Shown here one piece after another: positions 1 to 64,000 of a DNA stretch of 64,000 nt; within the stretch, counting starts at the first letter, position 1; every line of letters starts with the position of its first letter. Source of the DNA: Chloroflexota bacterium (lineage in GTDB: Bacteria; Chloroflexota; Anaerolineae; Anaerolineales; UBA11579); NCBI GenBank assembly GCA_018662365.1, contig JABJGH010000030.1, forward strand, positions 1 to 64,000, given 5' to 3'. A model generated the notes under the pieces. That model saw nothing but the letters and a program-made list of their open reading frames with translations. It was not told the DNA's origin and ran no database searches. A program made the position numbers and the translations under genes.

Positions 1-134
1 CTAGACGAACACTCTTTGAATATATTGAAGTTTGGTACAATCGTAAGCGCTTGCATTCCTCGCTGGGCTACCTCAGTCCTGCACAGTTTGCTAAGCAAAA
101 TTCAGACATTTATGCTCTCCACTTAACTGGGTAA
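1..134 (+). mobile_element. IS3-family transposase (OrfB), C-terminal end only
   Basis: The frame starting at base 3 is open from the window edge and gives 43 residues before a TAA at 132-134. It contains WYNRKRLHSSLGYLSP, the typical end of the DDE integrase domain of IS3-group OrfB transposases. The catalytic residues would lie upstream, outside the window, so it cannot be said whether the element is intact. The AT-rich membrane gene that follows is consistent with this edge being an insertion region. Confidence 0.75.
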
Positions 135-143
135 AGCCCACCA

Positions 144-179
144 GGTATATATTAGTCTATTGCTATTTTAATATATACC
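144..179. repeat. 10-bp perfect inverted repeat after the transposase
   Basis: GGTATATATT (144-153) and AATATATACC (170-179) are perfect inverted copies separated by 16 bases, starting 10 bases after the transposase stop. It may be part of the IS end or a hairpin behind it. There is no T-run, so it is not a clear terminator. Confidence 0.4.
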
Positions 180-349
180 AACATATGTTTGACTTTTATC
201 GAAAAAATAATTCACGCATAAAATTATCCTCAGATGCTTATTCTTTTCCAAACGATAATTATTGCTATAATAAATATTCTGAATATGGAAAATGACATGA
301 ACGTTTTTACGATCATAAAATATTATGTGGGTTCAAATTAGGGAAAAAA

Positions 350-1702
350 GTGAAATTCAAAGATATTAAAAACGTATTTAAAAATTCAAATACTAAAATT
401 ATTTTATTGTTTTCCATTTTCTGGATGATAAATTTAATAATTAAAAATATTTTTCTGAATATTGACACCCCCCTTTACAGTTTTCCAATTTCTGAAGTTT
501 CTGGTCCAAGGATTAATGAATCAGGGTTATGGTACTCAATATTATTTTTATTATTGTTGCTGTATTTTTTTTTCTCTAAAAAAATATCTGGGTTTATTAC
601 TTATTTATTTGCCGTTTCTTTCCTTTTATTAGGAAATTTAGCTCAGGGCGGAATACACTGGGGGTTTAAATATCCACTACTAAATGGGGGAGACCAACTG
701 TTCAATCAGTCTATTAAGATTCAAAATTGGGTTAGTTGGCTTACAAATTACAACTCAATTCAATCTGGTTTAAACTCGCATGCAAGAACCCACCCTCCGT
801 TTGCAACCCTTGTATACAAAATCCACAACCTAATACCTGAGAATTTTCTTTCTTTAGAATACTCCACTATTTTAATTATGACCTTATTAGGGTTATCCCT
901 TATTCCTTTATTTAGTATACTGCTCAAAAATCTCGATGTTTCCGCCAACTTTAGTTATCTTGTAATCTTATTTTCTTTAATACCATCAATAAACATCTAT
1001 TCACTAATTTCCATAGATTCTTTGATATTGCTTTTTTCCATGCTGTATTTTATAGGCATTGCAATTGTATTGAAGGAAAATAACAGGGTTATTGGATTTT
1101 TGCTAATCTTTTCAGGATTAGTTATTGCGAACTTACTTACTTTTGCGGGCACTTTCTTAATTTTATTTGGTTTTGTGTTTTCACTAATAAATTACATTTC
1201 AACAAAAAATTATAAGGTATTCAAGTTTCATTTAATAGCTGTCACATTGTTCGTTATTTTGCTATTTCTGTTTACGAACATAATTGGTTACAATCATGTT
1301 TCTTCATTTTTAACTGCAACCAAAATCGAAAACCCAAATGGCTTTTCCTTAATTTCTAATCCAATTGAATATTTCTTAACTAGAATTGAGGGGGGTCTTG
1401 AAATATTGCTGTTTTTATCAATTCCCCTGGCGACAAAATTATACGATACGGTCAAGAATAATAAGGGAAATATCATTTCAAATATAAAAATGCAACTGTT
1501 CTGGGCCGGATCCTTCTCATTTATTCTCATGTTATTAACTGGGGCATTTAGAACGGGAGAAACTGCAAGAATTGCCCTGTTCATATACCCCCTTTTACTA
1601 ATGCCCCTTCTGGAAAAAGATTCGATAATCTCGAAAAAATTATTATTATTTGTAGGGATTCAAACCATTTTCATGCAAACCATAGCAAATTATTTTTGGT
1701 AA
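350..1702 (+). CDS. Polytopic membrane protein, GT-C glycosyltransferase-like
   Basis: This 450-residue protein starts at a GTG (the most upstream start of the open frame; a weak AGGG precedes it) and has roughly ten or more hydrophobic segments spread over its length. After the first segments an extracytoplasmic-looking stretch carries GGDQ and then SHARTHPPF. A His-Pro-Pro motif in that loop is typical of lipid-phosphate-sugar-dependent GT-C transferases (PMT/ArnT/GT87-like families), but the acidic pair of the first loop is not obvious. Function is therefore a fold-level guess: sugar transfer at the outer membrane face. The gene is much more AT-rich than its right-hand neighbours and sits beside an IS3 remnant, which suggests horizontal acquisition. 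It could also be a flippase-like or unknown membrane protein. Confidence 0.55.
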   Translation: MKFKDIKNVFKNSNTKIILLFSIFWMINLIIKNIFLNIDTPLYSFPISEVSGPRINESGLWYSILFLLLLLYFFFSKKISGFITYLFAVSFLLLGNLAQGGIHWGFKYPLLNGGDQLFNQSIKIQNWVSWLTNYNSIQSGLNSHARTHPPFATLVYKIHNLIPENFLSLEYSTILIMTLLGLSLIPLFSILLKNLDVSANFSYLVILFSLIPSINIYSLISIDSLILLFSMLYFIGIAIVLKENNRVIGFLLIFSGLVIANLLTFAGTFLILFGFVFSLINYISTKNYKVFKFHLIAVTLFVILLFLFTNIIGYNHVSSFLTATKIENPNGFSLISNPIEYFLTRIEGGLEILLFLSIPLATKLYDTVKNNKGNIISNIKMQLFWAGSFSFILMLLTGAFRTGETARIALFIYPLLLMPLLEKDSIISKKLLLFVGIQTIFMQTIANYFW

Positions 1703-1859
1703 TAAACAAAATTAGTTTCCAACAAAATTACAAGGGGGAAGAATTATTAGTTTAGGTTTCATTGAAAAATTATGAATATTTTTGCAACTTTCCCTCAAAA
1801 TAAACGATATATAGTATGAAGATATAAGGAAGAATTAATCTTCCTATTTAAACGCAGGT

Positions 1860-1865
1860 TATAAT
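1860..1865 (+). promoter_or_regulatory. Possible -10 box (TATAAT) upstream of the AI-2E transporter gene
   Basis: A perfect TATAAT lies 41 bases before the start codon at 1907. No convincing -35 box is visible at the expected distance. A 7-bp hairpin (arms AGGAAGA/TCTTCCT, 1827-1845) lies just upstream. Confidence 0.3.
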
Positions 1866-1906
1866 ACAACTATCATCAAAATAATTGAATTCTTTGGAGG
1901 ATGTAG

Positions 1907-3007
1907 ATGTCCAATGTTTGGAGCAACAGCTTACGATATAGAATAATGACTGCTTTGGTGATCTTATTTTTAGCTTTAGCTTATTATGCGCGGGAGGCTT
2001 TCGGTCCCCTGATATTTGCTGCTCTGATCGCCTACTTAATGAATCCAATTGTTGAATGGATTGCAAAAAGTCCTCGGCTTTCGAGGAAAGTTGGGGTTAA
2101 TATCGTTTTCTTTTTGGTGATCGCTATCCTAATCGCAATCCCGTCTATATTTTTACCTTCTATCATTCGAGAACTTGAAACATTCAGTCAGGAATTAAGA
2201 AGTATTTACGCCATTCTTCTCGAGTTCTTATCTACACCCATTCAAATACTCGAATGGACCTTTGAACCCCAGGTGTTACTGCCCGCCATTGAAGATATCC
2301 CTCTCCTTGACGTCAGTTATTTAACCGGTGAAGCCTTCCATTTGGTGGAAGTAATCACAGTAAATATCCTTTGGCTATTAGTCATTTTAGTCGCTACCTA
2401 CTTCTTGCTTCTTGATTGGACAAAGATTAAAAGATTTTTTACTAAATTGACCCCAGAAGAATATCAATCTGATGCTCAGAGATTATATCGAGAGGTGGTT
2501 ACTATTTGGAATAGTTATCTTCGGGGCAACCTGATTTTGATGTTTTTCACGGCGATAATTTTTATGGTTGCCTGGTCGATCATAGGATTACCTGCCGGCA
2601 TATTGCTGGGCTTAATGATGGGTTTATTGAAAATTATCCCTGATGTGGGGCCAATGTTTGCAGCGGGGGCTTCAGTCTTAGTTGCATTTATAGAAGGGTC
2701 AACAGTTTTAGATATTCCAAATATGTGGTTCGCTGTGCTAGTTTTTGTTGTATATTTTGTTTTGATTAATATTATTACGATTTGGTTGCGGTCGGTTCTC
2801 TTTGGAAGAAGTGTGCATATGCACTCGGGTTTAGTTTTTATATTGATCATGCTCGCCGTTATTATCCAAGGGATATTGGGAGCTGTGATCGTAATTCCGT
2901 TTGTTGCTTCTTCCTTTATTATTCTGCAATATGTTTTACGAAAGATTTACAAACAACCTGGTTTTCCTGAGGAAATGGATGTGGTTGAAGAACTATTGAG
3001 TGATTAG
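1907..3007 (+). CDS. AI-2E family transporter (PerM/TqsA-like)
   Basis: This 366-residue integral membrane protein matches the AI-2E exporter/PerM family in length and layout: N-terminal TM pairs, a soluble helical stretch (about 110-150), then further TM segments with the family glycines (GLPAGILLGLMMGLLKIIPD near 225-245) and a C-terminal block of hydrophobic helices. The start is supported by GGAGG eight bases upstream of the ATG at 1907. The family includes exporters of the AI-2 signal and other small solutes or ions, so the substrate cannot be read from sequence. The gene is monocistronic and followed by a strong intrinsic terminator at 3038-3070. Confidence 0.85.
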   Translation: MSNVWSNSLRYRIMTALVILFLALAYYAREAFGPLIFAALIAYLMNPIVEWIAKSPRLSRKVGVNIVFFLVIAILIAIPSIFLPSIIRELETFSQELRSIYAILLEFLSTPIQILEWTFEPQVLLPAIEDIPLLDVSYLTGEAFHLVEVITVNILWLLVILVATYFLLLDWTKIKRFFTKLTPEEYQSDAQRLYREVVTIWNSYLRGNLILMFFTAIIFMVAWSIIGLPAGILLGLMMGLLKIIPDVGPMFAAGASVLVAFIEGSTVLDIPNMWFAVLVFVVYFVLINIITIWLRSVLFGRSVHMHSGLVFILIMLAVIIQGILGAVIVIPFVASSFIILQYVLRKIYKQPGFPEEMDVVEELLSD

Positions 3008-3037
3008 GAAATAAGAATTATTTGTCTGTAATTTTAG

Positions 3038-3070
3038 TCCCCTGATGAATCATTATCGGGGGATTTTTTT
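3038..3070 (+). terminator. Rho-independent terminator after the AI-2E transporter
   Basis: TCCCCTGAT (3038-3046) pairs with ATCGGGGGA (3055-3063) over 9 bp with one G-T pair. The loop is 8 nt and seven T follow. It separates the transporter from the selenoprotein gene. Confidence 0.9.
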
Positions 3071-3146
3071 GTACTTATCGAGTAAATTTTATTTTAAACG
3101 AACCTAGGCACCAATTTAAACAAATTTAATAGTAAACTCTTTAATA

Positions 3147-3635
3147 ATGTTCTATTTTATAAATCAAAACTCTTATATATTAATTGCTGCATTTCTTTGG
3201 GCGGGCGTATCAGCCATGGCTCTCAAAAAGATGCCATCCCCCGCAAATTATTTCCTTATTATTGGGCTGGCGATTCTTTTAATTATCTTATTCAATTTCG
3301 TGCGACCCAAGCAGGCAAATCTCTCTAACGAAATGCCAATTGAAAATCAGATCGGATTGGGTCAGGTAGTTTTACTCGAAATGCAATCCCCCTATTGACT
3401 TGGATGTATCGCAATAGAGCCTGTCGTGAACAGGTTAGAAACTGAACTAGGAAATGAGATGTTGATCTTACGGGTGGACATTCAAAGTGCCAATGGAAAA
3501 GAAATCTCCAAACTATATGCAAGCCGAATCACTCCTACTTTTATTTTGTTTGATCCCCAGGGAGAGGAAATTTGGCGAAGCATTGGCAACTTAGATCCCG
3601 AAAAGGTTCGGGACTCTCTGAAAGACTATAATTAA
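3147..3635 (+). CDS. Membrane-anchored thioredoxin-fold selenoprotein (UxxC), in-frame TGA at 3396-3398
   Basis: Read through the in-frame TGA, the gene gives one 162-residue protein. It has two N-terminal hydrophobic helices (about 9-27 and 34-52), a short linker and a thioredoxin domain (about 70-162). The active site reads SPY-U84-L-G-C87-I-A-I-E-P, exactly where thioredoxins have WCGPC followed by the helix-2 Pro. After it come the thioredoxin beta-strand (ILRVDI) and the cis-Pro loop (ITPTFILFD, P130). Both halves are in the same frame and neither is a complete thioredoxin alone. A SECIS-like hairpin starts 19 nt after the TGA. The role is inferred as thiol-disulfide or peroxide chemistry at the membrane. 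GDPD follows 19 bases later and may be cotranscribed. The start has no strong RBS; the ATG at 3216 is an alternative. The competing reading is a pseudogene with a nonsense codon, made unlikely by the codon's exact position and the hairpin. Confidence 0.85.
3396..3436 (+). promoter_or_regulatory. Sec UGA codon and bacterial SECIS-like hairpin
   Basis: The TGA at 3396-3398 is followed by a hairpin with arms AGCCTGT (3418-3424) and ACAGGTT (3430-3436): 7 bp, one G-T pair, 5-nt loop CGTGA. The second loop base is G. This fits the published description of bSECIS elements: small apical loop with a G in its first two positions, at least 4 bp of upper stem, and about 16-37 nt between UGA and loop (here 26 nt). 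SelB would bind here to place selenocysteine. Confidence 0.8.
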
Positions 3636-3654
3636 TATTCTTTAATAGGTCATT

Positions 3655-4548
3655 ATGAAAAAACAACTGAAGCAGATTTTCCTTTTTGTTTTTCTCCTGC
3701 TTGCTTTGATCATCACCATTTTAACAATCATCGCAAAACCAGCGGCGGATCATGTCTTCTTTTCCCAGTTTGACGATGATCAATATCCTTTGGTGATCGC
3801 ACATGCGGGCTCTAAACTATACCCAACAGATACGCTATATGCACTAGAACAATATGCAAATATGGGCGTGGATATTTTGGAAATGGACATTCATCTCACC
3901 AAAGATGAGCATATCATTTTGATCCATGATGATACTGTAGATCGTACGACAAATGGCGAAGGTGATGTTCGGGAGATGACCCTTGCTGAGGTAAAAGAAC
4001 TGGATGCTGGATATAAGTGGACAGATGATGAAGGGAGTACCTTTCCCTTCCGGGGTCAAGGGATCACGATACCCACATTAGAAGAGGTTTTCAACACTTT
4101 CCCGGGCTATCCAATGATTGTGGAGATCAAACAAGAAAGCCCCTCTATGGGAATTGTATTATGCGAGTTATTGCGCAAACATAATATGCAAGAAAAAGTG
4201 ATGGTACCTTCATTTAGCGATGTTGCCATGACGGAGTTTCGGGAAGCGTGCCCGGAAACGTCGACTGCCGCGAGCACAAATGAAGTAAAAGATTTTGTTT
4301 ATCGAAATTTTGCTTTTCTTGCAGGAACGATCAGTCCAAAATATCAGGCTTTACAGGTTCCCGAATCACGGGATGGCATCCCAATTGTTACAAAAATACT
4401 TTTATGGGCTGCCCGGTTACAAAATGTAGAAGTACATATTTGGACGATCAATGACCCCGAAGATATGCAAAGATTTATTGATATGGGCGTTGATGGAATA
4501 ATGACAGATAGGACTGACTTATTATTAGAAGTGCTGGGAAGAAACTAG
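3655..4548 (+). CDS. Glycerophosphodiester phosphodiesterase (GDPD) family protein
   Basis: The 297-residue protein has a hydrophobic N-terminal segment (about 8-27: signal anchor or signal peptide) and then a GDPD TIM barrel. Metal and catalytic landmarks are visible: HAGS near residue 50, EMDIHLTKD (metal ligands), LIHDDTVDRTTNG, and MIVEIK in the middle of the barrel. It ends with HIWTINDPEDMQRFIDMGVDGIMTD, split here as HIWTINDPED and GVDGIMTD, typical of UgpQ/GlpQ-type enzymes. The usual HRG and PENT motifs are altered to HAG and PTDT, so substrate preference may differ. It likely hydrolyses glycerophosphodiesters outside the cytoplasm to glycerol 3-phosphate and an alcohol. Confidence 0.85.
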   Translation: MKKQLKQIFLFVFLLLALIITILTIIAKPAADHVFFSQFDDDQYPLVIAHAGSKLYPTDTLYALEQYANMGVDILEMDIHLTKDEHIILIHDDTVDRTTNGEGDVREMTLAEVKELDAGYKWTDDEGSTFPFRGQGITIPTLEEVFNTFPGYPMIVEIKQESPSMGIVLCELLRKHNMQEKVMVPSFSDVAMTEFREACPETSTAASTNEVKDFVYRNFAFLAGTISPKYQALQVPESRDGIPIVTKILLWAARLQNVEVHIWTINDPEDMQRFIDMGVDGIMTDRTDLLLEVLGRN

Positions 4549-4555
4549 CATATTT

Positions 4556-5431
4556 TTACTCTGGTGATTTTAATAGGACTCCGTTTTGAGAAGGGTCCTT
4601 TATCAAATAACCATCATCTCTTTTCTTTGTAACGAGGTTCGCTTTCTCTGCACGACTTAATACTATTTCTAAATCAGAAAAATTTGGTAATTCAACAGTA
4701 AAATGATCCAAGCCAACTGAATTGAGAGGTGGGGGAGTTGCACCTACACCGTTCCAAGTATTGATACCCAAATGATGATGATAGCCCCCAGAAGACATAA
4801 ATGCAGCAGTCCTTCCCCATTCCATCATTAGATCCAGGCCAATAATATCTTTATAAAAATTGATACCATTTGCTATTTGACTAATATGCAGATGCATATG
4901 CCCCAGAACGGTTCCCCCTGCCATTTTCTCCCAAGGGTCTCCCTTATCAAGTTCAGCCATGACACCATCCACATCTAGGGGAAGGTTAGCCATGCGGATA
5001 TCTCCATTGGGTTCATACTGCCACTGCTCTTTGGGTTTATCGCGATAAACCTCGATGCCATTGCCATCGGGATCTGGTAAATAGATCGCTTCACTGACAA
5101 TATGGTCTACCATTCCTTGAACCTGAGTTTGGGTATTGACCAGGTTTTGTAAAAATTGCCCCAGAGCCAAACGGGTGGGCACGAGCACTGCGAAATGATA
5201 TAGACCCGAATTTCTATGGGGTAAGGTGGCATCTCGGATTTCAGTTAGAACCAGGAAATCTTTTTGGCCGGAGCCGAGATAGGCAGCTTTTCCCGCCTGC
5301 CGATGGACTTGTAAACCTAATGATCGTTGATAGAAGTTTAAGGAAGTTGATAGATTTGAAACTTTTAAATGGACTAAACCCAAACGTGTGTTTTGGGGCA
5401 GGGGGTTTGGGATGGGGCTCGCAGTTTTCAT
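4556..5431 (-). CDS. Two-domain VOC family protein (CatE/glyoxalase-like)
   Basis: The 291-residue protein contains two vicinal-oxygen-chelate modules. The first (about 15-130) starts with LGLVHLKVSNLSTSLNFYQ and has a metal-ligand Glu in PDPDGNGIEVYRDKP. The second (about 175-290) has GHMHLHISQI and GLDHFTVELP. The layout matches Bacillus CatE-type catechol 2,3-dioxygenase-like proteins, but many such proteins have unknown substrates. The equivalent C-terminal position of domain 2 reads DPSQNGVLLKS, without the usual Glu, so the metal centre should be checked. Convergent with the GDPD gene, 7 bases away. Confidence 0.75.
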   Translation of the reverse strand: MKTASPIPNPLPQNTRLGLVHLKVSNLSTSLNFYQRSLGLQVHRQAGKAAYLGSGQKDFLVLTEIRDATLPHRNSGLYHFAVLVPTRLALGQFLQNLVNTQTQVQGMVDHIVSEAIYLPDPDGNGIEVYRDKPKEQWQYEPNGDIRMANLPLDVDGVMAELDKGDPWEKMAGGTVLGHMHLHISQIANGINFYKDIIGLDLMMEWGRTAAFMSSGGYHHHLGINTWNGVGATPPPLNSVGLDHFTVELPNFSDLEIVLSRAEKANLVTKKRDDGYLIKDPSQNGVLLKSPE

Positions 5432-5612
5432 GCTATTTAGATGGAAATGAGAATTGTAATCTTACAAAAAAACGGCTCGCAAACACGCCAGGAGATTAAT
5501 CGTATAAATTCTTTTGATCTGAATACAGCTGATATCCCAACTCGCGGCCTTATTTGAGAGGGATTTTTGATCAGAATATTTTCAAATGAGGCAAGGTTTA
5601 TTGGATTTTAAG

Positions 5613-6056
5613 CTATAAATCGCGTTCCATAATGATTGTCACAGGGCCATCATTATGAATCTCGACCATCATATTTGCGCCAAATTTCCCGGTTTGGGTT
5701 TGGACACCTTGATATCTGAGCATTTCGGCGAACCTTTTTACTAAAGGTTCAGCAAGTTCTGGGGGGGCTGCATTAATAAAGGAAGGGCGACGGCCCTTGC
5801 GAGTATCGGCGTATAAGGTAAATTGAGATACCACGATTGCTTCCCCACCCACATCTAACAAAGAGAGATTTGTTTTGCCTTGATCATCGGCAAATATTCG
5901 GAGGTTAGCGATCTTCTCGGCCAAATATTTTGCTTGGGGTTCTCCATCTTCGGGGCCAATGCCCACTAGAATCACAACACCGTGCCTGATCTCGGCCACG
6001 GTGCTTTCTTCTACAATTACTTTTCCATGCTGCACACGTTGAACAACAACTCGCAT
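5613..6056 (-). CDS. dtd: D-aminoacyl-tRNA deacylase
   Basis: The 147-residue protein matches Dtd over its full usual length. Hallmarks are MRVVVQRV at the N-terminus, [18 protein letters not shown] (catalytic SQxxL region), GKFGANM and the C-terminal NDGPVTI with the cross-subunit Gly-Pro pair. It removes D-amino acids (and glycine from tRNA-Ala) from mischarged tRNA in the cytoplasm. Its ATG directly abuts the trpS stop, so it is the last gene of a selW-trpS-dtd operon. Confidence 0.95.
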
Positions 6057-7115
6057 TTAAGAATTCCCTTTTTCCATTTTCTTGTTGTATTTTTCAGCTT
6101 TGCGACGAATGCGGTTCATTACACCTGTCAGCCCCATTGCCTTTTTCATCGCAAACAATGTCTGTTTCGTTTCCTCTCGGGCTTTGAGCGTCCCTTGGAC
6201 TAAAATATCCTCCACCCGCCCGGTAACATCATAAATCTCCCGACGTTCTCTCATTGGATCAAGCAAATTATTAATTGCGAGCGATAATTTATCTTTAACT
6301 TCCACATCCCCTACTTTTCCAGCACGATAACGAGTTTTCAGATCTTCGACTTCTTCTTTATTCGGATTGAAAGCATCATGGTAATCAAAAACCGGGTTGC
6401 CTTCCACAGTTCCGGGTACATCTGCACTCACTCGGTTAGGATCTGTATACATCCCCTTGACCTTCTTCACAACCTCATCATTTGTGTCACTAAGATAAAT
6501 GGCATTATTAAGGCTTTTGCTCATCTTGGCATTGTTATCTGTACCAACAAGAGTGGGCACTTCACCAACCATGCCATCTGGCACTGGCAATGTTTCACCG
6601 TATAGGTGATTAAACCGGCGAGCGATTTCTCTAGTAACTTCAACGTGGGCAATATTATCTTTGCCGACAGGCACCAGATCTCCTCTCACACAGAGAATAT
6701 CAGCGGCTTGAAGTACTGGATAGCCCAATAAGGCCAATGGCATTTCGATATTGGCATCTCTGGCCATATCTTTCAAACTTGGTACTCGCTCTAAACGGGC
6801 AACACTGACCAAACTTTGAAAGAGGGTGTACATTTCGTTGATCTCTGGGATACCCGATTGCAAATAAAAGGTGACGATCTCAGGGTCGATTCCCGCTGCC
6901 AATTGATCTAGGACCATATCATGGGCGTTCTTGTCTACGAGGGCGATATGTTCAGGCTGGTTCTTGGTGGTAAGCATATGCAAATCAGCCACCAACAAAA
7001 AGGTTTCATATTGATGCTGGAGCCGGACGCGATTGTTGAGAGAGCCAACTAAATGGCCAAGGTGCAATTTCCCCGTGGGTCGATCCCCTGTGAGCAATCT
7101 TTTCTTCTCTGTCAT
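6057..7115 (-). CDS. trpS: Tryptophanyl-tRNA synthetase
   Basis: The 352-residue class I synthetase charges tRNA-Trp. It shows [12 protein letters not shown] (HIGH-type motif, about 15-26) and [10 protein letters not shown] (KMSKS loop, near 200), with the TrpRS-type dimer core between them and a C-terminal basic helix tail. Length is slightly above the usual 330-340. The ATG at 7115 overlaps the TGA of selW (ATGA) and has its own AGAGG seven bases upstream, inside selW. Confidence 0.95.
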
Positions 7116-7369
7116 TTGACCTCTGAAATATATTTGCGTAGTGCTGCAGTCACTTCACCTTCTTCAGCATGGCGACTTAGTTGCTTCTTTGAAAAGATTA
7201 AGTCTCCGTTCACACTAAACTCAAATCTACCTCCATCTGAAGGAACTAAGTTAAAACTTTCGATTTTTATTTCTATGTCTTTATCAGCAAGAATCTCTTT
7301 CATCGTGCCAACGGCACGGTCGGTATAGTTTCAAGCTGCACAGTAAACTAGTTCGATGTTATATAGCAT
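7112..7369 (-). CDS. SelW/Rdx-family selenoprotein (CxxU), in-frame TGA at 7331-7333
   Basis: Translated through an in-frame TGA, the gene gives 85 residues: [13 protein letters not shown]13-NYTDRAV and onward. A beta-strand followed by C10-x-x-U13 is the signature of the SelW/SelT/SelH (Rdx) thioredoxin-like family. The remainder shows the family helix, the [14 protein letters not shown] hairpin, and the GEV-containing C-terminal helix. The start at 7369 has GGAG eight bases upstream (GGAGATGGAGAA before the ATG). A conventional call would start at the internal ATG at 7303 and lose the whole redox site. A SECIS-like hairpin follows the TGA. Its TGA stop overlaps the trpS ATG. Function is a small cytosolic redox protein, with partner unknown. 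Confidence 0.88.
7304..7333 (-). promoter_or_regulatory. Sec UGA codon and bacterial SECIS-like hairpin in selW
   Basis: On the minus strand the TGA (7333-7331) is followed 12 nt later by CGTGCC (7318-7313), loop GTT (7312-7310) and GGCACG (7309-7304). This is a perfect 6-bp GC-rich stem with a 3-nt loop whose first base is G. UGA-to-loop spacing is 18 nt. These values fit the published bSECIS rules (loop 3-14 nt, early G, spacing 16-37). Confidence 0.78.
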
Positions 7370-7551
7370 TTCTCCATCTCCGGTATGGATTTTGTGCGTA
7401 TATTATAGAGGAGTTCTAGGGACAATGCTAGGGAAGAAACAAATTTTTCGATTTAATGCAAACGCAAACCTTAAAACATCGGATTATTTCATCAATGGTC
7501 CAACATAAAAACAAGGCCTGAGCCTACCTTTTCATCATTTCGCTTATAATC

Positions 7552-8310
7552 ATGTTCATGCCAACCCCTTTTTATCATCTCAGTTTGGCGCAAGAAATTT
7601 TGGTCCACCCTGAACTGCCATCCAGTGTTCGCCAATGGTTATTAGATAATCGCTGTGATTTTTTCCTTGGAAAAACTGCTCCTGACGTACAAACCATCTC
7701 CGGGCAGGACAGAGCCAGTACGCACTTCTTTAAATTGCCTTTGGGAGATCAACCTCCTGCTTGGGAAACATTTTTAAGAAAACATCCGGATTTATCTAAT
7801 CCAATACAACTCTCTCCAGGACATGCGGCCTTTATCGCTGGGTATCTTTGCCATTTGCAAGCTGACGTCTATTGGATAAAAAAAATCTTTTGGCCAAATA
7901 TTGCCGAACCCAAACCAAAATGGGAAAACCTCAAAGAAAGACTTTATCTTCATAATGTATTAAGAGCATATTTGGATGAACAGATTCTGAAAAATCTACA
8001 AGAAGATATGGATAGTTGTCTGGATCAAGTCCAATTCATTAATTGGCTGCCATTCGTAGAGGATAAATACCTGATTGAATGGAGAAATTTATTATCCAAA
8101 CAATTACAACCCAATGGAAAAAGTCAAACTGCGGAAGTGTTTGCAAAAAGAATGGGTGTAACAAAAGATGGTATTGAAAGGATTATTCAATCAGAAGATC
8201 AAATGGAAGATAATATTTTTCGACATATTAATCGACAAGAATTGGTAAAATATCGAGAGTTGGTTATTTTTGAAAATATTCAATTTTTAAGCAATTACTT
8301 TAAGGATTAG
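7552..8310 (+). CDS. Zinc-dependent phospholipase C-like protein
   Basis: The 252-residue protein resembles the Zn_dep_PLPC domain family. It has PTPFYHLSLAQEI near the N-terminus, then FFLGKTAPDVQ, THFF and AFIAGYLCHLQADVYW. These His/Asp motifs are spaced as in zinc-cluster ligands of phospholipase C/S1-P1 nuclease folds. The second half is alpha-helical with no clear motif. No signal peptide is visible, so it would be cytoplasmic; substrate is unknown. The ATG at 7558 could also be the start; there is no clear RBS. Confidence 0.65.
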   Translation: MFMPTPFYHLSLAQEILVHPELPSSVRQWLLDNRCDFFLGKTAPDVQTISGQDRASTHFFKLPLGDQPPAWETFLRKHPDLSNPIQLSPGHAAFIAGYLCHLQADVYWIKKIFWPNIAEPKPKWENLKERLYLHNVLRAYLDEQILKNLQEDMDSCLDQVQFINWLPFVEDKYLIEWRNLLSKQLQPNGKSQTAEVFAKRMGVTKDGIERIIQSEDQMEDNIFRHINRQELVKYRELVIFENIQFLSNYFKD

Positions 8311-8330
8311 TTTTTGGGTACATAAATAAA

Positions 8331-9062
8331 ATGAAACCATATTTATCAATTATCATCCCAGCATTTAATGAAGAGACAAGGTTGAAATCGTCATTGATTA
8401 AAATTGCAAACTATTTAAATAAGCAATCTTACACCTATGAAGTTTTAATCATCGAAAATGGCAGTAATGACCGTACCTTAGAGATCGCCCAAGATTTTTC
8501 TTATCAAAACCCACAGTTCATTGCAATCCATGAAGATCAAAATGGAAAAGGTCGTGCAGTTCGCCGTGGCATGTTGGAGGCAAAAGGAAACTATCGGTTT
8601 ATGTGTGATGCCGATCTCTCCATGCCAATCGAGGAACTCTCTCGCTTTTTGCCCCCAGAAATAGATAACCCATCGATTGTGATCGCCTCGAGGGAGGTTA
8701 AGGACGCTATCCGATATGATGAACCAGATTTTCGTCATTTGGGAGGACGATTAATCAATCTAATTATCCGGATTTTTGCTATCCCAGGCATTCAAGATAC
8801 TCAATGTGGTTTCAAACTATTCGAAGAAGAGCTTGCAAAAGACCTTTTCGAGAAGCAGCGCATTATGGGTTGGGCAATGGATGTGGAATTACTTTATATT
8901 GCAAACAAGTTGGGGTATGAAATAATTGAACTTCCTATCCCCTGGTATTTTTCCCCCGACAGCAAGGTGAGTCCTGTCAAAGATAGCATACAGATGTTTA
9001 TTGATATTCTAAAAATTCGGCGAAATTACCGAAAAGGTCTCTATGGCCAGAAAAAGATTTGA
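8331..9062 (+). CDS. Family 2 glycosyltransferase, dolichyl/polyprenyl-phosphate glucosyltransferase-like
   Basis: The 243-residue GT-A enzyme begins with YLSIIIPAFNEETRL and carries IIENGSNDRT (nucleotide-binding strand), CDADLSMPIEEL (DxD-type metal motif) and QDTQCGFKLF with GWAMDVELLYIA. This motif set is that of Alg5/DPM1-like polyprenyl-phosphate sugar transferases. No C-terminal TM helices are present. It would load a sugar onto undecaprenyl phosphate. The stop overlaps the rnhB start by 20 bases, so the two are cotranscribed. Confidence 0.85.
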   Translation: MKPYLSIIIPAFNEETRLKSSLIKIANYLNKQSYTYEVLIIENGSNDRTLEIAQDFSYQNPQFIAIHEDQNGKGRAVRRGMLEAKGNYRFMCDADLSMPIEELSRFLPPEIDNPSIVIASREVKDAIRYDEPDFRHLGGRLINLIIRIFAIPGIQDTQCGFKLFEEELAKDLFEKQRIMGWAMDVELLYIANKLGYEIIELPIPWYFSPDSKVSPVKDSIQMFIDILKIRRNYRKGLYGQKKI

Positions 9063-9705
9063 CCGATCCCTTATTCCAAAATCCCCAAACCTAAAATTTG
9101 AAAAGCAACTCTGGAAATCTGGATTGTCATTGGTCGCGGGGATAGATGAGGCAGGGCGAGGATGTTTAGCCGGACCGGTAGTGGCTGGGGCAGTGATTCT
9201 CGACCCCTCTGCAAAAAATCTTAAGTCTTTCAATGGGGTTCGAGATTCAAAAGAAATGAATGTTAAGAGCCGTCAACATTTTTTTGCCGAAATAAAGAAT
9301 TTATCATTCGCGTGGGGGATTGGGTTTGCATCTGCTAAGGAAATTGATAAAAGAGGGATTGTGCCTGCCACACAATTAGCAATGAAACGGGCCCTTAATA
9401 AACTTAATGAAACTCCCCAACACCTTTTGATTGACTATATATCACTACCAAAGGTTGACCTGCCCTCAACCTCCCTTGTTAAGGGTGATGCGCGGTCATT
9501 GAGCATTGCCTGTGCTTCAATATTGGCCAAGGTTGAAAGGGATGGTCGTATGGTAAAAATGAATAAACAATATCCTGAATACCAATTTGATAGAAATAAA
9601 GGATATGGTACGGCTGCTCATAGGAAGGTATTAGAAGATCTTGGCCCCACTCCGATCCACCGTCATAGTTTTGCCCCCCTCAGATTAACAGAAGAACATG
9701 CCTAA
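9043..9705 (+). CDS. rnhB: Ribonuclease HII
   Basis: The 220-residue protein has the RNase HII active-site motif AGIDEAGRGCLAGPVVAGAV (Asp and Glu, about 33-52). Later come VRDSKEMN, LLIDY (third Asp), KGDARSLSIACASILAKV, and the C-terminal HRHSFAP. It cleaves RNA in RNA/DNA hybrids and initiates removal of misincorporated ribonucleotides. The start lies inside the preceding glycosyltransferase gene. Confidence 0.95.
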   Translation: MARKRFDRSLIPKSPNLKFEKQLWKSGLSLVAGIDEAGRGCLAGPVVAGAVILDPSAKNLKSFNGVRDSKEMNVKSRQHFFAEIKNLSFAWGIGFASAKEIDKRGIVPATQLAMKRALNKLNETPQHLLIDYISLPKVDLPSTSLVKGDARSLSIACASILAKVERDGRMVKMNKQYPEYQFDRNKGYGTAAHRKVLEDLGPTPIHRHSFAPLRLTEEHA

Positions 9706-9765
9706 CTCTTTTAGCGATATTTAGTTATTAGACCCAAACAAATATAACGACTGAGCATACAGAAG

Positions 9766-10920
9766 TTATACCTTCACTTTTTGTAAGGAAGCCGTTAATA
9801 ATGCGGCTATCAGGGCAATTCCAGCTGTAAAAGCAAACATGGTGGGAAAACCCCATAGATCTGCAAAATAACCGCTCAGCAAGGCTCCTAATGCCCCACT
9901 GGCAAACATAAATCCAAGTATCAATCCAGAAGCGAAGGCCATGCCACTTGGGATGATCTTTTGGGCTAAAACAATGATGATGCTGTGCGTAGAACCCGTT
10001 AATACTCCAGTCAATGGAATCAACAAATAAAGCCAGTTGGACCACCCAATTGCTGCAATTATTGAAATTGGGAGTACTGCTAAGCCCAATGCAATTCCAG
10101 CCACCTTTCGTTTTCCAAATCGGTCAGCTGCCATTCCACCCAATACATTGCCAATGGCTGACCCCCCCATGAACAGCGAGGTTAAGAAGCCATATTGTGC
10201 CGGGGTTTTTCCCATATCACTAAAATATTTGGGTAAATATGTAACCATATTCGCTTGGGTCCAAGCTTGAAAAGCAGCCAATAAAGCAAACATGACCAAT
10301 ACGCCGGAAAGTTGTTTTACCACTTTGGCTTTTTTTTCTTCTTTTAATTCTCCAGCTGATTTATCGTCTGTATTTGTTGGTTTAAGTACCTTTCCGCTAA
10401 GTAAAGCGATGGGCAAGATAAAAACCACAAGGTACAACAAACCTTGTGCACCTTGCTTATTCAAGAGCAGTCCTGCCGCCAATGGCCCAATAAAATGCCC
10501 GATTTGACCGAATAAGAAGAAGATTGAAGCCGAGAGAGTTTCACGCCCTTTGAAAAGTTTTTTTCCGATCAAGGTGGCTTGCATTGTCCCTGCGGGATGA
10601 AATGCACCAGATCCAATACTCGCAATGATCAAAAATATTAAACCCGCAAAACCTGGTGTCATTAATCCAATAGAGAAAAACACACCCATCCATAATAATC
10701 CCCCCACTATGGAAATTCGAGAGCCATATTTATCGGTGAGAAAACCAAAAAACGGCTGCATTAATGAAGTCGTAAAAATATATGCGGTGTTAAACAAGCC
10801 CAATTCAGTGTTGCTCAATTGCAATGGGACACTTAAGTAAGTAAACAGGACCGACCTGGTGCCATTCAGAATATCCACGCTAAAATGCCCTAAGAGTGAT
10901 GCAACAAAAACTAATATCAT
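9766..10920 (-). CDS. MFS transporter, fosmidomycin-resistance (Fsr)-like
   Basis: The 384-residue protein has about 12 TM segments. GHFSVDILNGTRSVLF in TM1 and GFLTDKYGSRISIVGG in loop 2-3 match the Fsr subgroup of MFS exporters; the second-half counterpart is MAADRFGKRKVAG. The N-terminus starts directly in TM1. It probably exports a small molecule; the specific substrate cannot be inferred. A short AGG lies upstream of the ATG at 10920. Confidence 0.8.
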   Translation of the reverse strand: MILVFVASLLGHFSVDILNGTRSVLFTYLSVPLQLSNTELGLFNTAYIFTTSLMQPFFGFLTDKYGSRISIVGGLLWMGVFFSIGLMTPGFAGLIFLIIASIGSGAFHPAGTMQATLIGKKLFKGRETLSASIFFLFGQIGHFIGPLAAGLLLNKQGAQGLLYLVVFILPIALLSGKVLKPTNTDDKSAGELKEEKKAKVVKQLSGVLVMFALLAAFQAWTQANMVTYLPKYFSDMGKTPAQYGFLTSLFMGGSAIGNVLGGMAADRFGKRKVAGIALGLAVLPISIIAAIGWSNWLYLLIPLTGVLTGSTHSIIIVLAQKIIPSGMAFASGLILGFMFASGALGALLSGYFADLWGFPTMFAFTAGIALIAALLTASLQKVKV

Positions 10921-10955
10921 ATGCTTACCTAAAAGATTTCTATCTCAATAATCGC

Positions 10956-11561
10956 TTATTGAGGTTTATATAACTCCCACTCTTGAATAACTTTCAATAC
11001 TGGTTCCGGTAAATAATAACGATAGGGTCTTCCCTCTAAAGCTCTTTTTCTAATTTGTCTGGAAGAGATTTCTAGTAATGGGGCGTCCATAAATTGAACC
11101 TTATCGATCAATCCAGGAATATTTTTTCCAATTTCATCTATGTCCACCTCATCCTTCGGTCGCCTCATTACCCCAATGTAATCACATTCCACAACAAATT
11201 CCTTTGGGTGATACCAATCAATAGGAAGGTCTTTAAGTGAGTCTCCCCCCATTAGATATACCAGTTTATCTTGAGGATAATCAGATCTCAATAATCGAAC
11301 TGTATCCACAGCGTAATGTGGGCTAGGGCGATCGATCTCCACCCTGGAAAGTGAAAATAAAGGGTCATCCTTAATCATCGCTTGAACCATGGCTAGCCGA
11401 GCTTCCATATTTGTAATCGGTTGCTCTTTTTTATGAGGGGGATCGGGGGTGAGTACAAATAAAACTTTGTCTAAAGATAATTGGTGCCCAGCTTCTGCGG
11501 CTAAAATTAAATGGCCTAGATGGGGAGGGTCAAATGTGCCGCCAAATATACCAATTCGCAT
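10956..11561 (-). CDS. nadD: Nicotinate-nucleotide adenylyltransferase
   Basis: The 201-residue nucleotidyltransferase has GIFGGTFDPPHLGHL (HxGH motif) at the N-terminus, TPDPPHK, GGDSLKDLP in the middle and ISSRQIRKR near the C-terminus. These features mark NadD, which converts nicotinate mononucleotide and ATP to deamido-NAD. It follows obgE with a 3-base gap (obgE-nadD operon), a common bacterial arrangement. The nadC-nadA-nadB cluster that makes its substrate lies at 56-60 kb. Confidence 0.95.
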   Translation of the reverse strand: MRIGIFGGTFDPPHLGHLILAAEAGHQLSLDKVLFVLTPDPPHKKEQPITNMEARLAMVQAMIKDDPLFSLSRVEIDRPSPHYAVDTVRLLRSDYPQDKLVYLMGGDSLKDLPIDWYHPKEFVVECDYIGVMRRPKDEVDIDEIGKNIPGLIDKVQFMDAPLLEISSRQIRKRALEGRPYRYYLPEPVLKVIQEWELYKPQ

Positions 11562-11564
11562 GAT

Positions 11565-12827
11565 TTAATCTTCCCATTCCAATTCAAACTCGCCAATATT
11601 GATCATATGCCCGGGCTTTACCCCAGCATCCCGAAGCGCTTGATCAATCCCAATTGCTTCCATAATTCGTTGGAACCTGCGAACCGATTGGTCATGTTCC
11701 CAATATGTCATTGCAGCCGCCCGTTCGATTGATTTTCCAACTACTCGCCAATCCCCTGTTTCTGTTCGTTCAATACTAAATTCATTCGGATCAGTTTCTG
11801 ATCGATAGACAGGTAATTCGGCAACAGCGGGCATCTCGGGAGCTGTCGACAGCAATTTGGCAGCTTTATATAGCAATTCGCGAACATTCGTCCCGGCAAC
11901 TGCTGAAATAATATAGGGTTCGTAGCCATGCTTTTTTAGATCGGCTTCCAGGATCGGCCATCTTTCGACTACGTCGGGAATATCTGCTTTGTTCACGGCG
12001 ACTACTTGTAATTTTTTACCTAGATGCTCATCAAAAAGGGAAAGCTCACTATTTATTTGAAAGAAATCGGCAATGGGGTCTTCTGCAGTACCGTCTAATA
12101 AGTGGATCAGCACACGGGTTCTTTGAATATGTCGTAAGAAGTCGTGACCTAAGCCTACCCCTTCATGGGCACCTTCAATTAATCCGGGAATATCGGCTAA
12201 TACCAATGTGTTATATTCATCCAATTCAGCAACGCCCAAATTTGGTTGGATCGTCGTGAAGGGATAGGAAGCAATTTTAGGCTTCGCGTTGGTTACAGAT
12301 GCTAAAAACGTGGATTTTCCAGCATTTGGGACACCTACAATGCCTACATCGGCGATCAATTTGAGTTCAAGACGAACCGACCGCTCTTCCCCCGGTTCCC
12401 CTTTCTCGGCAGTTCTAGGGGTTTTGTTTCTAGAATTTGCAAAATGTATGTTTCCACGCCCCGCGCGCCCACCATTTGCTACGATCAGCCTTTGACCATT
12501 TTCTACAAGATCTCCTACCACTTCCCCGGTTTCATCATCGTAAACAATTGTTCCGGCTGGTACTTCGATAAGTAGGTCATTTGCAGAACGACCTGTTTTT
12601 TTACTGGTTCCCCCTTTACCTCCATCTTCTGCGCGATGAACTCTTTGATTTCTAAAAGCAAAAAGTGTATTTACATGCGGATTAACAACAAAAACTACAT
12701 CTCCGCCCTTTCCACCATCTCCACCATCTGGTCCACCTCTTGGGACAAATTTTTCCCTTCGAAAATGGACAATTCCATCCCCCCCCCTTCCAGATTGGAC
12801 TGTAACTTTTGCTTCATCAATGAACAT
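11565..12827 (-). CDS. obgE: Obg GTPase
   Basis: The 420-residue protein has three parts. Residues 1-158 are the glycine-rich Obg fold (GGRGGDGIVHFRREKFVPRG, GGPDGGDGGKGG). The G domain (about 159-330) has GVPNAGKST (G1), DIPGLIEGAHEGVGLG (G3) and NKAD (G4). The rest is a C-terminal OCT domain. Obg is a ribosome-associated GTPase needed for 50S assembly and stress signalling. It is divergently oriented to rex. Confidence 0.97.
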   Translation of the reverse strand: MFIDEAKVTVQSGRGGDGIVHFRREKFVPRGGPDGGDGGKGGDVVFVVNPHVNTLFAFRNQRVHRAEDGGKGGTSKKTGRSANDLLIEVPAGTIVYDDETGEVVGDLVENGQRLIVANGGRAGRGNIHFANSRNKTPRTAEKGEPGEERSVRLELKLIADVGIVGVPNAGKSTFLASVTNAKPKIASYPFTTIQPNLGVAELDEYNTLVLADIPGLIEGAHEGVGLGHDFLRHIQRTRVLIHLLDGTAEDPIADFFQINSELSLFDEHLGKKLQVVAVNKADIPDVVERWPILEADLKKHGYEPYIISAVAGTNVRELLYKAAKLLSTAPEMPAVAELPVYRSETDPNEFSIERTETGDWRVVGKSIERAAAMTYWEHDQSVRRFQRIMEAIGIDQALRDAGVKPGHMINIGEFELEWED

Positions 12828-13032
12828 AATTTAACCTAAATCTAACAAATTTTCTTTCTCAAATGCGCCCAATTATATCACCAAGCGACTGTATAGTATT
12901 ATCGGCAAGAACCCATATTACTGGTCTCTTCTCCTCCTATTTGTATCCTTATTGTACGGGATTGCACAAATAATCGAATTATGGTAAAGTGAAACTTATA
13001 CCAGTATAGAAATCTAGAGAGGAAAACACAAA

Positions 13033-13650
13033 ATGAAAAAACCTATCCCAGATATTGTGATTGGTCGTTTACCTGTATATTTAAGGGCATTGCAACATAT
13101 GATGGATGCAGGACGCTCGGTAACATCGTCCCAGGAATTAGGGGAAAGATTGGGAATATCCGCCGCACAGATCCGAAAAGATTTATCTCAATTTGGTGAA
13201 TTTGGTAAGCAAGGAACCGGTTATACGATCGAATTTTTAGCTCAACAAATTCAAGCTATTTTGAAAATTGAAAAGGTTTGGGAAATTGCTTTGATTGGTG
13301 CTGGTGATATGGGTAATGCGCTTGCCGCCTACCAGGGGTTTAACCAACGCGGTTTCCACATTTCAAAGATCTTTGATAGCGATCCAAATAAAATTGGCAA
13401 ACAGATTGGGGATTATAAAGTCCTCAATATTGAGTCAATGGAATCTGAGATCAAGAAAGCTAATATTAAGATCGCAATGCTGGCAGTTCCCGCCTCAGTT
13501 GCCCAAGAAGTGACTGATAAATTAGTAGATGCAGGAATCAAGGCGATCCTAAATTATGCCCCAGTGAGCATCAATGTGCCAGAAGGTGTGCGAAAACAAT
13601 ATATTGATCCTGCGGTCCACCTTCAAAGAATGAGTTATTATCTAAAATAA
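13033..13650 (+). CDS. rex: Redox-sensing transcriptional repressor Rex
   Basis: The 205-residue protein has an N-terminal winged helix (LGERLGISAAQIRKDLSQFG, with GEFGKQGTGY) and a Rossmann NAD(H) domain (IGAGDMGNAL, about 95-104). Rex binds operators when NADH/NAD is low and usually controls respiratory and fermentative genes, so the NADH dehydrogenase genes here are candidate targets by inference. A GAGAGG RBS lies upstream of the ATG. No clear Rex palindrome was found in its own promoter region. Confidence 0.95.
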   Translation: MKKPIPDIVIGRLPVYLRALQHMMDAGRSVTSSQELGERLGISAAQIRKDLSQFGEFGKQGTGYTIEFLAQQIQAILKIEKVWEIALIGAGDMGNALAAYQGFNQRGFHISKIFDSDPNKIGKQIGDYKVLNIESMESEIKKANIKIAMLAVPASVAQEVTDKLVDAGIKAILNYAPVSINVPEGVRKQYIDPAVHLQRMSYYLK

Positions 13651-13664
13651 AAACTTTTAAAAAT

Positions 13665-13695
13665 AAAAAGAGCTGACTTGATCAGCTCTTTTTTT
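13665..13695. terminator. Bidirectional terminator between rex and mreB
   Basis: AAAAAGAGCTGA (13665-13676) and TCAGCTCTTTTT (13682-13693) form a 12-bp perfect stem with a 5-nt loop. A-runs and T-runs on both sides let it serve the convergent genes in both directions. Confidence 0.9.
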
Positions 13696-13724
13696 ATTTA
13701 ATTCAAATTATATTTTTCTTGGAC

Positions 13725-14738
13725 TTAGTATCTTGGTAAATTACGCTGCAAGGCCGGGAAAATTTCTAGTGCTTTCACCGCACCTTCCACCACACATGTC
13801 ACTGGATTATCCACCAAATATGTGGGAATCCCTAATTTTTGCGTGGTTAATTTATCTAACCCTCGTAATAAGGCTCCGCCCCCACATAAGGCAATTCCTC
13901 TATCAATGATATCGGATGCTAATTCAGGAGGTGTTCTCTCTAATACTAAGCGGATTGATTCAAATATTTTATCTAAGGGTTCTTCGAGCGCTTCAACTAC
14001 TTCGCTGGTGGTCAAGGTAAAGGGCTTTGGTAAACCGCTGACTTGGTCTTGCCCTTGAAGTTCCATACTTTTTTCTTCGTCTTGAGGAACAGCCGCACCA
14101 ATTTGGATTTTAATTTGTTCAGCAGTGGGAGCGCCAATGATCAATCCATATTTTTTTCTCACATAGCTCACAATGGCTTCATCTAAATTTAATCCACCCT
14201 CACGTAAGGTTTCCCCCGAAACAATATCATACATTGCTAAAACGGCAGATTGGGTACATCCGCCACCCATGATGACGACCATATTGCCTGCAGGTGTGCC
14301 GATTGGTAAATCTATCCCTAAAGCCGCAGAGATTGGTTGAGGAACCATATGTGCAGAAGAATTTCTCCCTAATGCGACCAGAGTGGCTTCGTGAACCGCA
14401 CGGCTTTCGACACTGGTAATGCCGTAGGGATGGGTAACCATGACTTGAGGTTTGAAAAACCTCAATTTTCCGGTTACTTGTTCGATCATCAATCTTAGAA
14501 AACTATGGGTATATTCGTAATATGCGACGACCCCATTTCTTAAAGGCCGGGCGATTTCCATGTTGTCAGAAACACGGCCAAGCATATTTAGAGCTGCCTG
14601 GCCTACTTCAACAATTTTTTGTTCTTCAATGTCTACAGCAACTACTGTGGGTTCTTGAAGCAAGACTTGGTCTCCCTCGGCAATCCGCGTAAACATAGTG
14701 CCGATGTCAATCCCAAGTTCTTTTGATAGTAAAGCCAT
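13725..14738 (-). CDS. Divergent MreB/actin-like protein lacking catalytic residues
   Basis: The 337-residue protein aligns end to end with MreB: GIDIGT (phosphate 1, 9-14), VVIMGGGCTQ (phosphate 2, 154-163), LCGGGALLRGLDKL (adenosine motif) and the usual C-terminus. Three acidic residues that MreB uses for Mg and ATP hydrolysis appear replaced. The phosphate-2 Asp of DIGGGTT is Ile156, the Glu after GGGTT is Gln163, and the Glu of EEPMAAAIG is Gln134. It probably binds nucleotide but may not hydrolyse it. It is the last gene of the atpAGDC operon, 3 bases after atpC. A role in cell shape is inferred only from the fold. Confidence 0.8.
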   Translation of the reverse strand: MALLSKELGIDIGTMFTRIAEGDQVLLQEPTVVAVDIEEQKIVEVGQAALNMLGRVSDNMEIARPLRNGVVAYYEYTHSFLRLMIEQVTGKLRFFKPQVMVTHPYGITSVESRAVHEATLVALGRNSSAHMVPQPISAALGIDLPIGTPAGNMVVIMGGGCTQSAVLAMYDIVSGETLREGGLNLDEAIVSYVRKKYGLIIGAPTAEQIKIQIGAAVPQDEEKSMELQGQDQVSGLPKPFTLTTSEVVEALEEPLDKIFESIRLVLERTPPELASDIIDRGIALCGGGALLRGLDKLTTQKLGIPTYLVDNPVTCVVEGAVKALEIFPALQRNLPRY

Positions 14739-14741
14739 TAT

Positions 14742-15197
14742 TTAATTAGGGTCCTGGCGATCCATTTTTCGGAGTTGTGCACGTCCTGAACGATATTTGC
14801 GAACCGCTTCTAACCGAAGATTTGATCGCCTTAATGCAGATTCTAGCGCTAAATATTGATCGAGATCACCCTCAGGTGCATCACCTTCAAGTCTTTCTTC
14901 CGCACGTCTTTTTGCCTCTTCCGCTCTGGCGAGGTCAATCTCTTCAACGCTTTCAGCTGCATCAGCTAAAATCGTAACAATGTCTGGCTGCACTTCAACC
15001 ACGCCACCGGTAACCGTAAATACTTCCTCGGTATCATCTGTGCGCACTCTAATCACACCCAAGTTAAGTGTAGATAACAAAGGAGCGTGTTTTTCTAAGA
15101 TACCCATTTCTCCATCAGTTCCAGGGAGAACGACGATATCTACATCACCTTCAAATACCAGGCGGTCTTGTGAGACGATCTCACACCGAATGGTCAT
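14742..15197 (-). CDS. atpC: ATP synthase epsilon subunit
   Basis: The 151-residue protein has the epsilon beta-sandwich (about 1-85: LPGTDGEMGILEKHAPLLS) and a helical C-terminal hairpin (about 90-140). The C-terminal tail is slightly longer and more charged than usual. Epsilon links the gamma stalk to the c-ring and inhibits idle ATP hydrolysis. Cotranscribed with atpA-G-D. Confidence 0.95.
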   Translation of the reverse strand: MTIRCEIVSQDRLVFEGDVDIVVLPGTDGEMGILEKHAPLLSTLNLGVIRVRTDDTEEVFTVTGGVVEVQPDIVTILADAAESVEEIDLARAEEAKRRAEERLEGDAPEGDLDQYLALESALRRSNLRLEAVRKYRSGRAQLRKMDRQDPN

Positions 15198-15209
15198 GGG
15201 ATACCTCTC

Positions 15210-17527
<2,318 letters not shown>

Positions 17528-17549
17528 AGTCTAGTCGCCTAGAAGGATA

Positions 17550-19205
17550 TTAGGACCAAGTGGAATTGAATGCATCGAGAGCAGTATTCAATTTACTGGT
17601 CAATTCTTTTGATAATTTATTGCCCGTGGCAATTTCACTTACGATATTTGGGTGAGAAGTGTCCATGTATCGGACCAAATCAGCTTCCCATTCTTTAATT
17701 CGTTCAACTTCAACATCGTCCGCATAACCATTGGTTCCTGCATAAATAGCAATAACCATATCTGCTAAGGATGTGGGTTGATATTGTGCTTGTTTTAGAA
17801 TTTCCTGCATACGCTGGCCGTTATTCAATTGGTTTTGCGTTGCTTGATCGAGACTTGAACCAAATTGGGCAAAGGCTGCCAGTTCACGGAAGGCTGCCAT
17901 TACCAAGCGCATACCACCTGCTACTTGCTTCATTGCAGGAGTTTGAGCGTCACCACCCACCCGGGAGACAGACAACCCGGCGTTTACGGCTGGGCGAATA
18001 CCGGCATTGAACAGGTTCCCTTCCAAATAGATCTGACCATCGGTGATGGAGATCACGTTGGTGGGCACATAGGCCGAAACATCACCCAAAAGGGTTTCAA
18101 TAATCGGCAAAGCGGTGAGTGAACCACCAGATCCAGCAAGCTTGACAAGTTTACCGTCGCCGCCTAAAGCTTCTAATGCTTCAGTGGCATAATGTTCTGC
18201 GACAGGGCCCGTATAGGCCTTGCCGTCTACGGAATCCTCTAGGGTAGCAGTATCACCGGAATAGTCTTTCTTGGTGAGCACATAATTATCTGCCAATCGG
18301 GCAGCTCTTTCTAATAATCGGGAATGGAGATAGAACACATCACCTGGATATGCTTCACGTCCTGGTGGGCGGCGTAGGAGCAATGAAACTTGGCGATAAG
18401 CCCAAGCATGCTTGGAAAGGTCATCATAAATAATCAGTGCATCGCGCCCAGTTTCCATGAACTCTTCACCCATTGCACATCCAGCATAGGGGGCAATATA
18501 TTGCAAGGCTGCGGGTTCATCAGCTGCGGCGATTAAGATGATCGTATTTTCCATAGCTCCGGCATCTTCTAAGATAGCCATTGTTCGAGCAATCGCAGCT
18601 TTCTTTTGACCGATCGCCACATAAATACAAACCAAGTCTTTATCTTTTTGATTGATGATCGTGTCAATTGCCAAGGCGGTTTTACCCGTTTGGCGATCTC
18701 CAATGATCAACTCACGTTGTCCACGTCCTACAGGTGTTAATGCGTCGATCGCCTTAATTCCAGTTTGAACGGGTGTGTCCACATCTTTTCGTTGGATAAC
18801 ACCGGGAGCAATTCGCTCAATCGGTCTAAATCCGGTGGATTGAATGGGGCCTTTGCCATCGACTGGTTCACCGAGAGCATTCACAACTCGTCCAAGTAGG
18901 CCATCGCCAACGGGAACGGAAGCAATTCGACCTGTGGAACGAACTGTCATACCTTCTTCAATTGCGGAAAATTCACCCATAATGATGATACCGACGTTGT
19001 CGGCTTCAAGGTTGAAGGCAATGCCCATCACACCATTTTCAAACTGAACCAACTCTTGGGCTTGGACTTCTTCCAAACCTGAAGCTAACGCAATTCCGTC
19101 ACCGGCTTGCATAACGGTACCGACATCGCGCAGTTCTAAATCAGAAGAGAAGTCATCAATTTGTTTTTGCAGACTTGCAGAAATATCTTTGATCAGTTCA
19201 GACAT
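17550..19205 (-). CDS. atpA: ATP synthase alpha subunit
   Basis: The 551-residue protein has the P-loop [13 protein letters not shown] and the family signature [20 protein letters not shown]. At 551 residues it is some 40 longer than most alpha subunits because of a longer C-terminal helical region. The N-terminal helix, where delta normally docks, is present ([19 protein letters not shown]). A GGAG RBS lies upstream of the ATG. It is the first gene of the F1 operon; the FO genes are 14 kb away. Confidence 0.97.
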
Positions 19206-19316
19206 TTAGTTTCTCCGTACACGGTTTTTTGCTCTGAAAACCTTCGTAAAAGGTCTTTCAGGCAACCTAGATCAGAATTTTTTCGACCTAAGTGAGTGTT
19301 TACAGCAACAACCTAT

Positions 19317-19348
19317 TTCACCGAAAACAATATAAACTTTTCGGTGAA
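19317..19348. repeat. 11-bp perfect inverted repeat in the atpA leader
   Basis: TTCACCGAAAA (19317-19327) and TTTTCGGTGAA (19338-19348) pair perfectly with a 10-nt loop, 112 bases upstream of the atpA start. It may be an operator or a leader hairpin of the F1 operon. It is not followed by a T-run on the minus strand. The rest of 19206-19489 shows no gene. Confidence 0.55.
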
Positions 19349-19489
19349 TAAAAGGCTTTTCTATATTAAATATTGGCGTATGGGCCTTTGCAGACACATG
19401 CGCACAAATCATACCTGAAAGGAGATTATTTGTCTAGCTTTTCACAATTTCGAGGCTTCATAGAGACTTTTTTTAGTCCAAAAGTATGA

Positions 19490-20056
19490 TCAAAAGCCCT
19501 TGGGTTTATAATCAAATTTATCTGTTCGGTCAGAGGTTAATTCTTTCCCACTCCATTCATCAATTTCTATTTTATACACACCTGTTCGAATGAGGTCTTC
19601 GGTTTGAATTGGCGAATAATCTTTTCCTGATTCATACATATAGAAGAATTTTTCCATCAACGCTTCCAATCCTAATAGAATATCGGTTTTATCCGTTTGC
19701 TCGTTCGCTTTTCCAAATATAGTCACAGATTGGTAGTCTAAACCAAATTCCACTGCTTTTTCATCTGGCACCAATTGCCCCATCTCAAAAACGTTCACAC
19801 TTACCTGAGGATTCAGGTCAATATTTGCACGCAAACGCCCTACTTTTGCGCCATGGAAATATATGGCATTTTTGTCTTCCACATATACAAAACTAATGGG
19901 TGTTGCGAATGCCTGATCTTGGTTCACACTGGCAATGGTTGCGATGGGTGTTCGGGTCAATAAACTTTTAATCCACTCTTCATTTTGGATTGCGGATTTT
20001 TCTCTTCGTACTTCAGACCGGCCTTTGCGAGAATATTTTTCTGTGTTTTTGTTCAT
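19490..20056 (-). CDS. Pyridoxamine 5'-phosphate oxidase-family (NimA-like) flavoprotein
   Basis: The 188-residue split-barrel protein has TPIATIASVNQDQAFATPIS (substrate/FMN strand pair), YFHGAKVGRLRANI (FMN phosphate contacts) and VSVNVFEMGQL. The arrangement is that of NimA-type PPOX-fold proteins (nitroreductase-like or unknown). A basic N-terminal tail precedes the domain. It lies 15 bases downstream of the PatB-type lyase gene, so it is probably in the proC-patB operon. Confidence 0.75.
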   Translation of the reverse strand: MNKNTEKYSRKGRSEVRREKSAIQNEEWIKSLLTRTPIATIASVNQDQAFATPISFVYVEDKNAIYFHGAKVGRLRANIDLNPQVSVNVFEMGQLVPDEKAVEFGLDYQSVTIFGKANEQTDKTDILLGLEALMEKFFYMYESGKDYSPIQTEDLIRTGVYKIEIDEWSGKELTSDRTDKFDYKPKGF

Positions 20057-20071
20057 AGTTCTCTACCCTAA

Positions 20072-21223
20072 TTATTTTTTAAGTGCTTTTTCCATTCTTT
20101 CTAAGGCTTCTTTTAATTGTGCTCTTGGACAACCAAAATTCAAACGCACGAACCCCTTGCCACCATTCCCAAACCATTCCCCATCATTTAGTTCCACCTT
20201 TGCATGTTGGTGAAAAAACTCCTTGGGATTTCCCTCAATATTAGCCTCGCGACAATCTAACCATGCCAAATATGTACCCTGGGGCTTGGTCATCTTAATC
20301 CCGGCGAGTCTATTTTTGACAAATTCATAAGTATACTCACGGTTGGCTTCCAAATATAGGAGTAGCTCTTTTAGCCAAGACTCCCCCTTTTGATATGCAG
20401 CCACCAAGGCAGTATAACCAAAAGCATTGGTCCAGCTGACTAATCCGTGGGTCGAATTCTGAACTAATTCTCTTAATTCCTCATTCGGAATAATCGCGGT
20501 AGCCGCTTTGAGTCCAGCCAAATTAAATGTTTTGCTGGCAGCCATAAAAGTGATCGTAATTTTTGATACTTCCTCACTTAATGTAGCAATCGGAATGTGG
20601 CTATTTCCAGGATAGACAAGGTCACTATGGACTTCATCCGAACAGATATAAATGCCGTTTTTCAAACAAATTTCAGCTAAAGATTCTAATTCTTCTTTGG
20701 TAAAAACACGCCCAGTCGGATTATGGGGATTGCAAAGCATAAATATCTTGGTATTTGGTTTAATCGCTGATTCAAATGCTTCGAGGTCTAAGATATATTG
20801 ACCATCTTCCCCTTGAATCAGTTTCGCTTCATGTTGCTCCAATCCTGCATTCGCGGCAACCTCTAAAAATGGGCCATAGGCCGGTGTCTGCAATAATATA
20901 CCTTCACCTGGTTTGGTGACTGCTTGGGCTACCAAATTAAATCCGATCACTACGGAAGGCATCAACATTATTTGCTCGGGGGAGACCTGCCAACGATGGT
21001 GTTTCCTGACCCAATTTGAAACGGCCAGTTGCCCTTCGTCGGTATCACATGGGTAACCAAATATGCCATGATCTACAGAATTTGCCAGAGCTTCGCGAAC
21101 TGCGGGCGGTGATTGAAAATCCATATCGGCAACCCACATGGGCAATATATCCTCAGAAAAATTATCCCACTTAGCTGAGTTGGATCCCCTTCTTTCAATT
21201 TCTTTATCAAAATTGAATTTCAT
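20072..21223 (-). CDS. PatB/MalY-type PLP-dependent aminotransferase (C-S beta-lyase)
   Basis: The 383-residue fold-type I PLP enzyme begins with NFDKEIERRGSNSAKWD and has LPMWVADMDFQSPPAV, the MalY/PatB signature. Further marks are NPHNPTGRVF, CSDEVHSDLVY and the PLP lysine region FMAASKTFNLAGLKAA, ending with VRLNFGCPR. These enzymes cleave cystathionine or cysteine conjugates to a thiol, pyruvate and ammonia. Start ATG is 15 bases downstream of proC. Confidence 0.88.
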   Translation of the reverse strand: MKFNFDKEIERRGSNSAKWDNFSEDILPMWVADMDFQSPPAVREALANSVDHGIFGYPCDTDEGQLAVSNWVRKHHRWQVSPEQIMLMPSVVIGFNLVAQAVTKPGEGILLQTPAYGPFLEVAANAGLEQHEAKLIQGEDGQYILDLEAFESAIKPNTKIFMLCNPHNPTGRVFTKEELESLAEICLKNGIYICSDEVHSDLVYPGNSHIPIATLSEEVSKITITFMAASKTFNLAGLKAATAIIPNEELRELVQNSTHGLVSWTNAFGYTALVAAYQKGESWLKELLLYLEANREYTYEFVKNRLAGIKMTKPQGTYLAWLDCREANIEGNPKEFFHQHAKVELNDGEWFGNGGKGFVRLNFGCPRAQLKEALERMEKALKK

Positions 21224-21237
21224 TTAGGTGATTCCTA

Positions 21238-22083
21238 TTATTCACTCGAAGGAGCAGATGATTTCCCCTTTCCAAGAGCCACAGATTTTTCATATGCCGC
21301 CCAAACTGCTCGAGAAATTGCAGTTCGAAAACCAGCTTTTTCAAGGAAATAAATCGCCTCAGCAGATGTTCCTCCCGGAGAGGTGACCTGATTCCTAAGC
21401 CTTGCAAGATGTCGGTGTTCATCATGGAGGTCATAATAATTGACCGAGCCACGGATGGTTTCGATAACTAATTTTTCGGCTATTCTCCGGGAAAATCCCA
21501 AATGGACACCTGCATCCACCATGGCTTCCATAAATAAGTACACATAAGCTGGACCGGTTCCTGAGAGGGCGGTGGCCTTATCTAAAAATTCTTCCTCTTC
21601 CACATAAATTTCATCTCCTAACCCGGTGAGCATTTGACGAGCAAGCTCACGTTCTTCGTCGGAGACTGTAATGGAGGATGTCCAAACCGTGATTCCTTCT
21701 CCAATTCGAGCGGGCGTATTCGGCATCGCCCTTACTATATTTTCATGCCCCAATGCTTCTTTAATTTTTTGAATTGGTCCACCGGCAACGATTGAAATCA
21801 CAAGTGCATTTTCTTGAATTGTTCCCTTAATACTATCCAGTGCTCTATCCAACCGCTGTGGTTTTACAGATATCACCACTACTTCGGCATTTTTAGCCGC
21901 AAGGTCATTTTCGGTAAAGGGAAGAATCCCATAGCGCTCTTGTAATTCTTTTCCGCGCTCTTCTCGTGGCCCAGCCGCCAGCAGATCTTCAGCCTTTACA
22001 AGTTCTTTTTTTAGCATGCCCGCAATAATTGCCTGAGCCATCATTCCTGAGCCAATAAAGGCAATTTTTTTATTCAACAGCAT
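21238..22083 (-). CDS. proC: Pyrroline-5-carboxylate reductase
   Basis: The 281-residue protein has an N-terminal Rossmann dinucleotide site (IAFIGSGMMAQAIIAGM), VISVKPQ, the VRAMPNTPARIGEG loop and the C-terminal helical dimer domain with ALSGTGPAYVYLFMEAM and VTSPGGTSAEAI. It makes proline from P5C. AAGGAG precedes the ATG. The P5C dehydrogenase at 48.9 kb would run the opposite, oxidative side. Confidence 0.96.
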   Translation of the reverse strand: MLLNKKIAFIGSGMMAQAIIAGMLKKELVKAEDLLAAGPREERGKELQERYGILPFTENDLAAKNAEVVVISVKPQRLDRALDSIKGTIQENALVISIVAGGPIQKIKEALGHENIVRAMPNTPARIGEGITVWTSSITVSDEERELARQMLTGLGDEIYVEEEEFLDKATALSGTGPAYVYLFMEAMVDAGVHLGFSRRIAEKLVIETIRGSVNYYDLHDEHRHLARLRNQVTSPGGTSAEAIYFLEKAGFRTAISRAVWAAYEKSVALGKGKSSAPSSE

Positions 22084-22289
22084 CCTCTCACTCCTTCAAA
22101 TTCTTTCATTAATGACCACATATTTCATTCTTATTCCAGAAATAAATATTCTTTCTATTATAAGGGAATTCAAAAACTTATCCTATGATTTAGGGCGCAT
22201 TGGATAAACTAAATATAAGAAATTATCCAGGGGGGCGATCTTTGAAAACATAAAATGCGATATAATTGTTGTTTGATATGTGAGCCCAT

Positions 22290-23138
22290 ATGACAAGCAA
22301 AAAACGACAAAAAAAATCAAACAATGGTAATAAATTCCTAATTGCGGACGATGAATTAACCAGATTGCGAATTAGGCTGAACAAAAAACAGGAATACATT
22401 GCGATCCTGGAACTTGAGCTATTTAACACTCGGGCAGCCCTCTACGAATATCAAATTCTATATAATGAACGTATCCTTCCCATCGAAGAAAATTTGCGAA
22501 GGCTTCGCCGTTTCCTCTATGAAGCGCTAAATGCACAACAGAGCAATGGCTCCGAAGAGGAAAAACCTGATTTCTCTGAAGAGGATGATGACGAATTCTA
22601 TTACCAAGACAAAGCCGAGGAAGAATGGCGAAAGGTTGGGAAAGAAAATAAGGCAAAGGACCCACATACCGAAGAAAAAATTCGTAAGCTCTTTCACGAA
22701 TTGGCTAAACGATTTCACCCTGATCTTACAATAGACCCAGAAGAGAAAAAGTATCGTCAAGAGGTAATGACTAAAGTAAATCAAGCCTACTCACAGCGAG
22801 ACCTAAAATCTCTCCAAGCTTTGGCCGAACAACCCGACCGTCCAGCACCCTCTTCAATCCAATCCAAAGAAGACGAAATTGACACACTCAAAACAGAGTT
22901 GTTTAGGCTAGACGGGGTAATTGCTGAGTTGAAAGCTAGCATCCATCATTTAGAAGAATCCCCCGCCATGAGATTAGTTTTAGAGGGCAGGGTTCAACGC
23001 AGAAATGGCAAAGATTTACTCACCGAAATGGAAAGTAAACTCAATGAGCAAGTGGCAGATCTACAAGAGCATCTCATTGTTCTTGGGGTGGATTTTGAAT
23101 CCGTCTCTGAAGTTGATCAGGAACCTGCTGGGGATTAG
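22290..23138 (+). CDS. J-domain protein with flanking coiled coils
   Basis: The 282-residue protein has a basic N-terminal tail (1-12), a helical coiled-coil region (about 20-85), an acidic linker and a J domain (about 127-180) with HPD at 143-145 (KRFHPDLTIDPEEKKYRQ). A second coiled-coil segment (about 200-270) ends the protein. A J domain placed centrally, without Gly/Phe or zinc-finger regions, fits a specialised DnaK co-chaperone rather than DnaJ. The client is not visible. Confidence 0.7.
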   Translation: MTSKKRQKKSNNGNKFLIADDELTRLRIRLNKKQEYIAILELELFNTRAALYEYQILYNERILPIEENLRRLRRFLYEALNAQQSNGSEEEKPDFSEEDDDEFYYQDKAEEEWRKVGKENKAKDPHTEEKIRKLFHELAKRFHPDLTIDPEEKKYRQEVMTKVNQAYSQRDLKSLQALAEQPDRPAPSSIQSKEDEIDTLKTELFRLDGVIAELKASIHHLEESPAMRLVLEGRVQRRNGKDLLTEMESKLNEQVADLQEHLIVLGVDFESVSEVDQEPAGD

Positions 23139-23176
23139 AAAGCGAAACAATACAATTGTTCAATATAAAATAATAC

Positions 23177-23213
23177 AAAACGGGCTTGCTAAAATCTAAG
23201 CAAGCTCGTTTTT
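23177..23213. terminator. Bidirectional terminator between the J-protein and MFS genes
   Basis: AAAACGGGCTTGCT (23177-23190) pairs with AGCAAGCTCGTTTT (23199-23212) with one G-T pair and an 8-nt loop. T-tracts occur on both strands, fitting the convergent genes on either side. Confidence 0.85.
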
Positions 23214-23237
23214 ACAAAGGAGGGAAGTTGTTAAATA

Positions 23238-24467
23238 TCAAATTGTATTTACAATAACCTTCTCAGATGCTTTATCTTTGGTAAATAGCCAGAGGTAACC
23301 GATGGTTGCTAATGTCCCCAGAATTCCAGCAAGATACCAAACCCAGTTAGGATCATAGTTATCCATGATCAAACCCATCAGATAAGGCACAAACATATTT
23401 GGGATTGCATAACTAAACCCAAAAACCGCCAGATAACGCCCGCGCATATCTTCGGACGCATACTTAGCTGCCAAAGTTTGTCCGACAGGAGCAATAATCA
23501 TTTCTCCCACAGTGATGATGATCATCACAACGATAAATAGAAATAATCCGGAAATAAAACCAAAAGCAGCGAAACCAATCGTATATAAAAACGCACCTAA
23601 AGCAGCCATCACCAATTGCGGATATTTACTTAACTTTCGGGTTAACCATAGCTGGAATATGACTACGATTGCCGCATTCATGCTGAGTAACCCACCATAA
23701 ACTTTAGGATCAAAATTATGGCTGTCCCGCATAAACACTGGGAGGGTGGAATTCATTTGCATATACACGCTGGATAATAATATCGAAACCAATATAAAAA
23801 GCATAAAGGCAGAGTTTTTAAACACCTTTGAATAACCTCCGACACTTTCAGCCATCGTCTCTTCTGGTGCATCCTCGGCCCTTTCAGGTTTGGTTTCTGG
23901 TAAATAAATCAATACAATCACTGCAGTAATCGCACTTAGGACAGCATCCCCAATAAATAATAGGTCGAAGGATCGAACAGCCATTATTCCACCAATCACA
24001 GGACCGATGGTCGCCGAAATATTAAAGGCAACCCTAAAAATACTATACCCCTCTGCATGTTGTTCTTCGGGGAGTAGATCTGCAATCATTGCCTGTCTAG
24101 CGGGGCCTCCAATATTTCCTAAAAGACCTACTAATGCGCCAACTCCATAAAAAAGATTGAGGTCATCTACCAAAATAATGGAAATGCTTGTCAGGCCACT
24201 GATAAAAATTCCAAAGAGGACCATAGATTTTCGGCCGACCTTGTCCGCCAATGCACCACCTAAGACGCTACCGAAAATGCCTGTAATTGTGAACACGGCA
24301 AAAAGTAAGCCAACTTCTGTCATCCCTACGCCAAAATGTTCTGTCATGTAGAGGGCAAAGAACGGGAAAACCATAAATTGACCTGTTTGGTCGATAACCG
24401 TGGCACCGATCAATACCCAAAAAGGTTTTGGGAATTCTTCAAAGGTTTTTTTCATGTTGTTGATCAT
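23238..24467 (-). CDS. MFS drug-efflux type transporter
   Basis: The 409-residue, 12-TM protein has the MFS loop motif GGALADKVGRKSMVL and PARQAMIADLLPEEQHAEG, typical of MdtG/H-like multidrug MFS exporters. An acidic cytoplasmic linker (about 190-205, RAEDAPEETMAES) separates the halves. The motif TLAAKYASEDMRGRYLAVFG in TM10-11 is shared with this group. The substrate is unknown. Monocistronic; ends at the shared terminator. Confidence 0.85.
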   Translation of the reverse strand: MINNMKKTFEEFPKPFWVLIGATVIDQTGQFMVFPFFALYMTEHFGVGMTEVGLLFAVFTITGIFGSVLGGALADKVGRKSMVLFGIFISGLTSISIILVDDLNLFYGVGALVGLLGNIGGPARQAMIADLLPEEQHAEGYSIFRVAFNISATIGPVIGGIMAVRSFDLLFIGDAVLSAITAVIVLIYLPETKPERAEDAPEETMAESVGGYSKVFKNSAFMLFILVSILLSSVYMQMNSTLPVFMRDSHNFDPKVYGGLLSMNAAIVVIFQLWLTRKLSKYPQLVMAALGAFLYTIGFAAFGFISGLFLFIVVMIIITVGEMIIAPVGQTLAAKYASEDMRGRYLAVFGFSYAIPNMFVPYLMGLIMDNYDPNWVWYLAGILGTLATIGYLWLFTKDKASEKVIVNTI

Positions 24468-24731
24468 AAGTTATACCTGGCAATTCTTTTATTGAATTTC
24501 TTAACTTTAAGTAAATAATATTAATTTTCCCGACTGAATATATCAAAAATTATACACTCAATATTGATTTTGTCAATATACTATTTGAATTACTTAAGCA
24601 ACGTTTTGAAAATATTTAGAAATATTCGATTAAACTGATAAATAATTGAAAACAATTTTAACTATTGATCATTTGCCCAATTAATAGCAAAAATCTTCAT
24701 TTCCCCAAAAAAACTTATTCCATTATGCAGT

Positions 24732-25310
24732 TTAATTAGAAAAATAACTCAACGCGATTCGGATTCTTTCTTCTACAATTTCTGGGCTATCTTTTGGAAT
24801 AAATTGAATCGCTGCTTGTGATTCAACGATGCTATATCCCAAAGAGGTCAGGGCTGCTAAAACCTCAGTATCTGCATCATCCATTCCCCCCATTGGCTCT
24901 AAACCATCTACATTTTTGATCTTGTCGTGCAAATGAAGCACAATTCTTTGCGCCATTTTTTTCCCAATTCCAGGCACTTGGCTAAGCACATCCGCTTGTT
25001 CATTAAAAACGGCTCGGCGGATCGCGTTAGGATTTAGCGTTGAAAGAGTGGCAAGACCTAAACGCGGACCAATTCCGCTCACACCGATCATCATATTGAA
25101 ATATTCTCGATCTTCTTTGGTGGCAAAGCCATATAGCGATAATTCGGTTTCTCGGACGACTAAATGCGTGAATAGACTAACCATGTCACCGGCAACAGAT
25201 TCGCCGATCAATGTGACCGGAGCAAAAACTTGAATGCCAATCCCGCCAATCTCAACAATCAAGTTATCTTCTTCAATATCCGCAATTCGTCCTGTCAAAC
25301 TTGAGATCAT
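24732..25310 (-). CDS. ruvA: Holliday junction branch-migration protein RuvA
   Basis: The 192-residue protein has an OB-fold N-terminus (MISSLTGRIADIEEDN), two helix-hairpin-helix motifs (VSGIGPRLGLATLS, VPGIGKKMAQRIV) and a C-terminal RuvB-binding three-helix domain (about 145-192, TEVLAALTSLGY). It binds four-way junctions and recruits RuvB. No ruvB is in the window. It is separated from ruvC by a membrane-protein gene. Confidence 0.96.
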   Translation of the reverse strand: MISSLTGRIADIEEDNLIVEIGGIGIQVFAPVTLIGESVAGDMVSLFTHLVVRETELSLYGFATKEDREYFNMMIGVSGIGPRLGLATLSTLNPNAIRRAVFNEQADVLSQVPGIGKKMAQRIVLHLHDKIKNVDGLEPMGGMDDADTEVLAALTSLGYSIVESQAAIQFIPKDSPEIVEERIRIALSYFSN

Positions 25311-25330
25311 TTACAACTCCACCTTTTAGT

Positions 25331-26593
25331 TTAGATCATTGAAATAGCAAAAATACTGGCAAGCAATACCAAAACTGCACCAGGAATAATTGCCTTTTTT
25401 AAATTTTGAGAACCACTGATCAATACGATTGAGGCTTTTACTAGCGTATTTGCCAAGGTAGCAAAGATCAGCCCTTGACCGGCAAGTGTCAGATCTATTC
25501 CGCCAGTACTGCTGAGCTGTGCCAGGGACAGTGTGATCGCGGTCATATTTACCGATCCTGAAAGCACACTTGATATTAAAACACCGGTATCTCCCCAATA
25601 AAATTGAGCAGCATTAGAGATGAGCAATACGATTGCATATACCAAACCAAATTTCAATGCGGTAGACAAACTAAAGGGGTTGCCAAATTTCACATCCGCA
25701 AAATCTTCAGTTCGGTCTGAGAAGTATAAGTAAGCACTATATAAAACCCCGACTCCGGCTATGACCAAAATTGGCAACCAAACAAGTTTTAGCAATTCCA
25801 GGTTTAGGACGCCGACCTCAACTAAGACACGGGCAAACATTACCATCCATGCCAACATGACAGCTTGGCCGATGCGTTTAGACTGTTGCGGGTTTTGGTT
25901 ACTTCTTCCTGCAAAGCTCATTGTCACAGCTGTACTAGAAACGATACCGCCCAATAGGCCAGTGAGCCCAATCCCTCGGCTTGATCCCACGGCTTTTATC
26001 AGGACATATCCCAAAAAACTGATCGCAGAAATAAAGACAACCATTAACCAAATACTGAATGGGTTTAATATGTCAAATGGAGGAGGCAAAAAACTTTGGT
26101 TAGGCAAAATAGGCAAGACAATCACACTGATCACAGCCAATTGCAAAGCTGCGGCGATGTCTGCATTGGTGATCGCTTCAACAAATCGATCTGTCTGGAT
26201 CTTAAGAGATAGCATCACTGTTGTGGCAATACCAATTGCCGCGGCCAATGTGAGGTAATTTAGGTAAGAAAGGGCACCAATCATAGTGGCGATTACGATT
26301 GCAATTTCAGTTGTAATCCCTGATCGTTCACTTTGTGAAACTTTTGCAAAATGTCCGGCAGTGATCAGCATGCCAATGACGATCATGACACTCACTAAAA
26401 TCCATGGTGAACCCATTTGGTCTGCTAACATTGTTGCTAAAAATCCGCCTAAAGCGATTAGAGAAAAGGTTCTTTCACCAGCGATAATATTACGACCTTC
26501 CCCGCCATAGGCATGCTCACGCTGCAATCCGATTAAAAATCCAATCGCCATTGATACACCCAAACGAATAAATAGATCAAATTGTTCTGTCAT
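25331..26593 (-). CDS. MgtC/SapB-like plus DUF4010 membrane protein
   Basis: The 420-residue protein has about 12 hydrophobic segments. The first (LGVSMAIGFLIGLQREHA, then GERTFSLIALGGFLATML) is MgtC/SapB-like. The second half contains the DUF4010 pattern, with GLTGLLGGIVSSTAVTMSFA and GVLISSVLSGSVNMTAIT. Its function is unknown; the MgtC-like part suggests ion-stress physiology only by homology. It sits between ruvC and ruvA with gaps of 0 and 20 bases. Confidence 0.8.
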   Translation of the reverse strand: MTEQFDLFIRLGVSMAIGFLIGLQREHAYGGEGRNIIAGERTFSLIALGGFLATMLADQMGSPWILVSVMIVIGMLITAGHFAKVSQSERSGITTEIAIVIATMIGALSYLNYLTLAAAIGIATTVMLSLKIQTDRFVEAITNADIAAALQLAVISVIVLPILPNQSFLPPPFDILNPFSIWLMVVFISAISFLGYVLIKAVGSSRGIGLTGLLGGIVSSTAVTMSFAGRSNQNPQQSKRIGQAVMLAWMVMFARVLVEVGVLNLELLKLVWLPILVIAGVGVLYSAYLYFSDRTEDFADVKFGNPFSLSTALKFGLVYAIVLLISNAAQFYWGDTGVLISSVLSGSVNMTAITLSLAQLSSTGGIDLTLAGQGLIFATLANTLVKASIVLISGSQNLKKAIIPGAVLVLLASIFAISMI

Positions 26594-27094
26594 TTAGACC
26601 TCTTCTTCATAGATCGTCTGATAGCGGACGCTATGAATATGGCAAATCGCAACTGCTAATCCATCTGCAGCATCATCAGGTCTTGGAATGTCATCTAAGC
26701 CTAATAGCATCTTCACCATTTCCTGAACCTGTTTTTTATCTGCAGCCCCATATCCGACCACCGCTTGTTTGATCTCGACTGGGGCGTATTCTGCGATGGG
26801 AATTTCGGCTTGAGCCAGGGAGAGCAATACAACTCCTCGACCTTGGCCAACTGAGATCCCAGTTTTTACATTTTTTGCGAAAAATAACTTCTCCACCGCA
26901 CTAGAATCAGGGCGATGGAGCTTGATAACTTCGTTTAATTCTTTATAGATCCTTACCAAACGATCTGGCATTGCCATTTTAGAAGAAGTGGTAATCGCGC
27001 CATGGGCAACTGCCAACAGGCTTCCGTCTTGAGCTTCTCTTACCAGCCCATAACCGGTGATCGCTGTACCGGGGTCAATCCCTAGAACGAGCAT
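26594..27094 (-). CDS. ruvC: Crossover junction endodeoxyribonuclease RuvC
   Basis: The 166-residue RNase H-fold nuclease has LGIDPGTAITGYG (first Asp), SAVEKLFFAKN (Glu), and the C-terminal RPDDAADGLAVAICH (Asp pair). All four metal-binding acids expected of RuvC are present. It cuts Holliday junctions after RuvAB migration. It lies 3 bases downstream of yebC. Confidence 0.97.
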   Translation of the reverse strand: MLVLGIDPGTAITGYGLVREAQDGSLLAVAHGAITTSSKMAMPDRLVRIYKELNEVIKLHRPDSSAVEKLFFAKNVKTGISVGQGRGVVLLSLAQAEIPIAEYAPVEIKQAVVGYGAADKKQVQEMVKMLLGLDDIPRPDDAADGLAVAICHIHSVRYQTIYEEEV

Positions 27095-27097
27095 AGA

Positions 27098-27850
27098 TCA
27101 GATGGCAAACTTTTCTAATGCTTCGTCGGTAATCGCTAAGTTTGAATCCACTCTTTGAACATCATCAAGATCTTCTAATTCTTCGATCACCTTTAATACT
27201 ATTACAGTTTGATCTACTGGCAGCTCCATTTCTTGATTTGGGATCATTCGCAATGCTGCCTCTTCTGTTTTTATACTAGCAGCTCGCAGTTGGTCGCCTA
27301 TCAATTTAAATGCGTTGGCTTCCCCAAAGATCTCGATTTCTTCACTATCAAATACGACATCATCTGCACCGGCATCCACGGCTAGCTCAAATATCTCGTC
27401 GGGATCATGATCCCCCGTTGGAAATGCAAAATAAGATTTCATGGTGAATTGCCATGCCACGGAACCATTTTCACCCAGGCTGCCGCCATATTTGGTTAAG
27501 CCATGACGCAACGCACCCACCGTTCGGTTGCGATTATCAGTGACGGTTTCAATCACCAATGCAATTCCGTGGGGGGCATAGCCCTCATACACAATCTTTT
27601 CTAGTACTGCGCCGTCTTTGTCTTCACCGGTTCCCCGTTTAATTGCTCTCTCAATATTGTCTTTGGGCATGTTGGCGCCACGAGCTTTTTCGATAGCAAG
27701 TCTTAATGTAAAGTTGACATCCGGATCCCCGCCGCCCTCGCGGGCTGCCATGGTGATGCCTCTTGATAATTGTGTGAAGATCTTGCCACGTTTTGCATCC
27801 GCGGCACCTTTTTTATGTTTTATAGTCGACCATTTACTATGTCCAGACAT
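27098..27850 (-). CDS. yebC: YebC/PmpR family protein
   Basis: The 250-residue protein begins MSGHSKWSTIKHKKGAADAK, the family hallmark, and has ARGANMPKDNIERAIKRG and ETVTDNRNRTVGALRH. YebC proteins act as DNA-binding regulators in some species and in others help ribosomes through polyproline stretches. Linkage to ruvC-ruvA is common in bacteria. It ends in TGA, showing that TGA serves as a normal stop in this genome. Confidence 0.95.
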   Translation of the reverse strand: MSGHSKWSTIKHKKGAADAKRGKIFTQLSRGITMAAREGGGDPDVNFTLRLAIEKARGANMPKDNIERAIKRGTGEDKDGAVLEKIVYEGYAPHGIALVIETVTDNRNRTVGALRHGLTKYGGSLGENGSVAWQFTMKSYFAFPTGDHDPDEIFELAVDAGADDVVFDSEEIEIFGEANAFKLIGDQLRAASIKTEEAALRMIPNQEMELPVDQTVIVLKVIEELEDLDDVQRVDSNLAITDEALEKFAI

Positions 27851-28138
27851 TCAAAAACTCCTTAAACACTTCCCGAATATTGAGAAAAGAGGTTTAAAAA
27901 TTATACCATTTTCGGCCTATACCTCACAAATAATTATCCTCATATTGCCCTTTTTAATACCATTAGGGAACTAATTACAATATAAATTCCTTGAAAAACC
28001 AAGGCTAATTGACCAAATGGAATATTTTGTGTTTTTTTGTCTCGGATGGTAGCATAATGCCTTCAAGGAAAATATTTAGATTAAGCTTGCTATAATACAG
28101 TTAAGACGTTTTAAATGATACTCTTGGAGAGTGAATTG

Positions 28139-29332
28139 ATGAAAAAATCCCGACAATTTTTCTTACTAATACTTTTACTAATCGTTGTTTCAGCTTGCGG
28201 CTCTCCTAGCGGGAGCAATGAGAACAATCAAGCAAACATTCCTGCCAATGAATCAGGTGCAATCGTTGAAGACGAAACTCCAACTGAGGAACCTGTGCCC
28301 ACAGCAGTGGATACACCCATCCCAACTGCTGAACCAGTAAGTCCTCCAATCATCATTTACCCACCTCCCTCACCCGGGACTGTAGCCTATGATTTCGTGG
28401 AACAAATATGTTCTGCCCAGTGGAGCAGCAGTATTAGTTTTTTCACTTGCCCTGGAGTGTCTGGCGCAGAAAACAGCATCAGCCGAGTGGATAATCCTGA
28501 ATTAGCAAATGGCTTAACTGTCAATTTGCCAGCTTTACTTACTGTTCCAATGGAAAACAACGGTGTATTTGGACGTTACCCTGCTTTCACCGTCTCACCC
28601 GGAGATGAGATTCGAGCGTTGTTGGCATGCAAAGAACCCAGCCAAGAATGTACTGTGGAATTCTCCATTGAATATTATAAGAATGGTGAATTTTTCGGAT
28701 ACCCAAACGCGATTTTTCAACAACCAATACCCATTGGTCCCGACGGTTACCATGAACTAGTTGTTCCCTTGAATGGGCTGGTTGGGGAATCTGTTGAGTT
28801 TTTACTGTCATTGCGAGAACAGGGCGGCAATAAAAATCAGCAGGGTCTATGGATCTCTCCCTATATCTACCGTGACCCAAATGCGGTTGTGATTGCGCCA
28901 GTGGCAACAAACCCACCTGATCAAAATAATCCTTCGCCAACCGCGACCCCCGAAGAAGAAAAAGACACCACCCCTGGTGTTGTTTCTGGATGGGTTGATT
29001 TCACTTCCTCCCCAGGAAATGTGACTAATGGACAAGCTGTAACCGTGATGTTCTTCAATCAGGAGGATTTCACTTGGTGGTGGGTTGGAACAGCATTTGG
29101 AAATTCAAATTTCCAAATGACCATGCCACCTGGCCCCTATGTAGTGACCGCATATACTTCGGTTAGTGGTGGCTCTATCTCAGTGGGTTATACCGGCGGT
29201 GGACAAACTTGTGGATCAGGACTTGCCTTGGTTAATTTGGAACCCAATGGACGAGTGGAAAATCTTGTCGTTACAGATTGGTGTAACCCAGGGAGCTGGC
29301 CTTCAAGACCAGGCGGCGTCCCGCTTCCCTAA
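28139..29332 (+). CDS. Lipoprotein of unknown function with acidic/Pro-Thr linkers
   Basis: Start chosen at the ATG at 28139, which has GGAGAG eleven bases upstream. It gives a 397-residue protein with a type II signal peptide (KKSRQF, hydrophobic core, VVSAC with lipidated Cys20). A Thr/Pro/Glu-rich linker (about 40-80) leads to a beta-rich domain (about 90-270), a second low-complexity linker (about 280-300), and a carboxypeptidase-regulatory-like beta-sandwich (about 310-397, GWVDFTS and GPYVVTAYT). No catalytic motif is apparent. It would face the outside of the cell. Perhaps a surface adhesion or binding protein. Confidence 0.7.
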   Translation: MKKSRQFFLLILLLIVVSACGSPSGSNENNQANIPANESGAIVEDETPTEEPVPTAVDTPIPTAEPVSPPIIIYPPPSPGTVAYDFVEQICSAQWSSSISFFTCPGVSGAENSISRVDNPELANGLTVNLPALLTVPMENNGVFGRYPAFTVSPGDEIRALLACKEPSQECTVEFSIEYYKNGEFFGYPNAIFQQPIPIGPDGYHELVVPLNGLVGESVEFLLSLREQGGNKNQQGLWISPYIYRDPNAVVIAPVATNPPDQNNPSPTATPEEEKDTTPGVVSGWVDFTSSPGNVTNGQAVTVMFFNQEDFTWWWVGTAFGNSNFQMTMPPGPYVVTAYTSVSGGSISVGYTGGGQTCGSGLALVNLEPNGRVENLVVTDWCNPGSWPSRPGGVPLP

Positions 29333-29350
29333 TAATTACTAATAAATATT

Positions 29351-29390
29351 AAAAAAACAGGAACGATTATAAAATCGTTCCTGTTTTTTT
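29351..29390. terminator. Bidirectional terminator between lipoprotein and plsC
   Basis: An A-run plus CAGGAACGATT (arm to 29368) pairs perfectly with AATCGTTCCTG plus a T-run (from 29373), with a 4-nt loop. It serves both convergent genes. Confidence 0.95.
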
Positions 29391-29404
29391 TACTCCACAT
29401 GAAA

Positions 29405-30175
29405 TTACCTGATTTGCCCGGTTACTTCCCCCTCTACTTTGTCAGCCCAGGGCCATAGCTCTGTCCCAGCAGCAGCTTCGCGAACAGCGGGGTCATCAGA
29501 ATAATGCCCTCGGCTTTCGGGAGGCAACAAAACAGCAATCCTACGCATGATCTCATGTCCAATTTCATCTAATTCTTCACGCCGACCTTTTCCGGTTTTT
29601 GTGACTTCAAATGGACCAAAGGACTCTCCAATTCGGATCGTAAGTTTAGCTCGCCGAAATCTAGCCAATGAGGGGAAGATCTTCGTGGCTCCTTCTATCC
29701 CGATGGGCAAGATCTTTGCTTTTGTTCGGTTTGCTAAAAATGCAGCTCCTGGTCTGGCAGGTCGGAGAACCTCAGCCCAGTTACCACCCTCGGGAAAAAT
29801 CGCGATAATGCCCCCCTCATCTATAATTTTTTCGGCCTGCTTTAGAGCAAAAGTTGAACCTGTGCCACGCTTCAATGGCAAATAGCCCCATAATATGGGA
29901 ATTATTTTTAAGATTCCGGGGGCGTGAGGAAATTGATCACCACCCACAAAGTCAATCAGCCAAGGGGAAACCCGAACCAAAGTCGTTGGGTCGACAAAAC
30001 TAAAATGATTGGCAACGATGATCAGAGGGCCACTTTCGGGCAAATTTTCTTCCCCCTCAATTGTGAGATTCGTCAACAGTTTAAATGCGGGGTATGCCAA
30101 CCAATTTAAAAACTGACGGATTGGTCTGCGTTTTTGAAAATCTACTGCTTGCGTCTGAGGATCAACCGTCATCAT
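29405..30175 (-). CDS. plsC: 1-acyl-sn-glycerol-3-phosphate acyltransferase
   Basis: The 256-residue membrane-associated acyltransferase has the HX4D motif NHFSFVDP (about 55-62) and FPEGGNW (motif III, about 125). The PEG-type motif and IGIEGATKIFPS complete the PlsC/LPLAT pattern. It transfers the second acyl chain in phospholipid synthesis. Its ATG overlaps the stop of the upstream MFS gene by one base (TAATG), implying translational coupling. Confidence 0.9.
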   Translation of the reverse strand: MMTVDPQTQAVDFQKRRPIRQFLNWLAYPAFKLLTNLTIEGEENLPESGPLIIVANHFSFVDPTTLVRVSPWLIDFVGGDQFPHAPGILKIIPILWGYLPLKRGTGSTFALKQAEKIIDEGGIIAIFPEGGNWAEVLRPARPGAAFLANRTKAKILPIGIEGATKIFPSLARFRRAKLTIRIGESFGPFEVTKTGKGRREELDEIGHEIMRRIAVLLPPESRGHYSDDPAVREAAAGTELWPWADKVEGEVTGQIR

Positions 30176-31515
30176 TAATCTCCAGAACCAGAGGTGTCTT
30201 CTACTATGGATAGTTTTCGCCCTTCTTCTTCATTCACTCGCTGCAATAAGATCAAACCAAGCACAAGGAAAACCACAATAGATATGATGGCTTGTTTATG
30301 GCCGAGAATTTCCGCTTCGGCTAATATCATCCCTTGCATTGCATAAAAGTCGACCAGTTTATCGGCAAGGTAGCCAAACACAAATGGGCCAATGAAAGAA
30401 GAGGTGCGGCCTACCATGCCAAAGAAGCCAAAAAATTCTGCACTTTGGCCGGGAGGAGCAAAAGCCCCGATCATCGTTCGGCTAAGGGATTGCACACCGG
30501 TTAAGGCAAATCCAGCAACACCACCGATGATGAAGAAACCAGTTAGACCAGAATTAAAATAAATCCCTACAACCGCGGCGATCATTAATAATAAGGATTG
30601 GATCAAACCACGCTTGAATCCAAAACGTTCACCGATCAGGGCATAAATATAAGCGCCCAAGACGCTGAAGACTTGCACAATGATCATAAATATAATCAAT
30701 TGCTGCTGTTCCATACCAAACAAAACAGCACCAAGAATAGCTGCAAAATCCATCGCGGCGAGAATGCCATCGTTGTAGATAAGATAAGCAAGCATAAAAC
30801 GTAAAAATTGCTTGTAATCTTTTACAGATTTGAATGTTTTTTTCAATTTCCTGATTGCTAACCCCAGATAGTTCTCCCCAACCTCTAGGCTTTTTGGTAC
30901 AGCTTTTTCCTTAATCCAAAATACTAAAGGAATAGTAGAGAGGGCATAGAAAATAGCGGTGATTACAAATGATAATCGAACGACAAATGTACCTTCAAAT
31001 GACAAGATCAATCCAAGTACGATCACTAAACAAAGAATTCCGCCTGCTGACCCGATTGCCCACCCCTTGCCAGATACCGCAGCTATTTCTTTCTGGGTGG
31101 CAATCTCTGGTAATAAGGAATTATAAAAAACTTGTCCACCACGATATCCGATCTCAGCCAAGATAAAGAATAACATTCCGGTAAACACACTACCTTTTTC
31201 AACAAAAAATAATAATGCCGTAAATATAATTGAAAGAGATGTCATTGCCAATAATAATGGTTTCTTTTTACCAGAATGGTCTGCGATCGTTCCTAAGATA
31301 GGAGAGATTATTCCAGCAACCACCATGGCGATACCAATTGCAATGCCCCATAATCGCGTACCGTCGGATCCTCCAACAACCTCCCCTTGAAAATATGCTG
31401 AATAAATGGCTAATAAAACAACTGCTGCATAGGCCGAATTCCCAAAATCGTAGAAATACCAAGCCCATTGCTCCCGGTTACTTTTATGTTTTTCATTTTT
31501 CATATCTTTCTCCAA
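30175..31515 (-). CDS. MFS transporter, UMF1/Atg22-like
   Basis: The 446-residue protein begins with a basic tail and WAWYFYDFGNSAYAAVVL, the signature of the UMF1/Atg22 MFS subfamily. It then shows SPILGTIADHSGKKKPLLL and about 12 TM helices. The substrate is unknown; eukaryotic Atg22 effluxes amino acids. First gene of a two-gene operon with plsC. Confidence 0.85.
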   Translation of the reverse strand: MEKDMKNEKHKSNREQWAWYFYDFGNSAYAAVVLLAIYSAYFQGEVVGGSDGTRLWGIAIGIAMVVAGIISPILGTIADHSGKKKPLLLAMTSLSIIFTALLFFVEKGSVFTGMLFFILAEIGYRGGQVFYNSLLPEIATQKEIAAVSGKGWAIGSAGGILCLVIVLGLILSFEGTFVVRLSFVITAIFYALSTIPLVFWIKEKAVPKSLEVGENYLGLAIRKLKKTFKSVKDYKQFLRFMLAYLIYNDGILAAMDFAAILGAVLFGMEQQQLIIFMIIVQVFSVLGAYIYALIGERFGFKRGLIQSLLLMIAAVVGIYFNSGLTGFFIIGGVAGFALTGVQSLSRTMIGAFAPPGQSAEFFGFFGMVGRTSSFIGPFVFGYLADKLVDFYAMQGMILAEAEILGHKQAIISIVVFLVLGLILLQRVNEEEGRKLSIVEDTSGSGD

Positions 31516-31599
31516 TGCATAGGTTAAATAAAAAATTCTCTCTCAGCAGTTTAAACACTTTATTTTGTTGAGGATGCGATAAATATAAAATTAAAATTA

Positions 31600-33138
31600 T
31601 TAACCAGTTGGTAAAAATGGCATATCAGGACCATCTATTTCTAAAAGTTCGGATAATCCAGCCCGCATGGCAATCCGATCATCCCATGGGTATTCAGTTT
31701 CGATAAAGCACATGGACTGCTCATGGCCTTTTCCTAAAACCAAGACAATATCATTTGGTTGCGCTTCGGATAACGCAAAACGAATGGCTTCCCTTCTGTC
31801 AGGTATTCTGAAGAAGGATTCCCCTTCGATTCCCCCCCTACTTTTTGCACCCTCCGCCATCTCCTCTAAAATTCCTAGTAAAGATTCTGTGCGCGGATCT
31901 TCCGCAGTTAAGATGGTTAGGTCCGCATGCTCACTTGAAATTTCTGCCATCATACGCCGTTTTTCTTTGTCCCGTAACCCGGCAGATCCAAACAGGGCGA
32001 TCACCCTTCCTGCCGTAAGGTCTTGCCCCGTTTTCAAGGCTGCTTCAAGTGCAAATGGAGTGTGGGCAAAATCTACCAACGCCAAAAACTCTTGCCCCAA
32101 GGAAATGCGTTCCATCCTGCCTGGTACACCATGAAGCGCTTTTATCCCTTCCTGCACCTGTTCTGGTTTAATGCCCAGTCCAATAATTGTGGCACTGATC
32201 GCAGCAAGACAATTTGCAACATTATAATTTCCAATGAGGGAGGTCTCGATGGGTATTTCAAACCCGGGGCCATGTGCAATAAATTTAAGGGATTCGGGAT
32301 TGTTGATCACATTTGTGGCATAGATATCTGCTTTTGTGTCCAAGCCATAACTAATTCGAGATACTTTCGACCTTTTTGTCAAATCGCTATAAGATCGGTC
32401 ATCAATGTTCAAAACAACTAGAGGCTCTATAGACTGTTTTGATTTGGATGTGGCAAGGCTCTCGAATAACTTTGCTTTTGCATCAAAATATCCTTGATAA
32501 GAACCATGATAATCAAGATGCTCGTGGGTGATGTTGGTAACCACACCGATGTCAAAAACATCCCCTAATACTCTTTTTGCGGCCAGTCCATGAGAAGTAG
32601 TCTCTAATACAGCGTGGGTTAATCCAGCATCGACCATTTGTCGCAAATATTTTTGCAGGTCAAATACCTCAGGGCTGGTGACATGCAGGCCGGTGTCCAT
32701 TTCTTCATCCCCAATGATTGCATTTACCGTGGAAATCATTCCCGCCTTAATGCCTGCTTCTTTCAATATCTGATAAATAAAATTTACCGTTGTTGTTTTT
32801 CCATCTGTCCCGGTGACCCCGATTAATATTATTTGATTGGCGGGGTGATCATAAAATTCGGCTGAAATCTGTGCCATGGCATCTCTAGCGTCTCCCACCC
32901 GGACATAGGGCACTTCTAAACCTTCCATTTCTTTTGTGCCCATCACCGCAGCTGCTCCATTTTCAATAGCCATAGGAATATAGCCATGACCGTCAATTCG
33001 ATCGCTAGTGGCAACAAAAAGATCGCCGGGTACTACCTCTCGGGAATCTACTGCAATACCTGTCACTATTCCTTCAGGAATAGGATTGAAGGTCGGATAA
33101 TTTTGAAATAGTTCGGCAAGTGTTTTTTTGGGCATCAA
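31600..33138 (-). CDS. murE: UDP-N-acetylmuramoyl-tripeptide synthetase MurE
   Basis: The 512-residue Mur ligase has the ATP loop GVTGTDGKTTTVNFI (about 110-124), the central domain with ETTSHGL and NITHEHLDYHGSYQGY, and a C-terminal domain. The substrate-recognition loop reads AEDPRTES instead of the meso-DAP motif DNPRxE. Arg is kept but Asn is replaced by Asp, so the third amino acid cannot be stated; Chloroflexota often use ornithine. It adds the third residue of the peptidoglycan stem peptide. No other mur gene is adjacent. Confidence 0.93.
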   Translation of the reverse strand: MMPKKTLAELFQNYPTFNPIPEGIVTGIAVDSREVVPGDLFVATSDRIDGHGYIPMAIENGAAAVMGTKEMEGLEVPYVRVGDARDAMAQISAEFYDHPANQIILIGVTGTDGKTTTVNFIYQILKEAGIKAGMISTVNAIIGDEEMDTGLHVTSPEVFDLQKYLRQMVDAGLTHAVLETTSHGLAAKRVLGDVFDIGVVTNITHEHLDYHGSYQGYFDAKAKLFESLATSKSKQSIEPLVVLNIDDRSYSDLTKRSKVSRISYGLDTKADIYATNVINNPESLKFIAHGPGFEIPIETSLIGNYNVANCLAAISATIIGLGIKPEQVQEGIKALHGVPGRMERISLGQEFLALVDFAHTPFALEAALKTGQDLTAGRVIALFGSAGLRDKEKRRMMAEISSEHADLTILTAEDPRTESLLGILEEMAEGAKSRGGIEGESFFRIPDRREAIRFALSEAQPNDIVLVLGKGHEQSMCFIETEYPWDDRIAMRAGLSELLEIDGPDMPFLPTG

Positions 33139-33232
33139 AATGTTTCTTTATTAAAAATATTTTGCTATTTTCTTGTTTGGGTTCAAGCTAAAAAACATTG
33201 AAACGAGGAACTTGCATATTTTATCAGATATA

Positions 33233-33267
33233 TAAAAAAAGACGCCCAAGGATAGCCCGGGGCGTCT
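33233..33267 (-). terminator. Intrinsic terminator at the end of the nuo-atp FO region
   Basis: On the minus strand AGACGCCC (33267-33260) pairs with GGGCGTCT (33247-33240) over 8 bp with a 12-nt loop, followed by seven T. It ends the transcript that carries atpI-B-E-F. Confidence 0.9.
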
Positions 33268-33289
33268 GTCTTGTTTTTCTAAAGAGGCC

Positions 33290-34000
33290 TTATTTTACAT
33301 TTTGGCGCATTGTATCTAATTTGCTAGCGACTGAGCCATCAAGCACTTTATCACCAACTCGAATGACCAATCCACCTAAAATGGTGGGGTCAACCTTAAA
33401 CTCTATCGAGCCTTTAACAGTTCCTTCCACAGATTTCTTTTCGCCATCTGTAAGAGGGAGCGCACTGGTTACTACAGCATCGCCTTCAGCACCATCTGCG
33501 ATGACAACTTTACCATCTTTAACACCAGAGAAGAATTCATCGATCAAGGCGTGTTGTCGTTTTTCATCCAAATTCTCACCAAGGAGTTTTTGGGTGGCGG
33601 ACATTGCCAACACTGCAATCTGACCACGAACTTCACCTAAGAGGGCATCACGTTCTTCTGCCACACCCGCTCGAGCTTCATTGGCGGCTTCGCCAGCAAA
33701 CTTTTCGGCAGCGGCTTTGATGTCACGGGCAACTTCCTCAGCACGCTGTGAAGCTTCTCGAACCACCTGGGCAGCCTCAGACTGAGCATCTGCTACGATC
33801 TTTTCTGCCTCAGTTTCGGCGTTTGCACGGGCTTCAGCAGCCACACGGGCATCTTCCATACCTTGGGCGATCTTCTCACGTCGGTCTTCGAGCATCTTGA
33901 TGATTGGGCCATAGACCCAAGCCTTCAAGATCACGAAAAGGACTAAGAAGTTGAAAAGCTGTACAAAGAAATAACCTAAATTAATTCCTAATGCTTCCAA
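33290..34000 (-). CDS. atpF: ATP synthase b subunit fused to the C-terminal domain of delta
   Basis: The 236-residue protein starts with a TTG (AAGGAG six bases upstream). Residues 1-30 form the single TM helix of b, and 30-155 a charged alanine-rich stalk. The stalk ends with LLGENLDEKRQHALIDEFF, the usual end of b. Residues about 173-236 (VVTSALPLTDGEKKS, VDPTILGGLVIRVGDK, DGSVASKL) match only the C-terminal domain of delta. The delta N-terminal six-helix domain, which binds alpha, is absent here and elsewhere in the window. It should form the peripheral stalk; how it grips F1 is unclear. Confidence 0.88.
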   Translation of the reverse strand: MEALGINLGYFFVQLFNFLVLFVILKAWVYGPIIKMLEDRREKIAQGMEDARVAAEARANAETEAEKIVADAQSEAAQVVREASQRAEEVARDIKAAAEKFAGEAANEARAGVAEERDALLGEVRGQIAVLAMSATQKLLGENLDEKRQHALIDEFFSGVKDGKVVIADGAEGDAVVTSALPLTDGEKKSVEGTVKGSIEFKVDPTILGGLVIRVGDKVLDGSVASKLDTMRQNVK

Positions 34001-34018
34001 GAGATTACTCCTTTGTTA

Positions 34019-34261
34019 TTAATTTCCAACCACAAACAAGATCAAGAGAGCAACCACCAAACAGTAAATAGCGACTGCTTCAGCGAATGCAATTCCCAAG
34101 ATCATGTTGGTCTGAATTGTTCCAGTTACATCGGGGTTGCGTCCCATGGCCTGTACTGCACCACTGACAACGATTCCGATTCCAGCGCCAGCGCCGATCG
34201 CGCCGATCATAGCCAATCCTGCGCCAATAAGTTTAGCTGCAATTACGATACTACCTTCCAT
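34019..34261 (-). CDS. atpE: ATP synthase c subunit
   Basis: The 80-residue hairpin has two TM helices: GAGLAMIGAIGAGAGIGIVV and ILGIAFAEAVAIYCLVV, joined by the polar loop GRNPDV. The ion-binding Glu sits in FAEAVAIY. The Ser/Thr and Gln ligands of sodium-type c-rings are not apparent, suggesting proton coupling. Start at the ATG at 34261 with GGAGG ten bases upstream; a longer open frame upstream lacks such a signal. Confidence 0.93.
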   Translation of the reverse strand: MEGSIVIAAKLIGAGLAMIGAIGAGAGIGIVVSGAVQAMGRNPDVTGTIQTNMILGIAFAEAVAIYCLVVALLILFVVGN

Positions 34262-34327
34262 GATTATTAAGCCTCCAATACTTTTATTTAGACGGGATCT
34301 CCGTCTCAAACCTATTTAATAAATTTA

Positions 34328-35344
34328 TTAATGATCGTCGCCATGGGATTCGGTTGCCTGTGACATAAACACCATCGTGAGCATACCGAATACGATTGCT
34401 TGGATCAGACCCACAAAGAACTCGAGCATTAAGAATGCGCTTTGAGCTACAACAGGTACTAATGTACCGATAACAAATAACAATACCGACCCAGCGAAGA
34501 TATTTCCAAATAGACGGAAGCTAAACGAAAGGATCTTTGCGAATTCACCGATCAATTCGAGTAAACCGACTGCAAAGTCGATCACACCGAAGATCGGCAC
34601 GCTAAAGAGCGTTTTGGTATTGAAAAATTTAGTCAAATATTTTGGACCTAAAGCCTTGAAACCCATCCATTGCACCGCAACAACTGCGATAACCGCAAGA
34701 GCAAGGGTAAAATTTAGATCCGTTGATGCCACCCTAATAAAAGGCACGATTAAATAACCGTTGGAAGCCTCATGAGAGTCTTCAGCATGTACATCGTCAG
34801 CAACCACTGCCTCATCGGATTCAACAATGGTGTAAAAACCAGACCAAAGTTCTTCCTTTTCAAAACCATGAACCTCACCATGAGCAGGTTCGAGCCAACC
34901 AATGCTATCCACACCGGGGATCAATTCGGTCCAGTTCCATACAAGTACACTAAGGGTAATTGTTGCAAAAACCGGGAAAATGAACTTTGTCCATTTCCCT
35001 GCAGTTCCCTCGGTGAGATTGTAGAGACCTTCTAACAGACCTTCAACTGCACCAGAAATGCCTTTGGGGAGAGCATCGGGATTCATAGATGCTCGTTTAA
35101 TAGCAATTGCAATCAATATAATGATCACATCGGCTAATAACATCGCCAAAATGGTATTGGTGATATAAAATGGCTGACCGAAAAATGTTAGTCCTGTTTC
35201 AAAGACGTTTTCGGCTGGTAGCTGAATATGCGGTTGAATTGGGGGGTAAGCCTTTGCAGCATAAAACCCAATAATGATGAAAGCAAGTACCCACCAGCGA
35301 TGAACCCCCCAACGCCAGCCAGTTTTCTTTTCAGTTTGCTCCAC
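34328..35344 (-). CDS. atpB: ATP synthase a subunit
   Basis: The 338-residue membrane protein is long for subunit a because of a periplasmic loop of about 50 residues rich in Glu/His/Asp (about 150-200). The key Arg lies in ILSFSFRLFGNIFAG, facing the c-ring Glu. The GTG start has AGGAGG eight bases upstream and overlaps the atpI stop by 14 bases. It forms the proton channel with the c-ring. Confidence 0.95.
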   Translation of the reverse strand: MEQTEKKTGWRWGVHRWWVLAFIIIGFYAAKAYPPIQPHIQLPAENVFETGLTFFGQPFYITNTILAMLLADVIIILIAIAIKRASMNPDALPKGISGAVEGLLEGLYNLTEGTAGKWTKFIFPVFATITLSVLVWNWTELIPGVDSIGWLEPAHGEVHGFEKEELWSGFYTIVESDEAVVADDVHAEDSHEASNGYLIVPFIRVASTDLNFTLALAVIAVVAVQWMGFKALGPKYLTKFFNTKTLFSVPIFGVIDFAVGLLELIGEFAKILSFSFRLFGNIFAGSVLLFVIGTLVPVVAQSAFLMLEFFVGLIQAIVFGMLTMVFMSQATESHGDDH

Positions 35345-35636
35345 TGTCTGCGTCCTCCTGTAATTTTTTTTCTTCAGCAGTCTCGTTTTCAGAATTTAGA
35401 CTAAAACGGGATGTCGTAAATCGGACAGCCCATAATAAGCCTGCGATCGTCGCCGGAATACTCAAGATTATTAAACCAATTGTAAAAAGGTGCTTTGCGC
35501 TATCAAAAACTTTATCTAAATATAGACCCAGAAATACCGCAACAGCAATAATCAAGACTGTTACACAACCCGGAATACCAATCCCAGCAAAAACGAGTTT
35601 AAAAGTATTCGCTTGATCGTTCTTTTGTTGTGTCAT
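35331..35636 (-). CDS. atpI: AtpZ/AtpI-family protein
   Basis: The 101-residue protein has two TM helices: VTVLIIAVAVFLGLYLDKVF and LFTIGLIILSIPATIAGLLW. It is followed by a charged C-terminal tail (Glu/Lys-rich). Position before atpB and size identify it as the ATP-synthase accessory AtpI/AtpZ, implicated in c-ring assembly or Mg uptake. No strong RBS is visible before the ATG. Confidence 0.75.
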   Translation of the reverse strand: MTQQKNDQANTFKLVFAGIGIPGCVTVLIIAVAVFLGLYLDKVFDSAKHLFTIGLIILSIPATIAGLLWAVRFTTSRFSLNSENETAEEKKLQEDADSGAN

Positions 35637-35704
35637 ATCAATCTTGATTAAACGTGAGCATTATATCATAAAGAGATAATGCGTCAATAAATGAGACATT
35701 TTCT

Positions 35705-35738
35705 GCAAAATTAGCTTATTCTTTGATGCTAATTTTGC
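35705..35738. repeat. 11-bp perfect inverted repeat between nuoN and atpI
   Basis: GCAAAATTAGC (35705-35715) and GCTAATTTTGC (35728-35738) pair perfectly with a 12-nt loop in the 119-base gap between nuoN and atpI. It lacks a clear T-run, so it may be an attenuating or processing hairpin rather than a full terminator. Confidence 0.5.
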
Positions 35739-35755
35739 TAAATCTCAATAAAACC

Positions 35756-37186
35756 TTAGAAAAATGAACTCGCCACTTTTTGAGCAAGCTCAAACATTGG
35801 CGCCATGATCACACCCAAGAAAGTAACGCCTAGGACACAGATAATGATAGCCAAACTTTGTGACTTTGCTACTGGGAATGGGACTTCGTCCCCTTCTTGG
35901 CGACGGAGGTATACAAATTTAATGACCGTCAAATAATAGTAAAGGGCGATCACAGCATTCAACACACCGACAACTGCCAACCAGACCATATCGGCTTGAA
36001 TAGCTGCTGAAAAGACGAGTAACTTACCGAAAAAGCCGCCTAGTGGAGGAATTCCACCAAGGGATAAGAAAGTAAATAACATCGCAAAAGCTAAGCCTGG
36101 GCTACGTCGGCTAAATCCAGCATAATCTTCAATCTCATCTGATCCGGTTTGCTTATAATAAATGGCCACAAAACCGAAAGCAGCCAAGTTTGTGAGCAAA
36201 TATGCGGCAATATAATAAACTACACTGATCACCCCTAATGATGAGGCTGCTGCCACGCCCATGAGGATATAGCCTGCATGTCCAATAGAAGAATAGGCGA
36301 GCATTCGTTTGATGTTCGTTTGACGTAAAGCAACCAAGTTTCCAACGGTCATGGTGATCGCAGAAAGGATCGCCAACAGTGTCTGCCATTCAACGGTTAC
36401 AGATGGGAAGGCTACCAACATTACTCGAACCAACACTGCGAACCCAGCCGCTTTGGAAGCCGTGGACAAGAAGCCGGTTACAGGAGTAGGTGCGCCTTCA
36501 TATACATCTGGTGACCAGAAATGAAAGGGGAACATGGAGATTTTAAAACCAAAACCGACAAGTACCAAAATAATACTTGTCATCAATGGCAATGTGGGCA
36601 CGTTTCCAGCAGCAATTGCATCTGCCAGAGCATAAATATCGGTGGTGCCACCAAAACCAAAGAGAAGGCTGAAACCGTACATCATTACGGCGGAAGTCAT
36701 CGCTCCAAATAATAAATATTTAAAACCGGCCTCTGCAGATTTACCGTCTTTGGTTGAGAATCCAGCCATGATATACAGTGGAATTGATGCTGTTTCGATC
36801 GCCAATAAGAGCATGACGAGATCGCCTGCAGCACCCATCAGGGTCATTCCTAAAGTGGAAAGGACCAATAAGCCATAGAATTCACCGCGATCGCCGATCG
36901 CTTCCCAGCCACGTGAGAAGACCACCGTAAAAGCTGCGCCAGCAATAAAGACCAATCTAAAGACAAAAGCCATCCAATCATGGCGGAGCATGCCGCCCCA
37001 GATCACTTCTTCTTCCCCTGGTTGAGCTAAGAGGATGGTTAATACAAAAGTAATCACCAATCCAAACAGTGCAATCCAGTTAAGGGTATCTTTGCCTTCT
37101 TCTTTCAATCTAATGTCAACCAATAGTAAGATCGCGGCCAGCACCAATAATGCAATTTCAGGGAGTATCGCTAAATAATCTACCAT
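35756..37186 (-). CDS. nuoN: NADH-quinone oxidoreductase subunit N
   Basis: The 476-residue antiporter-like subunit has about 14 TM helices. The TM7 lysine region FGFKISMFPFHFWSPDVYEG is intact, with TPVTGFLSTASKAAGF after it and the TM5 Glu in LLLAIETASIPLYIMAG. It forms one of the proton channels in the membrane arm of complex I. It is the last nuo gene, 3 bases after the second nuoM. Confidence 0.95.
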   Translation of the reverse strand: MVDYLAILPEIALLVLAAILLLVDIRLKEEGKDTLNWIALFGLVITFVLTILLAQPGEEEVIWGGMLRHDWMAFVFRLVFIAGAAFTVVFSRGWEAIGDRGEFYGLLVLSTLGMTLMGAAGDLVMLLLAIETASIPLYIMAGFSTKDGKSAEAGFKYLLFGAMTSAVMMYGFSLLFGFGGTTDIYALADAIAAGNVPTLPLMTSIILVLVGFGFKISMFPFHFWSPDVYEGAPTPVTGFLSTASKAAGFAVLVRVMLVAFPSVTVEWQTLLAILSAITMTVGNLVALRQTNIKRMLAYSSIGHAGYILMGVAAASSLGVISVVYYIAAYLLTNLAAFGFVAIYYKQTGSDEIEDYAGFSRRSPGLAFAMLFTFLSLGGIPPLGGFFGKLLVFSAAIQADMVWLAVVGVLNAVIALYYYLTVIKFVYLRRQEGDEVPFPVAKSQSLAIIICVLGVTFLGVIMAPMFELAQKVASSFF

Positions 37187-37189
37187 TTC

Positions 37190-38722
37190 CTAACCTCCCA
37201 CGCCTAGAACAGCCAAAACTGTTTTGACCCCGGTTTCCATCATTGGAACCATCACCGATGGGAAAATACCAATGCCAACCAAGAATAAACAGAGCAGACC
37301 AAGAGCAAACTTTTCGCTTGGTTTCACATCTTTTATATGCCCTTCAAGTTCTTTGGGCAGATCTCCGAAGAAAACTCGCACGATCAATCGAATAATATAT
37401 GCGGCAGTGATCACGATTGAGATCGCTGCAACGATTGCAATCCAACTTTTATTTCCTAGACCAGCCCATGCAGGACCTGCCCAGGCCGCTTTCTCGCCCC
37501 AGAGACCCATGAAGATCGGGAACTCGGCGACAAAACCAGAAAAACCAGGCATACCCATCGAGACAAGACCACCGATAATAAAGGCTAGAGTGGGGATCGG
37601 CATAAATTTAGCGATACCTCCCAGCTTCGATAGGTCTCTAGTATGCGCTTGATCGTAGATCATACCGACCACGGCAAAGAAGAGAGCCGTCATAACACCG
37701 TGGGATACCATCTGAACACTTGCACCCACCATACCGTCATGGTTGAGTGTAGCAAAACCCATCACTACTAATCCCATATGGGAAACGGATGAGAATCCGA
37801 TTACATATTTCATGTCGGTTTGGACCATAGCGATATAAGCACCATAGACCACATTGACAAGAGTGAGGAAGATCATCCAGGGCATATGGAACTTTGCACC
37901 CTCAGGGAGAAGCATAATGCCCACCCGTAAAGCAGCAAAAGCACCCAATTTCATCAACACGCCCGCATGGAACATAGACACTGCGGTGGGTGCTGCCACG
38001 TGACCATCGGGAGACCAGTTATGGAAGGGGAAAATACCGCCCAAAATGGCAAAACCGATAAAGACAAAGGGGAACCAAAGTTTTTGGAATTCAACGGGGA
38101 AGCTCACATCTTGCATAGCGATCATATCGAAACTTGGAACACCAGTGGATTCCCAAGCATAGAAGAACATTGCAAGCGCACCAACCAAGGCGACCACCGA
38201 ACCGATCACCAAATAAAGGGTCAACTTCATCGCTGCGTATTCTCTCGTTTCTTTCCATCCCCAAACAGCAATCAAAATATACATCGGGAACACTGCAATC
38301 TCATAAAAGAAAAACAAAACGAACATATCCAGCGAGACAAATACACCGAAAACGCCGGTGGCTAATAAAAAGAGAAAGGCAAAAAATTCTCTGGGTCTGT
38401 CATCGATGCGTTGAGAAATGATCACACCGGTGAACATCACCAACCCAGTCAATAAGACTAGTGGAGCAGAAATGCCGTCCACAGCCACATAATAATTGAT
38501 GCCCAATGCAGGAAGCCATTCAAATTGATCGATCATTTGATATCCAGCAGCATCTATATCGTAGCTAACAAAAACCACGACGGAAAGCAGGAATGTGATT
38601 AAGCCGATTACCAAGGCTATTTTATAAAAGAGTTTCTTCTTATAGCCTGGAATCAGCATCATCAACAACCCAGAAACTGCCGGGAGAAAAACGATGATAC
38701 TAATAATATAAGGAATTTCCAT
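37190..38722 (-). CDS. nuoM: NuoM-type subunit, second copy, lacking the TM7 lysine
   Basis: The 510-residue NuoM paralogue has the TM5 Glu (FFFYEIAVFPMY, E141) and the TM8 Lys (GVLMKLGAF, K258). The canonical TM7 sequence AFxxKxPxxPxHxWLPDAH reads GFAILGGIFPFHNWSPDGH, so the pumping Lys is Leu227 and LPDAH has become SPDGH. It therefore may have a weakened or different proton path. Tandem with a normal NuoM. Two-NuoM complex I variants have been described; whether this one adds pumping is open. Confidence 0.88.
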   Translation of the reverse strand: MEIPYIISIIVFLPAVSGLLMMLIPGYKKKLFYKIALVIGLITFLLSVVVFVSYDIDAAGYQMIDQFEWLPALGINYYVAVDGISAPLVLLTGLVMFTGVIISQRIDDRPREFFAFLFLLATGVFGVFVSLDMFVLFFFYEIAVFPMYILIAVWGWKETREYAAMKLTLYLVIGSVVALVGALAMFFYAWESTGVPSFDMIAMQDVSFPVEFQKLWFPFVFIGFAILGGIFPFHNWSPDGHVAAPTAVSMFHAGVLMKLGAFAALRVGIMLLPEGAKFHMPWMIFLTLVNVVYGAYIAMVQTDMKYVIGFSSVSHMGLVVMGFATLNHDGMVGASVQMVSHGVMTALFFAVVGMIYDQAHTRDLSKLGGIAKFMPIPTLAFIIGGLVSMGMPGFSGFVAEFPIFMGLWGEKAAWAGPAWAGLGNKSWIAIVAAISIVITAAYIIRLIVRVFFGDLPKELEGHIKDVKPSEKFALGLLCLFLVGIGIFPSVMVPMMETGVKTVLAVLGVGG

Positions 38723-38739
38723 TCGTCACCTCTGCTTGG

Positions 38740-40308
38740 CTAACCAAGCATCTCCAAGAGAGCCATACTGGCCTTATTGATCACGTCTAGCAACCAACCT
38801 GGCCAAACCCCCAACCAGAGCATCATCACCATTAAGGGGACGATTACAAATAGCTCTCGCTTGTTGATCTCGGTCAAATGATCAGAATGTTTTTCATTGA
38901 CCGGGCCGTGCAAAGTTTTGCCGATCCCTTTAAGGACATAAGCGCCAGTAAAGAGCAATCCGATCATGCTCAGGGCAGTCCAAAATGTGAAGATCGGCCA
39001 GGAGCCTCGTACTACCAGGAACTCGGAAACAAAGCCATTCAGGCCGGGCAAACCGAGAGAAGCCATGGAGACGAAAATCAAGATTCCGCCATAAATTGGA
39101 ACGAGTGGGAAATAGCCACCCATTTCATCCAAGTCGCGGGTATGTATACGTTCATAAATAACACCGACAAGGAAGAACATCCCGGCGGCGGAAAGACCGT
39201 GGTTGAACATTTGCAGCACAGCACCATTGAGGGCGATGACTGCGTCTTCTGTTCCTGCCATTTTGGCAGCGGCAGCAATACCGAGCAGCACAAAACCCAT
39301 ATGATTTACTGAGGAGTAAGCCACAAGTCGTTTGAAGTCTTTTTGACCAAAAGCGGCGAATGCACCAAAGATGATCGCAGCTGTTGCGAGCCCTGCAATA
39401 ATATTCGCACTAGCAGCGGCTTCAGCTGGATAGAGCGGAAGCACAAAGCGGAGGAAACCATAGGCACCTAATTTTAGCAATACACCAGCCAAGATCATTG
39501 AGCCAGCTGTAGGAGCTTCGGTATGGGCATCTGGTAACCAAGTGTGGAAAGGCCAGATGGGAACTTTGACTGCGAATGCAATTGCAAAAGCCCAGAAGGC
39601 AACTTTCTTTGCTGTGGCGACCGTGACCCAACCAAGGATTATTTCTTCCCCACCCATTGCATTCCAACCTGCGACAATTTCAGGCAAGTTGAAGGTGTGG
39701 AAAACCACGCCTAACATCTGGATGGCGAGCAGTAATCCTAAAGAGCCAGCCATGGTATAGATCATAAATTTGAAGGAAGCATAGGTGCGATTTGCAACCG
39801 TGATGCCACCCCATAATTTTCTTTCACCCTTGGGGCTGCCCCATTGGTTGATCAAGAAATACATAGGAACCAAACCAATTTCCCAGAAAACGAAGAAGAT
39901 CAAGAGGTCTTGGGACATGAAGACACCCAACATGCCAACTTCCAAGAAAAGGAAGAGTGCCATATAAGCTTTGACTCGATCGGTAATGCTGAAAGAAGCC
40001 AAAATAGCGAAGGGGGTCAACAATGTAGTTAGGAGTACCATTGTCATGGAGAGACCATCTACACCGACATAGAAGGTGGAGTTGATCGCCTCATACCAAA
40101 CAAATTCTTGTGCGAACTTCAATCCATCCGCATTTGCAACTGCACCGTCAAATCCAACCCAAAGAATAATCGCCATAACCAAAGAAATGAGGCTGACGAC
40201 TAAGGCCACGATGCGAGTTGTTTTCTTGTTTTTCCCGGGCAGCAGGGCAATAATTAATGCACCCACTAATGGGGTAAACAATATTGAGGTAAGCAAGTTT
40301 ATGTCCAT
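38740..40308 (-). CDS. nuoM: NADH-quinone oxidoreductase subunit M
   Basis: The 522-residue antiporter-like subunit has about 14 TM helices. The functional acids and bases are intact: E143 in FWEIGLVPMYFL, K248 in AFAVKVPIWPFHTWLPDAH, and the following AGVLLKLGAYGFLRF. It is the standard proton-pumping M subunit. AGGAG precedes its ATG. It lies 10 bases after nuoL and 17 before the second nuoM copy. Confidence 0.95.
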   Translation of the reverse strand: MDINLLTSILFTPLVGALIIALLPGKNKKTTRIVALVVSLISLVMAIILWVGFDGAVANADGLKFAQEFVWYEAINSTFYVGVDGLSMTMVLLTTLLTPFAILASFSITDRVKAYMALFLFLEVGMLGVFMSQDLLIFFVFWEIGLVPMYFLINQWGSPKGERKLWGGITVANRTYASFKFMIYTMAGSLGLLLAIQMLGVVFHTFNLPEIVAGWNAMGGEEIILGWVTVATAKKVAFWAFAIAFAVKVPIWPFHTWLPDAHTEAPTAGSMILAGVLLKLGAYGFLRFVLPLYPAEAAASANIIAGLATAAIIFGAFAAFGQKDFKRLVAYSSVNHMGFVLLGIAAAAKMAGTEDAVIALNGAVLQMFNHGLSAAGMFFLVGVIYERIHTRDLDEMGGYFPLVPIYGGILIFVSMASLGLPGLNGFVSEFLVVRGSWPIFTFWTALSMIGLLFTGAYVLKGIGKTLHGPVNEKHSDHLTEINKRELFVIVPLMVMMLWLGVWPGWLLDVINKASMALLEMLG

Positions 40309-40318
40309 AACCTCGCTC

Positions 40319-42484
40319 CTAGTTTAATGTCATCCAGAAGGCAAAGAGCGCAACAAAGGCTCCGAGCACAGCGATGATCATATATTGTTGAATATTGCCG
40401 GACTGGATCTTGCGGATCTTTTCGCCAAACCATTGGGTCATTGCGGCAGTGCCATCACCGAAGAACTCATTAATCACTGGTAAGTCGAATTTTTCGCGGA
40501 AGATCGTTCCCAAGGAGAAAGTTAGCTCTGCAACCTTATGCAGGAAGCCATCAATTACCTTGCGGTCCATAAATTCATAAACTACTTTTTCTGAGAAAAC
40601 GGCTAAAGGTTTTACTAAAACTTTGTCGTATAGCTCATCGAAGTAGTATTTATTCTTTAATAGGGTGTGGACCGGGCCTAATAGTTTCTTGATCGGATCA
40701 TTTTCAGCGGTGGTCGCATTGCGATATACCAACCATCCGGTGAGAAGTCCACCTAATGCCACAACCAACGATGTGATCAATGGGGTCCAGCTAAAGTGAA
40801 TTGTCTCAAAGTGAATGAATGAGGGCAATCCATGGGCAATAAAGTCATGGAACCAATTAGGCAATATGCCGCCGATTCCAGGGAAATGTTCAGGAACACC
40901 AACCCACCCGAAACCAATCGCAAAGATTGCTAAGACGATTAATGGAGTAGTCATTGTTGCCGGGGTTTCATGTGCGTGCTCAGCTTCTTTTGTGCGAGCT
41001 TTGCCGAGGAAGGTCAAGGTGATCTGGCGCATTGTATAGAAAGCAGTAAGGAAAGCAGCAATTGCTAAAGTCCAAAATACGCCCATATGTCCATTTGCAA
41101 AAGCATCAGCTAAAATTTCATCTTTCGACCAGAAGCCTGCGGTTATAAGGGGGAAACCAGAGAGGGCAAAACCTCCAATCAAGAATGTCCAAAAAGTTTT
41201 GGGCATTTTTTTGCTTAGGCCGCCCATGTTGTACATATCTTGGGGATCAACCTTGTGATTGCCTGTATGTAAAACCCCATGTTCCATGCCATGAATGACT
41301 GAGCCAGAACCGAGGAATAAGAGCGCTTTGAAAAATGCGTGAGTTACTAAATGGAACACTGCAGCCACATAAGCACCAATGCCTAGAGCGGCGACCATAA
41401 AGCCTAATTGGGATATGGTGGAATATGCTAAGACCCGCTTGACATCATTTTGGGCGACCGCGATCGTTGCGGCAAATAGCGCCGTGATCGAACCGATGAC
41501 CGCCAAAACTGTCATGGCAGTGGTCAACTCTCCGTGTCCACCAGCTTGAAGCAATGGGAACATACGGATGACCATATATACACCGGCAGAAACCATTGTG
41601 GCTGCGTGGATCATTGCGGAAACTGGTGTGGGTCCTTCCATTGCATCGGGCAACCAGACGTGGAGCGGGAACTGAGCTGATTTTCCAACCGTACCAATGA
41701 AAAGTAATATTCCAGCCAGACCAGCCACAGATAGACCAGGAATGTAGGAATCAGCATGGGCCAAATGAGAAATCATTTCTTCGGTGAAGATCGCCTTGAA
41801 ACTTAGCGTCCCTGCCTCGGTGAAGAGATAAGAGATACCTAGAAGCATGAAGACGTCCCCAACGCGGGTGGTCATGAAGGCCTTCTTGGCTGCATTCTTC
41901 GCGGAATCTTTTCCAAACCAGAAACCGATCAATAAGTAAGAACAGAGCCCCATGATCTCCCAACCGACAAATAATGTCAGTAAGTTATCGGAGACCACCA
42001 AGGTAAACATTCCAAATGCGAATAATCCAATAAACGCAAAGAATCGAGCATACATCGGCTCGATAGAAAGAACTGTGTGCCCATCTTGGGCAGCGCCATG
42101 AGGGGGGAACCCTTTCTTGTCATGGTCACCTTTGGGTTGACCGTAGTTATGATAACCAATACTGTAAATGAAGATCATCAATACTGTTATGGCAACAAAG
42201 AATAAGACAATGGCAGAAAGAGGATCGATCATTACCCCGATTTCGAAGGGTTTATCGCCCAAGTTCAGCCAGGTGATCGCATTGCCAAATGGGTGTTCAG
42301 CGAAATGATTGGTTGTAAGTGCCTGATAAAAAACATACATGGCACCTAAGAATGAGAGGCCTGCGCCACCTACTGCAATGCTGTGACTCAACTTATTGTT
42401 CTTGTTCGTAAACAAGACAATAAAGAAGAAGGCCAACAACGGCGGGAGTGGGATCAGCCAGATGATGAGATTAGTTAATTCCAT
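40319..42484 (-). CDS. nuoL: NADH-quinone oxidoreductase subunit L
   Basis: The 721-residue subunit carries the TM5 Glu in FVGWEIMGLCSYLLIG and the TM7 Lys in VGKSAQFPLHVWLPDAMEG. The C-terminal quarter contains the lateral helix and last TM, ending with YMIIAVLGAFVALFAFWM. It is longer than E. coli NuoL (613), as in other bacteria with long C-terminal parts. Start ATG at 42484 assumed; a GTG nine bases upstream is also possible. NuoL is the distal pump of complex I. Confidence 0.95.
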   Translation of the reverse strand: MELTNLIIWLIPLPPLLAFFFIVLFTNKNNKLSHSIAVGGAGLSFLGAMYVFYQALTTNHFAEHPFGNAITWLNLGDKPFEIGVMIDPLSAIVLFFVAITVLMIFIYSIGYHNYGQPKGDHDKKGFPPHGAAQDGHTVLSIEPMYARFFAFIGLFAFGMFTLVVSDNLLTLFVGWEIMGLCSYLLIGFWFGKDSAKNAAKKAFMTTRVGDVFMLLGISYLFTEAGTLSFKAIFTEEMISHLAHADSYIPGLSVAGLAGILLFIGTVGKSAQFPLHVWLPDAMEGPTPVSAMIHAATMVSAGVYMVIRMFPLLQAGGHGELTTAMTVLAVIGSITALFAATIAVAQNDVKRVLAYSTISQLGFMVAALGIGAYVAAVFHLVTHAFFKALLFLGSGSVIHGMEHGVLHTGNHKVDPQDMYNMGGLSKKMPKTFWTFLIGGFALSGFPLITAGFWSKDEILADAFANGHMGVFWTLAIAAFLTAFYTMRQITLTFLGKARTKEAEHAHETPATMTTPLIVLAIFAIGFGWVGVPEHFPGIGGILPNWFHDFIAHGLPSFIHFETIHFSWTPLITSLVVALGGLLTGWLVYRNATTAENDPIKKLLGPVHTLLKNKYYFDELYDKVLVKPLAVFSEKVVYEFMDRKVIDGFLHKVAELTFSLGTIFREKFDLPVINEFFGDGTAAMTQWFGEKIRKIQSGNIQQYMIIAVLGAFVALFAFWMTLN

Positions 42485-42512
42485 AGTTTCCACACACCTA
42501 GGTTCTAAAGAT

Positions 42513-42821
42513 TTACCATTTCATCAGGTTGATTTCATCAGCAGAAACAGTGTCTCGCCGACGATAAACCGTCATGATTAAGGCAATACCAACTGCCACC
42601 TCGGCAGCGGCTACCACGAATACCATAGCAGCAAATACCTGGCCACTCACATTTTCAGGAGTCAGGTATCGCCAAAAAGCTACCAAATTAATATTGACCG
42701 CATTAAGCATCAGCTCAATACCCATCAAGATCATGATCGCATTCTTTCGAGCTAAAACTGCGTAAAGCCCAATAGAAAACAATCCGGCAGCGACGATCAA
42801 ATAATTACTGAGAGGGATCAT
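42513..42821 (-). CDS. nuoK: NADH-quinone oxidoreductase subunit K
   Basis: The 102-residue, three-TM protein has the conserved Glu in MILMGIELMLNAVNINLVAF and the second Glu in VAAAEVAVGIALI. The start at 42821 has GAGG eight bases upstream; a TTG two codons earlier is less likely. NuoK links the quinone site to the antiporter-like subunits. Confidence 0.95.
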   Translation of the reverse strand: MIPLSNYLIVAAGLFSIGLYAVLARKNAIMILMGIELMLNAVNINLVAFWRYLTPENVSGQVFAAMVFVVAAAEVAVGIALIMTVYRRRDTVSADEINLMKW

Positions 42822-42835
42822 ATGCAATACCTCGC

Positions 42836-43351
42836 CTATTCTTTCTGACGGGCGACAAATATCGCACCGACCAATGGGATCAATAGCAGCACGGATGCTG
42901 TCATTGTTGCAAGTAGATAAACTGGCTGGCCATCCTCTTCAACGAAAAAGGCGGTACCCAAATTGCTGATCGCGGCAGCTGTATCTGCTTCTGGAGCAAC
43001 TGCAGAAAATTCAGGCCAGACGCTTAGAGCGAGGTATAGTCCAATGAATACCAATATAGACATCACTAAAGCCAAGCTCGCATGTTTGTTAAAAAGTTGA
43101 CCCGGATTGGTGACTTGCCGGGTAAGCATGACGGCGAATATCACCAAAATGGCGATCGCGCCGATATACACCAGGATTTGAACAACTGCAAGAAAACTGG
43201 CCTCGAGCAATACATAATAGACCGCTACACCAAAAAGGGTAACGATCAAGAATAATGCGGCGTGCACCAAATTTCGGCGAGTAACCATCATTATTGCTGA
43301 GATCAATATTACTGCAGATGCAATCCAGAAAATAACTTCTAAGGGGGTCAT
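42836..43351 (-). CDS. nuoJ: NADH-quinone oxidoreductase subunit J
   Basis: The 171-residue, five-TM protein has RNLVHAALFLIVTLFGVAVYY followed by VQILVYIGAIAILVIFAVML, here split as RNLVHAALFL and VQILVYIGAI, the NuoJ TM3 pi-bulge region. A GGAG lies before the ATG. It sits directly between nuoK and nuoH; nuoI, which usually lies between nuoH and nuoJ, is missing. Confidence 0.93.
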   Translation of the reverse strand: MTPLEVIFWIASAVILISAIMMVTRRNLVHAALFLIVTLFGVAVYYVLLEASFLAVVQILVYIGAIAILVIFAVMLTRQVTNPGQLFNKHASLALVMSILVFIGLYLALSVWPEFSAVAPEADTAAAISNLGTAFFVEEDGQPVYLLATMTASVLLLIPLVGAIFVARQKE

Positions 43352-43369
43352 TATTGCTCCTTCCGCAGC

Positions 43370-44578
43370 CTAAGCTGCAACCTCTTCAGTCTCTTCTTTT
43401 GGAGGAACAGCCACTGCACGTTCAGGGAATCGAACGCGATCTGGTTCGCTCTTTTTTATCGCTCGGCCTGCAACCACAATGGCACCTATGAGCAGTACCA
43501 TATTAAGACCAAAATGAGCGTACATTCTTGTGGCCCCAAGATCTTTGACAAAATAATCTAAAAGGGGCACAGTCATTAAGAGAATAATATTAAGAGGCAC
43601 AATGAACTTCCAGTTCATTGCCATCATATGGTCAATACGAATGCGGGGCAAAGTCAAGCGAATCCACATGATCACGAAATAAAAGAAGGTGGTTTTGGCA
43701 AAGAAAACCACCGCACCTAACCAAGGGCTTGCTGCGGGCTGCCATCCGCCAAAGAATAAAATACTGATCAGAGCAGCCGAGGCAAATGAGTGTGCAAATT
43801 CACCGGCTTGGAAAAGACCAAATTTCATGCCGGAATATTCAACATGATATCCAGCAACGATCTCAGATTCAGCCTCGAGAAGGTCGAAGGGAGTGCGGCC
43901 AATTTCCGCTAAATTACTAATAAAGAAAATCACAAAAGCTAAGGGGGCAAAAACGATGAACCAACCCACATCCCCTTGTTTTCCAATGATCTCATTCAAA
44001 TTCATGGATCGGGCTAAGAAAACCGGAATTACCAAGGAGAGTAATAACGGCACTTCATAGGAGATAAGTTGTGCAACACCACGGAAGGCACCCAATAATG
44101 CATATTTATTATTAGAGGACCACCCTGCCATCAACACTGCCAACACGCCAAAGGAACCGACGGCACCGATATAAAGCACGCCGACATCCAGGTCCGTACC
44201 CACCCAGGTACTGGAATATGGGACCACACCCCAGATCATCAAAACAGCGAAGACTGCCATGACCGGTGCGATGTTATATGAAACTTTATCTGCACTCTCG
44301 GGTGTTGTATCTTCCTTGGTGACCATTTTTAATGCATCGGCTATTGGTTGAAGTAAACCAAAGGGGCCCACACGATTAGGACCAAAACGGTCTTGCATTC
44401 GACCAGCCACTTTTCGTTCTAACCAAGTTTGGAGAATAAAAATTCCCAAAGCCAATCCAGCCACAACTACGGCACCGATCAATTTCAAGATCACGGTCGC
44501 AAAATCATCTGACAAGTTCCAAGATGTAAGAAGCTCTCGTAACCATTCCGCAAAAATTGCAATAGGATCATAATTCAT
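43370..44578 (-). CDS. nuoH: NADH-quinone oxidoreductase subunit H
   Basis: The 402-residue protein has RKVAGRMQDRFGPNRVGPFG and the quinone-site acidic loop AEIGRTPFDLLEAESEIVAG, with TLPRIRIDHMMAMNWKFIVP later. It forms the quinone-binding entrance of complex I. Start at the ATG at 44578 with TAGGAG upstream; an extra TTG codon before it is unlikely. The C-terminal tail is Glu-rich. Confidence 0.95.
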   Translation of the reverse strand: MNYDPIAIFAEWLRELLTSWNLSDDFATVILKLIGAVVVAGLALGIFILQTWLERKVAGRMQDRFGPNRVGPFGLLQPIADALKMVTKEDTTPESADKVSYNIAPVMAVFAVLMIWGVVPYSSTWVGTDLDVGVLYIGAVGSFGVLAVLMAGWSSNNKYALLGAFRGVAQLISYEVPLLLSLVIPVFLARSMNLNEIIGKQGDVGWFIVFAPLAFVIFFISNLAEIGRTPFDLLEAESEIVAGYHVEYSGMKFGLFQAGEFAHSFASAALISILFFGGWQPAASPWLGAVVFFAKTTFFYFVIMWIRLTLPRIRIDHMMAMNWKFIVPLNIILLMTVPLLDYFVKDLGATRMYAHFGLNMVLLIGAIVVAGRAIKKSEPDRVRFPERAVAVPPKEETEEVAA

Positions 44579-44634
44579 CAAACTACTCCTATCTCACAGC
44601 GCTGCAATCAGCAACTGTTTTTGTAATTAAACAA

Positions 44635-44666
44635 ATAAAAAGCTGATGAGCATGCTCGCCAGCTTT
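44635..44666 (-). terminator. Hairpin terminator between nuoA and nuoH
   Basis: On the minus strand AAAGCTG (44666-44660) pairs with CAGCTTT (44645-44639), with an inner GAGC/GCTC stem, and is followed by a T-rich tract. It lies just after nuoA and would end or reduce transcription before nuoH. Confidence 0.7.
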
Positions 44667-44683
44667 CAATATATTATTTGAGT

Positions 44684-45040
44684 TTATTTCCACTCCAGCG
44701 CACCTTTTCGCCAGGCGTAAACCAGGCCATCTCCTAATAAGAAGATGAAAAGCACTCCGGCAATCACTCCGAGCAATGGCATCTGATCAAAAGATACTGC
44801 CCAGGGATATAAGAAAATGATTTCTACATCAAAAACGAGAAAGACCAAAGCGTAAACGTAGTATTGCATTTTAAATTGAACCCAAGTTTCGCCCACTGTT
44901 TCCATGCCACATTCATAGGTTTCCATCTTTTGGGCATTCGGTTTTCTGGGTGCTAAAATTCGAGCTACTACGATTGGCAGGGTTGGCAGTGCAACCGCGA
45001 CGATAACCAATAAGCCGATAAACATCCAATTATCCAGCAT
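44684..45040 (-). CDS. nuoA: NADH-quinone oxidoreductase subunit A
   Basis: The 118-residue, three-TM protein has KMETYECGMETVGETWVQF and YALVFLVFDVEIIFLYPWA, the NuoA/NdhC signatures. GGAG precedes the ATG. nuoB-G and nuoI are not in the window, so nuoA stands alone in front of a terminator-like hairpin and the H-J-K-L-M-M-N block. Confidence 0.95.
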   Translation of the reverse strand: MLDNWMFIGLLVIVAVALPTLPIVVARILAPRKPNAQKMETYECGMETVGETWVQFKMQYYVYALVFLVFDVEIIFLYPWAVSFDQMPLLGVIAGVLFIFLLGDGLVYAWRKGALEWK

Positions 45041-45400
45041 TATTTCTCCTCAAAATATCGAAGAATTACAACTAAAACCCGACCATTCTACCGACAGTTT
45101 TCGATTGAATGTCCAAATTTTTTTGTTCTAATTTCGCAGGGCAGATTGTACCATAAAACACTTATTTTTCAGTTAATAAGGCATAAATTAATAGGGGGGG
45201 GAAATAAGGCAATTCATATAGGGAAAATTTAATTTAATGGGATTTTATAAAATCTTATTTATTGGGTAGTCCCTAGACCTTAAAATTATTCCATTGTAAA
45301 CTTAGTTCCCAAAAACTACCCATATATAATGGAAGAAGCCCATTTTTTATGGGTAAAAATTGAAAAAAGACAGTACCTTCTCTACCTTAGGCAATAACGA
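45041..45400. other. 360-bp divergent intergenic region without a gene
   Basis: No ORF, tRNA or known RNA is recognisable. It must hold the promoters of nuoA (minus) and of the transglutaminase gene (plus). A TATAAT at 45325-45330 with a weak TTAGTT 17 bp upstream could be the plus promoter. Near its right end CCCAT/ATGGG makes a small hairpin (45339-45353). An eight-G run occurs near 45195. Confidence 0.5.
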
Positions 45401-47899
45401 ATGATAAAGGAACCTCCAATAAAAAATCAATCAAGGCTTTGGGATTCGTCGGCTGTGATTTTATTTATCATGGCTTTATATATCACTTCTAGGCGATTGA
45501 TAATAACAGAGTGGACAGATCACCTCTATATCATTCGAATTGTGATGTTAATTGCGGGGATCAGTGGGCTTGCACTTGGTTATAGTCAGTTCAGAACTCG
45601 CACGATCCTTTTGTTTGGGTTCGTCTATGGTTCCTTTTTGATTACCTTGCAATTAGGCCTAACTTTAGGTCGGGGGATTTTGTGGACAGAAAGATTGACA
45701 AGTTTATTTGGCCGTTTGGTATCAACAGCCAAGGACTTAAGCGCGAATGCTGTCATTTCGGATCCTTTATTATTCCTGATCAGTATGTCGATATTATTCT
45801 GGATCATCGGGGTGACCGCTGGCTATAATTTGACTCGAAAGGCAAACCCTTGGGGGCTAATCGTTCCTGCGGGGATTACCATTGTGATCTTACATACCTA
45901 TGATTTTTCGATCGAATCTAGAATATGGATCTTGGCAGAATTCCTGTTTATTAGTCTCATCTTGTTAGCGCGGGTTTATTATTTAGAGAATAGAAGGTTA
46001 TGGAAATTAGAAAAAACTCAAGTTCCAATTTATGCGGCTTTGAATATGCTTCCGCTTACATTAGGCGTGATTATCGTTTTGGTGTTAACAGCATGGGGAG
46101 CACCAGCAATTGCAAAGGCTTTCGATCCAGCAGAAAGAGCATGGGAGAAATTAATTGAACCTTGGAATGAAATTCGCGATGAATTCGAACGCGCATTCAA
46201 TTCCCTCCGTTCTCCAGCAGTCGGCTTCTCAGATACCTATGGGGATAGTCTGCCTTTGGGGCAGGGAAACCCCCAAGGAGAAACCGTTGTATTGACGATT
46301 GAGTCTCCTCTTCGACCTTCTCCCGATATGCGGTTTTATTGGCGTGCAAGAACCTATGATTATTATAATCCCACTGCCCTAGGTTGGGAAATCACATTAG
46401 ACGAGAAGCAGTTATTCCTCCCCGAGGGGGAAAACTTTATTTCAGTTGAGAGTTCTGCTCGCTGGGAGGGTCTTTTTAAAGTCACTGTCTTTAAACCACT
46501 TTCCATTTTATATACTGCTCCTGAACCCATTTGGGTGAGTCGGACCTCCAATCTTTTCCCTAGACCACTTTTTGAAGCAGCCGAAAAAGATATTGCTTTT
46601 ATCCAATCCGAAAATGCTCTTTTAAATGGAGAGACCTATCAGTTTAAAGCATCGGTTGCCAATGCAACAATTCAAGACCTGAGTTTTGCAAGCACAGAAT
46701 ACCCTGAGTGGATCATAGACAAATATTTGCAAATTCCAGAAAATATTACCGAACGCACTCGACTCCTCGCAGAATCTATCGCTGGGGAATTAGAGACTCC
46801 CTATGAAATTGCAGAAGCGATCACCCATTATCTTCGAAATAATATTCAATATACAGATACTGTGCCCCCCATACCTGAAGATCAAGACCCTATAGATTGG
46901 ATCTTGTTTGATCTTAAACAAGGGTTTTGTAACTATTTTGCAACCGCAGAAGTGGTCATGCTCCGCTCCTTAGGAATTCCCGCCAGGCTTGGGGTCGGCT
47001 ATTCCCAGGGAGAATTTAGTTATGTGATCCAAGAATCTGCGGGTGTCGAAGCCACCCCAGTGATTGATCCTCTAAATAGGCAACTGGAAGAGGCTCCGCT
47101 CACCGGGGAAAGTTATATTGTTCGACAGAGTGACCTTCATGCCTGGCCAGAGGTTTTCTTTCCAGGGATCGGTTGGGTAGAATTTGAACCCACTACAAAT
47201 CAAGACCCTTTAGAAAGACGTGAAGGTGATTTGGCTTTTATTTCCGATTCACTACTTAATTCCGAAAATGATGAGCTTAATAAAATCGAAGATCTACCAG
47301 AAGACGAACCACTGCTTTTGAAAGATTTTAGTGACGAGGGCTTTTTAAATGGCGAGGCTGATTCCCAAAATATTATTAATTCAACGAGCATTAGTATTAT
47401 CATCGTCGTACTCCTCCTGATCATATTGTTCGTTGTCAACCAAAATAGTTCTGAAACAAAATACCTTACCCCAATCCCCGTGCTGATCGAAAAAGGGTTG
47501 ATTCGTTTGAATATACAACCCCCCAAATTTATTCTCAGATGGTCCCGATCTGCGCAGCTTTCAAGTTTGGCTCAGTCATATATGGAGATCAACAAAAGTC
47601 TTCGGCGATTGGATATTCCAATCGGACTGGAATCAACTCCTAAAGAAAGAGCGGATGTATTGGCAACGTTACTCCCCAGACTTTCCAAGCCAATAAATGA
47701 TCTATTACATCAATATCAAACGGGTGAATATAGTATGGCGGAGGGCGATTTGAAATTAGCCAAATCTGCTAGCCAAGAAATTGGTAAGTTGACCAGAAGG
47801 TTTTGGATGCAGAGGATTATCTTCCAAGCACGATACTTCTGGAGAAAAAATAAAATTTGGAAAATTAATCAATATGATTCTGGATACTTTAAGAAATAA
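45401..47899 (+). CDS. TgpA-like transmembrane transglutaminase
   Basis: The 832-residue protein has about 6-7 TM helices in the first 250 residues (DUF3488/TgpA-like), an extracytoplasmic region with a transglutaminase-like core, a late TM helix (about 663-683) and a cytoplasmic C-terminal part. The catalytic Cys is in KQGFCNYFATAEVVMLR (C510), with the His in DLHAWPEVFF (H580). GVGYSQGEF and GWVEFEPT fit the fold. Such proteins are inferred to process peptides or cell-surface proteins. Divergent to nuoA. Confidence 0.88.
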   Translation: MIKEPPIKNQSRLWDSSAVILFIMALYITSRRLIITEWTDHLYIIRIVMLIAGISGLALGYSQFRTRTILLFGFVYGSFLITLQLGLTLGRGILWTERLTSLFGRLVSTAKDLSANAVISDPLLFLISMSILFWIIGVTAGYNLTRKANPWGLIVPAGITIVILHTYDFSIESRIWILAEFLFISLILLARVYYLENRRLWKLEKTQVPIYAALNMLPLTLGVIIVLVLTAWGAPAIAKAFDPAERAWEKLIEPWNEIRDEFERAFNSLRSPAVGFSDTYGDSLPLGQGNPQGETVVLTIESPLRPSPDMRFYWRARTYDYYNPTALGWEITLDEKQLFLPEGENFISVESSARWEGLFKVTVFKPLSILYTAPEPIWVSRTSNLFPRPLFEAAEKDIAFIQSENALLNGETYQFKASVANATIQDLSFASTEYPEWIIDKYLQIPENITERTRLLAESIAGELETPYEIAEAITHYLRNNIQYTDTVPPIPEDQDPIDWILFDLKQGFCNYFATAEVVMLRSLGIPARLGVGYSQGEFSYVIQESAGVEATPVIDPLNRQLEEAPLTGESYIVRQSDLHAWPEVFFPGIGWVEFEPTTNQDPLERREGDLAFISDSLLNSENDELNKIEDLPEDEPLLLKDFSDEGFLNGEADSQNIINSTSISIIIVVLLLIILFVVNQNSSETKYLTPIPVLIEKGLIRLNIQPPKFILRWSRSAQLSSLAQSYMEINKSLRRLDIPIGLESTPKERADVLATLLPRLSKPINDLLHQYQTGEYSMAEGDLKLAKSASQEIGKLTRRFWMQRIIFQARYFWRKNKIWKINQYDSGYFKK

Positions 47900-47910
47900 T
47901 CTTATCTATT

Positions 47911-48669
47911 TCATTTCTTATTAAATGAATATGCTTTTTCAGAAGGAAGGAAAATTTGACCTTCTTTCTCATCCCCCACAACCTCTATATCCTCTGGTTT
48001 ATTATTTTTTGCCCAGGCGATATAGGCAATTGCTAAGACTTGAAGTTCAAATGAATTAAATAGATGTTCCTCGGGTAAAACCCCCTGAAGAATCCTAAAT
48101 CGAGTGATCTCTTCGAAATACATCATTGGATCGGGGATGTCTAAGCCAAGATCAAACAATACCAATTGTCGCTGTAACCTGCCCTCTAGGCTCCGTTGTC
48201 CAAATAAGGGATGCCCTAGCCAAACCTGATAGCATACATCTGCCGACGCCTCGATCATTTCCAGATCTTCACTTCCATAACCTAGACTTTGCAATCTTTT
48301 TGTTAGATTGAAGGCTAAGCGCAGCCAAGGTTTTGCTTTTTCTTCCTTAGCGGGGGTATGATAAATCGGCAAATTTCTAACCTGCAGTAAATATTCAGCC
48401 AAACGCAAATTGTCCGATCGCCCCGGTTTTGGTGGAATTGCCAATTTTTCTCTAATTTCATCAGATTTCATCAATCCCTGATTGACATTCCCGGGACCAT
48501 TTATAGCAACTACGGCTTGATGTTGCCCCCCCATAAAAGCCAATACTTCATCTAGTTCACCGATTCCTAAAGCCATTAAACGCAAATTACCATCAATTGC
48601 AGCGTAGGCAATTGATTTTGGTCCGGCTGTTGGATCTATACCAATATATGCTGTCTGGGTGAATAACAT
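47911..48669 (-). CDS. DUF429 domain protein (predicted RNase H-like nuclease)
   Basis: The 252-residue protein starts at the ATG at 48669, which has AGGAG eight bases upstream (a longer frame starts 57 bases earlier without it). It begins with TAYIGIDPTAGPKSIAYAAID, an RNase H-like beta-hairpin with the first Asp, and has AINGPGN and DVCYQVWLGHPLFG, matching DUF429. Biochemical role is not established. Convergent with the transglutaminase gene. Confidence 0.75.
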   Translation of the reverse strand: MLFTQTAYIGIDPTAGPKSIAYAAIDGNLRLMALGIGELDEVLAFMGGQHQAVVAINGPGNVNQGLMKSDEIREKLAIPPKPGRSDNLRLAEYLLQVRNLPIYHTPAKEEKAKPWLRLAFNLTKRLQSLGYGSEDLEMIEASADVCYQVWLGHPLFGQRSLEGRLQRQLVLFDLGLDIPDPMMYFEEITRFRILQGVLPEEHLFNSFELQVLAIAYIAWAKNNKPEDIEVVGDEKEGQIFLPSEKAYSFNKK

Positions 48670-48925
48670 ACTGCACTCCTGGGACCACCTCTCAATCGTC
48701 CCAATAGATTTAGTATACTTCCACATTTCTTAGAATGGGATATTTTTAGGGGATTAAATAAATATTTCTAGCATCTAGGCACCTTTAATCCAATAATTAT
48801 AGAGGTAAGGATTCTTCGTTAACAAAACTCTATTTTGACGAAGGCATAAGCCCGCGTTATACTATGAAAAATATTATTGATAATATTTGTGCTAATTATC
48901 TAATTAATAATCCAGGAAAATAAAA

Positions 48926-50503
48926 ATGACTGAACAAACTTTTAGACTCACGTATTCAACCATGTATGATCCCCCAGAGGAATTGCACACAAACTTCGAA
49001 GCTGAAGTTGCAAAGATCAAAGCCAATTTGGGAAATGAATTTGGCATGATCATTGATAACCAAGATGTTTTTACCGACGAAAAATTCGAGGATCATTCCC
49101 CGATCAATACTGACATGGTATTAGGAATTTTTCAGGAAGGTGGGAAAAAATATGCCGATGAAGCCTTGGCTTCGTCTAGACGCGCTGCAAAAAGTTGGAA
49201 TAAAACTCCCTGGCAAGAACGTGTGGCTTTAGTGCGTGCTGCTGGTAATCGGATTAATGAAAGGGTTTATGAATTAGGTGCCGTAATCTCCCTTGAGGTT
49301 GGAAAGAACCGTATGGAAGCCCTGGCAGATGCTGCAGAAACTGCAGATCTTATGCTTTATGCCGCAGATCAGGTGGAAGAAAATAATGGCTTCGTAGTCA
49401 AGATGGGACAAGATCCCATTGTTGGATATACTGCGACAAATTATTCAATTTTAAAACCTTACGGTGTATGGGTGGTGATTAGCCCCTTTAATTTCCCTGG
49501 GGCATTGACTGGTGGACCCGTGGGAGCAGCCCTTGTAGCGGGCAATACCGTTGTAATGAAACCAGCCACAGACACTTCTTGGACTGCCCGAATCATCGCA
49601 GAATGTTTTCGTGAAGCAGGCTTCCCAGATGGAGTAGTTAATTTTGTTTCAGGCCGTGGGAGTACGACCGGACAAGCGCTAATTGATAACCCAGAAGTTG
49701 ATGGTGTTACCTTCACTGGCTCATATGATGTGGGAATGAAAATATTTAGGCAGTTTGCTAATGGAGAATATCCGCGTCCCACAATATTGGAAATGGGTGG
49801 AAAGAACCCAGCCATCATTTCAAAAAACGCCGATCTTGACCGAGCCGCCCAAGGGGTTTACCGATCTGCATTTGGGCTACAAGGGCAAAAATGCTCAGCC
49901 ACCTCAAGAGTTTATGTGGAAGAGCAAGTTTATGATGAGTTGACCAGTAAATTGGAAGCCCTGACAAAAAATACTATCCTGGATGACCCCACAAAACAGG
50001 CTACCTTCATGGGGCCAGTGGCAAACAAATATGCATACCAAGATTTCAAAACCTTCACTGAAGAACTTTCCCAGGCTGGTGAATTTTTAGCGGGGGGAAA
50101 GGTTCGAACGGAGGGTGAATATGGAAAAGGTTATTATTGTGAGCCCACAATTGCTACCAATGTTCCTTTAGATCATCGGCTTTGGAAACAAGAAATGTTC
50201 TTACCGATCACCATGTTAGCTAAAGTAAAAAACCTGGACGAAGCGATGAAGGAAGCCAATGATGTGGCTTACGGATTGACTGCGGGTTTTTATGGCAACA
50301 AAGAGGAAACTCAATGGTTCTTCGAAAATATTGAAGCGGGGGTCACTTATGCCAATCGCCCACAAGGTGCAACGACAGGTGCATGGCCTGGATTCCAACC
50401 CTTTGGGGGCTGGAAAGGCTCTGGCTCTAGCGGCAAGAATGCTGGCGGCCATTATTATGTTCAACTTTATATGCATGAACAAGTAAATACAGTCATTGAA
50501 TAG
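48926..50503 (+). CDS. P5C dehydrogenase-like aldehyde dehydrogenase
   Basis: The 525-residue aldehyde dehydrogenase has the oxyanion loop VISPFNFPGALTGGP, the NAD region VTFTGSYDVGMK, EMGGKNPAII with the general base Glu, and the catalytic Cys323 in FGLQGQKCSATSR. This last motif is characteristic of L-glutamate-gamma-semialdehyde (P5C) dehydrogenases. It oxidises P5C to glutamate with NAD. Monocistronic, followed by a perfect-palindrome terminator. No proline dehydrogenase is adjacent. Confidence 0.83.
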   Translation: MTEQTFRLTYSTMYDPPEELHTNFEAEVAKIKANLGNEFGMIIDNQDVFTDEKFEDHSPINTDMVLGIFQEGGKKYADEALASSRRAAKSWNKTPWQERVALVRAAGNRINERVYELGAVISLEVGKNRMEALADAAETADLMLYAADQVEENNGFVVKMGQDPIVGYTATNYSILKPYGVWVVISPFNFPGALTGGPVGAALVAGNTVVMKPATDTSWTARIIAECFREAGFPDGVVNFVSGRGSTTGQALIDNPEVDGVTFTGSYDVGMKIFRQFANGEYPRPTILEMGGKNPAIISKNADLDRAAQGVYRSAFGLQGQKCSATSRVYVEEQVYDELTSKLEALTKNTILDDPTKQATFMGPVANKYAYQDFKTFTEELSQAGEFLAGGKVRTEGEYGKGYYCEPTIATNVPLDHRLWKQEMFLPITMLAKVKNLDEAMKEANDVAYGLTAGFYGNKEETQWFFENIEAGVTYANRPQGATTGAWPGFQPFGGWKGSGSSGKNAGGHYYVQLYMHEQVNTVIE

Positions 50504-50523
50504 GTGATATAGATATTATTGTC

Positions 50524-50558
50524 AAAGCAGGGTTCAATATTGAACCCTGCTTTTTTTT
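50524..50558 (+). terminator. Terminator after the aldehyde dehydrogenase
   Basis: Bases 50524-50553 form a perfect 15-bp palindrome (arm AAAGCAGGGTTCAAT), folding into a hairpin with a T-run to 50558. Confidence 0.95.
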
Positions 50559-50647
50559 ATCATTCAGGAACTAAGTGGCAAAAATAACTGCAAACCTGAA
50601 TAATTCATATAAAATTAATATAGCTTAATACTTTGGTAAAGGTGTTT

Positions 50648-50914
50648 ATGCGAAATTTCAAAAATCGTTTCGGAAAATTTATTGCTCTAATTGGGTTTGT
50701 GATTACCCTTCTGTTTTTTGCATCCGATTTTAGTGGGAGCCCAGATTACCGGTTTCTTTTTGCCGGGGTTATTAGCCTTTGGTTAGGAATAAAGATGAGC
50801 CGCAGCTCAAAACCCCCCGCTAAAAAGGCAGACCGATTTAGGATGATGCGAAGAAATTTTAATCGCGAGAAATATTACGCCGAACAAGAGGAGGAAGATC
50901 AAGACCAATATTGA
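50648..50914 (+). CDS. Small membrane protein of unknown function
   Basis: The 88-residue protein starts at the ATG at 50648 (AAAGG upstream). It has a basic N-terminus (RNFKNRFGKF), two hydrophobic segments (IALIGFVITLLFFASDF and FLFAGVISLWLGIKM) and a charged tail ending in Asp/Glu residues. No family is recognised. Confidence 0.5.
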   Translation: MRNFKNRFGKFIALIGFVITLLFFASDFSGSPDYRFLFAGVISLWLGIKMSRSSKPPAKKADRFRMMRRNFNREKYYAEQEEEDQDQY

Positions 50915-51069
50915 TTTTTTATTAATTCATTTTTGTATTTCCAATTAGTTTGCTTGTTTTTAACCCCCTTTTACTCTCCATCGTTTAAATCCCCTGCCTT
51001 GAGAAGATTGAATAAACCAGATATAATTTGTGCCTGATGTTCTAACTTTGAAAAAAAGGCATAAATATT

Positions 51070-51819
51070 ATGAGTTCCACTAGTAAAAAATCTCTTGTCG
51101 TTTTGCTTATACTGTTATTTGTTTTGAGCGCGTGCTCAAGCAACAACGCCACTCCTGATCCAGGTCAGGTATTGACCCAAGCTGCCCAATTGGCCTCTGA
51201 AGGATCGACCCTTACAGCAATTGCTCAGCCAGCCACTGCAACTGATTCCCCCACTTCTACGAGCACCCCGACACTTGAGCCTGTGCCAAGTGCAACCTCG
51301 GAAATAATTCCAACAAATGCCCTCACTGAACCCATTGTTGATCCAAATCAGACTCCAGTGGCCACCCAAGAATCCATTGCGACCCAACCAGCGCCCACAA
51401 GTGTTCCTGTTGGAAACTTCAGCCCCGATTGTTATGTTGCTGGGTTTACCTATGATGGCCCTCCTTGGGATTACACCCATTTTCATGGCACTGTAAGCTT
51501 TGTGAAAGAGTGGCGGTTACAGAATATTGGCACCTGCAGTTGGACCTCGGATGTCTATCTCATTCATTTCGCAACAACCATTATTGAAAATGAGAAAGAG
51601 GTCCGGGATTCTAATGAAACCTTTGGTCAAGACACCGAAATCGTCGTGATTACAGATCCTATTCCACCAGGTGGATATTTAGATCTAGCGATTGAATTCA
51701 CTGCCCCCCCTACAGGAAATGACACCTATAAAGTTTATTTCAAATTATATGGACCTGGAGGCGTGATCGATATTGGTGGGGGTTCAATTTGGTTTATCTT
51801 AGATATAACACCTCCGTAA
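51070..51819 (+). CDS. Lipoprotein with NBR1-type Ig domain
   Basis: The 249-residue protein has a type II signal (hydrophobic core, VLSAC with Cys22), then a Thr/Pro/Ser-rich linker (about 60-120). The Ig-like domain (about 125-245) has FVKEWRLQNIGTCSWTSDV and VVITDPIPPGGYLDLAIEFT. The pattern KEWRLQNIGTCSWT is that of the NBR1 central Ig domain, common in Anaerolineae surface lipoproteins. It is presumably cell-surface; its ligand is unknown. Confidence 0.8.
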   Translation: MSSTSKKSLVVLLILLFVLSACSSNNATPDPGQVLTQAAQLASEGSTLTAIAQPATATDSPTSTSTPTLEPVPSATSEIIPTNALTEPIVDPNQTPVATQESIATQPAPTSVPVGNFSPDCYVAGFTYDGPPWDYTHFHGTVSFVKEWRLQNIGTCSWTSDVYLIHFATTIIENEKEVRDSNETFGQDTEIVVITDPIPPGGYLDLAIEFTAPPTGNDTYKVYFKLYGPGGVIDIGGGSIWFILDITPP

Positions 51820-51842
51820 ACCGAATTTTAAGATTGAATTTT

Positions 51843-51887
51843 AAAAAGAAGTTATTTGTGACAAAAAACCAAATAGCTTCTTTTTTT
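51843..51887 (+). terminator. Terminator after the NBR1-domain lipoprotein
   Basis: AAAAAGAAGTTATTTG (51843-51858) pairs with CAAATAGCTTCTTTTT (51870-51885) with one G-T pair, 11-nt loop and T-run. Confidence 0.9.
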
Positions 51888-51978
51888 ATTTAATTTGTTG
51901 GGATTTATCACTTTTATGGAGAACAACAGCCCAAATTTCACGCAGCAAAAATAAGTTCCTGCTACAATTACGATACAG

Positions 51979-52045
51979 GGTTATTCACACATATCCCACC
52001 AATATCCCCTGGTATTTCACATAGATATCCACAGGTTTATTCACA
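51979..52045 (+). repeat. Four spaced DnaA-box-like 9-mers before the hydroxyacid dehydrogenase gene
   Basis: TTATTCACA (51981-51989), TATTTCACA (52013-52021), ATATCCACA (52025-52033) and TTATTCACA (52037-52045) occur on the plus strand in 67 bases. The last ends right at the ATG. They recur in a loose repeat, with GGT before TATTCACA or TATTTCACA and ATATCC after the first two copies. The first and last differ from TTATCCACA by one base. Confidence 0.5.
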
Positions 52046-53065
52046 ATGGCAAAAACAACCGAGATATTGATCACCCTTCCCCTAAACGAGCAACAACTCG
52101 ATAGTCTTCATCAGCTATCTGAAAATATTTCTATTAGCCATATTCCTACCAGCGATCCTGAAGATATTTCTTCAGAAATCTGGGAGAAAACTGAAGTGCT
52201 GTATTCGGATTCCATTTTCCCCGAAAGTGATCAGGCACCCTTACTGCGCTGGATTCAATGTTTGGCTGAGAAAAAAGACTGCCCGCCAGATAATCTAATT
52301 CTTGAAAGGGATGAGATTAAAGTCACCACCGTTGAAGGCCTCAACGCCATCCAAGTTGCTGAACATACAGTTGGTTTGCTATTAGCTCTATCTCGAAAAC
52401 TGCCTGATCTTTTCAACCTTCAGGAAAATAATGAATGGCTCAATAATAGACCAAAAGGTTACGCGCCTCTAGATATATTTGGCAGTACGGTAGGGATTGT
52501 AGGTTACAACAGAATTGGTAGACAGATTGCCCGATTACTTAAAGGGTTTGGCTGCACCATTCTTGCCAGTAAACAGAATGCGATGTCTCCAAAGAATGTT
52601 GGCTTTGTGCCTAAAGGGACCGGGGACCCAGATGGTGAGTATTTTACCCGGCTTTATCCCCATCAAGCAATTAGATCCATGTTTAAAGAAAGTAATAGTG
52701 TGATCATAACAACAGCTTTTTCGGAACTCACACGAAATTTAGTTGGAGAGAAACAACTTGAGGTACTCAAGCCTACCGCAATGTTAGTGGATGTATCCGA
52801 AGGTGGTGTCTTAAACCTTGAAGCCTTAACTGATCATTTAGCGGATAATCGCATTGCTGGTGCTGCACTAGATGCTTTCCCCACTGTGCCATTGCCCTCC
52901 GACAGCTTACTCTGGTCATTGCCCAATGTAATTATTTCGCCTGACATAGCTGGGTATAGCAATAATCAATCTCAACGCAATTTTAATCTTTTCGCGAAAA
53001 ATCTTTCCAAATATTTGGATGGTCAAGAACTTTTTAATCAGATGTCTCCAAGGGCAGGAAAATAG
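52046..53065 (+). CDS. D-2-hydroxyacid dehydrogenase-fold protein with degenerate active site
   Basis: The 339-residue protein has the two-domain 2-hydroxyacid dehydrogenase fold: AEHTVGLLLALSRKLP, then a Rossmann domain VGIVGYNRIGRQIARLL and LDAFPTVPLPSDSLLWSLP. All catalytic positions are changed. The Arg of the NxxRG motif is Glu252 (VDVSEGG), the Glu of ExEP is Val281, and the His of PHIAG is Asp300 (SPDIAGYS). The second Gly of GxGxxG is Asn155. It cannot be assumed to be a dehydrogenase. It is followed 2 bases later by a HAD phosphatase. Confidence 0.8.
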   Translation: MAKTTEILITLPLNEQQLDSLHQLSENISISHIPTSDPEDISSEIWEKTEVLYSDSIFPESDQAPLLRWIQCLAEKKDCPPDNLILERDEIKVTTVEGLNAIQVAEHTVGLLLALSRKLPDLFNLQENNEWLNNRPKGYAPLDIFGSTVGIVGYNRIGRQIARLLKGFGCTILASKQNAMSPKNVGFVPKGTGDPDGEYFTRLYPHQAIRSMFKESNSVIITTAFSELTRNLVGEKQLEVLKPTAMLVDVSEGGVLNLEALTDHLADNRIAGAALDAFPTVPLPSDSLLWSLPNVIISPDIAGYSNNQSQRNFNLFAKNLSKYLDGQELFNQMSPRAGK

Positions 53066-53067
53066 CA

Positions 53068-53814
53068 ATGGCAAACTATAAAGCTGTTCTTTTCGATCTT
53101 GGAAATACCCTTTTGTATTTTAATGGGTCTTGGCCTCAGGTCTTTGCCCAATCAGATCTTGAGGTTTTGAATTTTCTGAAAACCTCTGGATTAGATATTG
53201 ATGAAATGGTTTTTTTACAAGAATTTCGAAACCGGATCAATGAATATCATAAACGACGTGAGATAGAGTTTATCGAAATTACCATTGCATACCTTTTAAG
53301 GGATCTTCTAAAAGATCTAGGTTATCCCAACACAAGCGAAGAGACTATTCGGACTGCGCTACAAAAAATGTATCAGGTGTCGCAATCTCACTGGCTCATT
53401 GAAAAAGATTGTTTGGATACCCTTGATAAATTAAAATCAAGGGATTATAAAATTGGCATTATCTCAAATGCAAGCGATGATGCCGATGTACAAAAATTAG
53501 TGGGTGATTCTCAGATTAAAGAGTATGTAGATTTTGCGCTTTCTTCTGCTGCTTGCGGTATTCGAAAACCTGACCCCCGCATTTTTTCAATTGCTCTATC
53601 CTATTGGGATTTTACAAATGAAGAAGTCATTATGGTTGGGGATACATTGAATGCAGATATATTGGGGGCAAAAAATTCAAATATCAAAAGCGTTTGGATC
53701 AAAAGAAGAGCCAATATTCCGAACAATTTAGATTCCGATGAAAAGTTGATGCCAGATGAGACTATTGAAACCCTGTCTGAGCTTCCTGATTTGTTAGATA
53801 AACTTACTAACTAA
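53068..53814 (+). CDS. HAD-superfamily hydrolase
   Basis: The 248-residue protein has KAVLFDLGNTLLYFN (nucleophile Asp in DLGNT), a helical cap (about 20-95), IGIISNASDD (Ser of motif II), GIRKPDPRIF (Lys of motif III) and VIMVGDTLNADILGAKN (acid pair of motif IV). The second position of the DxD motif is Gly, as in the DLGNTL subclass. A small-molecule phosphatase is likely; substrate unknown. Cotranscribed with the degenerate dehydrogenase. Confidence 0.85.
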   Translation: MANYKAVLFDLGNTLLYFNGSWPQVFAQSDLEVLNFLKTSGLDIDEMVFLQEFRNRINEYHKRREIEFIEITIAYLLRDLLKDLGYPNTSEETIRTALQKMYQVSQSHWLIEKDCLDTLDKLKSRDYKIGIISNASDDADVQKLVGDSQIKEYVDFALSSAACGIRKPDPRIFSIALSYWDFTNEEVIMVGDTLNADILGAKNSNIKSVWIKRRANIPNNLDSDEKLMPDETIETLSELPDLLDKLTN

Positions 53815-53827
53815 TTGGAAAACCAGA

Positions 53828-54646
53828 TTATTTCTTAACTATCAGGACAGCGCATTTTGCCTGCTTGATCACATGCCGGGTTACATCCCCCAAAAATATC
53901 CCCTTTAATCCCTTATTTCTTCCTGACTCTCCCACTACAACCAGGTCATAAACTTCTTCTTCGATTTCTTGTAAGATTTGGTCAGCGACATCCCCATACC
54001 TCAATTTTATTTCGGTTGATACGTGGTGGTGCTCGAGATCTTCCATACTTTCATGCAAATGATTGGAAAGCGGCGTTGTAGTTTCCATTACTTCATCGAT
54101 CGTATTGTCTACCATTTCAGTTCCTGCATACATACCGGGCATTGAACTACCTACATGAAGCAGGGTTGCTTTCAATCCAGCGGCTTCAGCTAAATTGGCA
54201 CTTAGTTGAACAACAGGTTTGGAAATACTTAAACCTCCGGTACAGATCAATATCTTATCTAACTTAATATTTGCATGCCGAAGTAATAATACCGGGATGG
54301 GGGATTTGTGGATAATTTTATGGATCAAGGCTTGTTGATCATCATCAATGATATTTTTTTGTCGTCTTAATTCAAGTACGACAAAATCGTAATCTTCATT
54401 ATCAATTTCATTTTTGAATACTTCAAGGGCTTTCCCATGGCGAAGTAGATCATGCACATCTACACCGTCAGCAATATGATCCTCTGCTTCTGCTAAAATC
54501 GCTTTTCCACTATCAAGACCCTGTTTTCTTTCGGCAACATATAAAAGATTTACCTCAGCCCCTGTCTTTTGAGCCAGTGTTCGAATAAATGCTGTTCCAG
54601 AGAGCGCGTAGGATTGATTGATCGCTAAGTATAGTAGTTTCATCAT
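53828..54646 (-). CDS. Universal stress protein, tandem UspA domains
   Basis: The 272-residue protein has two UspA modules. The first (about 1-130, YLAINQSYALS) is degenerate. The second (about 130-272) has VVVGESGRNKGLKGIFLGDV and ends with CAVLIVKK. The second module retains the usual glycine-rich nucleotide-binding end. It is 18 bases downstream of the TauE/SafE gene and may be cotranscribed. Confidence 0.85.
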   Translation of the reverse strand: MMKLLYLAINQSYALSGTAFIRTLAQKTGAEVNLLYVAERKQGLDSGKAILAEAEDHIADGVDVHDLLRHGKALEVFKNEIDNEDYDFVVLELRRQKNIIDDDQQALIHKIIHKSPIPVLLLRHANIKLDKILICTGGLSISKPVVQLSANLAEAAGLKATLLHVGSSMPGMYAGTEMVDNTIDEVMETTTPLSNHLHESMEDLEHHHVSTEIKLRYGDVADQILQEIEEEVYDLVVVGESGRNKGLKGIFLGDVTRHVIKQAKCAVLIVKK

Positions 54647-54664
54647 TCTCTCACCTTAAAAATT

Positions 54665-55564
54665 TCACAAAGCCAATATGCCCAATAATTTTAATATCAC
54701 CATAATTGCTCCAATTAAGGGTAACACGGAGAAAAACAAACGAATTCGAGGGCCAGCAAAGTATTGCGTAGATGTTGCACCAATTCGGGCACCAATAACT
54801 GCGCCTACCTGCATCACCAAAGCCATCAAAATATCCACATTTCCCTTTAAAGCATGTGTAATTGTTCCAAAACCAGCAGAAAAAATAATTTCAAACAAAT
54901 CGGTGCCGACCGCGACATGAGTGGGCATTCCTAAAACATAAATAAAGACCGGCATTCGGATAAACCCACCACCAACCCCCAACATTCCCGTCACAAATCC
55001 CGTGAAAACTCCTGCCCCTAATACAATCCAAAGTGAAATTCTTTTTATTCCAGAGTTGGGGAAAGACAACATTGGTGGAAGTTCAATTTTTTGGATTTTT
55101 TCAGCAAAACCTTGAAAACCAGAAACATCTTTTGTTGATTCACTTCCTTTCAAAAGGCGAATCGCTTTTATGCTTTCATATGCTGTAAATGCACTAACCA
55201 TTAATAACAAGGAGATATATATCATCCCAACAACCATATCAACCGAATTGGCTGATTCTAATTTCTCAATAATCCTTGCGCCTGCCTCAACACCAATGAC
55301 AGTACCAGCAACCATCACAATCCCTAGTCGAACGTCGACATGTCCAAGCGTTCGGTGACGGCGAACTGCAATGATCGAATTACCGGTGATATGGGCGAGA
55401 TCAGTGCCAATTACAAAATTCATTGGTACCCCAGACAAAAACATAAATGGACCCGCCAAAAAACCGCCTCCCACACCGAAGAAACCACCTAGAATACCCA
55501 CAATGAATCCTATACTTGTCAGTATTAAGGGGTTTATGGTTACACCAGCGATAGGGAAAAACAT
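54665..55564 (-). CDS. TauE/SafE family sulfite-exporter-like protein
   Basis: The 299-residue membrane protein has two repeated blocks with the family glycines (GILGGFFGVGGGFLAGPF and MLGVGGGFIRMPVFIYVLGM) and about eight TM helices. The family moves sulfite, sulfoacetate and related anions. A 160-residue internal repeat places the two GVGGG motifs symmetrically. The substrate is unknown. Confidence 0.88.
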   Translation of the reverse strand: MFFPIAGVTINPLILTSIGFIVGILGGFFGVGGGFLAGPFMFLSGVPMNFVIGTDLAHITGNSIIAVRRHRTLGHVDVRLGIVMVAGTVIGVEAGARIIEKLESANSVDMVVGMIYISLLLMVSAFTAYESIKAIRLLKGSESTKDVSGFQGFAEKIQKIELPPMLSFPNSGIKRISLWIVLGAGVFTGFVTGMLGVGGGFIRMPVFIYVLGMPTHVAVGTDLFEIIFSAGFGTITHALKGNVDILMALVMQVGAVIGARIGATSTQYFAGPRIRLFFSVLPLIGAIMVILKLLGILAL

Positions 55565-55572
55565 TAATTCTC

Positions 55573-55833
55573 CTACTTACGCGGCCAACGAAGGCCTAAG
55601 CTATTCACAATTAATGAAATAATTGCTTCCAGAATTAGAGCTTGAACTAAAATCACCCCAACACTAAAAACAGCAAACAATTTCAAATCAGAATCAAATA
55701 GCTCTGCAGTGAAATTTGTTAATAATTGCAACCCAAATTTGTAATAGAAATATGCGACACCCCCATAAATTATCGTCTCAATAAGATAATTTCGAAGCAT
55801 TGCCTGAAAGGGCTTTTTTTGATTTTGTTTCAT
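55573..55833 (-). CDS. Small two-TM membrane protein of unknown function
   Basis: Start assumed at the ATG at 55833 (86 residues; a 109-residue form starts further upstream). Two hydrophobic segments (about 18-40 and 52-78) flank a charged loop; the C-terminus is GLRWPRK. It is 8 bases upstream of the TauE/SafE gene, so a role linked to that transporter is plausible but unproven. RBS is weak. Confidence 0.5.
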   Translation of the reverse strand: MKQNQKKPFQAMLRNYLIETIIYGGVAYFYYKFGLQLLTNFTAELFDSDLKLFAVFSVGVILVQALILEAIISLIVNSLGLRWPRK

Positions 55834-56045
55834 AAGAAATCCGGGAGAATAAAAATTTAAATAGCTATAACAATATTGTACATTCCATTTAATTATATGC
55901 AATACCGTTTTTTATAACTATCGAATTTTACTATTAAATTCATTCAGGTCGAAAATGTTATTACAAAAACAACATTCTTTTGGTATAAAAAGTAAAAACG
56001 ATTACAATTAAGCAATATTTTGATTAATGAAATAGGAAAGATTTA

Positions 56046-56993
56046 ATGTCTATAAAAGAAACACTCGCTCAATTTAACATACCCGATAAAAAGCTCAAGG
56101 GGTTACAAGAGCTTCCAAATTCGTTGCAGGACCAAAAAACATTTGCCTTACTAATTTTCAGTTTGATCGAAGACCTTTCAGTAAATATGGAAGAAGAGGA
56201 TTTGGATAGCTTATACCTCAGTGGTGACATCACCAGCATCTCCACCATTAATAAAGATAAAGTATTAACGGGCAAGATCACTGCAAAACAAGACGGTGTT
56301 ATCGCAGGATTGCCTGTCGCAAAAGCAATTTTTAGATTAGTGAGTCCTGAAATTGAATTTTCTCCTCTCATTAATGATGGCACCAAGGTAAGCGAGGGTG
56401 AGATCGTTGCTGAGGTACAAGGTCCTGGCAGGGCAATCTTAACAGCAGAACGTCCAGCGCTTAATTTTCTGGGTCGGATGAGTGGCACTGCAAGTTTGAC
56501 CAGGGAGTTTGTTGATAAAGTCAAAAATACGAACGCTGTGATCTTGGACACTCGGAAAACAGCGCCCGGGTTTAGAAAATTAGATAAGTATGCGGTTCGA
56601 ATGGGTGGCGGGAAGAATCATCGAATGGGTTTATTCGATATGGCCCTCATTAAAGATAATCATATTGATGGAGCAGGGAGCATAGAAGCCGCCGTGAGTG
56701 GGGTCCGGAAAAAATATGGCGACCAATTTCCCATCGAAGTTGAAGTTAAAGACTTGGAAGAATTACAGATCGCTTTACGTCTAGATGTAGAGAGAATTAT
56801 GCTCGATAATATGGATATGAATAAGATGAAGGAAGCAGTTGTGATCACACATGGACGAACTCCCTTAGAAGCCTCGGGAAATGTGTCTTTGGAGCGAATT
56901 CGAGATATTGCGGAAACTGGTGTAGATTTTATATCTATTGGAGTGTTAACTCATTCAGCCCCAGCCTTCGACCTCAGCATGAGATTGCTATAA
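56046..56993 (+). CDS. nadC: Nicotinate-nucleotide pyrophosphorylase (carboxylating)
   Basis: The 315-residue phosphoribosyltransferase has AERPALNFLGRMSGTASLT, DTRKTAPGFRKLDKYAVRMG with GGKNHRMGLFD, and KDNHI, the QPRTase core motifs, plus VEVKDLEEL and MLDNM later. It joins quinolinate with PRPP to make nicotinate mononucleotide. Followed by nadA and nadB on the same strand. Confidence 0.95.
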   Translation: MSIKETLAQFNIPDKKLKGLQELPNSLQDQKTFALLIFSLIEDLSVNMEEEDLDSLYLSGDITSISTINKDKVLTGKITAKQDGVIAGLPVAKAIFRLVSPEIEFSPLINDGTKVSEGEIVAEVQGPGRAILTAERPALNFLGRMSGTASLTREFVDKVKNTNAVILDTRKTAPGFRKLDKYAVRMGGGKNHRMGLFDMALIKDNHIDGAGSIEAAVSGVRKKYGDQFPIEVEVKDLEELQIALRLDVERIMLDNMDMNKMKEAVVITHGRTPLEASGNVSLERIRDIAETGVDFISIGVLTHSAPAFDLSMRLL

Positions 56994-57014
56994 CCCCTAC
57001 AAAAAAGGTGAATT

Positions 57015-58052
57015 ATGACCTCTGTCAATGAACTCTATCAAACAATGCATGAAAAATTAAAAGACGTAGTACCCGATGTGGAACTCAAATATAAGGCTGA
57101 AATTGCGTATGAGATCAACCGATTAAAAGTTGAAAAGAACGCGGTGATTTTGGGACATAATTATATGGAACCCGCCCTTTTTCACTCCATCCCCGATATT
57201 ACAGGTGATTCATTGGCCCTAAGTCGTGAAGCCGCCAAAACCGAAAAAGACATCATCGTTTTTTGTGGTGTTCAGTTTATGGCCGAAACCGCAAAAATCC
57301 TCAACCCCAACAAAAAAGTGCTGATCCCCTCTGATAAAGCAGGGTGCTCCTTAGCAGAAAGTATTTCAGCTGCCGACGTGCGGTTACTACGAGAACGTTT
57401 TCCTGGCGTGCCAATCGTTGCCTATGTCAATACATATGCTGATGTGAAAGCTGAAGTGGATATTTGCTGCACCTCAGGGAATGCGGTGGCAGTAGTGAAT
57501 TCATTGGACAGCGATTCGATCATCTTTTTGCCCGATCAATATTTAGCGCATAATATTGCCAATGAAACCGGGAAAAAGATTATTTTCCCGGAAGTTGTAA
57601 ACAATACCTTACAGGTTCCAGATGGAGATTTTCAAATGATCGGTTGGACAGGGAAATGTGAGGTACATGAGAAATTTACTGTGTCTGATATTGACACGGT
57701 TCGGGCGCAGTTCCCAGAAGTTGTGATTGTCACCCATCCCGAATGTAGCCCCGAAGTTGTAGCTGCCTCCGATTTTTCAGGGAGCACCACAGCAATGATC
57801 AATTATGTGGAGCAAAGTAATGCCCCCCATTATTTGGTGCTTACAGAATGTTCAATGGGCGATAATATTGCGGCTGCCAATCCTGACAAAGATCTTCTTA
57901 GACTTTGCATGGTGCGCTGCCCACATATGAATACGATCACCATGGAAGATACACTTGCCGCATTAAGAAATGAACAATATGAAGTCGAAGTTCCAGAAGA
58001 TATTCGAATTCGGGCAGCAAGATCTGTAGAACGAATGATTGCAATCGGATAA
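57015..58052 (+). CDS. nadA: Quinolinate synthase
   Basis: The 345-residue [4Fe-4S] enzyme has AVILGHNYMEP, VFCGVQFMAETAK (first Cys), VTHPECSPEVV (second Cys) and the third Cys in MVRCPHMNTIT. It condenses iminoaspartate with dihydroxyacetone phosphate to quinolinate. It lies between nadC and nadB. Confidence 0.96.
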   Translation: MTSVNELYQTMHEKLKDVVPDVELKYKAEIAYEINRLKVEKNAVILGHNYMEPALFHSIPDITGDSLALSREAAKTEKDIIVFCGVQFMAETAKILNPNKKVLIPSDKAGCSLAESISAADVRLLRERFPGVPIVAYVNTYADVKAEVDICCTSGNAVAVVNSLDSDSIIFLPDQYLAHNIANETGKKIIFPEVVNNTLQVPDGDFQMIGWTGKCEVHEKFTVSDIDTVRAQFPEVVIVTHPECSPEVVAASDFSGSTTAMINYVEQSNAPHYLVLTECSMGDNIAAANPDKDLLRLCMVRCPHMNTITMEDTLAALRNEQYEVEVPEDIRIRAARSVERMIAIG

Positions 58053-58056
58053 ACCT

Positions 58057-59628
58057 ATGCAAACAGATGTGTTGATCATCGGTTCAGGAATCGCAGGAGC
58101 AATTAGTGCCCTGCAATTAGCTAAGGATTCACAACGTCAGATCACAGTATTGACTTTGGTAGAAGATGCATTAGAGTCTAACTCGCGATATGCACAGGGG
58201 GGAATTGTTGGCCGAGGAATTCAAGACTCAGCTAAACTATTAAAAGAAGACATAATAAAAGCGGGGGCTGGTCTAAGTAATCCCCCTGCTGTTGATCAAC
58301 TTGCAAACCTTGGCCCCAAACTTTTAGAAAAAATATTAATTGATGAGATTGATGTTCCTTTTGATAGAGATGATCAAGGGGATTTGGTGTTTGGTTTAGA
58401 GGCGGCGCATTCGAAACAACGTATCATCCATGTCAGCGATATGACAGGCAAATCGATCATGACTACATTGCTAAACAAACTAGAAGAAAAAAGCAATGTC
58501 ACCCTATTGAGAAATCACACTGCAATTGACCTGATCACCTTTCCCCACCATGCGGTCGACCCGCTTAAAATATATGAGTCCCCAATCTGTCTTGGAGCAT
58601 ATACCTATAACCAAAATGAGAAAAAGGTCATCCGAATCCTGGCCAATCAAACCATATTGGCAACAGGTGGATTAGGGCAAATCTTTCAGAACACCACCAA
58701 TCCAACGACCTCTCGTGGAGATGGTTTAGCAATGGCCTACAGAGCTGGTGCCCGCATTCTTAATGCAGAGTACATCCAGTTTCACCCGACTGCCCTTTAT
58801 AACCCTGGACCCACACGCTTTCTGATCAGTGAGGCCGTAAGGGGCGAGGGTGCGGTGTTATTGACCCCGAATGGGGATTCATTCATTGAAAAGTACGCCC
58901 CAGAATGGAAAGAGCTTGCCCCGCGTGATGTGGTTGCCAGGGCGATCTATTGGGAAATGCTACATAATGATTATCCTCATGTCTTTTTAGATATTTCTTC
59001 AATCAAAAAACCCGGCGAGATCAAGAACCGTTTCCCACAGATCTATGAAAATTGTTTGAAATTTAATATCGATATTTCTTCTCAACCGATACCGGTTGTA
59101 CCTGCTGCACATTATTTTTGTGGTGGGGTGCAGGTTGACCTAAATGGTCAAAGTTCCATCCCGGGGTTATATGCGATTGGCGAGGTTTCATGCACTGGCG
59201 TACATGGTGCCAATCGGTTAGCGAGTACCTCTTTGTTGGAAGGCTTGGTCTGGGGACATCAGGCTGCCGAACATATTCGATCGTTGCCCAATAAAAATGG
59301 TTTTTCTGAGAAGGATGTTCCTAAATGGTTCAGTGACAATTTGAGATATGAACCCGACCCTGCATTAATTCAGGTGGATATGGCAAGTATCCGCAATTTG
59401 ATGTGGCATTATGTGGGTCTAATCAGGAACCAATATCAGATCAATCGCGCAATTCGTGATCTGACAAATTTGCGCTCGGAGATCGAGAACTTTTATAGAA
59501 AAACTCTTTTAAGTGATGGCCTTATTGGATTACGCAATGGGATCCAAGCTGCCCAGATCGTGACGCATGCGGCAAGCCAAAACAGAACCAGTCGTGGGGC
59601 TCACTATCGGGAAGATACAAAAATATAA
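58057..59628 (+). CDS. nadB: L-aspartate oxidase
   Basis: The 523-residue flavoprotein has the FAD site VLIIGSGIAGAISAL, the active-site stretch YIQFHPTALY, and GEVSCTGVHGANRLASTSLLEGLVWG, here given as GEVSCTGVHGANRL. It oxidises aspartate to iminoaspartate. The ATG at 58057 is four bases after the nadA stop; the longer reading uses a TTG inside nadA. Confidence 0.95.
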   Translation: MQTDVLIIGSGIAGAISALQLAKDSQRQITVLTLVEDALESNSRYAQGGIVGRGIQDSAKLLKEDIIKAGAGLSNPPAVDQLANLGPKLLEKILIDEIDVPFDRDDQGDLVFGLEAAHSKQRIIHVSDMTGKSIMTTLLNKLEEKSNVTLLRNHTAIDLITFPHHAVDPLKIYESPICLGAYTYNQNEKKVIRILANQTILATGGLGQIFQNTTNPTTSRGDGLAMAYRAGARILNAEYIQFHPTALYNPGPTRFLISEAVRGEGAVLLTPNGDSFIEKYAPEWKELAPRDVVARAIYWEMLHNDYPHVFLDISSIKKPGEIKNRFPQIYENCLKFNIDISSQPIPVVPAAHYFCGGVQVDLNGQSSIPGLYAIGEVSCTGVHGANRLASTSLLEGLVWGHQAAEHIRSLPNKNGFSEKDVPKWFSDNLRYEPDPALIQVDMASIRNLMWHYVGLIRNQYQINRAIRDLTNLRSEIENFYRKTLLSDGLIGLRNGIQAAQIVTHAASQNRTSRGAHYREDTKI

Positions 59629-59676
59629 TTAGTTTAATTAATTGAAAAAGCCTGTTATTTCATCGGTAGGTCTATA

Positions 59677-61107
59677 TTATCTTTTGCTTTTCGCCCCTGT
59701 AGATTTATGTTTTTGCTTCAAATTGGTAATTTCCTCTTCGGTCATGTCAGGAAGATAGTCCGAATCTTTAATCCCCAAAGCTTTTCGCTGGGCTTCCCGC
59801 CACATTTCTAATCTTTCCCCAATCTGCAACTCATAACCCTGATTCGAGGGAGTATAAAAATACGTGCCTAACACCTCTTTTGGTAAATATTGCTGTGGCA
59901 GATAATGATCAGGGGCATCATGTGGATATTGATAGCCTTTCCCATGGCCCAGGGCATAGGCATCTCGATTGCCATCTTTTAGATGATCGGGGACGGTTAC
60001 CTTTCCCTCATCTTCAATTAATTTGAACGCTTTAAAATAGGACGTGGTGGTATTAGATTTTGGCGCAGTGGCTAGATATAGCACCGCATTTACGATTGGG
60101 AAAATTCCCTCCGGCAAACCAATATAATCAAAAGCTTGGGCAGCGGCGTTTACCACAACCAAACCATTTGGGTCTGCAAGTCCGATATCTTCAGAGGCCA
60201 GGATAATCAACCGTCTCAATATAAAACGCGGATCTTCGCCTGCATAGAGCATCTTCGCCAGCCAATAAAGGGAAGCATCTGGGTCAGATCCTCGCACAGA
60301 TTTGATGAATGCTGATATCGTGTCATAATGCGAATCGCCATCTTTATCGTAAAGCACCGCCCGTCGCTGGATCGATTCTTGGGCAACATCTATGGTCACC
60401 TGTATAACGCCATCCTTATCTGCGGGGGTGGATTCAACCGCCAGTTCAAGGGCATTTAGTGCATTGCGCGCATCCCCCCCGGCGACATTGATCAGATGAT
60501 CATAGGATTCTTGGGGAATATTCACCTGGTATTGGCCTAATCCCCTTTCTTTATCAGTCAAGGCAGCGTCTAACACTTTGCGAACATCTTCTGGTTCCAG
60601 ATGCTGAAGTTGGAAAATACGGGAGCGTGAGAGCAGAGCCGAATTGACCTCGAAATAGGGATTTTCGGTGGTTGCGCCGATGAGGGTGACCGTGCCATTC
60701 TCCACATGAGGTAATAGGGCATCTTGTTGGGCTTTATTCCAACGGTGTACTTCATCTACAAAGAGAATTGTTTGTTTGTTGTAAAGCTTTCTGCGTTCAA
60801 TTGCTTCAGCCACGACTTCACGCAGTTTCGCTTTGCCATCCAACACCGCTGATAGGGTTACAAAATAGCTCTCAGTTTGATTGGCGATCACCATCGCCAA
60901 TGTGGTTTTACCTGTTCCTGGAGGTCCCCATAATAGGATTGAAGAAAACAGACGGTCTGCTTCGATGGCCCGGCGAAGTAGTTTTCCCTCGCCCAAAATT
61001 TCTTCCTGACCGGCATATTCATCCAAATTCCGTGGCCGCATGCGAGCGGCAAGCGGTGCCTCAGTCGCAAGGGATTTATTCATGGCGTGGTCGAATAAGT
61101 CGGTCAT
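59677..61107 (-). CDS. rarA: Replication-associated recombination protein A
   Basis: The 476-residue AAA+ ATPase has Walker A GPPGTGKTTLAMVIA (about 60-74), Walker B LFVDEVHRWNKAQQDALLPH, sensor GATTENPYF, then the MgsA/WRNIP1 C-terminal domain with YDKDGDSHYDTISAFIKSVRGSD and the end motif. It acts at stalled forks. It is slightly longer than most RarA (about 440) because of a basic C-terminal tail. Confidence 0.95.
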   Translation of the reverse strand: MTDLFDHAMNKSLATEAPLAARMRPRNLDEYAGQEEILGEGKLLRRAIEADRLFSSILLWGPPGTGKTTLAMVIANQTESYFVTLSAVLDGKAKLREVVAEAIERRKLYNKQTILFVDEVHRWNKAQQDALLPHVENGTVTLIGATTENPYFEVNSALLSRSRIFQLQHLEPEDVRKVLDAALTDKERGLGQYQVNIPQESYDHLINVAGGDARNALNALELAVESTPADKDGVIQVTIDVAQESIQRRAVLYDKDGDSHYDTISAFIKSVRGSDPDASLYWLAKMLYAGEDPRFILRRLIILASEDIGLADPNGLVVVNAAAQAFDYIGLPEGIFPIVNAVLYLATAPKSNTTTSYFKAFKLIEDEGKVTVPDHLKDGNRDAYALGHGKGYQYPHDAPDHYLPQQYLPKEVLGTYFYTPSNQGYELQIGERLEMWREAQRKALGIKDSDYLPDMTEEEITNLKQKHKSTGAKSKR

Positions 61108-61241
61108 TATAGGTGAATTATAGCATGAACGGTTGTTCTAACATTATTAGCACATCGAAACTAAGTACAACTGCCTATTCCCAATTATAAAAAATAATTG
61201 TATCCTGATATTTGGGTAAATCTATAGAAGGAGAGAAAATT

Positions 61242-63404
61242 ATGAAAATTATAATCAACAAACTTAAAAAAGAGGAGATTTTTACAGAATCTTTCCTAGA
61301 ATTAAATGAAAATAATGTAATCGATTTCCCTAATTCAGGCATTGCGATCATATATGGACCAAATGGAGCTGGAAAAACCTCATTTGCAAACATACTTGGG
61401 AATGAGTCTAATACGGAATTTTCAATTGAATTCAATGACAGATCAATAACTAACGAAAATTCTGAAAACATTTTTCATAATATCAGTGATCAAAACACAA
61501 GAAATATTATTCAGGGGAATACTGAGGATTTTATTTTAGGCGATAATATCAAATTAGAATACAAGTTAAAAAATGAAATTGATTCAAGTTTTTCTAATTT
61601 ATTTGGAAACAGTTTAAAAACAATATTAAACAAGGATTTTGAAATTTCTGCAAAAAACAGTCCATTAATAACAATTATTTCAAATAAATTATTGAAAGGT
61701 TTTGTTGAAAGCATTGTGAATGTTAGGGACAAAGGGAGGGGAATCGACAGGACTAATTTTATAAGTACAATAGACTCATTAAAAACGATGAAACCCATCG
61801 ATTTTGATGAAATAAAATATAAATATATTATTGGTGAATATAAAAATAAAAAATCAATTATTTCACAAATCAATAAATTAGTGGAAACTGATTTTCAGAA
61901 AAACGAGTCTGTTCGACGAATTGAAGAAAACAAGGATGCGGTATACATTCTAGAAAAATATGATTATTTAAACGATTGTTTGGTTTGCGACAATGATATT
62001 GAAAGGAAGAAACTCCTCGAGGAAAAAATTAATAGCAAAGAGGAAACTTTCAGATCTCTCGATGATAAGACAAAAAAAATACTTGAAGAAATCGTGAACA
62101 AAATCACCGCCAATGACCCTCTAAAAATTAAAGATGTGATCTTAGACACAATTATCAGCGGAGATTTTGCAAGGATACTTGTTCTAAAAACAGAAATTGA
62201 TAAAGCATTTGAGATTTTCAATATTGATCTTAATAACCAATTCAAAGAATGTCTAAACGAAATTAATTTGAAATCAGATTTCAACGATTATGAAGAGCTG
62301 ATAAAAGATAAGCCAATTTTAGAAAATGAAGATATATTATTTGTTCAAGGCTTAATTAATGATTACCTCGATAAGAAGATTGAGCTAATAAGAGACTTTA
62401 ATGGCAATTTAAATTTGGTTCTTGCAAATAAAGATTTTCTAGGTATTGATAGAAAAGAATTACTGTTAAGCAATGGTGAGCAAAATTTTATTTCTTTATC
62501 CTTTGAATTATTAAAAGCAAAAAAATTAGAAACTCCAATTATTGTTCTAGATGACCCAATTTCAAGCTTTGATTCAATATATAAAAACAAAATTGCATAT
62601 TCGATTTTGAAATTTTTGGAGAATAAAAAACAAATTATTCTTACTCACAATATTGATTTAATTAGATTGCTTACACACCAACGGCCAAATTCATTTAATT
62701 TATTTTTATTAAACAATACTTTAGGGGAAAAAAACGGTTTTATAAAAGTGTCCCAAGATGAAATAAAATTGCTTCTTTATACTCATGAAATAATAAATTT
62801 TTTTAGAGATGCAGTATTTCGAGAAATTTTAGAGGAGAAAACCTTCCTCATTTCAACAATACCCTTCATGAGAGGGTTTTCAATGCTAATAAATAATATT
62901 GAAATAAAAAACAAATTAACAAATCTTATGCATGGCTATAAAACTGAAATTGAAGATATCGCAGATTTATATAACAAGTTGTTTGAACCTAAAATACCCT
63001 TAACCTCAATTAAAATTTCCGCTCAAGATATATTAAATATTGACCTTAATAATTTAGATATAGTAAATAAAGAAAAATATCCTCTCTTGAATAAATCTCT
63101 TGTTCACACCATAAATTATTTATTTATAAGATTAAAAGTAGAAAAGGTGCTCGTAGATAAATTTACTGTTGTAATTGAAGATTATGACACATTATACAAA
63201 ATAATTAAAAAAGCTTTTGCCAATGGAACAGATAGCAATATAAAGTCGAGGAATTTTCTTTTATCAAGAAAAACATTATTAAATGAATTTAACCACTGTG
63301 AATTTGATTTAAACATTTTTCAACCAGCCATAGACATTACAAACTCCGCGCTAAATAAAGAAAAAACAGAAATTCTAGAGTTTCTTGACGAAATAAGTCA
63401 ATAG
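61242..63404 (+). CDS. RloC-like zinc-hook ABC ATPase (AAA_13 type), candidate anticodon nuclease
   Basis: The 720-residue protein (ATG at 61242 with GGAGAG eight bases upstream) has Walker A GPNGAGKT (39-46), a CxxC zinc hook C246-L-V-C249 in a long coiled-coil region, ABC signature SNGEQ (410-414), Walker B IIVLDDPISSFD (433-444) and H-loop LTHN (467-470). The C-terminal part carries R527-x3-E531 and H564, a spacing close to the Arg-Glu-His triad of PrrC. Together these resemble RloC, a phage-exclusion anticodon nuclease, but AAA_13 proteins with other roles also exist. Strongly AT-rich compared with neighbours. Confidence 0.6.
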   Translation: MKIIINKLKKEEIFTESFLELNENNVIDFPNSGIAIIYGPNGAGKTSFANILGNESNTEFSIEFNDRSITNENSENIFHNISDQNTRNIIQGNTEDFILGDNIKLEYKLKNEIDSSFSNLFGNSLKTILNKDFEISAKNSPLITIISNKLLKGFVESIVNVRDKGRGIDRTNFISTIDSLKTMKPIDFDEIKYKYIIGEYKNKKSIISQINKLVETDFQKNESVRRIEENKDAVYILEKYDYLNDCLVCDNDIERKKLLEEKINSKEETFRSLDDKTKKILEEIVNKITANDPLKIKDVILDTIISGDFARILVLKTEIDKAFEIFNIDLNNQFKECLNEINLKSDFNDYEELIKDKPILENEDILFVQGLINDYLDKKIELIRDFNGNLNLVLANKDFLGIDRKELLLSNGEQNFISLSFELLKAKKLETPIIVLDDPISSFDSIYKNKIAYSILKFLENKKQIILTHNIDLIRLLTHQRPNSFNLFLLNNTLGEKNGFIKVSQDEIKLLLYTHEIINFFRDAVFREILEEKTFLISTIPFMRGFSMLINNIEIKNKLTNLMHGYKTEIEDIADLYNKLFEPKIPLTSIKISAQDILNIDLNNLDIVNKEKYPLLNKSLVHTINYLFIRLKVEKVLVDKFTVVIEDYDTLYKIIKKAFANGTDSNIKSRNFLLSRKTLLNEFNHCEFDLNIFQPAIDITNSALNKEKTEILEFLDEISQ

Positions 63405-63700
63405 ACAGGGATTTTCCATTATTTGTCAAAGAGTTATTTGGTTATTATTTTTCCCAAATAAGGAAAAAAACAATAAGTTTTCTTAACATCATAAGCCTCC
63501 AATTTTAGCAAGAAATAAATAAGCAATCAAAAGAATTTAAGAAAAAACTTATACCGCCTCTGGTATGGCCACCCCATCTGCCAGCACTTGTGCCTAGGAT
63601 TTGACCGATATAAAAATTTCCCCAATTTAAAATCGTTTTTCTATTATTAAACTTATGATATATTACCCCCTTAGTCAATATTGTATTCCTAGAGCAATAA
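63405..63700. other. 296-bp intergenic region without a gene
   Basis: The stretch is AT-rich. It holds TTATTTGG/CCAAATAA inverted arms (about 63434-63461) followed by an A-run (a weak hairpin) and, near 63553-63600, an unexpectedly GC-rich patch with no ORF. No tRNA or known RNA is recognised. Confidence 0.4.
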
Positions 63701-64000
63701 ATGCATAATCTCAGACCTATTCACTCAATTGAAGATATTCCAACCAAATACCAAAACACACCGATTGGATTGTTATTAGAATTTCACAATTTAAATAAAA
63801 AACCAGCCCTCTTTGAAGATGCTCAATTATTGATCGGGATGTGTATTGATAATCGGAAGCAATTAAACCTTCCTGAAAATTTTGCTTACGTACTTCGTTC
63901 TCCCGGCGCAAATTTTGATCAAGATGCTTTCGCAATATCGTATGCAGTCTTGGTGGGAGAAGTCCGGTATATTGCTCTAATTGGACATAATGATTGCGGA
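63701..64000 (+). CDS. Beta-class carbonic anhydrase, N-terminal part
   Basis: The ATG at 63701 opens 100 residues to the window edge. It has GMCIDNR (zinc Cys48, Asp50, Arg52) and GHNDCG (zinc His96, Cys99), with the right spacing and RSPGANFD between. This is the zinc site of beta-carbonic anhydrases. The gene is cut at base 64000. A related enzyme of the same fold, such as a CS2 hydrolase, cannot be excluded. Confidence 0.75.
   Translation, partial: MHNLRPIHSIEDIPTKYQNTPIGLLLEFHNLNKKPALFEDAQLLIGMCIDNRKQLNLPENFAYVLRSPGANFDQDAFAISYAVLVGEVRYIALIGHNDCG

Follow-up and report, generated by a model that had tools for sequence, protein, structure and literature searches.

Two open reading frames in the same frame (positions 3147–3398 and 3426–3635) are joined in this Chloroflexota DNA through a single TGA at 3396–3398 into a sequence of 162 residues, and the question raised by the locus is whether this TGA is a stop that breaks a thioredoxin gene or a codon for selenocysteine (Sec). 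We refer to the whole stretch of 64,000 nucleotides that was analysed as the window, and list the features discussed below in Table 1.

Table 1. Features of the putative selenothioredoxin locus and of the selD gene found elsewhere in the same genome.
Feature	Position	Strand	Basis or remark
Terminator-like hairpin with T run, between the AI-2E-type permease gene (upstream) and the gene	3036..3065	+	2 found vs 1.1 expected by chance; weak alone
Putative selenothioredoxin gene	3147..3635	+	162 aa with U84, one TGA read through, stop TAA 3633–3635
Two predicted TM helices, about aa 10–26 and 36–52, short KK loop between	3174..3302	+	Hydropathy
Thioredoxin domain, aa 73–158	3363..3620	+	Pfam PF00085, E 7.6e-7
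Active site U-L-G-C	3396..3407	+	Sec codon TGA 3396–3398; column has TGA in 75, Cys in 28
Putative bSECIS hairpin	3418..3436	+	7 bp, loop CGUGA (second loop base is G), within coding sequence
Glycerophosphodiester phosphodiesterase (GDPD) gene, downstream	3655..4548	+	PF03009; 19 nt past stop
selD, itself a selenoprotein gene	L050:1405-2481, G000:C52	-	CAGU motif, in-frame TGA

A split gene and its homologues

The frame which opens with the ATG at 3147 has no interruption other than the TGA before the TAA at 3633–3635, and this start is backed by an INQNS-like N-terminus that is kept in homologues. A preliminary description of this DNA had treated the two open reading frames as one gene, and this is confirmed by the frame and by a Pfam thioredoxin match. 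The window protein scores 29.5 bits against PF00085 (cut-off 23.5) and has both the [CU]xxC and cis-Pro motifs, which places it in that family; in the case of the thioredoxin equivalog TIGR01068, the score of 33.1 bits falls below the curated cut-off of 96.8, and an NCBIfam search with the window protein and the family found no equivalog above cut-off. A profile of the family matches PDB thioredoxins with E values down to 4.9e-18, and the active-site and cis-Pro columns align. This alignment and that of the homologues bear out the earlier placement of the TGA on the first active-site Cys (the context is LEMQSPY-U-L-G-C-IAIEPVV).

Homologues were collected from 100 relatives searched with the protein as query, from a phylum-wide search and from a search of named genomes (the broad alignment had no sufficiently conserved stretch for the named-genome scan and a narrower alignment was used instead), giving 103 distinct sequences that are full-length or nearly so. 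The best matches among the 100 relatives share 31–44% identity over the whole length including the TM helices, and nearly all have one TGA. It had been suggested that homologues be inspected for Cys or Sec at position 84, and these were the only residues found, with TGA in 75/103, Cys (TGC or TGT) in 28/103, and nothing else in this column. An in-frame UGA at a redox-active position where homologues have Cys is one criterion for a bacterial selenoprotein, and it describes this family. The cis-Pro motif is TPT in 89 of the 103 members and another xP[TS] in 11, and a third Cys is absent from 98.

The TGA might also be a real stop that breaks a Cys-type thioredoxin, either as a nonsense mutation in a pseudogene or as a sequencing error, and an ordinary gene caller does indeed report two open reading frames here. 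However, 75 diverged homologues, 25–43% identical to the window protein (alignment A1), share the TGA at this column, the frame after the TGA is intact and conserved, and the hairpin considered below is under selection. Since the TGA is found in tens of independently sequenced genomes, a sequencing error is excluded, and the conservation of TGA and hairpin in the 75 homologues agrees with the original opinion that a nonsense mutation was unlikely; we give this explanation next to no credence.

A hairpin kept with the TGA and the Sec machinery

The arms of the hairpin (3418–3424 and 3430–3436) form seven pairs including one G-U around the loop CGTGA, with 19 intervening nucleotides between the TGA and the hairpin and 26 between the TGA and the loop. 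The bSECIS rules given in the accessible text of PMC13188914 are a loop of 3–9 nt, an upper stem of 4–16 bp, a G as the first or second loop base and a spacing of 16–37 nt, and the window hairpin (7 bp, 5-nt loop, 26 nt) lies within them. The stem, loop, early G and distance of 19 nt past the TGA had all been reported correctly beforehand.

The hairpin offset is identical across all Sec forms, and at least four of the five inner pairs are present in 71/75 Sec forms compared to 3/28 Cys forms (Fisher p about 1e-16), while a loop starting with CGU is found in 74/75 and 5/28, respectively (Fisher p 4e-17); it should be noted that both p values are optimistic as the sequences are related. When the seven codons were swapped for random synonyms according to the usage of the same genes (n = 1000), four or more inner pairs were retained by a mean of 26.5 and a maximum of 38 of the 75 Sec forms, and the CGU loop by a mean of 31 and a maximum of 44, whereas the Cys forms have the pairing expected from recoding. 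The observed pairing is therefore far above that of synonymous recodings, which indicates selection on the hairpin in addition to that on the protein sequence, confined to the genes that have the TGA. A total of 11 sequences have both sides of a pair changed, and this affects three of the seven pairs, with C-G/U-A and G-C/A-U exchanged jointly at columns 27/37 and 28/36, and covariation across the hairpin (0.319 vs 0.166) was reached in 0/500 shuffles, with slid controls far lower. As the hairpin is kept with TGA and lost with Cys, the gene looks like a real selenoprotein gene with a bSECIS rather than the product of a nonsense mutation. A scan of the window's genome with the SECIS model found no second significant copy (the next best had E 0.095).

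The window's genome (2.79 Mb in 66 contigs, 94% complete) also contains a tRNA-Sec gene (selC) with the anticodon UCA, selB (361 bits, over cut-off), selA (537 bits) and selD (364 bits). All four of the genes proposed as a check are thus present, and together they make up a complete bacterial Sec system. The in-frame TGA of selD lies within SYAKCAGU-ASK, and we take this CAGU position to be the usual Sec site of SelD. These genes bear on a further possibility, that UGA is read as Cys or Trp through a code change or simple read-through and that no selenium is involved. Although the Cys found at this column in homologues would suit such a reading, 44 of the 75 TGA-form genes end in a TGA stop codon, the Sec machinery is complete with a UCA anticodon in its tRNA, and the hairpin is kept only in TGA forms, and we consider a reading as Cys or Trp extremely improbable. 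We are instead highly confident that the gene encodes a bacterial selenoprotein, a UxxC thioredoxin-fold oxidoreductase with a two-TM anchor in which UGA-84 would be decoded by SelB; the gene, the machinery, the conservation of TGA and hairpin, the thioredoxin domain and the TM helices on which this rests were all read from sequence.

Membrane anchor and proposed function

Hydropathy places two hydrophobic helices N-terminal of the thioredoxin domain in all 102 homologues examined. Lys and Arg together average 2.45 residues in the loop between the helices, against 1.8 in the flank that follows the second helix and 0.21 in the N-terminus, and as the loop is the most basic, the positive-inside rule favours, by a modest margin, an N-out/C-out topology with an extracytoplasmic UxxC domain. 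This charge pattern suggests that the thioredoxin domain is outside the cytoplasm. The same selenoprotein might alternatively hold its domain in the cytoplasm as a membrane-tethered thioredoxin fed by thioredoxin reductase; many members do have one or two basic residues after the second helix (RPK, RPR), and the loop is more basic than this flank in only 52/102 (with 30 ties), but on average the loop remains the most basic segment and the N-terminus is nearly without basic residues, and we regard the cytoplasmic arrangement as rather unlikely.

By the established chemistry of thioredoxins, the selenol would make the attack and the second Cys would act as the resolving residue. We propose that SelB and Sec-tRNA(UCA) would bind the in-frame hairpin downstream of UGA-84, which would then be decoded as selenocysteine, to give an oxidoreductase of the thioredoxin fold whose active site is UxxC and whose two N-terminal helices serve as a membrane tether. 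Disulfides or other oxidised substrates would be attacked by the selenol, and a thiol donor in the membrane or outside the cell would then return the UxxC selenenylsulfide to its reduced state. One DsbD_TM-type protein (DsbD/CcdA-type) and one VKOR are encoded in the window's genome, and these could be candidate suppliers or removers of electrons. Sec insertion, the extracytoplasmic site, the reductase direction and the partner are all put forward here on the basis of sequence. The preliminary suggestion of a thiol redox protein at the membrane stands as far as the two TM helices and the UxxC thioredoxin domain are concerned, and the redox role itself is one that we infer.

The gene neighbourhood was also considered. 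The GDPD gene is perhaps co-transcribed with the selenothioredoxin gene, and no match to the GDPD or permease context was found at the loci of relatives. In one related family represented by 50 loci, an EF-G-like GTPase gene is divergent upstream in 44, with a small methyltransferase gene downstream in 32 and a metalloenzyme-superfamily gene in 34. We note that in the flanks of L081–L141 this methyltransferase (32/50 loci) is SAM-dependent by type and weakly similar to TehB/TPMT, and a link to chalcogen methylation through this neighbour is speculation. A comparison of neighbourhoods across families found no conserved thiol-redox partner or functional neighbour.

Distribution, known relatives and Sec/Cys exchange

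Almost all of the named hosts are Chloroflexota, most of them Anaerolineales, and the family gene of one genome of the same order (L027) is identical to that of a named Anaerolineales MAG (L082), which would place the window in this order. The TGA form was verified in the genomes of 25 relatives; selA was over cut-off in 24 of these, and the remaining genome has a 42-residue selA piece at a contig edge. No selA match was found in three named TGA-form genomes, those of L087, L118 and L123, which may be incomplete MAGs. A search for the family in plasmids produced no matches. Tandem duplicate thioredoxin copies occur in some Chloroflexota (L164:6421-7654, L165:6224-7326 and L161:6053-7029), one Cys-form member (L142:6001-6228) is from a genome titled Verrucomicrobia in which no selA was found, which may reflect transfer or contamination, and a single weak match is titled Campylobacteraceae.

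The Cys thioredoxins HCF164/TxlA and DsbE/CcmG have an N-terminal anchor, usually of one TM helix, and an extracytoplasmic thioredoxin domain; the window protein shares the anchor and probably this placement of the domain but has Sec and two TM helices, and its match to DsbE is weak (E 0.079). The rhodanese/DsbD fusion-like selenoprotein TsoB (NF045694) weakly matches 2/29 members (5.4e-6), and the window family has neither a rhodanese nor a DsbD part. That thioredoxin-family selenoproteins exist, as had been stated at the outset, agrees with the accessible text of PMC13188914, where a Sec-containing thioredoxin (PF00085, UxxC) is listed in Table 1 of that paper as experimentally verified. It has in common with our family the thioredoxin fold, a Sec that replaces the first Cys of the active site and an in-frame UGA with a bSECIS, whereas the window family differs by its two TM helices at the N-terminus and by FQSxYUxxC instead of WCGPC. 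The thiol:disulfide interchange selenoprotein (PF13098) and the TlpA or thiol-disulfide-isomerase-like proteins in the same text share the UxxC redox site, but the window protein is below the PF13098 cut-off (20.4 vs 27 bits). The two-TM Chloroflexota subfamily is absent from the parts consulted of the PMC13188914 table and of PMC9312934, and a search of papers available without subscription found no description of it. We rate the subfamily as new within the already known Sec-thioredoxins, although it may already be annotated in RefSeq or described in another paper.

Substitution of Sec by Cys is rare in bacteria and mainly known from FdhA and SelD, according to the accessible text of a 2026 review (PMC13188914). 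When all 103 homologues are placed on an unrooted tree, the state switches between Sec and Cys at least 11 times (shuffled mean 24.8); few branches of this tree are strongly supported, and the starred ones by themselves require a single change. With long branches removed (89 rows), seven changes were found and a single clade holding all Cys forms was rejected, the very small p-AU value being read only as a clear rejection. Because the hairpin position and loop are common to all Sec forms, we infer one origin of Sec followed by repeated loss to Cys, and with it the polarity of these changes. The selA gene was found in the Cys-form genomes G095 and G069 and not in G032, G057 and G079, and was found in 21/23 further Cys-form genomes; as most of them keep selA, the replacement of Sec requires no loss of the Sec system. 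In one Cys form (L130:4357-4839) all seven hairpin pairs and the CGU loop are intact, which is apparently a fossil bSECIS, and the CGU loops kept by four others with little stem left (L070, L105, L114 and L122) look like relics.

We think it reasonably probable that these membrane-anchored selenothioredoxins face outward, extend across the phylum and go back to the ancestor of the Chloroflexota, and that Sec was exchanged for Cys many times among them with the machinery kept and the bSECIS decaying after each swap. The genes of this Sec-thioredoxin family are truncated or split by standard gene calling, and their recognition adds a well-supported selenoprotein subfamily in the poorly cultured Chloroflexota. 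Repeated Sec/Cys exchange within one small protein makes the retention or loss of Sec testable, and, if the wider reading is true, the series from Sec to Cys with its decaying bSECIS would serve as a natural experiment on the reasons for its retention or loss.
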